NCBI GenBank assembly: GCA_012031975.1
Contig: JAAUSA010000034.1
Span: 1-32,363 of the forward strand
Source of the DNA: Alkalinema sp. RU_4_3
GTDB taxonomy: Bacteria; Cyanobacteriota; Cyanobacteriia; Leptolyngbyales; Leptolyngbyaceae
Length of the DNA stretch: 32,363 nucleotides
Reading direction: 5' to 3'
The translations under genes were made by a program, and so were the position numbers. Positions 1 through 32,363 of this stretch are shown piece by piece. Every line of letters starts with the position of its first letter. The stretch's first letter is position 1. Under the pieces are notes generated by a model. That model was not told the origin of the DNA. It worked only from the letters and a program-made list of their open reading frames with translations, and made no database searches.

Positions 1-2
1 GG

Positions 3-559
3 CGGGGCGGCGGTGGGGGCGTGCTGATGATTTCCCTGGCGCGGGAGCTTTGCCCGGTGCTGACGGCGGTGATCCTGGCCGGACGGGTGGGCTCGGCCTT
101 CGCGGCGGAACTGGGCACCATGCAGGTGACGGAGCAGATCGATGCCCTCTACATGCTGCGACGGATCCCATCGACTACCTGGTGATTCCTCGGGTGATCG
201 CCTGCTGTGTCATGCTGCCCATCCTGACGATTTTCTCCCTCCTGACGGGCATGGCCGGGGGCATGCTGATCGCCGACAACATCTACGGCATCTCGAACAA
301 TCAGTTTCTCTCCTCGGCGCGGGGATTCATTTCCACCTGGGACATCTTTACGGCCCCCCTCAAGGCCATTGTTTTTGGATTGATTATTGCGGTGATTGGC
401 TGCAACTGGGGTCTAACTACCACAGGGGGCGCCAAAGGCGTGGGACAATCCACAACCACGGCCGTGGTAACGGCCCTGATGGCGATCTTCATCTCCAACT
501 TTTTCCTCTCTTGGATCATGTTCCAAGGATCCGGCACCATTAGCATCAAGAACGGTTAG
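3..559 (+). pseudogene. MlaE-family ABC transporter permease, 5'-truncated by the window and frameshifted
   Basis: Membrane permease of an Mla/TGD-type lipid ABC transporter, a family that moves phospholipid or related lipids between membranes with an ATPase and an MCE substrate-binding protein. The first part reads in one frame from position 3 ([18 protein letters not shown], then [15 protein letters not shown]) up to the codons for ALYML near 158. The family continues with a conserved [TV]DP..YLV.PR motif, which is present but in the next frame ([12 protein letters not shown] from 161). One base is therefore missing at about 159-161. From 161 to the stop at 559 the protein is intact, with hydrophobic segments and a GAKGVGQSTTTAVV loop before the last helix. 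As written, the upstream frame stops about 20 bases past the lesion. The 5' end lies outside the window. The family assignment is secure; whether the lesion is real or a sequencing error cannot be decided here. It ends 25 bases before tlyA. Confidence 0.85.
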
Positions 560-584
560 CCACCCTATCCCAAAACCCCCGCCC

Positions 585-1472
585 ATGAAAAAACAACGTC
601 TCGATAAGCTGCTCGTCGATCGCCAACTCTGCGACACCCGTGCCCTAGCCCAGCGAATCATCCAGGCTGGATCCGTCCAAGTCAATCATCAGGTGGTGGA
701 CAAGGCGGGGACCGAGGTGCCGATCGACGCCGAAATCCTAGTCAAGGCAAAACCACCCTATGTGTCGCGGGGCGGCGAGAAGCTGGCCAAGGCCCTGGCG
801 GTGTTTCCGGTGAGGGTGGCCGATCGCATCGCCCTCGACGGCGGCATTTCGACCGGGGGCTTTACCGACTGTCTGTTCCAAAATGGAGCCAAGCAGGTCT
901 ACGGGGTGGATGTGGGCTATGGTCAGGTGGCCTGGAATATCCGTACGGATCCACGCTTGGTTTTGCTAGAGCGCACCAATATTCGAGCCCTTCAACCAGA
1001 GGATCTTTATCCGGTCGGATCCGATCGCCCAGATTTGATGGTGGTGGATGTTTCTTTTATTTCGTTAGTTAAAGTTTTACCCGCCCTTTGGAATCTTTTG
1101 GTGGGAGTGAAGGAGGCAATTCTGTTGGTGAAGCCGCAATTTGAGGTGGGGCGCGATCGGATTGGCAAAAAGGGCGTTGTGCGGGACCCCTTTGACCAGG
1201 CGGACTCGATTCATCAGGTGATCCAGGCGGCGCGGGCCTTGGGTTGGACCTACCAGGACTTTACCTGGTCCCCCCTCGTCGGGCCAGCGGGCAACATTGA
1301 ATATCTGCTCTGGCTCTCTACGACGCCAGAACAGCCTGTACCTGACATTGAGATGTTGCAGGCTTTAGCCATCCAAGCCCGCCAAGCCCTGATCGGCCAG
1401 ACGCCTGAGGAGACAGATGAAATGTCGGGGACGCGAGACAAAACGTTAGACGGCATCCCAGGGGATGATTAG
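585..1472 (+). CDS. tlyA: TlyA family rRNA 2'-O-methyltransferase / hemolysin-like protein
   Basis: Predicted S-adenosylmethionine-dependent RNA 2'-O-methyltransferase; characterised TlyA proteins methylate cytidines in 16S and 23S rRNA. The 295-residue protein is close to the usual family length. An S4 RNA-binding domain occupies about residues 1-60 (RLDKLLVDR, then AGSVQVN), followed by the SRGGEKL motif (61-67) and an FtsJ-like Rossmann domain. The SAM loop is DGGISTGGFTD (85-95), where many homologues have DVGASTGGFTD. The catalytic-type residues K66, D155 (VVDVSFIS) and K183 (LVKPQFE) are present. The start ATG at 585 encodes the typical MKKQRLDKLL opening. It follows the MlaE-type permease by 25 bases and may be transcribed with it. 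It converges on the kinase gene that ends at 1527, with no clear terminator between them. The C-terminal 25 residues are polar and look unstructured. Confidence 0.93.
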   Translation: MKKQRLDKLLVDRQLCDTRALAQRIIQAGSVQVNHQVVDKAGTEVPIDAEILVKAKPPYVSRGGEKLAKALAVFPVRVADRIALDGGISTGGFTDCLFQNGAKQVYGVDVGYGQVAWNIRTDPRLVLLERTNIRALQPEDLYPVGSDRPDLMVVDVSFISLVKVLPALWNLLVGVKEAILLVKPQFEVGRDRIGKKGVVRDPFDQADSIHQVIQAARALGWTYQDFTWSPLVGPAGNIEYLLWLSTTPEQPVPDIEMLQALAIQARQALIGQTPEETDEMSGTRDKTLDGIPGDD

Positions 1473-1526
1473 GCCGTGATTTCTCTACGCGGTTGAAGGA
1501 TGGGTGGCTTGTGATGGGGGTGGACC

Positions 1527-2723
1527 CTAGGTTGATTCATCCCTCACCATCGACACCTTCACCGTCGTCCCACAGGCCACAAACCCCTCACCAATCCACC
1601 CACGAGCCAACCCCGGACTAAACACCTCAATGTCGCCCCCCATCGATCGCATCAGCTCCCGCGCAATACAGAGTCCTAAGCCCGTACCTGGAATCTCTCC
1701 CGCCGCCTGTACACCCCGAAAATGCCTCTCAAACAGGCGCTCCAAGTCCCCTGGGGGAATTCCCAAGCCATTGTCCGTAATGTAAACCTCGGCTCCCGTT
1801 GGAGTTCGCTGGGTGTAGACATGCACCTGGCCGGGTTCTGGCGTGTACTTAATCGCATTATCTACCAAGTTGCTCAACACCTCCCGTAGGGCCTGGGGAC
1901 TGCCCTCGATGGGCGGTAGTTCTGCTAAATCCGCCCGCAATACCAACCCCTTCTCCTGGGCGATCGCCTCAGCAGAAGCCAGCACAGGCCGCAAAATCCC
2001 GACCAAATCACAGGGTTCCAACACAAGCGGCGACTCCCCAAATAATCCCGCCGCTGGCAGGGCGGGCTGGGCCTGAATCGCCACGGTACCCGGTGCCACT
2101 TCAATGGCTTCATCCAAATGTAAATCAATGGCCGCATCGAACTGCAACAGCAATTCCTGGAGACGATCGCTCTCCCGCACAATGCTGGCCGCCACCTCAT
2201 GGTTGCTTTCTCCGGGTTGGAGCCGCCGCATCATCAGCTTGCCGAAGGTGCGCAGGGCCGTGAGGGGATTGCGAAACTGGTGGAGGAGATTGTCCATGCG
2301 ATCGTGCTGCTGGTCGAGCAGGCCCTGCTCCTGCTGCCGCCGCCGCTCTAGCCACTGCGATCGCTGATCCAACACACAGCTCAAGGTCAGGGTGCGCACC
2401 ACCTGGTCCACCTGCAGGCGCTCCGGGTCATTCCAAAGGCGATCGAGACGCTCTGCCACGAGCAAACCCAGCACCATGCCATCATGGTTGAGGGGGAGCA
2501 CTAGGCGATCGGGGGCCACAAGGCCCGCCTGAAATCGCACGGGCGGCAAAACCTCCTGGCTGCCGCCTTCGGGGAGGATGGCGATCGGCACCAGCTGCGG
2601 ATCGCGCTCACTGGCCCCCTCCGCCAGATAGATCGCCCCCATGGAGGCCCCCAACCCCTGGGTCAGGAGCTGCAACTGCGATTGGCAAAGTGCCAAAAAT
2701 TCAGGACTAGTGGGCAGCAGCAT
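1527..2723 (-). CDS. Sensor histidine kinase with N-terminal GAF-like domain, Hik2/CSK-like
   Basis: Soluble two-component sensor kinase of 398 residues with no membrane segment or signal peptide. Residues 10-125 look like a GAF-type sensor domain. A short coiled coil (about 118-145) leads to the phosphoacceptor box LLHQFRNPLTALRTF with H148. The HATPase domain follows, with the N box NLVDNAIKY (285-293), G1 DNGLGIP (317-323) and G2 GTGLGL (346-351). The LLHQFRNPLTALRTFGKL motif and the small N-terminal GAF domain match what I recall of Hik2, the cyanobacterial relative of chloroplast sensor kinase CSK, which reports the redox state of photosynthetic electron transport. That identification is from memory of motifs and not checked. 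No response regulator gene is adjacent, which is normal for cyanobacterial kinases. It is divergent from the DUF3155 gene, with about 340 bases between them. Confidence 0.88.
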   Translation of the reverse strand: MLLPTSPEFLALCQSQLQLLTQGLGASMGAIYLAEGASERDPQLVPIAILPEGGSQEVLPPVRFQAGLVAPDRLVLPLNHDGMVLGLLVAERLDRLWNDPERLQVDQVVRTLTLSCVLDQRSQWLERRRQQEQGLLDQQHDRMDNLLHQFRNPLTALRTFGKLMMRRLQPGESNHEVAASIVRESDRLQELLLQFDAAIDLHLDEAIEVAPGTVAIQAQPALPAAGLFGESPLVLEPCDLVGILRPVLASAEAIAQEKGLVLRADLAELPPIEGSPQALREVLSNLVDNAIKYTPEPGQVHVYTQRTPTGAEVYITDNGLGIPPGDLERLFERHFRGVQAAGEIPGTGLGLCIARELMRSMGGDIEVFSPGLARGWIGEGFVACGTTVKVSMVRDEST

Positions 2724-2976
2724 GGAGGCAATTGTTGAGGAGCTGTTATTTTTGTGAAGAAAATCTAAAAATTATAGATCTAGATGGATTGACTTCTATA
2801 GGGAACAAAGGGTAAGTTGATGAACGGATACAGGGATGCATCCTTTCAGTAAGTTTCGCTACAGTTTTTGGAAACCCTGCTCTAAGATTTTTCTGGCGAA
2901 GGTTAGGGAATCTAGGTAGGTCCAGGGCATTGTAGCAAAGTCTGGTTACATCTTTAGAACCTGTGCAACGTATTGG
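2724..2976. other. AT-rich divergent intergenic region, no gene seen
   Basis: Together with the next two entries this is the 340-base gap between the divergent kinase and DUF3155 genes. It is clearly more AT-rich than the flanking coding DNA. A minus-strand open frame of 87 codons (2746-3009) has no recognisable protein features, overlaps the promoter of the downstream gene and is rejected as coding. The region probably carries the kinase promoter, but I could not place its boxes with confidence. Confidence 0.6.
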
Positions 2977-3004
2977 TTGAGTTTTTAGGATAATCCTGTA
3001 AAAT
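2977..3004 (+). promoter_or_regulatory. Sigma-70-type promoter of the DUF3155 gene
   Basis: The -35-like box TTGAGT (2977-2982) is followed after 16 bases by TAAAAT (2999-3004), preceded by the extended -10 dinucleotide TG (TGTAAAAT). This would start transcription around 3011 and give a leader of roughly 55 bases that includes the AGGAGG ribosome binding site at 3051-3056. Prediction by consensus only. Confidence 0.55.
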
Positions 3005-3065
3005 TTCAAACGGTTTCACAGCTGGCAACTACACCTGATTGTTGACTAATAGGAGGTACGGGGTC

Positions 3066-3392
3066 TTGGCAAGGAGACGTAAGCGTAAGAGTCGTCGTCG
3101 TCAGGAAGGACGTAGGATTTTAGAAGGCGTCCCTCAATTTAGCATCGAATGTGGTGAAGAGAAACCAGTAACCGCAGCTCGGAAGTTCATTCATTCTGAG
3201 GGTATCGCTCCCCCTGCGCTTCTCCTCGTTAAGCGCAACGAGCATACGACCGATCGCTATTTTTGGGCAGAGAAAGGTCTTTTCGGAGCTCAGTACGTCG
3301 AGGAAAACCATTTCCTCTTCCCAAGTTTGAGACAGAACGAGGAGGAAGAGATTCCTGTTTTCGAGCCATTGCCTGTCGGGGCTGCTGTCTAG
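3066..3392 (+). CDS. DUF3155 domain protein, conserved in cyanobacteria
   Basis: Small, very basic-then-acidic protein of 108 residues of unknown function. I recognise it as DUF3155, a family found essentially throughout cyanobacteria. The N-terminus ARRRKRKSRRRQEGRRIL is strongly basic and could bind nucleic acid; the core ITTDRYFWAEKG-like region (here HTTDRYFWAEKGLFGAQYV) is the family signature, and the C-terminus is acidic. I chose the TTG start at 3066 because a strong AGGAGG (3051-3056) sits 9 bases upstream and because the family begins with MARRRKRK. A longer in-frame start at 3039 would place the Shine-Dalgarno inside the gene. It is monocistronic, with its own promoter upstream and an intrinsic terminator 30 bases after the stop. 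The function is not known and none is inferred beyond possible nucleic-acid contact. Confidence 0.9.
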   Translation: MARRRKRKSRRRQEGRRILEGVPQFSIECGEEKPVTAARKFIHSEGIAPPALLLVKRNEHTTDRYFWAEKGLFGAQYVEENHFLFPSLRQNEEEEIPVFEPLPVGAAV

Positions 3393-3420
3393 CATCAGCA
3401 ATCTTGTCATATCAATTTAA

Positions 3421-3453
3421 AAAACCGCCTGGATTATGTTCAGGCGGTTTTTT
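3421..3453 (+). terminator. Rho-independent terminator after the DUF3155 gene
   Basis: ACCGCCTG (3424-3431) pairs perfectly with CAGGCGGT (3441-3448) across a 9-base loop and is followed by a run of T. The A-run on the left arm means it could also terminate the minus-strand CCB1-like gene, which ends at 3463. Confidence 0.85.
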
Positions 3454-3462
3454 AATGGCGCT

Positions 3463-3984
3463 CTAGTCGTCTAGGGTCAGGGGAAGTCCCTCCCGCATGG
3501 CCAGGACCTCGTCGCGATGGGCGCGGACCCGCAGGATACTGCCGTTGCCTTGGGGGTCGTCCTTGAGGATAAAGGTCACCTTTTCGGGGCGGGCCGCCTT
3601 TTTCCAATAGAACAGTCCAGCCCCCGGTCCCATCAGTAACGCTAGACCTGCCAGCCCCACCGGACTATTCCAAGTGGCGGTCAGCACCAAGGCCAGACAG
3701 AAGGTGCCCACCGCTGCCAGCAACCCCAGAAAAACTGCCAGGAACAGGCTGGGGCTGACCATGCCTTCGAGGGTGATTTCGCTGGTGCTGCGATCGACCC
3801 CAATCACCCGATAGGCTCGATTGTCGAAGTAGGCCTGGAGTTGGGGGAGAAATTCGGTTTCCGATAGGGTCGATCGCAGCTGGGCCACTTCGGTGCGATC
3901 CTTGACGGAGGCGCGAATGAAGAAGAGGAGACCAATGGCGATCAGGACGGTTAGAAGTGAGGTTGTAGCAAGGGAGGAATCCAT
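3463..3984 (-). CDS. CCB1-like cytochrome b6f cofactor (heme c_n) assembly protein
   Basis: Membrane protein of 173 residues. I recognise the cyanobacterial family annotated as cofactor assembly of complex C, subunit B (CCB1), which helps attach the covalent heme c_i/c_n to cytochrome b6 in the cytochrome b6f complex. A first hydrophobic helix spans about residues 8-24 (LLTVLIAIGLLFFIRA), followed by SVKDRTE and a soluble stretch (LPQLQAYFDNRAYRV). Two more helices lie at about 80-104 and 108-126, and a soluble C-terminal tail carries WKKAARPEKV. This three-helix layout fits the family. The CCB1 label is from memory of the FFIRASVKDRTE and RPEKV motifs; CCB2/CCB4 proteins are a related alternative. 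It follows padR on the same strand but is separated from it by 142 bases containing a long inverted repeat, so it probably has its own promoter. Confidence 0.75.
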   Translation of the reverse strand: MDSSLATTSLLTVLIAIGLLFFIRASVKDRTEVAQLRSTLSETEFLPQLQAYFDNRAYRVIGVDRSTSEITLEGMVSPSLFLAVFLGLLAAVGTFCLALVLTATWNSPVGLAGLALLMGPGAGLFYWKKAARPEKVTFILKDDPQGNGSILRVRAHRDEVLAMREGLPLTLDD

Positions 3985-4006
3985 AGATCAGGCTTATACA
4001 TGCGAA

Positions 4007-4071
4007 AAGAGACAGATTCGTCGGCCCAGGCATCTCAATTAAGAGGTCCGGAGGCGATCAATCTGTCTCTT
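4007..4071 (-). terminator. Long inverted repeat between padR and the CCB1-like gene, possible padR terminator
   Basis: AAGAGACAGATT (4007-4018) and AATCTGTCTCTT (4060-4071) are perfect 12-base complements separated by 41 bases. Read on the minus strand, in the direction of padR transcription, the second arm ends in CTCTTTTCGC, a weak T-tract. It could end the padR transcript, or be an operator or folded leader for the next gene. The loop is longer than in typical intrinsic terminators. Confidence 0.5.
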
Positions 4072-4126
4072 CACTTTAAGCGGTCCATGGAGCCAAATGG
4101 TATCTGGCTCACAATAAACGCTCGAT

Positions 4127-4489
4127 CTACAGGCGAACCATGGGACGCTCCTTGATGCTGGCATATTCCTGCCACAGGCGCGCTAGGTCGTTGGCCTGGT
4201 CCATCATCTCGCTGCGGATCTGGTACATGCGACGGGGACGGCCACGGCCCTCCACCTTCTTCCAGTAACCAGTCACCATGTCCTGATCTTCAAGGAACTT
4301 CAAGGCACTGTAGAGAACGGTATCCGACAGACGGTAGAGGGGATACTCGGACTCTAGGAGGTTGATCAATTCCGTACCGTAGGAATCACCCCGCAGCAGG
4401 ATTGACAGAACGTAGCAAACAGCCAGTTCTTTGTTGAGGTAGAAAGGAGGCGGCTCCTTGAAAAACTGATAGATATCTTCCATTTTCAT
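4127..4489 (-). CDS. PadR-family winged-helix transcriptional regulator
   Basis: DNA-binding regulator of 120 residues, a typical length for minimal PadR proteins. The winged-helix domain begins LNKELAVCYVLSILLRGDSYGTELI (read in two parts: LNKELAVCYVLSILL, then RGDSYGTELI) and continues with the recognition-helix region YRLSDTVLYSALKFLEDQDMV and the wing sequence EGRGRPRRMYQI. A short C-terminal helix (MDQANDLARLWQEYA) would form the dimer. The PPPFYLNKELAVCYVL opening resembles the cyanobacterial PadR group that includes Pex, the repressor of kaiA in Synechococcus elongatus. That resemblance is from memory and does not establish the target. It lies alone, downstream of a 570-base gene-free region. 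Confidence 0.88.
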   Translation of the reverse strand: MKMEDIYQFFKEPPPFYLNKELAVCYVLSILLRGDSYGTELINLLESEYPLYRLSDTVLYSALKFLEDQDMVTGYWKKVEGRGRPRRMYQIRSEMMDQANDLARLWQEYASIKERPMVRL

Positions 4490-5056
4490 AGGCTTTGTAT
4501 CCAGAGTGTTAGTGACGACAAGGTTTACATTGACTGAATGATACGAGCTAGATCGAGATCTCAGAGAGCACAGTTGTATAAATTTAACGACTGTACGGAA
4601 AGATTTCCTCTGTCAAAAGGGATAGATTTTCTAGTTTGCCTCAAAAATCTATGGTTTCTTAGAAGGAAGCTAGAGATGGGACGGTGCACCAACATATCTA
4701 TCTAAACAATTTCTAACTGACTCCGTCATTGGTGAAAACCCGCTGACCGTAGTATTTTAGAGGTCCGTTGAATCACGCAAACCCTAGGGGATATCTCCCA
4801 GAAGAAGCGCGAACTGTTTGAGATGGGGTGTGGGATGTGTTGGAAGGTGATGGGACTGGTAGCTCACAGATTGAGTCTGAATGAAGCTAAGGGTTTTATG
4901 TATTTTCCATTCTGCTGAGCGAATATCCGGAGACTCCAATCTCAACGTAAAAATTTTAGATTTAGACCGCACAACACCCCAATGGGCTGACATGCTACTT
5001 TAGTTCATAGAGTTTGGTTTACACTTCTTCACATACCTTGAGCTTGCCCCTCGCCC
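4490..5056. other. 567-base gene-free region upstream of padR and the EamA gene
   Basis: AT-rich DNA between the divergent padR and EamA genes. I see no open frame with protein-like composition; a 69-codon minus-strand frame (4784-4993) has no recognisable features. No tRNA, clear riboswitch or strong terminator is visible. At this length it could contain an unannotated small RNA or a remnant gene, but nothing in the sequence supports a specific call. Confidence 0.5.
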
Positions 5057-6045
5057 ATGACCCAATCTGCCACGACTAAATCAGGGATGTCGCCGCTGCT
5101 GGCGATCGCACCATTTTCCTCTGGGGCACGGCGATGGTGGCCATGAAGGGGACCATAGACCATACGACGCCCTTTTTTCTAGCGGGGTTTCGCCTAGTGC
5201 CAGCGGGGTTGCTGGTGCTGCTGTGGGCGGCTTTGAAGGGGCGTCGGGGGCCGGACTCCTGGCGGGCCTGGGGGTGGATTGGACTGTTTGCGATCGTCGA
5301 TGGCACGTTGTTTCAGGGATTTTTGGCCCAGGGTTTGCAGCGCACAGGGGCGGGATTGGGATCCGTGATGATCGATTCCCAGCCCCTGGCGGTGGCGCTG
5401 CTGGCTCTGTGGCTGTTCGGGGAACATATTGGCTGGATTGGCTGGGTGGGGCTGCTGGTGGGGGTGGCGGGGATTAGCTGCCTGGGGTTGCCGGAGGCCT
5501 TTTTCCAGGGGGCCATAGACTGGCAGCACCTAGATGTCCTGGGGGCACTGTTTGATAACGGGCAGTGGTTGATGCTGCTGGCAGCACTGTCGATGGCGGT
5601 GGGCACGGTGATTTCGCGCTATGTCAGTCGCCATGTGGATTCGGTGGTGGCGACGGGCTGGCATATGGTGATCGGGGGGATTCCGCTGCTGCTGCTGTCG
5701 GCCCAAGGAGAGACCAATCAGTGGCAGATGATGGGCGGCCAGGACTGGCTGGCCCTAGGCTATGCGACGATTTTTGGCAGTGCGATCGCCTATGGCTTGT
5801 TCTTCCAGGCGGCGGCGACGGGCAGTCTGACAAGTTTGAGTGCCTTGACCTTTTTGACGCCCGTGTTTGCGCTGTTGTTTGGCAATCTGTTTTTGGGGGA
5901 GACGCTGGATGCTTTGCAGACGGGCGGTGTCTGTTTGACCCTGGTGAGTATCTATTTGATTAATCAACGGGACGTCCTGTCGGGGGCGGCGGCCCTGGAG
6001 GCAGAGAAACTACCCAAGCCCGTGGAGGCACCAGTCGAGCGATAG
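5057..6045 (+). CDS. EamA/DMT-family transporter, frameshifted near its 5' end
   Basis: Inner-membrane transporter of the drug/metabolite transporter superfamily with two EamA repeats and about ten helices; the substrate cannot be predicted. The first ATG at 5057 opens MTQSATTKSGMSPLLAIAPF, the expected beginning. The first helix then breaks at the T-run 5114-5117: adding one T would restore APFFLWGTAMVAMKGT, which is how the family reads. From the internal ATG at 5134 (MVAMKGTIDHTTPF) the frame is open to 6045, giving 303 residues that lack the first half of helix 1. Repeat 1 covers about residues 1-125 of that frame (PFFLAGFRLVPAGL) and repeat 2 about 150-275 (LTPVFALLFGNLFLGE). Either the gene is damaged, or it starts at 5134, or one T was dropped in a homopolymer. 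The rest looks under normal selection. Confidence 0.85.
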
Positions 6046-6161
6046 AAAGAGCTTCGGTCAAAACGGGCCAAATTGGGTACCCTAGATCCGTAGGGGTGTC
6101 CGTCGTGGTTTTACTTTTTATACCTAAATAATTTGCCTGCGCCCTTTTTTCCCTAATTCCT

Positions 6162-7217
6162 ATGCGTCGTCGTTCTTCCCTTGTCTCCCTCTATATATGC
6201 TTACTCGGCACCTGGGCGATCGCACCGCCCGCCCAAGCCCAGGCCGCCACAAAACCCGCTTCCAACGGCTGGCAGCTCCCGGCGGGGGTGATCGCCATTG
6301 CCGGGGGCGCAGCGGGCGTATTTTACCTCGGGCGACGGACGGGTCAGCAGACAGCCCAGACGGCCACCCAGGTTCAGCAGACCTTCCGGGACTACGACAG
6401 AATTTTCCAAGAGGACGAGACGCCCCTGAGTTTTGCAGCCCCGACGCCTAAGCAAGCAGTCGTTTCACCGCCAGTTCAAACAGCCACTGTGCAGACCGCC
6501 GCGACTCAAGCCGCCGCGCAAACCGCCCCCCAAATCGCTACCCCATCCGTCGTTGCAGCCAATTTGCCAGCTGAGGTTCAACCGCCGACCCAACCCGTTC
6601 AGGCCGTCGCTGCTACGGCGCCCCAGGAGACAGCCGCCCCCGTTTTGGAGGCCGTGACGCCCGAGGGCCATAGTCTGCCTGAGGTTGCACCAGCCCCAGC
6701 TCAAAGTACTGCCATAGCCCCCACCACCCCCGCCCCCCTGGTCGAAACCCAGCGCATCACCAAGGGCAATTTCATCGACGACCTGATCAAGGACCTGCAA
6801 ACCGCCGATCCAACCCAGCGGCGACGGGCGATTTGGGACCTGAGCCAGCGGGGGGATACCCGTGCGGTGCAGCCCCTAGTGAATCTGATGATCGATTCTG
6901 ACTCAAAGCAGCGCAGCATGATTTTGTCGGCGCTCTCTGAGATTGGCACCCGCACCCTGAAGCCCATGAGTCGAGCCCTGGCCATTTCCCTCCAGGACGA
7001 GAGCCCCGATGTGCGCAAGAATGCGATTCGCGATCTGACCAGGGTTTACGATTTGATGGCCCAGATTAGCCAGATGGTCCACCAGGCCACGGAGGACCCC
7101 GATTCCGAGGTGCGCGAGACGGCCCAATGGGCTTTGAAGCAGATGAATCGGTTCAGGGTGCCGGAGGGCAGCAGCAATTTGAAGACCTCGGTGAGTCCGC
7201 CGGAAAGCCTGCCCTAG
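6162..7217 (+). CDS. HEAT-repeat protein with signal or anchor segment and Pro/Ala/Gln-rich linker
   Basis: Protein of 351 residues in three parts. Residues 1-28 look like a signal peptide (RRR, hydrophobic core, then APPAQAQA with a possible cleavage site). A second hydrophobic stretch at about 40-58 (LPAGVIAIAGGAAGVFYLG) may anchor it. Residues about 95-200 are a low-complexity Pro/Ala/Gln/Thr linker. From about residue 205 comes a HEAT domain: DDLIKDLQTADPTQRRRAI, DTRAVQPLVNLMIDSDSK, and the helix pairs around DESPDVRKNAIRDL and DPDSEVRETAQWAL. HEAT repeats are protein-binding scaffolds; no enzyme motif is present. The partner is unknown. The next gene begins 9 bases after its stop, so the two are probably co-transcribed. 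I know of no specific function for this cyanobacterial protein. Confidence 0.85.
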   Translation: MRRRSSLVSLYICLLGTWAIAPPAQAQAATKPASNGWQLPAGVIAIAGGAAGVFYLGRRTGQQTAQTATQVQQTFRDYDRIFQEDETPLSFAAPTPKQAVVSPPVQTATVQTAATQAAAQTAPQIATPSVVAANLPAEVQPPTQPVQAVAATAPQETAAPVLEAVTPEGHSLPEVAPAPAQSTAIAPTTPAPLVETQRITKGNFIDDLIKDLQTADPTQRRRAIWDLSQRGDTRAVQPLVNLMIDSDSKQRSMILSALSEIGTRTLKPMSRALAISLQDESPDVRKNAIRDLTRVYDLMAQISQMVHQATEDPDSEVRETAQWALKQMNRFRVPEGSSNLKTSVSPPESLP

Positions 7218-7226
7218 ATACCAGGG

Positions 7227-8336
7227 ATGCGATACTGGAACCTGGTGTTTTCGTCTCGCATTTTTCCTGTGTCAAACTCCCTGAATCTATTGTTGGTTTC
7301 CACGCCCGTTGGTCCCCTAGGCTCTGGCCTCGGCGGTGGCGTCGAACTGACGGTGCGGAATATTGCGATCGCCCTCCTCCAAAAAGGCCACCGTGTCACC
7401 GTCCTCGCCCCTGCAACATCGGCCCTCGAAGGCATTCCCCTGATCTGTATCCCCGGCAATCTCCAAACCACCGCCCAAACCGAGGGCCGTGATGCCCCTG
7501 TTATGCTGCCCGAAGATAGTGTCCTCGGAAACCTCTGGGACCATGCCCGGCAAATCCAATCTGACTATGATTTAATCCTGAATTTCGCCTACGACTGGCT
7601 GCCCTTTTACCTAACGGCGTTTTTCACCACACCCTTGGCTCACTTGGTTAGCATGGGCTCCCTGACCAACGCCACCGATCGCATTCTGGCCCAGGTAGCC
7701 GATCGCTTCCCCCATGCCCTGGGCGTCCATAGCCTGGCCCAAGCCGCCACCTTTTCCTGGGCCTCGACTGCTGAAAACGTCAAAAACGGCTTCGATCTAA
7801 GTCAGTACGAATTTTGTCCCACCGCTGGGGACTACGTGGCCTGGGTGGGGCGGATTTCCCCGGAAAAGGGTTTGCAGGATGCGATCGCCGCCGCCACGGC
7901 CGCCCAGGTCAGACTAAAAATCTTCGGTGTGATTCAAGATTGGGACTACTGGGAAAAACTCCTGCTCCAGTACCCAGAGGCCCCGTTTGAATACTGTGGT
8001 TTCCTCAGCACCCAGGAACTTCAGCAAGCTCTGGGTCAGGCCCAGGCTTTACTTATGACGCCCCATTGGGTAGAGGCGTTTGGAAATGTGGCCATAGAAG
8101 CCATGGCCTGCGGTGTGCCCGTGATCGCCTACCAGCGGGGCGGCCCAGCGGAAATCGTCAACCATGGCGTCACGGGCTGGCTGGTGGAACCCGATAGCGT
8201 CCCGGCCTTGGCCAATGCGTTGCGAAACCTCGGTCAGATCGATCGATCGGCCTGTCGGCTCCATGCGGAAACGGAATATTCCCTGGATGCAATGGGCGAT
8301 CGACTGGGGGCATGGTTTGGCAAATTGCTGGCATAA
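7227..8336 (+). CDS. UDP-glucose:tetrahydrobiopterin glucosyltransferase-like GT4 enzyme
   Basis: GT-B fold glycosyltransferase of family 4. The N-terminal motif VSTPVGPLGSGLGGGVELT and the overall spacing match what I recall of BGluT of Synechococcus elongatus, which transfers glucose from UDP-glucose to tetrahydrobiopterin to make the cyanobacterial pteridine glucoside. Further shared features are LILNFAYDWLPFYLT, VAWVGRISPEKGLQDAI at the start of the C-terminal Rossmann domain, and the donor-binding region EAFGNVAIEAMACGVPVIAY (E.7E motif). The acceptor is inferred from family identity only. The ATG at 7227 gives 369 residues; a GTG at 7269 (VSNSLNLLLVSTPVG) would give 355, nearer the S. 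elongatus length, so the first 14 residues are doubtful. It lies 9 bases after the HEAT gene. Confidence 0.85.
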   Translation: MRYWNLVFSSRIFPVSNSLNLLLVSTPVGPLGSGLGGGVELTVRNIAIALLQKGHRVTVLAPATSALEGIPLICIPGNLQTTAQTEGRDAPVMLPEDSVLGNLWDHARQIQSDYDLILNFAYDWLPFYLTAFFTTPLAHLVSMGSLTNATDRILAQVADRFPHALGVHSLAQAATFSWASTAENVKNGFDLSQYEFCPTAGDYVAWVGRISPEKGLQDAIAAATAAQVRLKIFGVIQDWDYWEKLLLQYPEAPFEYCGFLSTQELQQALGQAQALLMTPHWVEAFGNVAIEAMACGVPVIAYQRGGPAEIVNHGVTGWLVEPDSVPALANALRNLGQIDRSACRLHAETEYSLDAMGDRLGAWFGKLLA

Positions 8337-8400
8337 TGGAAAGCTGTTTTGAACTTCTGTTTGAACGCTTGCCCGTTATTTTTACCCTGCCATCTAAGCC

Positions 8401-10197
8401 ATGCGAAGCTACTACTGCGGCGATGTCCGATCAGCCCAAATTGGAGAAACCGTCACCCTCTACGGTTGGGTCGATCGCCGACGCGATCATGGCTTTGTGA
8501 TCTTTTTAGACCTGCGCGATCGCACCGGGACGGTCCAGGTGGTCAGTGACCCCGATCGCACCCCGAAATCGCACCCCGTGGCCGAAGGCGTCCGCAACGA
8601 GTACGTGATCAAAGTCGTGGGCCGCGTCTCAAAACGCCCTGACGAATCCCTTAACCCGAAACTCGCCACCGGGGAAATCGAAGTCTACGCCGAGGAGATC
8701 GAACTGCTGAGCGCGGTCCGGAAACAACTGCCCTTCCAGGTTTCGCTCTCGGATACTGAGACCGTTAAAGAAGAGCTGCGGATGAAGTATCGCTATCTGG
8801 ACCTGCGGCGCGATCGCATGAGCAAAAACCTCCAGCTTCGCCATAGCGTTGTTAAAGCAGCGCGGCGTTTCCTGGAAGACGACGAGAACTTCATCGAGGT
8901 CGAAACGCCGATTCTCACCAAGTCCACCCCGGAAGGCGCGCGGGACTATATCCTGCCATCGCGGGTCAACCCAAGCGAGTGGTACGCCTTGCCCCAATCG
9001 CCGCAGTTGTTTAAGCAGCTTTTGATGGTGTCGGGGTTTGATCGCTACTACCAAGTCGCGCGATGCTTCCGGGATGAGGATCTGCGGGCCGATCGCCAGC
9101 CAGAGTTCACCCAGCTCGATATGGAGATGAGCTTCCTGTCCCAGGAGGAGATCCTGGACCTGAACGAACGGTTGCTCTGTCATATTGTGAAAGCGGTGAA
9201 GGGTGTTGATCTGCCCAGACCTTTCCCTCGCCTGACCTACAAAGAAGCCATGGATCGCTACGGCTGTGACAAACCCGACACTCGCTACGGCATGGAGTTA
9301 GTCGATCTGTCAGACGTGCTGCAAAACTCCGGGTTTAAGGTCTTCACCGACGCCGTGGCCCGAGGTGGCATCATCAAGGTTTTGCCGGTTCCTGGTGGAA
9401 ACGACGCCATCTCCAATGTGCGGATCAAGCCCGGCGGTGACCTGTTTAAGGAGGCCAGCGAAGCGGGTGCAAGGGGTTTGGCCTACATTCGGGTGCGGGA
9501 GAATGGCGAGATTGACACGATCGGCGCGATCAAAGACAACCTGACCGAGGACCAAAAGGCGGAAATCCTCAAACGCACCCAGGCAAAAGCTGGCGATCTG
9601 CTGTTGTTTGGGGCTGCCGACGCGCCGACGGTGAACAAGACCCTCGATCGCCTCCGTCAAGTGATCGCCCGCGAACTCAAGCTGGTGGACGAAACCAAAA
9701 TGAACCTGCTGTGGGTTGTCGAGTTCCCGATGTTTGAATGGAATGCTGACGAGAAGCGCTTTGAGGCCCTGCACCATCCGTTTACTCGGCCCTACAACGA
9801 GGACGCGGGGGACCTGACGACGGCCCGTGCCCAAGCCTACGATATTGTTCTGAACGGCTTTGAGATTGGCGGTGGCAGTCTGCGGATCCATGAGCCGGAG
9901 TTGCAGGCCAAGGTGTTTGAAACGATCGGTTTGTCCGATGAGGAGGCTAACAGCAAGTTTGGGTTCCTGCTTGAAGCCTTTGAGTATGGTGCGCCGCCCC
10001 ATGGGGGATTGGCCCTGGGGCTCGATCGACTGGTGATGCTGCTGGCGGGTGAGGAGTCGATTCGGGATACGATCGCGTTTCCGAAGACGCAGCAGGCGCG
10101 TTGTGTGTTGACGAGTGCGCCGTCGGGGGTGGATGAGAAGCAGTTGAAGGAGTTGCAGGTGGCTTCGACCTATCGGCCTAAGGTGAAGGAGGATTAG
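8401..10197 (+). CDS. aspS: Aspartyl-tRNA synthetase, bacterial type, probably non-discriminating
   Basis: Class IIb aminoacyl-tRNA synthetase of 598 residues, the normal length of bacterial AspRS. It has an N-terminal OB-fold anticodon-binding domain (1-105), a catalytic core starting with motif 1 FIEVETPIL (164-172), motif 2 [20 protein letters not shown] (221-240), an inserted bacterial GAD domain (about 300-420) and motif 3 [14 protein letters not shown] (535-548). In the OB fold the sequence [10 protein letters not shown] carries His at position 30, where discriminating enzymes have Leu. This suggests an enzyme that also charges tRNA-Asn with aspartate for amidation by GatCAB, as is usual in cyanobacteria; that is inference. 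It begins 64 bases after the glucosyltransferase. A structured repeat follows 13 bases after the stop, in the gap shared with convergent cobS. Confidence 0.98.
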
Positions 10198-10210
10198 TCA
10201 CTGCGCTGTT

Positions 10211-10365
10211 GGCCCGCCTAGGGTTAAAACCCGAGGCTAATAGCTAAAACCAGCTAAAGCAGGTTGGAAGAATAGAAGTTAGCCCTCAAATACCTAGCAT
10301 TCAGGGGGTTAACCCGTTTCAACGGGTTTGAGCTGTTAGCCTGGGATTTTAATCCCAGGTGGGCC
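10211..10365 (+). repeat. Dispersed multi-hairpin repeat, copy 1 (downstream of aspS)
   Basis: About 155 bases sharing two long conserved blocks with a second copy at 13201-13361 in the same orientation. It contains four hairpins: GCCTAGGGTTAAAACCCGAG and its flank (10216-10242), AACCAGCTAAAGCAGGTT (10248-10265), AACCCGTTTCAACGGGTT (10311-10328), and CCTGGGATTTTAATCCCAGG (10340-10359). The ends GGCCC (10211-10215) and GGGCC (10361-10365) are complementary and could close the whole structure. The first 50-base block differs from the other copy at one base. It sits between convergent aspS and cobS and could serve as a transcription end for both. Its identity as a mobile miniature element or an RNA structure is not known. 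Confidence 0.85.
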
Positions 10366-10418
10366 ATGTGATCGTCGGTTAGCGCGGGTTGTCCAGGCGC
10401 GCAGTGACAAGTTTTCTT

Positions 10419-11192
10419 TCAAAACATCCAAACCCCCAACACCAACGCCCCCACCTCCGTCCACTCGACGATCGCCCCATAGGTATCCCCGGTCTGTCCA
10501 CCTAAGGCTCGATCGAACCAATCTCCTACAAACAGACCGATCGCCCCACAACCCAAGCCAAACCAGCCGCCCCAGTAGCCGCCTAGGAAGATGGAAAGAA
10601 AGAAGAGAGAAAAGAGGTTAACCACGGCGCTGCGGGGCGATCGAATCTGCTGCCGATGGAAAGCCCCTTTGCCCTGGGGTTTGATGTAGGGGTGGCGGAC
10701 AATAGCGGCCAACTGTGCCCAGCGACTCCAGGCGCAGATGAGCGGTAAGGTCCATAAAGCATCAAGTTCCGATAAAGCCATCACCTTCAAAATCAGAATC
10801 AATCCCGCCGCCATCACGCCGAAGGCACCCGATCGACTGTCCGCCATCACCGCTAGGCGGCGATCGTGATCCAACACAGCCAACCCATCCGCCGTATCCA
10901 TGGCACCATCCAGGTGTAGTCCTCCCGTCACCCCCACCCAGACGGACAAAACAATTGCACTGGTCGTCAAAAAAGGCATGTTGATGACACCTAGCAACAT
11001 CAGTAGGGCCGCCAACAGTGATCCAAGAAGAAAGCCCACCCAGGGGGCATATCTAGCGATCCCATAGAATCTAGTCCCCCAGGATCCAGGTAGGGGAATG
11101 ACCGTATAAAATATGACTGCGGCTAAAAATTCTTCTAGGATTACCCTGAAACCGCGACTGGAAGATGAATGATTGTTGTAAGTCTTTTTCAA
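10419..11192 (-). CDS. cobS: Adenosylcobinamide-GDP ribazoletransferase (cobalamin synthase)
   Basis: Integral membrane enzyme that joins adenosylcobinamide-GDP with alpha-ribazole (or its phosphate) in the last steps of cobalamin assembly. The 257-residue length is typical. The key acidic motif GGLHLDGAMDTADGL (90-104) is intact, as are the DSRSGAFGVMA segment (118-128) and the C-terminal GGQTGDTYGA motif, with hydrophobic helices between them. The N-terminal FYTVIPLP motif is also characteristic. The 5' extension MKKTYNNHSSSSRGFRV is poorly conserved in such proteins, so the true start may lie slightly further in. No cobalamin riboswitch is visible upstream, and no other cob gene is in the window. 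It converges on aspS. Confidence 0.95.
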   Translation of the reverse strand: MKKTYNNHSSSSRGFRVILEEFLAAVIFYTVIPLPGSWGTRFYGIARYAPWVGFLLGSLLAALLMLLGVINMPFLTTSAIVLSVWVGVTGGLHLDGAMDTADGLAVLDHDRRLAVMADSRSGAFGVMAAGLILILKVMALSELDALWTLPLICAWSRWAQLAAIVRHPYIKPQGKGAFHRQQIRSPRSAVVNLFSLFFLSIFLGGYWGGWFGLGCGAIGLFVGDWFDRALGGQTGDTYGAIVEWTEVGALVLGVWMF

Positions 11193-11550
11193 GATGATTT
11201 TTCAAGAGTTAATGAATTTTCCGATATAACCGAAGGAGCTATGACACAATAAAACTACATAAACAACGCCCCTCCCCCACAATTCCAACAAACTGCACAT
11301 CAAACTTGACCCCACGATACCTAAGAATTTGGAACTTCATATCCTCCCTAAGACATTTTTTCCCAAGGAGGAAGTTGGTTAGAATTCGAGGGTGGCCCGT
11401 GAGATTGAGTTAAGTGAGATTCGAACAGCCGAGATCGAATGACTCCCATAAAAGGTCTGCATTTAATAAAGTTGTTACGCCAGGTTTGTTACGAGTCCGT
11501 GTTTTGAATTTTCCCTTCAACCATTTACGCGCCCTATTTTCGTTCCCGCC
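11193..11550. other. 358-base gene-free region between cobS and a conserved unknown gene
   Basis: AT-rich divergent promoter region. No open frame of convincing composition. A direct repeat TTGTTACG occurs at 11472-11479 and 11486-11493, 14 bases apart and about 60-80 bases before the downstream ATG. It could be a small operator or the remains of a promoter -35, but no function is demonstrable. Confidence 0.45.
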
Positions 11551-12006
11551 ATGAGCCAAGATCAGCCTTCTATCGGTAGAGTCCCCGCACCTTGCATTGT
11601 TGATGTGGGTACGATCGTTGATAAGCGAGATATGCAGCGAATTCTCGCTGATGTCAGCCGCGTCCAGTATCAGTATTTCCGGGGTGGTCAGGTGATCCGC
11701 TCGGGCGAAGGCTGCATCCTAGAGGTGTTCTCCGACGCCCACAGCTCGACCCTGGTGGCCAACCAAGCTATCTACATCAATGTGTTGAGTTTTGACTATC
11801 TAGAACTCTCCCAGATGCCCGACGGCCAGAGCTGCTTTGATTTGATCCAGGAAGACATGAGTCTGCGCCTCCAGCCCCTGAACAATCCCCTCCACAGTCG
11901 CCAAGCGCGGCCCCTCAATACAGCGGCCCTGGAAGCCGTGGTGGCCGATGTGCTATCGGCGAGCTGGGATGCCCAGATGGATGATGACGATGTTGAGGGG
12001 TTTTAA
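11551..12006 (+). CDS. Conserved cyanobacterial protein of unknown function
   Basis: Soluble protein of 151 residues without signal peptide or membrane segment. I recognise the sequence style as a conserved cyanobacterial protein (CIVDVGTIVDKRDMQRIL, then GCILEVFSDAHSSTLVAN) but know no function. The N-terminal half is rich in beta-strand-like stretches, the middle has YINVLSFDYLELSQMP, and the C-terminus is very acidic (DAQMDDDDVEGF). No catalytic motif or metal-binding cluster is evident. It is 60 bases upstream of tgt on the same strand and may be co-transcribed with it. Confidence 0.8.
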   Translation: MSQDQPSIGRVPAPCIVDVGTIVDKRDMQRILADVSRVQYQYFRGGQVIRSGEGCILEVFSDAHSSTLVANQAIYINVLSFDYLELSQMPDGQSCFDLIQEDMSLRLQPLNNPLHSRQARPLNTAALEAVVADVLSASWDAQMDDDDVEGF

Positions 12007-12032
12007 ACCCATTGGCACCCCGCCTCTCCTAG

Positions 12033-13190
<1,158 letters not shown>

Positions 13191-13200
13191 ACCGCAGAGA

Positions 13201-13361
13201 CCTATTAGCCTAGGGTTAAAACCCGAGGCTAATAGGTAAAACCAGCTAAAGCAGGTTAGGAGTACAATCAAATACCTAACAACATTACAACCCAGAAGCA
13301 CAACCCGTTTCAACGGGTTTAAGCTGTTAGCCTGGGGTTTTAACCCCAGGTGGGTTGTGCG
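13201..13361 (+). repeat. Dispersed multi-hairpin repeat, copy 2 (downstream of tgt)
   Basis: Second copy of the element at 10211-10365. Hairpin 1 is a 36-base palindrome (13201-13236) beginning CCTATTAGCC and ending GGCTAATAGG, with one internal mismatch. Hairpin 2 is AACCAGCTAAAGCAGGTT (13240-13257). Hairpin 3 is AACCCGTTTCAACGGGTT (13302-13319). Hairpin 4 is CCTGGGGTTTTAACCCCAGG (13331-13350). Compared with copy 1, hairpin 4 has a G-C pair (13337/13344) where copy 1 has A-T (10346/10353), so pairing is kept by a compensatory change. CACAACCC (13299-13306) can alternatively pair with GGGTTGTG (13352-13359). It lies between the co-directional tgt and prfC genes. Confidence 0.85.
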
Positions 13362-13417
13362 ATAAAGGGCAATCCCCGCCGTATCATAGATAAGCTTGAA
13401 TCCCTAACCACCCACCC

Positions 13418-15046
13418 ATGTCCACGGAACTCCTCGCCGAACTGGAAAACGCGGTCGATCGCCGCCGGAATTTCGCCATCATCTCCCACCCGGATGCTGG
13501 TAAAACGACGCTGACCGAAAAACTCCTATTGTACGGGGGTGCGATCCATGAAGCCGGAGCCGTCAAGGCCCGCAAGGAACAGCGCCATGCCACCTCCGAC
13601 TGGATGGAAATGGAAAAGCAACGGGGGATTTCGATCACCTCCACCGTCATGCAGTTTGACTATCACAACTGCAAAATCAATCTCCTCGACACCCCCGGTC
13701 ACCAAGACTTCAGCGAAGACACCTACAGAACACTCGCCGCCGCCGACAACGCGGTCATGCTGATCGACACCGCCAAGGGCCTCGAACCCCAAACCCGCAA
13801 ACTCTTCGAAGTCTGCAAAATGCGGGAACTGCCGATCTTCACCTTCATCAACAAGATGGATCGCCCTGGACGCGGCCCCCTAGACCTGCTCGACGAAATC
13901 GAAAAAGAACTGGGTCTGCAAACCTACGTCGTCAACTGGCCGATCGGCAGCGGCGATCGCTTCAAGGGCGTATACGATCGCCGTTTCAAAAAGGTCCACC
14001 TGTTCGAGCGCAGCCTGCGCAATAAGCAGGCCGCCAAGGACACGATGATGGATCTTGACGATCCGCAACTCAAGGACCTGATCGACCCCGACCTCTACGA
14101 CACCTTCATGGAGGAATTGGAGCTGGTCGAAGGCGTCGGCCCCGAGCTGGACATTGAACAGATTCACGCCGGGAAAATGACGCCCGTGTTCTTCGGCAGC
14201 GCCATGACCAATTTTGGTGTGGAGTTGTTTCTCGATGCCTTCCTGGAATATGCCCTCAAACCTGGTAATCACCAGAGCACCCAAGGAGAAATCGAACCGA
14301 CCTATCCGGAGTTTTCCGGCTTTGTGTTCAAACTCCAGGCCAACATGGACCCCAAGCACCGCGATCGCGTCGCCTTTATCCGCGTCTGCTCCGGTAAGTT
14401 TGAAAAGGACATGCTGGTCAACCACGCCCGCACGGGTAAAACCGTTCGCCTATCGCGCCCCCAGAAGCTGTTTGCCCAGGATCGCGAGGTGATCGAAGAA
14501 GCCTACCCTGGCGACATCATTGGTTTGAACAATCCGGGGATGTTTGCGATCGGTGACACGATCTACATGGGTCAAAAACTCGAATACGAAGGCATTCCCT
14601 GTTTCTCCCCCGAACTGTTTGCTTTCCTGCGTAATCCAAACCCCTCAAAGTTCAAACAATTCAACAAAGGTGTTTCCGAACTGCGGGAGGAAGGCGCGGT
14701 GCAGGTGATGTATTCCTCGGATGAATCGAAGCGCGATCCGATCCTAGCCGCCGTGGGCCAACTCCAGCTTGAGGTGGTTCAGTTCCGCCTGCAAAACGAA
14801 TACGGGGTTGAAACCACGGTGGAATGGCTGCCCTACACGGTGGCCCGTTGGGTGGATGGGGGTTGGGACGCCCTGAATAAGGTGGGCCGGATTTTCAACA
14901 CCCTCACCGTGAAGGACAGTTGGAACCGTCCTGTGCTGCTGTTTAAGAACCAATGGAACTGCCAGCAGCTCGAAGGCGATCATCCTGAGCTGACCCTGAG
15001 TTCGATCGCGCCCTTGGGTTCCGGGAAAGAGGCGATCGCTCTCTAA
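13418..15046 (+). CDS. prfC: Peptide chain release factor 3
   Basis: Translational GTPase RF3 of 542 residues, which removes RF1/RF2 from the ribosome after peptide release. The G domain carries the P-loop SHPDAGKTT (23-31), the switch-1 region with [11 protein letters not shown], switch 2 [12 protein letters not shown], and NKMDRPGR for guanine recognition. The [11 protein letters not shown] and [15 protein letters not shown] sequences separate RF3 from EF-G. Domain II and the RF3-type C-terminal domain ([17 protein letters not shown]) follow. The ATG at 13418 gives the expected [20 protein letters not shown] start. It is 57 bases after the repeat that follows tgt, so it may have a separate promoter. 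Confidence 0.97.
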
Positions 15047-15113
15047 AAAGAATATATCTACCAAACCCATTGGGTATCCTGAAAGGACTACCGTTTCAAC
15101 AAAAGGTTTGGTT

Positions 15114-17480
15114 ATGAGCTTCCAGGGGTCCACACCAGAACAGCAACTTGAATCCGGCCTCGCGGCTGTCGATCGCCGCGACTACAAAACCGCCATCCCC
15201 CTACTCCAGGAAGCCACCCGCCACCTCCCCCTCCACAGCGAACCCCAAACCAAGGGCCAGATGGCGCTGGTCAAAGCCTATCGACGCACCCAAGATCCTC
15301 AGAGTGCGATCGCCCTCCTCAACCAGCTCAAAAACCACCCCAACCCCCAAGTCACCACCTGGGCCACCAACAAACTCGCCGATCTGCAATCCCCCACCCT
15401 CGCCCCCGTCACCACCAAAACCCGCCGCCGCGCCCCCAATCTTTCCTCCAACACCGACAGCAGCGGCCAAACCAATAGGCAACCCAACGGTCAAAACAAC
15501 AATCAAACCACCGACAACAGCGGCGAACCCACCCTCGCCCAACCCGAGCCCTACAGGCCCGCCCCGCAGCCCCAGCGCAACGCCCCCGCAGCCAAAACCT
15601 GGACTCCGATTGCGCCCCTGCCGCCTGCAAAACTCCAACAGGCCCAAATCGCCGCACTGCTCGCCTTCCCCCTCATCCCCTACGCAGTCCACGGCCTCTG
15701 GTTCCTGATCAGCTACTTCTGGTTCCGCCTCGCCACCTCTACCCTCGGCTGGCGCATGACGATCGTCAGCTACGAACCCAGTCTCCCCGGCCCCTTCCAG
15801 TTCATCCTCAACGCGATCGTCAACAATTTCAACGGGCCAAAACCCCTCTCCTGGCTGGGCCTGGGCTTGGACCTCCTGCTCGTCGTCAGCATTCTCTGGA
15901 TCGCCGCCCCCTGGATTCTCCAGATCGGCCTGCACAAGCTGTTCGGCCTGAAACAACTGAACGGTCAAGCCCTCAGCCACTACAGCGAACCCGCCTATCG
16001 CCTCCTCCAACGGGGCACCCAGCAGACCCGCATCCCCTTTCCGGACCTGGGCCTGCTCCCCACGGAGGTCCCGCTGATCTTCAGCTACGGCTCCCACATC
16101 CCCGCTTTTCCCTTTACGCGATCGCCCCAAATCGTCATCAGCCAGGGCCTAATCAACAGCCTCACCCCCGAAGAACTCGCCACACTCTACGGTGCAGAAC
16201 TCGCCCACCTCCAAAACCGCAGCGCCGCCATCCTTTCCTGGATCGTCGGCCTCCTGCAAATCCCCTACAGTCTCTACTGGGGTGCGGCAAAACTGGGCGA
16301 TCGCCTCCTGCTCCAAGCCCAGTCCGCCGTCCCATGGCAAGCCTGGGGTTTAACTATACTCGCCTACCTCCTCGCCTTTATTTCATCCCTCAACTACGCA
16401 ATCTTCTGGACCCTCCGCTGGTCCGGCCTCTGGCTCAGCCGCGAGCGCCAACCCCAGGGCGATCGGACCGCCACCAACCTAACTGGCGACCCCAACGCCC
16501 TGACCCGTGCCCTACTCAAGTATCTACAAGCCACCAGCACCACCATCCAAACCCAGGGCGAAACCCACCCCCTTCTCGAAGCCCTAGAACTCCTCCTCCC
16601 GGTCAGCTATCGCGCCGCCCTCAGCCTCGGCAGTGGTTTGACCCAAAGCGCCCCTGAAGCCCTACTCAACTGGGACCTATCCAACCCCCACCGCCACTGG
16701 CTCAACCTGAACAACCCCAACAGCCTCCTGGGCGATCGCCTCCTCCGCCTCACCCAATACAGCACCAACTGGAACCTAGAACCCGAACTCCAGCTCACTC
16801 CCACCCGCTCCATCCCCAATGCCAAACGCATCCTTCTCCAAGGTGCCCCCTACTGGGGCATCGTCTTTGGCTACAGCCTCGCCACAATCTGTTGGCTGAT
16901 TGCCTGGGCGGGCTACTGGCTCAAAATGCCCCAGCTCGCCTGGCTCGGCAGCGACTTCAAACTCTTCATCGGCATGCCCCTGGTCGGCTGGGGCCTCGGC
17001 ACCATCCTGCGGTTCAATCAGTTCTTCCCCGACATTCCCATGAATTGGTTTCGCTCCGGTTCCCAGGAAGCCGACACGACGATCGCCGACCTCCTAGAGG
17101 ATCCGCTTGCCCTTCCCCTAGATGCCCCTCGATCAGTCCTCCAGGGCCAACTGCTGGGCCGCCAAGGGATTGCCAACTGGTTTGGCCAGGATCTGATGAT
17201 CGAAAGCGATCGCCAACTGCTCAAGCTCCACTACTGCACCCCCATGGGTCCCCTCGGCAACTGGGCCAGGGGCATCAATCGCCCCGGCGACCTCGTCGGC
17301 AAAACCGTCAGCATCGCTGGCTGGCTACGCCGGGGGGCCACGCCTTGGTTCGACCTAGAGCAGCTCCGCACAGACCAGGGCCGGACCAATCGGGGCAGCC
17401 ATCAAATCTACTCCACCGTCATTGCCATGCTGGCGATCCTATTTGGTATTCTCTACTGCGGACTCTCGAAGAACTTCTAG
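15114..17480 (+). CDS. Large membrane protein of the M48 peptidase family with a degenerate zinc site
   Basis: Protein of 788 residues. Residues 1-95 resemble TPR helices (LESGLAAVDRRDYKTAIPLL), followed by a Pro/Asn/Gln-rich linker (about 95-170). Hydrophobic segments occur near 178-205, 247-272, 375-392, 408-435, about 585-605 and at the very C-terminus. The M48 core is recognisable: a strand and helix SRSPQIVISQGLINSLTPEE-like region (read here as SPQIVISQGLINSLTPEEL), then LYGAELAHLQNRSAAIL. In active M48 enzymes this is HExxH; here the first His is Ala361 (A361-E362-L363-A364-H365). The downstream third-ligand motif RExxAD reads RQPQGD (445-450), with Gln446 for Glu, before RTATNLTGDPNALTRALL. 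Two zinc ligands are lost, so it is probably not a protease. The ATG at 15114, 7 bases after AAAAGG, was preferred to a TTG two codons upstream. Confidence 0.82.
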   Translation: MSFQGSTPEQQLESGLAAVDRRDYKTAIPLLQEATRHLPLHSEPQTKGQMALVKAYRRTQDPQSAIALLNQLKNHPNPQVTTWATNKLADLQSPTLAPVTTKTRRRAPNLSSNTDSSGQTNRQPNGQNNNQTTDNSGEPTLAQPEPYRPAPQPQRNAPAAKTWTPIAPLPPAKLQQAQIAALLAFPLIPYAVHGLWFLISYFWFRLATSTLGWRMTIVSYEPSLPGPFQFILNAIVNNFNGPKPLSWLGLGLDLLLVVSILWIAAPWILQIGLHKLFGLKQLNGQALSHYSEPAYRLLQRGTQQTRIPFPDLGLLPTEVPLIFSYGSHIPAFPFTRSPQIVISQGLINSLTPEELATLYGAELAHLQNRSAAILSWIVGLLQIPYSLYWGAAKLGDRLLLQAQSAVPWQAWGLTILAYLLAFISSLNYAIFWTLRWSGLWLSRERQPQGDRTATNLTGDPNALTRALLKYLQATSTTIQTQGETHPLLEALELLLPVSYRAALSLGSGLTQSAPEALLNWDLSNPHRHWLNLNNPNSLLGDRLLRLTQYSTNWNLEPELQLTPTRSIPNAKRILLQGAPYWGIVFGYSLATICWLIAWAGYWLKMPQLAWLGSDFKLFIGMPLVGWGLGTILRFNQFFPDIPMNWFRSGSQEADTTIADLLEDPLALPLDAPRSVLQGQLLGRQGIANWFGQDLMIESDRQLLKLHYCTPMGPLGNWARGINRPGDLVGKTVSIAGWLRRGATPWFDLEQLRTDQGRTNRGSHQIYSTVIAMLAILFGILYCGLSKNF

Positions 17481-17680
17481 AGATAAATAGAAAAGATAGA
17501 GTTGCTGTTTTTGGCAAGCACAGTTACAATTCTTTACAAGGAGTAACAAGCCCGTAGGTTTAAATGCCCTGCGACATGTCTAGACTTCCTCTCTTGAGAT
17601 TTTGAGCCGATCGCTAAGCCGTTTGGTGGTCTCCAGGTTGTTCAGCATCAGGTTTTCTTCTCCCAACACAGCAAGTTAAG
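17481..17680. other. 3' region of the M48-like gene ahead of an intrinsic terminator, no gene seen
   Basis: About 200 bases between the M48-like stop codon and a strong terminator at 17681. No protein-like frame is present. It is either a long 3' untranslated region or the body of a small RNA whose 3' end is that terminator. I compared it by eye with the cyanobacterial 6S and Yfr1 RNAs and saw no convincing match. Confidence 0.4.
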
Positions 17681-17732
17681 CCAGTCCTTCGGCGTCGTGT
17701 CAGCACCGCACCGAAAGGCTGGTTTTTATTTT
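17681..17732 (+). terminator. Strong intrinsic terminator between the M48-like gene and the RRM gene
   Basis: CCAGTCCTTCGG (17681-17692) pairs with CCGAAAGGCTGG (17711-17722): 12 positions with one wobble and one mismatch, an 18-base loop, then TTTTTATTTT. It ends either the M48-like transcript or a small RNA encoded just upstream. Confidence 0.75.
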
Positions 17733-17968
17733 GACTTAATCTTTGTCGGAGATGCTCTATCGCTTGGGTATGGGGCGTGATACCTTTATGAGGTATTGTT
17801 TTTGTGGTCCTCGATGATGGGCTAATGGTACGAGGTCACCGTAACTCGATTTCAGTCGAGGAGAGCCTCTGTAACCCCGTATCAGCTTGGCTCACAGCTT
17901 GTTTAACATCAACGCTGGTGCCCTGGTACCTCAGTTTTTTAAGATTCACCGTCTGGAGGCTGCTTCTA
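17733..17968 (+). promoter_or_regulatory. Structured leader / promoter region of the RRM protein gene
   Basis: The 236 bases before the RRM gene hold several consecutive hairpins: ATACCTTTATGAGGTAT (17780-17796) followed by TGTTTTTG, CCTCG/CGAGG (17809-17813 with 17831-17835), CTCGATTTCAGTCGAG (17845-17860), and GAGGAGAGCCTC (17858-17869). The ribosome binding site GGAGG is at 17955-17959, 9 bases before the ATG. Cyanobacterial rbp genes are often cold-induced, and the long 5' leader of rbpA1 in Anabaena is known to take part in that control. A similar role here is inference. Confidence 0.5.
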
Positions 17969-18433
17969 ATGTCTGTTCGTTTATACGTTGGTAACTTGCC
18001 TGAAGATGTCGATCGTCAAGTTTTAGATGATGCTTTTGCTGAAGCTGGGACCCCGGCAACCATTAAGCTAATCACCGACCGCAAGACCAATAAGTGTCGC
18101 GGGTTTGGGTTTGTGACCGTGAAGACCGATGAGGAAGCGGACCAATTTATTGAGAAATTCAATGGTCTGGCGATCGGCGAAATTTCCCTCAAAATTGAGA
18201 AGGCCCTCCCCCGTGCCAAGGGTGAAGAGGAGGATGCTGCGCCTGTCGCTGCCCCGACTCCAGCCAATGCCAATAAGGCCCGCAGCGGCAATAAGGGCGG
18301 TGGGAATAAGGGCGGTGGGAATAAGCAACAGCAGCGCAGTTCCACGGGGGACCTCGAATCCATGCAGCCCGATCCCCGTTGGGCTTCGGCCCTGGAGCAG
18401 CTCAAGCAGCAATTGGCTGCCACCAGCTCCTAG
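17969..18433 (+). CDS. RRM-domain RNA-binding protein (cyanobacterial Rbp type)
   Basis: RNA-binding protein of 154 residues with one RNA recognition motif and a flexible tail. RNP2 is LYVGNL (5-10) and RNP1 is RGFGFVTV (44-51), both with the aromatic residues needed for RNA stacking. The tail runs from acidic (EEEDAA) through Ala/Pro to a basic glycine-rich stretch with two tandem GNKGGGNK-type units, then an unusual C-terminal segment SMQPDPRWASALEQLKQQL. The glycine-rich tail places it with the cold-inducible Rbp group rather than the short tail-less ones. Cyanobacterial Rbp proteins have been linked to mRNA handling, including targeting of photosystem mRNAs to thylakoids. I chose the ATG at 17969 because of the GGAGG 9 bases upstream and because the family begins MSVRLYVGNL. 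A longer frame from 17804 adds sequence unlike the family. Confidence 0.93.
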   Translation: MSVRLYVGNLPEDVDRQVLDDAFAEAGTPATIKLITDRKTNKCRGFGFVTVKTDEEADQFIEKFNGLAIGEISLKIEKALPRAKGEEEDAAPVAAPTPANANKARSGNKGGGNKGGGNKQQQRSSTGDLESMQPDPRWASALEQLKQQLAATSS

Positions 18434-18541
18434 TTGTCTAGATCAATCATCCCGCCGCAACCTTTGAATGGGCTTGTTTGTCCCAGGATAAAGTTTCTGC
18501 GGGATAATTGTAGGTAAGGTTTATCGATCGCGAGGCAATCC

Positions 18542-18757
18542 ATGGCAGTTAAGAAAGGCGAAATGGTGCGGGCAATCCGCGCAAAGCTGGAAACCAGTAT
18601 CGAGGCGCAAGCTAGCGATCAGCGGTTCCCAAGCTATCTGTTCGAGTCGCCAGGGGAGGTTCTAGATGTCCGGGGTGACTACGCCTTCGTGAAGTTTGGC
18701 AAGGTGCCGACGCCGAATATTTGGCTCCATGTTGAGCAATTAGAGACGTTTAAGTAA
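18542..18757 (+). CDS. ndhO: NAD(P)H-quinone oxidoreductase (NDH-1) subunit O
   Basis: Small peripheral subunit, 71 residues, of the photosynthetic NDH-1 complex, which moves electrons from ferredoxin to plastoquinone in cyclic flow and respiration. NdhO is specific to cyanobacteria and chloroplasts and is absent from ordinary bacterial complex I. The sequence is diagnostic: [14 protein letters not shown], then [20 protein letters not shown], then [18 protein letters not shown]. The ATG at 18542 follows GAGG (18532-18535) at a suitable distance. A GATAAT at 18503-18508 could be the -10 box. It is a single-gene unit ending at a HIP1-containing terminator shared with convergent purB. Confidence 0.96.
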
Positions 18758-18769
18758 ATTTCAATCCAT

Positions 18770-18819
18770 AAAAAAGGAGCGATCGCCGGGGTTTTCATCC
18801 TAGCGATCGCTCCTTTTTT
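18770..18819. terminator. Bidirectional terminator built on two HIP1 octamers (ndhO / purB)
   Basis: AAAAAGGAGCGATCGC (18771-18786) is perfectly complementary to GCGATCGCTCCTTTTT (18803-18818), with a 16-base loop and T/A tracts at both ends. The stem contains one GCGATCGC in each arm. It can terminate both ndhO on the plus strand and purB on the minus strand. Confidence 0.92.
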
Positions 18820-18845
18820 GGATTCAAACTTCAGCGTTCATACTT

Positions 18846-20141
18846 CTAGATCCCCAAACGCTGGTAGACCTGATCAAGGTTGGTCAGATGGTGGGTGGCG
18901 TCAAAACAGTCGGCGATCTCGCTTTGACTCATCAAAGCTGTGACCTTGGCGTTCTCTTCCACGCGGGCACGGAAATTGCCGCCTTCGACGTTCCATTCCG
19001 TATGGGCGCATTCCTGGACGATTTTGTAGGCCTCTTCGCGGACCATGCCCTTCGCCACCAGCGCCAACATCACCTTCTGGCTAAACACGACGCCGCCGTA
19101 GAGGTTCATGTTGCGCTGCATGTTTTCGGGATAGACCAGTAGATTCTGAATCAGATCCGTCGTCTCCACCAGCATGAAGTGAGTCAGGATGCAGGCGTCG
19201 GGAAAGGCCACCCGCTCCACGGAACTGTGGGAAATATCCCGCTCATGCCAAAGCGCAACGTTCTCCAGGGCCGCCACCGCATAGCCCCGCAGCAGGCGAG
19301 CCATCCCGGTCAGGCGCTCCGATCGAATCGGATTACGCTTGTGGGGCATGGCCGAGGACCCCTTCTGCCCCTTAGAGAAAAACTCCTCCACTTCCAACAC
19401 ATCCGTGCGCTGCAAGTTGCGAATTTCCACCGCAAACCGCTCCATGGAAGCCCCCAACAGGGCAATCCCATTCATAAAGTCGGCATGGCGATCGCGGGAA
19501 ATCACCTGGGTCGAAGCCGTGTCCGGCTCTAGCCCGAGGTTTTGACAGGTGATCGCTTCGATTTTGGGATCGATACTCGCATAGCTGCCCATGGCCCCGG
19601 AGATCTGACCCACGGCCACAGTTTTCTTCAGGGCACAGAGGCGATCGCGGTGGCGCAGCATTTCCGCCAGCCAGCCAGCGAGTTTAAACCCAAAGGTAAT
19701 CGGCTCGCCATGGATCCCGTGGGAGCGGCCAATCATCACCGTATTGCGGTGCTGCTGGGCCTGGTAGCGAATGGCTTGGATGCATTCTTCTAGCTTCTTC
19801 GAGATGATGTCGAGACTGGTGACGATCTGCAAAGAAAGGGCCGTATCCAACACGTCCGAGCTGGTCATGCCCAGGTGAATGTAGCGACCCGCATCCCCCA
19901 CGTACTCATTGACGTTGGTCAGGAAGGCAATCACATCATGCTTGACTTCCTTTTCGATTTCGAGGATGCGATCGATCCTAAAGTCAGCCTTTGCCTTAAT
20001 TTCCAGGGCCGCCTCCTTCGGGATATAGCCAAGTTCTGCCTGGGCTTCACAGACAGCAATTTCCACCTGTAGCCAGGTTTGGAATTTATACTGGTCGTTC
20101 CAAATTTCGCCCATTTCAGGCAAGGTATAACGCTCGATCAC
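18846..20141 (-). CDS. purB: Adenylosuccinate lyase
   Basis: Fumarase/aspartase-superfamily enzyme that releases fumarate from SAICAR and from adenylosuccinate in purine synthesis. The 431-residue protein matches the usual bacterial length. The superfamily signature GSSAMPHKRNP (261-271) carries the flexible loop with the catalytic serine; GRSHGIHGEP (138-147) holds the general-acid His141; GMTSSDVLDTA (91-101) is the substrate-binding segment. The start MIERYTLPEMG is the conserved beginning. It lies 57 bases downstream of sat on the same strand, with no terminator between, so the two may share a transcript. Confidence 0.97.
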   Translation of the reverse strand: MIERYTLPEMGEIWNDQYKFQTWLQVEIAVCEAQAELGYIPKEAALEIKAKADFRIDRILEIEKEVKHDVIAFLTNVNEYVGDAGRYIHLGMTSSDVLDTALSLQIVTSLDIISKKLEECIQAIRYQAQQHRNTVMIGRSHGIHGEPITFGFKLAGWLAEMLRHRDRLCALKKTVAVGQISGAMGSYASIDPKIEAITCQNLGLEPDTASTQVISRDRHADFMNGIALLGASMERFAVEIRNLQRTDVLEVEEFFSKGQKGSSAMPHKRNPIRSERLTGMARLLRGYAVAALENVALWHERDISHSSVERVAFPDACILTHFMLVETTDLIQNLLVYPENMQRNMNLYGGVVFSQKVMLALVAKGMVREEAYKIVQECAHTEWNVEGGNFRARVEENAKVTALMSQSEIADCFDATHHLTNLDQVYQRLGI

Positions 20142-20198
20142 AGGATTCGCTCACGGCCAAAAGAACAGCAAACCATTGTACGTTGTCGCGGTGACGTT

Positions 20199-21374
20199 TT
20201 AGGCGTTGATCTTCATGGCCTTCGCCAATTCCGCCGCCACGAGAGGACGGGAGAATTCAGGCGGCGGCAGTTCGCCGTTGCGCAGCATGTCGCGGACCTT
20301 GGTGCCGGATAGGTGAACCCGCTGGTCGGGGGTGCTGGGACTGGTTTTGGTGGTGGCCATGGTGTTGGTCACCTTGCAGTAGAAGGCATGCTCGAACTTC
20401 AAGGGAATGATGCCGATCGCATCCGGATCAAACTCATCAAAAATATGCTGGGCATCAAAGGTGCCGTAGTAGTCCCCCACGCCCGCATGGTCGCGGCCCA
20501 CAATAAAATGGGTGCAGCCATAGTTCTTGCGAATCAAAGCGTGGAAAATTGCTTCGCGCGGCCCGGCATAGCGCATGGCCGAGGGATTAATCCCCAAAAT
20601 GACGCGCTCCTTGGGGTAATAGTTCTCGATCAAAATCTCGTAGCAGCGCATCCGAATGTCAGCGGGGATGTCATCATCCTTGGTTGCGCCCACCAAGGGG
20701 TGCAGAAACAAACCATCGACAATTTCCATGGCGCACTTTTGGATGTACTCATGGGCGCGGTGGACCGGGTTGCGGGTCTGGAAACCGACGATGGTTTTCC
20801 ACCCCTTTTCCTGGAAGGCGGCACGGGAGATCGCCGGATCGAGCTGATAGGTGGGAAACAACGGATGCGGATCGCGCTGCAACAACCAAATTGGCCCCGC
20901 CAGATTGATATTGCCCTGATTGTAAACAACGGCCACACCAGGATGCTTTTCTTCATCGGTGCGATAGACATTCACCGCTTCCTTTTTCTTGTCGTAGCTA
21001 AACTTCTCCGTCAGCTCCAACACCCCAATGTAGTTCCCTTGGCTGTCATCGAGCCGGACGAGGTCACCTTCTTTGAGGGGAGCCGCCACGGCCTCGGTCA
21101 CCGACAGCGTAATCGGCACGGACCAGGGCAACCCATTCGCCAAATGCATATTGACCACCACGCTGTCGTAGTCAGCCTGACCCATGAAACCCTTCAGAGG
21201 ACTAAAGCCGCCAATGGCGATCATCTGCAAATCAGAGACAGCCCGTTCATCGAGACTGACGCGGGGCAAGGATTCTGCCTTGGATAGAAACGCCGCTTTC
21301 TGGTCCGCCGTTGCAGTGCGGTTGATCAATTCACCGCCGTGGGGCGCGATCGCATCGGTAAGCTTGTAGGACAT
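20199..21374 (-). CDS. sat: Sulfate adenylyltransferase (ATP sulfurylase)
   Basis: Homo-oligomeric ATP sulfurylase, first enzyme of assimilatory sulfate reduction, making adenosine 5'-phosphosulfate from ATP and sulfate. The 391-residue single-domain form lacks an APS kinase domain. The catalytic motif [12 protein letters not shown] (199-210) contains the HxxH-type His pair and the essential Arg and Asn; [12 protein letters not shown] and the [10 protein letters not shown] loop near the C-terminus are also typical. The [11 protein letters not shown] segment (55-65) is in the N-terminal PUA-like region. The ATG at 21374 gives the expected short N-terminus. It is upstream of purB on the minus strand. 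Confidence 0.97.
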
Positions 21375-21495
21375 GCTCTCAGTTCGTAGGGTTAAATACT
21401 CATTTCCCGATCATCCTATCAGCAAGGGGACAGCAAAAAAACTGCGCCCGCATCGCCTATTGCGGCCACAATAGTTCCATGGCAATAAAAGACTC

Positions 21496-21807
21496 ATGGG
21501 AAGCGTAACTCTCTTTAGCCTAATGGTCGGCGCGCTGGGCTTGCAGGCAACTGCCCTGGGCTTCCATGTGCGATCTCGGGAACAGCAACAAGCCAAGCAG
21601 CAGGACGAGGAGGAAACCTTGACCCCCTACGAATCTCAGGAGACCGTGGTTTCGACAGGTAAAAGCCGGCGCGATCGCAAGGATAAGGATCCGCGCTTGG
21701 TGGGTTGGGAGTTTAAAATTGTGCGGGCCAACCGGGATTTGTTTCGGGACCCGGCAGTGATGAAAAAGCTGTGCGATGAAGAGCGATCGCAGGCTGGATT
21801 TTACTAG
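21496..21807 (+). CDS. Conserved cyanobacterial protein of unknown function, N-terminal membrane anchor
   Basis: Protein of 103 residues. Residues 3-22 form a hydrophobic helix (SVTLFSLMVGALGLQATALG), followed by a highly charged region (REQQQAKQQDEEE and KSRRDRKDKD) and a more conserved-looking C-terminal block, GWEFKIVRANRDLFRDPAVMKKLCDEE. That last block looks like the functional part, but I know no domain for it. Composition and codon use match the neighbours. It is divergent from sat and 44 bases upstream of another small membrane protein. Confidence 0.72.
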   Translation: MGSVTLFSLMVGALGLQATALGFHVRSREQQQAKQQDEEETLTPYESQETVVSTGKSRRDRKDKDPRLVGWEFKIVRANRDLFRDPAVMKKLCDEERSQAGFY

Positions 21808-21851
21808 AAAAGCTCGATGACCATCGGATTCGTTTCAAGCGTCCGATCGCG

Positions 21852-22043
21852 ATGCGAGAAGTGATTAAAGCGGAAATGTTATCTTTTGATCCCTATCGCA
21901 CCCACTATGGGCCGACGGGGAATGGGCGATCGATCTTGATCGGTTTCGCGGCGATCGTAGCGATCTTACTGCCAGCATTGTTGGGGTTTGGGCTAGTGAT
22001 GAGTTTGCCCAACCAACTGTTGCAGCAGCAAAACCAAAAGTAG
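21852..22043 (+). CDS. Small single-helix membrane protein, unknown function
   Basis: 63-residue protein with a hydrophilic N-terminus (FDPYRTHYGPTGNGR) and one transmembrane helix of about 25 residues (28-52, from ILIGFAAIVAILL onward), then a short polar tail. The start may instead be the in-frame ATG at 21876, which would give MLSFDPYRTHYG; neither has a strong ribosome binding site. It is probably co-transcribed with the gene ending at 21807 and converges on a small minus-strand gene only 7 bases away. Confidence 0.6.
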   Translation: MREVIKAEMLSFDPYRTHYGPTGNGRSILIGFAAIVAILLPALLGFGLVMSLPNQLLQQQNQK

Positions 22044-22050
22044 GCGGCCG

Positions 22051-22284
22051 TTAAAAACTGGGTTCTAGGCGCGATCGGGCCACATCTCGAATCAACGGCA
22101 GCTTGGCCTCAAGGTAGAGGTCCAGGGCGTTGCGGGCATCGGCATCCATGATGCTGCTGTCCTGCATTTGCCTTGTAAGCCGCTGAACTAGGGGACCATC
22201 TTCGAGATTGAGGAGGAGGGTCGCTTGGGTTCCTTCGACTAGGAGCCAAAGCTGACGCATCAGGACGGGGTGAATTGAAAACAT
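22051..22284 (-). CDS. Small conserved cyanobacterial protein of unknown function
   Basis: 77-residue soluble, mostly helical protein. The opening MFSIHPVLMRQLWLLVE and the end KLPLIRDVARSRL resemble a small conserved cyanobacterial family that I recall only as hypothetical. No catalytic or metal-binding motif is visible. The gene converges on the small membrane protein gene ending at 22043. The reading frame is kept in preference to overlapping plus-strand alternatives because of this recognisable N-terminus. Confidence 0.65.
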   Translation of the reverse strand: MFSIHPVLMRQLWLLVEGTQATLLLNLEDGPLVQRLTRQMQDSSIMDADARNALDLYLEAKLPLIRDVARSRLEPSF

Positions 22285-22390
22285 ACTATCAAACCTTAAG
22301 AGATTTGGAAGGCTCCCCTAAGATAGACACTATCCATGGTAGAAAACCGGACTTCACACAATTCGCAACAAGATGTTCGGTTTAGACACA

Positions 22391-22420
22391 AAGAAGGGGG
22401 CAACTTAGCCCCCCTTCTCA
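22391..22420 (-). terminator. GC-rich intrinsic terminator after the DUF362 gene
   Basis: GAAGGGGGC (22393-22401) pairs with GCCCCCCTTC (22408-22417) around a 6-base loop. It lies 22 bases beyond the DUF362 stop on the minus strand, followed there by TTTGTG. It separates that gene from the small gene whose start is at 22284. Confidence 0.7.
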
Positions 22421-22441
22421 TAATCCTCTAACCGCTTTGAG

Positions 22442-23416
22442 CTAGACCTTTGAGGGCTTTTTCCCATAGGCTTCAAAGGTCTCTTTGATGAATCGGATGT
22501 AAAGGTGCTTGAAGGTAGACTTCAAAACACGGGGGGCGCCAAAATCGATCGCCATCATCTGGGTCGGCAGCTTCCAGTCGTCGATGGCCAGGTCCTCGGG
22601 GCGCGAGAGGACAAAGTCGATGGCTTCCAGATCAAAGTTGAGGCCAAGGGTTCTGGCCGCCCGCTGGGTCGGCACAGTTTCCGGATCCACCTTCAGAATG
22701 GCAAGCATTGCCTGATCGAGGGCGAAGACATTGCCCGAGGCAGCCAGTACACCCAGTTCCTTAGGTTCCCCCGCACTAGGCCCGTTGCCTTCATGGCCGA
22801 GGATGCCATCGACGATTGTTAAGTCGGGATCGATCGTCCGGGCGGTCTCCACCAGCATCAGACCGAAGCGATCGGCATCCTTACCCGCTTCCATATGCCA
22901 CCAGGCCTTCATTTTGCCGGGCACACAGCCAAACAGGTTTTTGACGCCCATCGTCATGGTGAGCTGCATGTGGGATTTGACCTTGGGCAGATTGATCACC
23001 ACATCGGCTTCCATCACTTCCTTCGACAGCAGCAGATGGTTGAAGTTTTCGCCGACGGTGCTGTAGCGCTTGCCCTTGAATTCGACGATCGGGACATCAA
23101 GCTCTTCGCAGATCGGCAGGTAACCATTGGCCTTGGCCACACCGCGCGCCGAGCCAAAGGCCGGGCCATCTCCCAGGAAAGGTTTGCCACCCGCCTGCTG
23201 GACAAGTTTGGCGACGCAATAGACGATTTCAGGCCGGGTGACACATTCCTTGGTGGGTCTGGCCCCGGTCAGGAGATTGGGCTTTAGGAGAACGCGATCG
23301 CCCGGTTTCACAAAGTGTCCGATGCCGCCTAGGGGCGCGAGGAGCTGCTCAATCTGGCCCATGAGCAGGTCGATCTCGTAGCTCGTAGATTTTAGAAGAC
23401 TGACAGAGGGTTGCAT
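22442..23416 (-). CDS. DUF362 domain protein
   Basis: Cytoplasmic protein of 324 residues belonging to DUF362, a family of uncertain biochemical role often linked with iron-sulfur or metal proteins. Recognisable family segments are VLLKPNLL (42-49), EIVYCVAKLVQQAG, FLGDGPAFG, ADVVINLPKVKSHMQLTMTMGVKN and the VDGILGHEGNGPSAGEP loop. Many DUF362 proteins carry a C-terminal 4Fe-4S ferredoxin domain; this one has no CxxCxxCxxxC cluster, so it is the short form. No signal peptide is present. It follows, after 100 bases with an inverted repeat, the conserved unknown gene that ends at 23517. Confidence 0.88.
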   Translation of the reverse strand: MQPSVSLLKSTSYEIDLLMGQIEQLLAPLGGIGHFVKPGDRVLLKPNLLTGARPTKECVTRPEIVYCVAKLVQQAGGKPFLGDGPAFGSARGVAKANGYLPICEELDVPIVEFKGKRYSTVGENFNHLLLSKEVMEADVVINLPKVKSHMQLTMTMGVKNLFGCVPGKMKAWWHMEAGKDADRFGLMLVETARTIDPDLTIVDGILGHEGNGPSAGEPKELGVLAASGNVFALDQAMLAILKVDPETVPTQRAARTLGLNFDLEAIDFVLSRPEDLAIDDWKLPTQMMAIDFGAPRVLKSTFKHLYIRFIKETFEAYGKKPSKV

Positions 23417-23442
23417 GGCGAGTGGAAGTAGGAGGTAGGAAG

Positions 23443-23480
23443 GCTGAACGCGGAAAACGCTTTCTGATTCCGCCTTCAGC
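23443..23480. repeat. Inverted repeat upstream of the DUF362 gene
   Basis: GCTGAACGCGGAA (23443-23455) and TTCCGCCTTCAGC (23468-23480) are complementary at 12 of 13 positions with a 12-base loop. The flanking GAAGTAGGA and the wording GCTGAA..TTCCGCCTTC recur at 27037-27094, suggesting a dispersed short palindromic element. Confidence 0.6.
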
Positions 23481-23516
23481 GTTCCGCATTCACCCTTTAG
23501 TATGGCGGATTGCCCC

Positions 23517-24191
23517 CTAGGGCGACAAATATTCCTTTAATTTGCTATGCAAGTCCGTTCCACTGGTCTGGGGCGTAAACTGCGGAATCACCGTCGAAGA
23601 TTTTGCCGTCGTTTCGACAGCCTCCTCCTCCGATCGCCCCTCTCCCATCACCTGCCGCTTCCCTTGATCGCTCGCCTGACCTAGACGGGCCTCCGCCTGA
23701 TCCACCACCGCATCCACCGATCGCTGGATTGGAATGGCCTTCTGAATGGCCCGCGACAGCGCCTCCAGGGGGGTTAGTTCCGGTGAGACCTGACGGATTT
23801 GGGCGGCGAGGGCGGCGATCGCGCTCTTCTCTGGGGCCACTTCCAGGGGGGCGGCGGGGTCCGAGGGCAGGCGCTGGGGCAGGCGATCGCAGACCAATTG
23901 CTCAAAGTCGCGCCCGTAGAGGGGCTGGGGCTGCTGACGGCGCTGCCAAAAGAGCAGAATCTGTTCCACGGACACCGCCTTATAGCGGCCCTGATACAAA
24001 GCCTCGATCACCGCCGCCGGAATCCAGGGGGCCGGATAGGTGATCAGCCAGTCGTAGAGCTGCAATTCCACATCCCGCACAGTCAGATCAAAACTGTAGT
24101 AGCGCAGCAAATTAGCCGCCTTCACCAAGTAGTGATTGGCTAGCACGGCCGATCGCATGTCAGCTTCTAGAAGTGGAGGAGGGGTGGACAC
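23517..24191 (-). CDS. Conserved cyanobacterial protein of unknown function
   Basis: Protein of 224 residues. The N-terminal 95 residues look like a compact helical domain (LRYYSFDLTVRDVELQLYDW, then PAAVIEALYQGRYKAVSVEQILLFW, each only quoted in part of its length) that I recall as widely conserved in cyanobacteria without a function. The middle (about 120-190) is helical and Ala-rich, and the C-terminal tail is polar and low in complexity until a short conserved-looking end, DLHSKLKEYLSP. No signal peptide, membrane segment or catalytic motif is visible. The WQRR and YKAVSVEQIL sequences suggest nucleic-acid or protein binding, but this is speculation. It is followed by the DUF362 gene. Confidence 0.75.
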   Translation of the reverse strand: MSTPPPLLEADMRSAVLANHYLVKAANLLRYYSFDLTVRDVELQLYDWLITYPAPWIPAAVIEALYQGRYKAVSVEQILLFWQRRQQPQPLYGRDFEQLVCDRLPQRLPSDPAAPLEVAPEKSAIAALAAQIRQVSPELTPLEALSRAIQKAIPIQRSVDAVVDQAEARLGQASDQGKRQVMGEGRSEEEAVETTAKSSTVIPQFTPQTSGTDLHSKLKEYLSP

Positions 24192-24266
24192 GGCTAAAAC
24201 GGGATTTTGGTAAAGACTTACCCCAATTCTAGCCGATGCAATCTCGGGCGATCGCCTATCTTCCCC

Positions 24267-25493
24267 CTAGGAGACCCAACGATACCAAGCAAACTGCATC
24301 GTCAAGAACATCAACAACAGCGTCGAAGCGATCAAGACGGGCCAGCGCATCAACCCAGGCCGCGCCAAAAATACGCCAAAGGCAATGGACAAACCCGGCA
24401 ACACATATAGATAGCGCATCAAGCCCTCCGTTGAATTCGAGGCCATTAACAGCGCTAGGCTAATGGCGGTATAGGCCTGGAGTTCGGGCATGAATTCCCA
24501 CCAATAGTGCCAAAGAAATCCAAGGGAGGCCAAAATGATGCTCATTCGCATCCACGCCCCCATTTGGGGATAACCCATCCGTTCCACCAGAAGCTTCCAG
24601 CTCACGACACCCTCTCCCCAACTTTGGTGGCTGGCGATCCAGGCCCAGGGATGGCCAAATTGACCGCCGCAATACAGGGTGAATAGGACCGTGCTGATGG
24701 CCATGGCGCCCGCACCGAGATAGGCAATGGGGGGGCGCTTCTGCCGCCAGCTAATCCACAGCAGCGCAGGTACAATCAGTAAACCCGGTGGTCGGGTGGC
24801 TGTCATCAAAATGCCCCAAAATGTGGCCCAGCCATAGCACCGTCGATGGAAGTAATACAGTGCTCCCAGGGTGGACAGTAGAAAGAGCGATTCCGTATAG
24901 GCCACCACCGAAAACACAGCACAGGGCATAAACCCCAGCCCCACTAGACTCCATCCAGCAATGTTACTGCCGTGGGTCTCCTTAACCCAATGGTACAAAA
25001 CATACATGGCACCAAGGCAGGCGAGATTGCTGATGATTGTCCCGGCGATCGCATAGGGCAATCCCAATTTCATCAAGGCCCAACACAGTAGGGGAAACGC
25101 TGGGAAAAACACGATGGTCGCCCGGCGATCGACCCCATGGTCATAGTCATAGCCAAATTGGGCGATCTTCTGATACCAGGCCCCATCCCAATGGGCAAAC
25201 AAACTCCAGCCCGTTTTGGGCACAAAGTCATTCACCCAGCCGACGATCGGGTCCCAATAGCCATCGATCGGCCAATGCTTACCCGGTGCAATCCATTGCA
25301 GTACGAAAATAACTAGGCCTCGACTCAGAAGCCAGGTGCCCACAATCCATAAATAATCGCTTTTACTGAGGGCCTGGGGCTCGATGACCTCCGGTCGGTC
25401 CTTGACCATCGCCATCGAGCTTGGCATCGGGTTGGACAGAGATGATAGCGGTGGTAGAATCGCTGCGCCCCGACGAGAGGAGTGAATCGTCAT
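24267..25493 (-). CDS. PIG-V-like mannosyltransferase, GT-C membrane protein
   Basis: Polytopic membrane glycosyltransferase of 408 residues with about ten hydrophobic helices. The luminal/periplasmic motif FAHWDGAWYQKIAQFGYDY, with the WD acidic residue after the first helix, and AYTESLFLLSTLGALYY are typical of the PIG-V/GPI-mannosyltransferase-2-like group found in bacteria and archaea, which uses lipid-linked sugars such as dolichol- or polyprenol-phosphate-mannose. The actual donor and acceptor in cyanobacteria are unknown. I placed the start at the ATG at 25493 (MTIHSSRRG) because GGAG lies about 8 bases upstream on the minus strand; a longer TTG start at 25544 adds 17 residues without such a site. 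It is downstream of a palindrome-bearing gap and upstream of the conserved unknown gene at 23517-24191. Confidence 0.82.
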   Translation of the reverse strand: MTIHSSRRGAAILPPLSSLSNPMPSSMAMVKDRPEVIEPQALSKSDYLWIVGTWLLSRGLVIFVLQWIAPGKHWPIDGYWDPIVGWVNDFVPKTGWSLFAHWDGAWYQKIAQFGYDYDHGVDRRATIVFFPAFPLLCWALMKLGLPYAIAGTIISNLACLGAMYVLYHWVKETHGSNIAGWSLVGLGFMPCAVFSVVAYTESLFLLSTLGALYYFHRRCYGWATFWGILMTATRPPGLLIVPALLWISWRQKRPPIAYLGAGAMAISTVLFTLYCGGQFGHPWAWIASHQSWGEGVVSWKLLVERMGYPQMGAWMRMSIILASLGFLWHYWWEFMPELQAYTAISLALLMASNSTEGLMRYLYVLPGLSIAFGVFLARPGLMRWPVLIASTLLLMFLTMQFAWYRWVS

Positions 25494-25769
25494 AGCAGAT
25501 CTCCACGTCAAGACAGGATAGGCGAACAAAAACTGACAACTCAACGCTGAACTAGTCTGGCGACCTAACGTTAAATTATTCTTTCTACACCTATTAGACG
25601 CCCTGCCCGAAGTTCCGGCCTCCTACGGAAGAGAGACCTTCATGGTGCTGGAAGAGGTATTTTTTTATCTCAGAAAAGGCAAGAGACTATCTCTTGGGGA
25701 GGAATCCCCCTGGATATTAATCTCTCTAGAGAGAGACCTAAAAGCGATGCCATTCTATTCCCTGGGGAA
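25494..25769. repeat. Intergenic region with short palindromes between two minus-strand genes
   Basis: No gene is seen. The gap contains GGGGAGGAATCCCC (25697-25710) and the perfect palindrome TCTCTCTAGAGAGA (25721-25734), which lie just beyond the DUF1611 stop codon and upstream of the mannosyltransferase. They may act as a transcription end or a regulatory site. There is no good T-tract, so neither role is secure. Confidence 0.35.
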
Positions 25770-26813
25770 TTATTCCTTTAGAAGGGCTGCGATGATTGCT
25801 TTTCCGCCATTGCGAATCACATCGTCGCACGGTAGTCCCGTTTGTTCCTGGGTGGTTTGGATGGCGGTATAAGCTTCATCTGACGTCATATGGGCGGTAT
25901 TCAGGGCGATCGCCCCCACTTTTGCACCTGCAAACGCCCCTCCTCCGGCGGCGATGGCTTCGTAGAGGGCGATCACCTTGGGTAGTGGGGGTATGGGAAC
26001 CTGGGGGAAGTTGCGAATGGCGGTTTGACCAGCGCGGTGGACGAGGACTAGGTCGGTGGGCTGACTGCCACGGATCAGGGGGAGGGTGGCAGTGGAGGCG
26101 GGATTGAGTAGGGAGCCCTGGCCTTCGATGTGGAGAATATCCGCGCCTTCGTGGCTTTCCATCACGAGTTTTTCCACGGCCCCGGAGGCGAAGTCCACGC
26201 GGATGGCGTCGAGGGCGATGCCGGATCCGGCGATCATGATGCCTGCTTGGCCTGTGCCCAGGAACTGAGATCGCAAGCCGCGAACGATGCAGGCATGGTG
26301 CAGGGCCAGACTGGTGGACATCTTACCCACGCTCATGTCAGTACCTACAGTCAGGATACGCTGTTGGGGCAGATTGGCGGCGGCCCCGCTACCGACCTTG
26401 AGACCGGGATTTTCCTGGCGCATGTCCCAGAGCTGTTGGCCGGGCTGGAGGAGGTTGCGCAGGTCGGGCTGATCCATGAGTTTGGTATGGAGGCCGTTGG
26501 CGATCGAGAGCCCCGCCGCCACTGCCTGCTTCACCTCTAATCGCCAGGGCTCAGGCAAAACACCGCCACTGGGGGCAATGCCGATCGCCAGCCAGTCAGG
26601 GTGATGAGATAGCGCCTCCTGGACCGAGGCGACGATCGGCACTGCTAGGTCAATGCCTGTCAGTTGGGCAAAGGACTCTCCAGCGGCTTCTGCATCGATC
26701 ACAACGGCGATCGACTCGGGCCGAAACCGCACTAATGCGAGGCCCGTCTTGCCTTTATCGCCTTTGATGCCACCGTGGAGCAGGACTGCGATCTTGTCAT
26801 GGGGTTGAAACAT
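25770..26813 (-). CDS. DUF1611 family protein (DgcN-like, P-loop)
   Basis: Soluble protein of 347 residues with two domains. The N-terminal Rossmann-like part (about 1-140) carries LAIGIAPSGGVLPEPW and GLSIANGLHTKL. The C-terminal P-loop domain has VGTDMSVGKMSTSLA (156-170), a Walker-A-like GTDMSVGKMS (157-166), then IEGQGSLLNPAS (229-240). This is the DUF1611 architecture. Members named DgcN act as D-glutamate N-acetyltransferases in a bacterial D-glutamate breakdown route, with DgcA as the partner enzyme. No dgcA-like gene is present in this window, so that activity is only a family-level possibility. The ATG at 26813 gives the usual start. It stands alone, divergent from the GT2 gene. Confidence 0.82.
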   Translation of the reverse strand: MFQPHDKIAVLLHGGIKGDKGKTGLALVRFRPESIAVVIDAEAAGESFAQLTGIDLAVPIVASVQEALSHHPDWLAIGIAPSGGVLPEPWRLEVKQAVAAGLSIANGLHTKLMDQPDLRNLLQPGQQLWDMRQENPGLKVGSGAAANLPQQRILTVGTDMSVGKMSTSLALHHACIVRGLRSQFLGTGQAGIMIAGSGIALDAIRVDFASGAVEKLVMESHEGADILHIEGQGSLLNPASTATLPLIRGSQPTDLVLVHRAGQTAIRNFPQVPIPPLPKVIALYEAIAAGGGAFAGAKVGAIALNTAHMTSDEAYTAIQTTQEQTGLPCDDVIRNGGKAIIAALLKE

Positions 26814-26966
26814 GGTTGTCAGGACCTGAGAGTTGTGAAGCAGTACTTAGGGTTCTCAATCCCGATGGATCAAGCTCTTGCAGATTGTCAACGAGACAAC
26901 ATAGCCCTGACAACTGACTGACAAACCCGCCCACTATTCTATGAATACAGGTGAATGAATGGTAGC

Positions 26967-27018
26967 GACAAGCAGAGAAGAGTTTTTTTACTTGACTATA
27001 TTCTGCTTGTCCTTTTTT
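26967..27018 (+). terminator. Orphan intrinsic terminator, possible small RNA 3' end
   Basis: GACAAGCAGA (26967-26976) pairs perfectly with TCTGCTTGTC (27002-27011), followed by CTTTTTT. The T-run is on the plus strand, yet the gene to the left (DUF1611) is on the minus strand and starts at 26813. There is no plus-strand protein gene upstream to terminate. A short RNA starting within 26814-26966 is the simplest reading; TATTCT near 26936 could be part of a promoter. Unverified. Confidence 0.6.
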
Positions 27019-27036
27019 ATGCCTATTTTCTGAAAA

Positions 27037-27094
27037 GATGAAGTATGAAGTAGGAACGCTGAAAATTTTCCGCCTTCCGCCTTCATCCTTCATC
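27037..27094. repeat. Inverted repeat before the GT2 gene
   Basis: GATGAAGTATGAAG (27037-27050) pairs with CTTCATCCTTCATC (27081-27094) at 13 of 14 positions, with a 30-base loop containing GCTGAAAATTTTCCGCCTTC. It resembles the element at 23443-23480 in wording. Such GAAGTAGGA/CTTCATCC palindromes are common between genes in many cyanobacteria. Confidence 0.65.
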
Positions 27095-27109
27095 CTTTCC
27101 CCCAACCCC

Positions 27110-28078
27110 ATGTCTAGTTTTTCCATCCTGTTGGAAACTGAGAATTTAGCGACGGCCGATCTGCGGGGCCTGACGGAGGCGATCGACTGTCTCGCGGGGC
27201 AATCGCCCTCCCCCACGCAGGCCAATGAAGTCCTGATCATCGACAGCGGCGACATCCCAGCCCAGGTCAAAACCCAACTCCTGGACCAATATCCCTGGCT
27301 CACCTTCATGGCTGCCCCCGAAGGCACGACCTACTACCAGGCCAAGATGCTGGGTGCCCAAGCCGCCACGGGCGATATCCTGCTCTACTACGACTCCGAC
27401 TGCATCTACGAACCCAAATGGCTCGAAACCATGCTGGCGACCTTTGCTGAAGATCCGGCCATCCAGGTTGTCGCTGGGGAAACCCGTACCCGAGGCATCG
27501 GCCCCTACGGCACAGCCATGGCCCTGGCCTACATCTTCCCCCAGTACTCGGAAGAAACCAAGACCTTCCCCTGCACCCAGTACTATCTCAACAATGTTGC
27601 CTTCCGGCGGAACTTCCTCTTGGCCCACCCGATCCCCACGGATCTCCCCCTCTATCGCGGCAACTGTGCTCTCCATGCCAAACAGATTATTGCGGGCGGC
27701 GGTCAGATCTGGCGACAACCCCAGGCCCGCGCCACCCATGCCCCACCCAACGGCCTCAGGCACTTCTACTGGCGCTTCCTCCTGATCGGCCATGACCTCT
27801 ATTGGCAAAAACGACTTGCGAGGGAGATGCAGCTCCAGGTCTCGGGCCAAGGCCAGGAGCGGCGCGATCCAACGGAACGGGGACTGGGGCAAAAACTCCA
27901 GGTCCTCGACGATCGCTTCGGCAAACTGATCCGCGCCGATCGCAATCATCTCTTCTGGCTACCCTTGTGTCTGCCCGTGATCGCGGTTTCGACCAGCTTG
28001 ATCGCCATTGGCTACCAGATCGCGCGGCGCCATCCCCACAGATTGCTCGATCGCTTTGAGACCTCTGGCTTAGGCTAG
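27110..28078 (+). CDS. Family 2 glycosyltransferase with C-terminal membrane helix
   Basis: GT-A fold glycosyltransferase of 322 residues. After the N-terminal strand (SSFSILLETENL), the nucleotide-binding half ends at the metal-binding DxD motif YYDSDCIYEP (DSD at 95-97). Acceptor-side features are FRRNFLLAHPIPTDLPLYRG and GGGQIWRQPQARATHAPP. A hydrophobic segment at about 280-303 (FWLPLCLPVIAVSTSLIAIG) probably anchors the protein. The donor and acceptor sugars cannot be predicted. I used the ATG at 27110 (MSSFSILL) because the upstream ATG at 27038 lies inside the arm of an inverted repeat and would add 24 residues unlike the family. The gene ends 61 bases before ssrA. Confidence 0.85.
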   Translation: MSSFSILLETENLATADLRGLTEAIDCLAGQSPSPTQANEVLIIDSGDIPAQVKTQLLDQYPWLTFMAAPEGTTYYQAKMLGAQAATGDILLYYDSDCIYEPKWLETMLATFAEDPAIQVVAGETRTRGIGPYGTAMALAYIFPQYSEETKTFPCTQYYLNNVAFRRNFLLAHPIPTDLPLYRGNCALHAKQIIAGGGQIWRQPQARATHAPPNGLRHFYWRFLLIGHDLYWQKRLAREMQLQVSGQGQERRDPTERGLGQKLQVLDDRFGKLIRADRNHLFWLPLCLPVIAVSTSLIAIGYQIARRHPHRLLDRFETSGLG

Positions 28079-28085
28079 ATTTTCC

Positions 28086-28115
28086 TGGTCAATTGTGGAA
28101 AGAATTCGCTATACT
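28086..28115 (+). promoter_or_regulatory. Probable ssrA promoter
   Basis: TATACT (28110-28115) matches the -10 consensus, and TGGTCA (28086-28091) is an acceptable -35 box 18 bases upstream. Transcription would begin near 28122, leaving a short leader removed by RNase P before the mature 5' end at 28140. Confidence 0.5.
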
Positions 28116-28139
28116 GGGTAAACTTAAGGTTGAACACTT

Positions 28140-28528
28140 GGGGCTGTAACGGTTTCGACAGGTTGGCGAACGTTACATTGTGATGCAGGTCGAGAGTGAG
28201 TCTACTCTCGTTAATCAAGGCTCAAAAACATAGATGCAAACAACATCGTTTCCTTTGCTCGTAAAGCTGCCCCTGTGGCTGCTTAGTCCAAAACCTTAAC
28301 TTAGGTTCGAGCACGTATGACCCGACTCCGTTAAAGGACATACGCACTAATTAACGCGATGCTATCCAGTGAGTTTCTTTAGTTGTAACTGGGCCAAGAT
28401 TTAATTAAAGAATCCCCTTCACCGGGACAATGGTGAGTTCCCGTTCTGAGGATTAGATGAACTAAGCCTGTGAATGAGTGGTGTATTAATACCCAGTTTG
28501 GACACGGGTTCGACTCCCGTCAGCTCCA
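28140..28528 (+). ncRNA. ssrA: Transfer-messenger RNA (tmRNA)
   Basis: One-piece tmRNA of about 389 bases that rescues stalled ribosomes together with SmpB. The tRNA-like ends are clear: 5' GGGGCTGTAACGGTTTCGAC and 3' GGGTTCGACTCCCGTCAGCT, with GGGGCTG pairing to CAGCTCC and a T-loop GGTTCGACTCC. The resume codon GCA at 28236 opens an internal tag reading frame to the TAG at 28284-28286, encoding ANNIVSFARKAAPVAA, nearly identical to known cyanobacterial tags. The 3' CCA is not encoded (the DNA reads ACT after the acceptor stem), so it must be added after transcription. Promoter and terminator flank it closely. Confidence 0.97.
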
Positions 28529-28546
28529 CTAATCAACCTTAAGGTG

Positions 28547-28574
28547 AACCTCCATTAATCATGGGGGTTTTTTA
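28547..28574 (+). terminator. Intrinsic terminator of ssrA
   Basis: AACCTCCAT (28547-28555) pairs with ATGGGGGTT (28561-28569) at nine positions including one G-U, with a 5-base loop and a T-run to 28573. It lies 19 bases after the mature 3' end of tmRNA. Confidence 0.88.
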
Positions 28575-28578
28575 TTGT

Positions 28579-28681
28579 AATACTCCGGACATTTTGTGAT
28601 GAGAGCAATACTCCGGACATTTTGTGATGAGAGGAAACAAGGACTAGACAAAATGAAGTGATCCCCAAAGACTAGACAAAA
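28579..28681 (+). repeat. Paired direct repeats behind ssrA, resembling a solo transposon end
   Basis: A 27-base unit beginning AATACTCCGGACATTTTGTG occurs identically at 28579-28605 and 28607-28633 (period 28). A second unit, GACTAGACAAAA, occurs at 28642-28653 and 28670-28681, also with period 28. All four contain GACA followed by an A- or T-tract. Multiple short direct repeats of this sort are found at the ends of some insertion sequences (for example the IS21 family). No transposase gene or matching opposite end is in the window, so this would be a remnant. Confidence 0.6.
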
Positions 28682-28704
28682 AAGTAGAGAAATTAAGAGA
28701 GTTG

Positions 28705-28750
28705 CGGGATATCCAAAAAAAAATCCCGTAGGGGCGCATGCGATGCGCCC
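28705..28750. repeat. Two adjacent hairpins including a GGGCGCAT..ATGCGCCC palindrome
   Basis: CGGGAT (28705-28710) pairs with ATCCCG (28723-28728), and GGGCGCAT (28732-28739) pairs with ATGCGCCC (28743-28750). The GTAGGGGCGCAT..ATGCGCCC wording is a common dispersed palindrome in cyanobacterial genomes, as I recall. The following stretch, 28751-28942, has no convincing gene. Confidence 0.6.
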
Positions 28751-28942
28751 AAGATTTAAGCGATCACCGATCAACCCTGTCCTGCAACCCATCACAAGTC
28801 ACCAACCCAATTCGCCAACAGAATCATTCATTCGCGGTGCGTTTAGGCAGCAACGATTAGCGCCCAAATCACGGGGTGATCTGATCGCCGCGCGTATTGT
28901 CCTGCAAAGCTTTCAGCTCACCGTTCCTCTGTTCTAGCAACC

Positions 28943-29629
28943 CTACGCCCGCAACAAGCCCAAACGATCGAACTGGCAAGTCTCCAACAATCGCGCAGAT
29001 TCCGGAGTGAGCTGGGCCTTCAACTTTAGAATCTCCTGCAACACCGCCAACTCTCGACTGTAGGATTCCTGCAAGGAAATCAGGGTTTCCGTTTGAACCG
29101 TTGTACCGTTGTTGCGTAATAAATAGATAACTAAATTGAGATTCGATAGCGGATTGCGCAATTCCTGATAGAAGAAATTCAACAATCCATCATGGTGACT
29201 GGCATTATAGGCTAATCCCGTGGTCGGTGCATTAGAAGGCTCAAGGGTTTCCTGGAGCGCCGCCTGCTTGGCAAACCTTGCCGCTATTGCCCCCAACAAT
29301 TCCTCCCCCGAACAGGGCTTTTGCAAATAGTCATCGGCCCCCAATTCCATGCCATAGCGGAAATCCGCCTTAGTACTGCGCGCCGTCAGAAAAATAAACG
29401 GCAAGGTCGCCGTCTCCGATTGCTGGCGCAGTTGGGTCAGTACCTGATAGCCATCAAGTTCCGGCAGATTCACATCACACAGGATCAAATCCGGACCCGC
29501 CGATCGCGCCAACCCTAAACCCTCCTGACCATTATCCGCATACAGCACCTCAAACCCCTCGGCCTCCAGCAGATCCAACAGTGAATCCCGAATCGCCTGC
29601 TCGTCCTCAATAACTAGAATTTTTCTCAT
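28943..29629 (-). CDS. Response regulator with C-terminal degenerate HisKA-like domain
   Basis: Protein of 228 residues. A complete receiver domain covers 1-120: acidic pair E8/D9, phosphoacceptor D52 in LILCDVNLPELDG, T82 (FIFLTARS) and K104 (DYLQKPCSGEE). Instead of a DNA-binding domain, residues about 140-215 look like the dimerisation helices of a histidine kinase: FFYQELRNPLSNLNLVIYLL matches the H-box pattern HExRNPL, but the His is replaced by Gln155, and no ATPase domain follows. It may act as a dimerisation or docking partner for the kinase. The start at 29629 (MRKILVIEDE) overlaps the kinase 3' end by 23 bases, showing a translationally coupled pair. A longer start at 29737 would place 36 non-family residues in front. 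Confidence 0.88.
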   Translation of the reverse strand: MRKILVIEDEQAIRDSLLDLLEAEGFEVLYADNGQEGLGLARSAGPDLILCDVNLPELDGYQVLTQLRQQSETATLPFIFLTARSTKADFRYGMELGADDYLQKPCSGEELLGAIAARFAKQAALQETLEPSNAPTTGLAYNASHHDGLLNFFYQELRNPLSNLNLVIYLLRNNGTTVQTETLISLQESYSRELAVLQEILKLKAQLTPESARLLETCQFDRLGLLRA

Positions 29630-30548
29630 CGGCCTGCACCCATTCGATCGGAAGTGTAACGGTAAAAATACTGCCATGGCCGGGCTGACTTTCCAAGGCA
29701 ATCTGGCCGCCCTGGACCTCAACACATTGCTTAACAATCGACAACCCCAAGCCCGTCCCCGGAATCCGTTTCACATTGCTCCCCCGAAAGAAAGCTGTAA
29801 ACAGCTGGGCCTGATCCGCCTCCGGAATCCCAATCCCCTGATCCTGTATTCGCAACACCGCCGTCTCGTCCCCCAACAGTAGACTAAAGGCGACTTCCGC
29901 ACCCTGGGGAGAATACTTAATTGCATTGGAGAGCAGGTTCGTCAGAATGTGACGCAGGAGTTTCTCATCGAGGCGGATGCGGGAATTGAGCGAGATTGGG
30001 TGGCTGCTCTGCTGGGTAAAGGCGATCGCGTCATGGTCCGTCTGGAGTTCGTCAATCACTTCGCGGCAGAAGTCTACGAGATCGATCGGCTGGGGACAGC
30101 AGACCAGTTTCCCGGCGTCGGTTTCGCCGATCACCAGCACATCATCGAGCAGCAGATTCATCCGTTTGACCGCAGTGTGGATGCGCTGGAAGTAGCTTTC
30201 GCGCTTTTCGCGGGTGACTTCGCCGCCGTAGCGTTGGAGGAGTTCGCTGGAAAACAGGATGGCGTTGAGGGGATTGCGGAATTCGTGGGCCACGACGGCA
30301 ACGAGGCGGGACTTCATCTCCACCTGTTCGTGGAAGCGATCCACGAGGGTGAGGCGATCGCTGGCCAGATCCAGCAGGGTTTGTAAATCTTGGAGGTCAA
30401 TGACGGCCTGGGGACTGTCACCTAGGAGGACGCTCTGGGGGGAGGAGATGATTTGGGGAATGGGTAAACCGAGGGCTGCGACTTGTTCAGTCAGAGCTGC
30501 GGGTACCGATCGCCCTGGGGCCTCGATCAGGATTGAGTTGTCTAGCAT
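29607..30548 (-). CDS. Sensor histidine kinase, partner of the adjacent response regulator
   Basis: Soluble kinase of 313 residues. The N-terminal 70 residues form a short unassigned sensor segment (LLGDSPQAVIDLQDLQTLLD) with no membrane helix, followed by a linker helix. The H box LVAVVAHEFRNPLNAI has the phosphoacceptor H88. The HATPase domain has the N box LSNAIKYSP, G1 DQGIGIP and G2 GTGLGLSIVKQ. The gene overlaps the response regulator gene by 23 bases, so they are expressed together. The input signal is unknown. Upstream is a 240-base gap shared with the divergent helicase gene. Confidence 0.93.
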   Translation of the reverse strand: MLDNSILIEAPGRSVPAALTEQVAALGLPIPQIISSPQSVLLGDSPQAVIDLQDLQTLLDLASDRLTLVDRFHEQVEMKSRLVAVVAHEFRNPLNAILFSSELLQRYGGEVTREKRESYFQRIHTAVKRMNLLLDDVLVIGETDAGKLVCCPQPIDLVDFCREVIDELQTDHDAIAFTQQSSHPISLNSRIRLDEKLLRHILTNLLSNAIKYSPQGAEVAFSLLLGDETAVLRIQDQGIGIPEADQAQLFTAFFRGSNVKRIPGTGLGLSIVKQCVEVQGGQIALESQPGHGSIFTVTLPIEWVQADEKNSSY

Positions 30549-30790
30549 GATGCACTTAATACGCTAAAACGGACGATTTTCAGGATGCAGATATCGTAGC
30601 CGTGTTTCTGAGAATGGAGGATCAAAACCTAGGGCGTTTAGACCTAGACCCTGGATAATCCGCTCTCTATCAGTCGATTGGCTTAAGTGTTCCCCAGAGA
30701 AAGGCGGGAGAAACAGGGATCTTGGGATTATTTTCTCGGGGTTTTTACGGAGATTCGGCATAATGGAGGTTGGTCCCAGACAAACCCGCC

Positions 30791-32293
30791 ATGGCACGTT
30801 CTAGTATTCTGACCTACGATCGCGGGACGCTGATTCTCCATCCACCACCCAAGGGCAAGGCTTGGGTGGAGTTTGCTACGTGGGACGATCGGATTGAGAA
30901 GTTTCGCATCCCAGCTTGGCAGTATCGGCATTTGGTGCTGGCGCTGAAGGCGGAGGGGGTGGAGCTGGTGGACAAGGCGCGAGGCTATGGGGATCTGGAG
31001 CTGACCTTTGGGGCCTACCGGGAACCCTACAGTCACCAGCAGGAGGCCCTGGATGCTTGGAAGGCGGCGGGGCGCAATGGCTTTGTGGTGCTGCCGACGG
31101 CGGCGGGGAAGACGTACTTGGCCCATTTGGCGATCCAGGCGACTAGGCGGAGCACGTTGATTTTGGTGCCGACCCTGGATTTGATGCACCAGTGGTATGC
31201 GGGGTTGCTCACATCGTTTCCGGATTCGGATGTGGGGCTGTTGGGGGGTGGGTCGAAGGATCGATCGGCCATTTTGGTTTCGACCTATGATAGTGCGGCG
31301 ATCCATGCGGAGACCTTGGGAAGTCAGTATGGTCTGCTGGTTTTTGATGAGTGCCACCATTTACCGACGGATTTCAATCGGGTGATCGCCGATTTTTCCC
31401 TGGCGCCGTTTCGATTAGGACTGTCGGCGACACCGGAGCGATCGGATGGCCGCCACGAGTTGCTGACGGAATTGATTGGACCGGAGTTGTACCGCAGGAG
31501 TGCCGAGGAACTATCAGGATCGGCCCTCGCGCCCCATGATTTGGTGCAGATTAAGGTGACGCTTTCGGAGGAGGAGCGATCGCGCTATGACGAATTAATG
31601 GCCCTGCGCAATCAGTTTTTAAAAGATGCCAAGATTTTTCTCGGGACATTGGAGGGTTGGCAGCGGTTTGTGGGGGCGAGTGCACGATCGACCCAAGGTA
31701 GACGGGCGATGCTGGCCCACCGGGAGGCGCGATCGATTTCCTTTGGGACGGAGGCGAAGATTCGGGTGCTAGGGGAATTATTGGAGCGGCATTATCCCGA
31801 TCGCACATTAATTTTCACCGATGACAATGCAACGGTTTATCGAATTTCCAATGCGTTATTAGTGCCAGCAATTACTCACCAAACGCCTGTAAAGGAACGC
31901 CATGAGATTTTACAGCGGTTTCGATCGGGGGCCTATAACGTGTTAGTTGCCTCCAGGGTTTTGAATGAAGGGGTGGATGTACCGGAGGCGTCTGTTGCGA
32001 TCGTGCTTTCGGGTACGGGTTCCATTCGGGAGCATGTGCAGCGTTTAGGGCGGGTATTGCGGCGGGGGAGCGATCCGACTAAGCGGGCGGTGATGTATGA
32101 GGTGGTGGCGGAGGATACGAATGAGGTGGGGGTGTCAAAGCGGCGCTATGCCGAAGGAAAGGGGCCAAAGCAGTTGGAGGTTTTGCCGGGAAAGAAGGTG
32201 GAAAAAGGAAAGTCTGGGCAGAAGACGAGTTATCCCAATGCGCGGCCTAGGGTACCGAGGGCGGCGGAGGATTTGGGGGATTGGGACGGATAG
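30791..32293 (+). CDS. SF2 DNA helicase, XPB-like
   Basis: Superfamily 2 helicase of 500 residues resembling the bacterial/archaeal XPB group. An N-terminal damage-recognition-like region (about 1-75) precedes the first RecA lobe with motif I LPTAAGKT (101-108), motif II DECHH (186-190) and motif III SATP (212-215). The section 258-320 (SEEERSRYDELMALRNQF) is placed like the XPB thumb insertion. The second lobe carries VASRVLNEGVDVPEA and motif VI QRLGRVLRR (417-425). A basic tail ends the protein. XPB-type helicases act in DNA repair, in archaea together with the nuclease Bax1; any partner gene would lie past the window's right edge. I used the ATG at 30791; a TTG at 30770 directly abuts GGAGG and is too close to be used. 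Confidence 0.88.
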   Translation: MARSSILTYDRGTLILHPPPKGKAWVEFATWDDRIEKFRIPAWQYRHLVLALKAEGVELVDKARGYGDLELTFGAYREPYSHQQEALDAWKAAGRNGFVVLPTAAGKTYLAHLAIQATRRSTLILVPTLDLMHQWYAGLLTSFPDSDVGLLGGGSKDRSAILVSTYDSAAIHAETLGSQYGLLVFDECHHLPTDFNRVIADFSLAPFRLGLSATPERSDGRHELLTELIGPELYRRSAEELSGSALAPHDLVQIKVTLSEEERSRYDELMALRNQFLKDAKIFLGTLEGWQRFVGASARSTQGRRAMLAHREARSISFGTEAKIRVLGELLERHYPDRTLIFTDDNATVYRISNALLVPAITHQTPVKERHEILQRFRSGAYNVLVASRVLNEGVDVPEASVAIVLSGTGSIREHVQRLGRVLRRGSDPTKRAVMYEVVAEDTNEVGVSKRRYAEGKGPKQLEVLPGKKVEKGKSGQKTSYPNARPRVPRAAEDLGDWDG

Positions 32294-32363
32294 AGGCGGA
32301 ATAGGTATGCGAAGAATCCAGGCCCTGTGATGCGATCGCATAATCCACTGACAACGCGATCGC

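Follow-up and report, generated by a model that had tools for sequence, protein, structure and literature searches.

Small dispersed repeats (SDRs) of cyanobacteria are reportedly mobile, intergenic units of 21-27 nt (ascribed to Elhai and colleagues, 2008, as cited in PMC3733652), against about 150 nt for the element described here, a distinction drawn by size. REPINs or BIMEs, the doublets of REP sequences (PMC3116915), share with this element their inverted palindromic units, their intergenic location, their alternative rod and clover folds, and the rarity of singlets; they differ in having one hairpin per half, where the present element has two, in a core of about 125-165 nt. In further contrast to REPINs, no GTAG tag was noticed here, the own genome has no Y1 transposase, and DDE-type terminal repeats enclose the core in at least one lineage. 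The GTAG-12, GTAG-15 and GTAG-16 REPs (PMC3733652) are likewise palindromic dimers in filamentous cyanobacteria, those of GTAG-15 being nested in larger palindromes; they are set apart, by description, through their GTAG tag and their single short hairpins. Bacterial and cyanobacterial MITEs, such as Nezha and those of Anabaena sp. 90 (PMC3542288; both compared by description), resemble the element in being short and gene-less, with terminal inverted repeats and many intergenic copies, and in Pseudanabaena the resemblance extends to TA-bounded copies. What differs from MITEs is the interior, four covarying hairpins common to elements with unrelated ends; moreover, no autonomous partner carrying the ends of the own genome was found.

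The window, a stretch of 32,363 nt from Alkalinema sp. RU_4_3 (contig JAAUSA010000034.1), holds two copies of this element (Table 1), which are probably (with a probability of about 0.7) decayed copies of a cyanobacteria-wide, non-autonomous, MITE- or REPIN-like element with a conserved DNA-hairpin core; its mobility is evident in one genus, Pseudanabaena, and we infer it for the own genome. This four-hairpin structural repeat, very widespread among cyanobacteria, is apparently undescribed, since no curated Rfam family fits (a search that included permissive thresholds returned chance-level matches alone) and, in the libraries searched, neither the hairpin sequences nor GGACTTACGCA led to a relevant paper.

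The preliminary description had placed two copies behind aspS and tgt, each with four hairpins, a 50-nt block that differs at a single base, a conserved 3' block, a diverged middle part, and, in hairpin 4, an A-T pair of copy 1 exchanged for G-C in copy 2. All of this is correct: both copies are real, the 50-nt block lies at 10216-10265 and 13208-13257, the 3' block is 89% identical over 62 nt, and the four separate hairpins are upheld by comparison with other genera. Copy 1 lies directly 3' of the aspS stop codon (10195-10197), between the converging genes aspS and cobS (the latter on the opposite strand), and copy 2 lies 3' of the tgt stop codon, which ends at 13190, between the same-strand genes tgt and prfC; the gene names are confirmed by NCBIfam. 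Both copies fold much more favorably than 200 dinucleotide shuffles, with z of -8.2 and -7.9 for copies 1 and 2, the preferred fold being one long rod for copy 1 alone and separate hairpins for copy 2. The single rod is ruled out as the conserved fold; in other genera hairpin 1 has often lost its complementarity to hairpin 4, and hairpin 2 to hairpin 3, which settles the fold as four separate hairpins. Both window copies have lost the terminal repeats and lack target duplications. The shoulder corresponding to that of copy 1 reads CCACTGCGCTGCTG in most of the aligned copies of the own genome.

Table 1. Features of the element in the window (R1, covariance model of the core; its E-values are rough).
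Feature	Position	Strand	Remark
5' shoulder of copy 1 (TCACTGCGCTGTTGG)	10198..10212	+	part of longer element; starts right after aspS stop
Copy 1, four-hairpin core	10213..10363	+	R1 match, 134 bits, E 1.5e-29
Copy 1 outer stem, 5' side CCCG	10213..10216	+	helix 1; pairs with 10360-10363 TGGG
Copy 1 hairpin 1	10217..10236	+	helix 2
Copy 1 middle stem, 5' side CTAATAGC	10237..10244	+	helix 3; pairs with 10332-10339 GCTGTTAG
Copy 1 hairpin 2 (AACCAGC TAAA GCAGGTT)	10248..10265	+	helix 4
Copy 1 variable spacer	10266..10310	+	length and sequence differ among aligned copies
Copy 1 hairpin 3 (AACCCGT TTCA ACGGGTT)	10311..10328	+	helix 5
Copy 1 hairpin 4	10340..10359	+	helix 6; contains A10346-T10353
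Copy 1 3' shoulder (CATGTGATCGTCGGTTAGC ... GCGCAGTGAC)	10364..10407	+	common to other copies; terminal repeat ATTCTGTTGGCGAATT missing here
Copy 2, four-hairpin core	13209..13354	+	between tgt and prfC; R1 match, 109 bits, E 1.1e-23
Copy 2 hairpins	13209-13228, 13240-13257, 13302-13319, 13331-13350	+	5' outer stem lost; carries G13337-C13344
Solitary terminal-repeat arm (AATTCGCCAACAGAATCATTCATTCGCGG)	28808..28836	-	piece of ATTCTGTTGGCGAATT near tmRNA, without partner or core

A search of the own assembly (5.25 Mb, 362 contigs) finds the element at approximately 40 distinct places, the copies being about 155-240 nt long, intergenic and without coding capacity; several are cut off by the end of a contig, as is usual for repeats. 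Their alignment shows free variation in the spacer that separates hairpin 2 from hairpin 3, and conservation of the two stems and all four hairpins. Many copies reach outward into nested inverted repeats, namely the shoulder CACTGCGCTG followed by the terminal repeat ATTCTGTTGGCGAATT, and beyond it into further palindromic arms, the widest pair being 18 nt long and separated by 374 nt. With one mismatch allowed, ATTCTGTTGGCGAATT has 31 near-exact sites in the own genome and 0 in the control; it occurs also in genus g15, and ATTCTGTTGGCGAATT ends are found in genome G034. At one locus (L079, 1380-1800) the concentric outer repeats of the own-genome element surround an interior that is different and measures about 97 nt. 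In four own-genome copies (L006, L018, L023 and L031) the loop of hairpin 4 is inverted (TAAA, not TTTA) on an unchanged stem.

Across other genera and families the order of helices is identical and the sequences differ: outer stem, hairpin 1, middle stem, hairpin 2, spacer, hairpin 3, middle stem, hairpin 4, outer stem. The fold is dyad-symmetric, made of two halves in inverted orientation with a pair of hairpins in each, and this four-hairpin shape is shared though sequence and outer ends vary by lineage. R1 (42 pairs, built without the elements of the G003 type) matches 150 of the 390 genomes of the class, corresponding to 75 of 160 genera, and about 114 of the 150 reach E 1e-10 or better on its rough scale. 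The exact pattern of the right half occurs in at least 85 stretches of an 85,000-species collection; all matches listed are cyanobacterial and nearly all sit within a full four-hairpin element. Plasmids yielded just two partial matches. Of the cells in the wider alignment 93.1% pair; 36 of the 42 pairs show two-sided changes, and the covariation score is 0.560 (0.193+-0.005 when shuffled, at most 0.097 with partners slid). These counts are inflated, as the alignment had been fitted to the model and includes most elements twice, once per strand; the unfitted seed alignment has 20 pairs with two-sided changes and a score of 0.318, against 0.164+-0.014 shuffled. The loops carry a signature of their own, TNAA for hairpins 1 and 2, TTNA for hairpins 3 and 4, the same rule resulting from either strand; it is obeyed in 447 of 457 scorable loops, the other 10 being inverted (the search pattern itself partly determines hairpin 3). 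Two elements of G003, L096 and L098, have a further palindrome (GGCTTTGCC TTCCCGAAGGG) inserted in the loop of hairpin 2.

The evidence for mobility comes from Pseudanabaena (genus g41), where eight 148-bp elements of the genome G142 carry the core inside 12-bp AGGACTTACGCA ends (perfect, since they were searched for exactly) and are all flanked by t and a. Over G142, G105 and G017, 17 of the 18 AGGACTTACGCA-bounded elements have t to the left and a to the right, as expected from TA duplication. The same ends bound an 896-bp element in G142 which encodes pieces of a broken IS701-family transposase (fragments missed by Pfam and assigned to IS701 by NCBIfam), as well as other short elements in which the core is absent (L327-L332). 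One site is clean, being occupied in G105 (L295), with ATACAT on both sides of the element, and empty in G178 and G225 (L294, L296; GTAA-ATACAT-AATAAAGG). In other lineages the same core lies within other inverted ends (CTGRTTGACTGACAAA, AACCTGAGTTCGA, GGTGTCAACTTA, ATTCTGTTGGCGAATT); either the ends may have been exchanged or the core may have been captured repeatedly. Near-identical mobile copies are found in one genome (G142), and the use of terminal inverted repeats elsewhere rests on fewer copies. The suggestion of the preliminary description that the element is MITE-like is thereby supported: it is short, non-coding and present in high copy number, it has terminal inverted repeats, and its relatives include near-identical TA-bounded copies and one clean presence/absence site with the ATACAT repeat. 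Two further arrangements were noted, an insert of about 3 kb at an orthologous element site in G178 (L301) and a GGTGTCAACTTA-bounded element that occupies the precise centre of another perfect palindrome (GTAGGGGTAAAGCAAGAGCTTCATT and its complement; L113 in G296).

The second part of that suggestion, a structural RNA such as a 3' end stabiliser or terminator, is not supported as regards a strand-specific RNA. Hairpins at gene 3' ends could stop transcription or protect the mRNA, with selection on the RNA fold producing the covariation; indeed the copies are intergenic (10 of 117 are genic, where about 84% are expected, gene calls being ORF-based) and often lie 0-30 nt past a stop codon, cyanobacteria are devoid of Rho, and the 3' ends of Synechococcus elongatus are mostly unexplained (PMC13289151). 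At seven Pseudanabaena sites, moreover, 25 of 28 element-free orthologues have another strong hairpin in the gap (z of -2.8 or lower against mononucleotide shuffles), several of them terminator-like. In the own genome G.U pairs outnumber A.C mismatches by 21 to 4, an excess stemming largely from few positions common to all copies and counted with hairpin 2 one position off register. However, beside tandem genes 30 copies lie in the same and 29 in the opposite orientation, and on the transcribed strand of 56 tandem copies 55 G.U against 42 A.C is not a significant excess (p 0.22). Both strands match R1 with similar scores, the element being nearly its own mirror image, and neither window copy contains a terminator-like site or the U-run which, together with a GC-rich hairpin, marks an intrinsic terminator. 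With neither a strand preference nor an excess of G.U over A.C, selection on an RNA strand is not supported and explains the pattern poorly; a symmetric DNA structure fits it, and, as the strand tests show no bias toward the transcribed strand, the fold would act, or be maintained, as DNA. A palindrome does form a hairpin in either direction, so that a bidirectional role is conceivable, yet a structured RNA as such we consider quite improbable. The observation proposed in the preliminary description in support of a structured element, numerous copies at gene 3' ends whose pairs covary, was made; here it is no proof of RNA function, and the element illustrates that strong covariation need not mean one.

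Very doubtful, too, is the reading as a REPIN whose hairpins are recognised, and which is mobilised, by a tyrosine transposase of the Y1 (RAYT) type. The dyad symmetry, with R1 matching either strand, does correspond to two inverted REP units that choose between rod and clover, as in REPINs (PMC3116915), and Y1_Tnp is present in 135 of 150 element-positive against 145 of 240 element-negative genomes (odds ratio 5.9), an association that genome size confounds and could explain. PF01797, however, has no match in the own genome (G000) nor in 14 other carriers (15 of 150), which tells against RAYT as the mobiliser; inspection of the alignments by eye showed no GTAG/CGTC tag like that of known REP families, and the near-identical G142 copies end at IS701-type terminal repeats. 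A neutral persistence of the fold, in which template switching during replication repairs one arm of the palindrome from the other and the core has no function, is improbable as well, even though both its mechanism and its footprint, loop inversion, are published (PMC8794818). Its traces are present: orthologous hairpins differ by loop inversion (TTGA in L251, TCAA in L260; TGAA and TTCA in L298), as does an unrelated hairpin (TTT and AAA), L325 is a template-switch-like chimera, and L337, L265 and L071, the one such case in the own genome, have collapsed to single hairpins. Most orthologous sites, a point against the mobile reading, are not clean insertions but have differing flanks and another hairpin, which in some cases is terminator-like and in others is the one remaining hairpin of the element (L265, L269). 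Loop inversions are nevertheless too rare, at 10 of 457 scorable loops, to be the main maintainer of the fold and are ruled out as such; interstrand switching would scramble the loop polarity, and the order of the four hairpins is kept across 75 genera. Arm-to-arm copying happens, yet it cannot account for everything, as is clear from the conserved polarity of the loops.

For the favored reading, a non-autonomous mobile element that has decayed in the window, the unit would be the dyad-symmetric core, consisting of the four hairpins with the middle and outer stem and often lying within further terminal inverted repeats, and transposases encoded by insertion sequences resident in the genome would cut the ends in trans, those in Pseudanabaena probably being of the IS701 type. 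The four hairpins may act as DNA, in cruciforms or as single-stranded hairpins, and may either assist in transposition, and so in the spread of the element, or render it harmless or even useful at gene ends. It is conceivable, if unlikely, that the core is an independent conserved DNA module, captured repeatedly by elements with unrelated ends because its extruded TNAA/TTNA hairpins would be read by a protein or form a direction-free barrier to transcription at gene ends. The element offers a test bed for the working of gene ends in a phylum that lacks Rho, and for the question why mobile elements with unrelated ends share a hairpin core.

Elsewhere in the window, two tandem 28-nt copies of AATACTCCGGACATTTTGTGATGAGAGS with one difference (28579-28634) lie just past the tmRNA gene (28140-28531), and at 27032-27099 and 23468-23498 there are an imperfect palindrome and, related to it, a TTCCGCCTTC... 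repeat, which resemble the short tandem repeats of cyanobacteria.

Follow-up and report, generated by a model that had tools for sequence, protein, structure and literature searches.

Pseudo-histidine kinases (PMC12632262) and receiver-type inhibitors of histidine kinases (PMC9430884) are already known; these and the other papers cited here are drawn on from extracts. DivL-type pseudo-histidine kinases, which are mentioned in PMC9430884, carry a DHp-like domain without the phosphorylated His (phospho-His) within a two-component network, as does the system described below. Osp, a response-regulator-like inhibitor of CckA, offers a second parallel, being a receiver-type protein that targets a histidine kinase rather than DNA, but it is unphosphorylated (PMC9430884), whereas the protein considered here has a complete receiver with a DHp-like domain attached. 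In the Pseudomonas RetS-GacS system a DHp-bearing protein is able to enter the DHp bundle of another kinase (PMC12148439), which is only a potential in our case; RetS is, however, a hybrid kinase, whereas ours is a receiver-DHp protein encoded by a gene that overlaps a kinase gene. CrdS shows that phosphatase activity may persist in a HisKA domain that has lost its His, with Asn needed at the fourth position after the His (+4) (PMC3510030). The order of domains, up to the DHp, is identical in cyanobacterial REC-DHp-ATPase proteins (L079, L085), but these retain both the ATPase domain and the His. The EnvZ DHp domain alone is reportedly counted with CrdS among the DHp phosphatases; the CrdS and EnvZ cases are whole kinases or engineered pieces, whereas here a natural domain lacking both the His and an ATPase domain is fused to a receiver. 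Unlike the regulators examined here, DivL is not known to contain a receiver, and it retains PAS and ATPase-like regions. In the open-licence literature, a search that left subscription papers mostly outside, we found no description of a family of receivers joined to His-less DHp domains and, in agreement with the initial annotation, no example of such a gene arranged with a kinase gene in this order.

The window analysed here is a stretch of 32,363 nucleotides from Alkalinema sp. RU_4_3, and its features are collected in Table 1. The initial annotation described a response regulator with a complete receiver and a HisKA-like hairpin that has Gln155 in the place of the phospho-His and lacks an ATPase domain, and stated that its gene overlaps that of a kinase. 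Both points were borne out, the former by the receiver match, the CAG codon and the kinship of the hairpin with HisKA, the latter by an overlap between two genes that both lie on the minus strand. The start codon of the regulator is backed by an alignment with 10 orthologues. The receiver has the acid pair E8/D9, the phospho-acceptor D52, T82 and K104, and these residues are kept in the orthologue alignment. The H-box reads YQELRNPLSN; Glu156, Arg158, Asn159 and Pro160 are retained, whereas the phospho-His of histidine kinases is absent and replaced by Gln155. The Asn at the +4 position, the HisKA phosphatase position, is thus present as N159. No HATPase match was obtained within the regulator, and the chain stops 11 residues past the last predicted helix, which leaves no room for such a domain.

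Table 1. Features of the regulator-kinase locus and of a second kinase gene in the window.
Feature	Position in window	Strand	Basis or remarks
Response regulator gene, receiver plus His-less DHp-like domain	28943..29629	-	228 aa, ATG at 29629, no internal stop
Receiver domain, residues 4-115	29285..29620	-	PF00072, E 9.5e-29
DHp-like hairpin and short third helix, residues 144-217	28979..29200	-	low-confidence predicted helices, HisKA profile kinship, family alignment
Gln155 codon CAG, phospho-His position	29165..29167	-	Glu156 at +1, Asn159 at +4
Partner histidine kinase, 313 aa	29607..30548	-	HisKA E 5.6e-16, HATPase E 1.5e-29; His88 in AHEFRNPLNA
Kinase/regulator overlap, 23 nt	29607..29629	-	equal length in most orthologous loci examined
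Kinase N-terminus, residues 1-67	30348..30548	-	receiver remnant; no REC match in the window's kinase (L001), whole REC in most orthologues
Second histidine kinase, with HQFRNPLTALRTFGKL	1530-2723	-	

When PF00512 (HisKA) was compared with the regulator alone, residues 155-202 aligned with profile positions 11-59 at E 0.22 (12.1 bits, curated cut-off 26.9), and E was 0.05 with the isolated domain. Three relatives lay above the cut-off (L073, E 2.4e-10; L104, 6e-9; L079, 6.3e-8), and L029 fell exactly at it. A profile made from 22 relatives that align across the whole stretch, none of which has the His, matched histidine kinases only among PDB sequences, seven of them at E≤0.01 and the best at 3.8e-4. 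Because relatives clear the PF00512 cut-off and the PDB matches are histidine kinases only, the HisKA assignment is right beyond chance and, judged by sequence, the C-terminal hairpin is a HisKA/DHp relative. AlphaFold2 placed helices at residues 144-158, 163-173, 180-189, 191-202 and 209-217, which is compatible with a hairpin, albeit at a low confidence (pLDDT 62, or 66.5 with the domain alone). Searches by Foldseek and VIA-align with the low-confidence domain model gave a best E of 2.1 and a best Z of 3.5 with no histidine kinase among the matches, a result that has little meaning with so weak a model.

Residues 130-228 were used to search 58 related genomes, and 14 close-orthologue loci (about 45-58% identity, E 1e-18 or better) were recovered together with distant ones. 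When 388 genomes of the class were searched with a profile, 192 contained matches at E≤1e-10; counted together in this figure are short frames of the receiver-DHp type, most of them 226-320 aa in length, and longer frames of kinases. For comparison of the H-box positions we used 66 non-redundant cyanobacterial regulators, a chosen sample and not a census, whose sources included 40 regions from the listed short-frame rows (other listed rows were left out) and 12 named loci, among them Phormidesmis priestleyi, Myxacorys and Leptolyngbya sp. Duplicates in the C-terminal sequence were removed, as were matches below 35 bits and any protein that matched an ATPase domain. The pattern with which the named loci were scanned contained FYQELRNP, and the same family was also recovered without it. 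A receiver was detected in 65 of the 66 proteins. The His position is occupied by Q in 39, E in 13, V in 4, I in 3, L in 2, H in 2 and D, M and Y in 1 each, so that the His is missing from 64/66 (the exceptions being L073 and L078), a count that is biased because the profile for the sample was built from His-less members only. An acidic residue is found at +1 in 59 proteins (E 36, D 23; N 5, G 2), R at +3 in 56 (S in the other 10), and Pro at +5 in 64. The +4 position is more varied (N 33, D 9, E 9, T 6, H 4, R 3, Q 2): it is N in all 18 members of the window's clade, as set apart by a tree of DHp segments, whereas among the 48 outside this clade it is N or T in 21 and D, E, H, R or Q in 27. 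The chain extends 0-17 residues beyond the matched hairpin, save in L100 (110) and L112 (97). We conclude that the regulator belongs to a family of cyanobacterial response regulators in which a kinase-dead DHp domain forms the output, hereafter called dead-DHp regulators.

Several loci of the family depart from this plan. The L100 and L112 regulators, from another cyanobacterial family, have a conserved Trp-rich end, TYWKFKTGFPEWSRSRDP, in their extra segment of about 100 residues; it had no Pfam or NCBIfam match above cut-off (best NCBIfam E 0.028, with the L112 tail) and matched only designed proteins in the PDB. Both regulators sit downstream of a kinase with HRVKNN, a type of kinase that we take to be HisKA_2. 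Such an HRVKNN kinase is also found just upstream of a partner-type kinase and a dead-DHp regulator in L119, L123 and L088, and a three-protein relay is possible there. In one genome (G014; L012/L115) the regulator has no receiver and a 114-aa frame holding only the dead DHp domain follows an intact kinase, owing to either a real deletion or an assembly error. A REC-GGDEF-EAL gene lies downstream of the regulator in L073, L077 and L094, and also, as judged only by length and a receiver match, in L092 and L095; this gene order suggests a link of some dead-DHp regulators to cyclic-di-GMP. The genome from which the window is derived carries a further locus (L039, 1837-6975 of G000:C353, minus strand) that encodes, one after another, a 142-aa HisKA-only protein, a dead-DHp regulator in which Leu takes the place of the His, a REC-DHp-ATPase protein whose His is replaced by Gln, and additional pieces of receivers and kinases. 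The second kinase in the window presumably resembles Hik2/CSK, and no NCBIfam equivalog scored above cut-off with it. A plasmid search was swamped by receiver matches.

When other cyanobacteria were surveyed for the same gene pair, as the initial annotation had proposed, the pair was found to recur. Within the window's family a regulator orthologue (profile E≤1e-19) is present in 19/42 genomes. Scores with a profile of the orthologous kinase left the interval from 336 to 390 bits empty; 17/42 genomes lay above it (at least 390 bits), and in each of the 17 the regulator is on the same contig and adjoins the kinase. In the 23 genomes lacking the regulator, no orthologous kinase was detected at 390 bits or more, the best score being 336. 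The two regulator-bearing genomes with no high-scoring kinase are G290, where a kinase fragment of 152 columns lies on a different contig, and G024, in which the regulator is near the contig end (locus L114). In 35 of the 66 loci of the sample, the regulator is preceded on its own strand by a histidine kinase or HisKA protein that ends no more than 420 nt away. These comprise all 16 members of the window's clade with enough upstream sequence (L114 and L122, whose contigs end 144 and 263 nt away, are outside the 16) and 19 of the 48 outside this clade. The window shares its 23-nt overlap with L116, L117, L118, L119, L121, L123 and L124; the overlap is 1 nt in L120, the genes are separated by a 147-nt gap in L113, and the start of the L115 regulator could not be set for this comparison. 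Co-occurrence, adjacency and the conserved overlap together indicate that kinase and regulator behave as one unit, and since so odd a gene pair is kept in many cyanobacteria, the worn-down DHp part is probably still functional. On the kinase side, the N-terminal receiver of the L013 kinase (3-1040, plus strand) has Gly at the phospho-Asp position (LILMGIHL); as with the receiver remnant of the window's kinase, the input receivers of the kinases are decaying while the H-box of the regulators stays invariant.

Invariant columns among 11 orthologous regulators are distributed unevenly along the chain. The stretch around the H-box (residues 147-165) has 16/19 such columns and the rest of helix 1 only 1/10; the corresponding values are 7/27 in helix 2, 6/22 in the tail, 2/24 in the linker and 58/119 in the receiver. 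In 13 orthologous kinases, for which columns were counted by eye, the same two parts of helix 1 have 9/19 and 5/10. The marked difference between the H-box and the rest of helix 1 in the regulators argues that selection acts on the old active-site face, which in kinases is where receivers dock.

Our preferred reading, to which we assign a probability of roughly 0.4, is that the regulator ends in a kinase-dead, receiver-docking, phosphatase-like DHp output that would be under the control of its own receiver, with the overlapping kinase as the putative donor. The kinase would phosphorylate D52, and the phosphorylated receiver would control a homodimeric bundle of the DHp-like domain, whose conserved face, Y154-Q155-E156-L157-R158-N159-P160, may dock a receiver in the fashion of a DHp domain. 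Given that Gln155 excludes phosphotransfer and that Asn159 is kept, the domain in the window's clade most likely speeds the dephosphorylation of a receiver, either that of the regulator itself within the dimer or that of another regulator; these are likelier targets than the receiver of the partner kinase, since the window's kinase has lost most of it. The regulator could then be a self-limiting switch or a phosphate sink that trims the output of the kinase. According to the extract of PMC3510030, CrdS with the H371A substitution retains phosphatase activity (half-life 2.6 min, versus 53.5 min without CrdS), E372 at +1 serves the kinase reaction only, and N375, which corresponds to +4, is required for the phosphatase reaction and for that alone, N375A, N375Q and N375D being dead. 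Two points count against the phosphatase-like output. The acidic residue at +1, dedicated in CrdS to the kinase reaction, persists where no kinase remains, for which the model gives no explanation, and the ATP-binding domain, absent here, aids DHp phosphatase activity (extract of PMC7005713). Furthermore, a phosphatase role cannot hold for the family as a whole, since just 21 of the 48 proteins outside the window's clade have N or T at +4. The wider proposal, that the dead-DHp regulators would form a widespread, unrecognised cyanobacterial class of split-off DHp phosphatases in which phosphorylation by the locked kinase switches on receiver dephosphorylation, we consider doubtful.

One could envisage instead that the hairpin is a phosphorylation-controlled dimeriser or scaffold, that is, a four-helix dimerisation or protein-binding output with neither receiver docking nor catalysis. 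Both helices keep their hydrophobic positions while the His has given way to Q, E, V, I, L, D, M or Y, and L100 and L112 append their extra residues behind the hairpin as if it were an internal dimer module, but no library or sequence match names that tail. A pure dimeriser should keep the bundle half of the domain, and so should a protein that enters mixed bundles; the window's clade shows the opposite, conservation being far higher in the exposed H-box than in the bundle part, a pattern that argues against both. A dimeriser or scaffold is for this reason a rather doubtful alternative to receiver docking.

The initial annotation suggested mixed bundles with the kinase that tune phosphorylation. 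In such a reading the hairpin would insert itself into the kinase's dimerisation domain and block or tune autophosphorylation in the manner of RetS on GacS. The kinase and regulator are gained and lost together with their conserved 23-nt overlap, RetS-GacS DHp heterodimers are documented in the extract of PMC12148439, and the best, though weak, PDB matches of the 22-relative profile are chains 7z8n (E 3.8e-4) and 7n0e (6e-4), which that same source identifies as GacS. The hairpin is nevertheless far from the DHp domain of its partner. With a profile of the regulators, eight GAF-type kinases that carry SHELRTPMSNMKMAIHML (L031-L038) score 61-64 bits, partner-type kinases at most 22 bits and the window's own kinase 13.0 bits. 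Alignment scores between the hairpin and the kinase DHp were also no higher within pairs than between them. For 31 pairs the within-pair score was 33.6 versus 35.2 between pairs (1829/2000 permutations at least as high), for the 16 pairs of the window's clade 26.4 versus 27.8 (1736/2000), and for the 15 other pairs 41.1 versus 38.8 (273/2000), in what is a weak test. The part of helix 1 that would form the bundle is, moreover, hardly conserved (1/10). The proposal of a mixed bundle with the partner kinase thus found no support, from either the pair similarities or the stretch of helix following the H-box, which is the least conserved part of the hairpin, and we regard it as unlikely.

Nor is the H-box of the regulator very similar to the AHEFRNPLNA box of the kinase, as the initial annotation had stated: the regulator groups with other dead DHp domains and with GAF-type kinases rather than with its partner, so that the likeness is that of the generic HisKA RNPL core. 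Of the 122 DHp segments in a tree built from 76 columns, the 66 that come from regulators all fell on one side of a branch with an SH-aLRT value of 99; the regulator side adjoins the GAF-type kinases (94, not starred), and the partner kinases of the window's clade and of most other clades are placed elsewhere. When 11 long or odd rows were removed, the value for the regulator/kinase split was 100; both trees were made by a quick method. We also considered whether the hairpin had arisen as a copy of the DHp domain in the partner kinase and rejected this origin on the basis of the profile scores, the monophyly of the regulators (99 and 100) and their shared C-terminal tail motif. The rejection does not rest on the AU test, in which joining the regulator and kinase DHp segments of the window's clade was not rejected (p 0.245), as can be expected from 76 columns. 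The REC-DHp-ATPase proteins are likely the ancestral form of the dead-DHp regulators. Near some of these regulators we observed another receiver-kinase type, REC-DHp-ATPase with an LPxEL box, in which L003, L026 and L097 contrast with L070, L085 and L088: three of these six proteins keep the His, and the other three have Gln, Arg or Tyr instead; ATPase motifs remain in two of the latter, and the third is cut by the end of the locus.

The resemblance to GAF-type kinases, seen in the scores and in the trees, raises the question of whether the regulator poisons the dimers of that class. Several well-covered regulator-bearing genomes, G014, G024 and G031 among them, had no further match at E≤1e-10 among the best 13 candidates per genome, which indicates that at this limit they contain no GAF-type kinase, and such partnering is very improbable. 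That the gene is a functionless, decaying remnant of a REC-DHp-ATPase kinase is scarcely credible, for although REC-DHp-ATPase proteins adjoin some family members and one genome (L012/L115) has lost the receiver part, the family is spread across many cyanobacterial genomes with an invariant H-box, a conserved tail motif and a strict linkage to the kinase.

Among HisKA domains in general the phospho-His is missing in 722 of 76,471, or 0.9%, according to the extract of PMC12632262, versus 64/66 in this one receiver-linked family. Kinase-dead DHp modules are here used as outputs of response regulators, beyond their occurrence in modified kinases. In 17 thermophilic cyanobacteria, 5.1-23.1% of regulators were assigned to a class of unknown output (extract of PMC9953108), and dead-DHp regulators could hide in this class. 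If the dead DHp domain docks receivers, the family would provide a natural test of which DHp functions outlast the loss of the His, and many cyanobacterial regulators consisting of a receiver and an unknown output would acquire a testable role.
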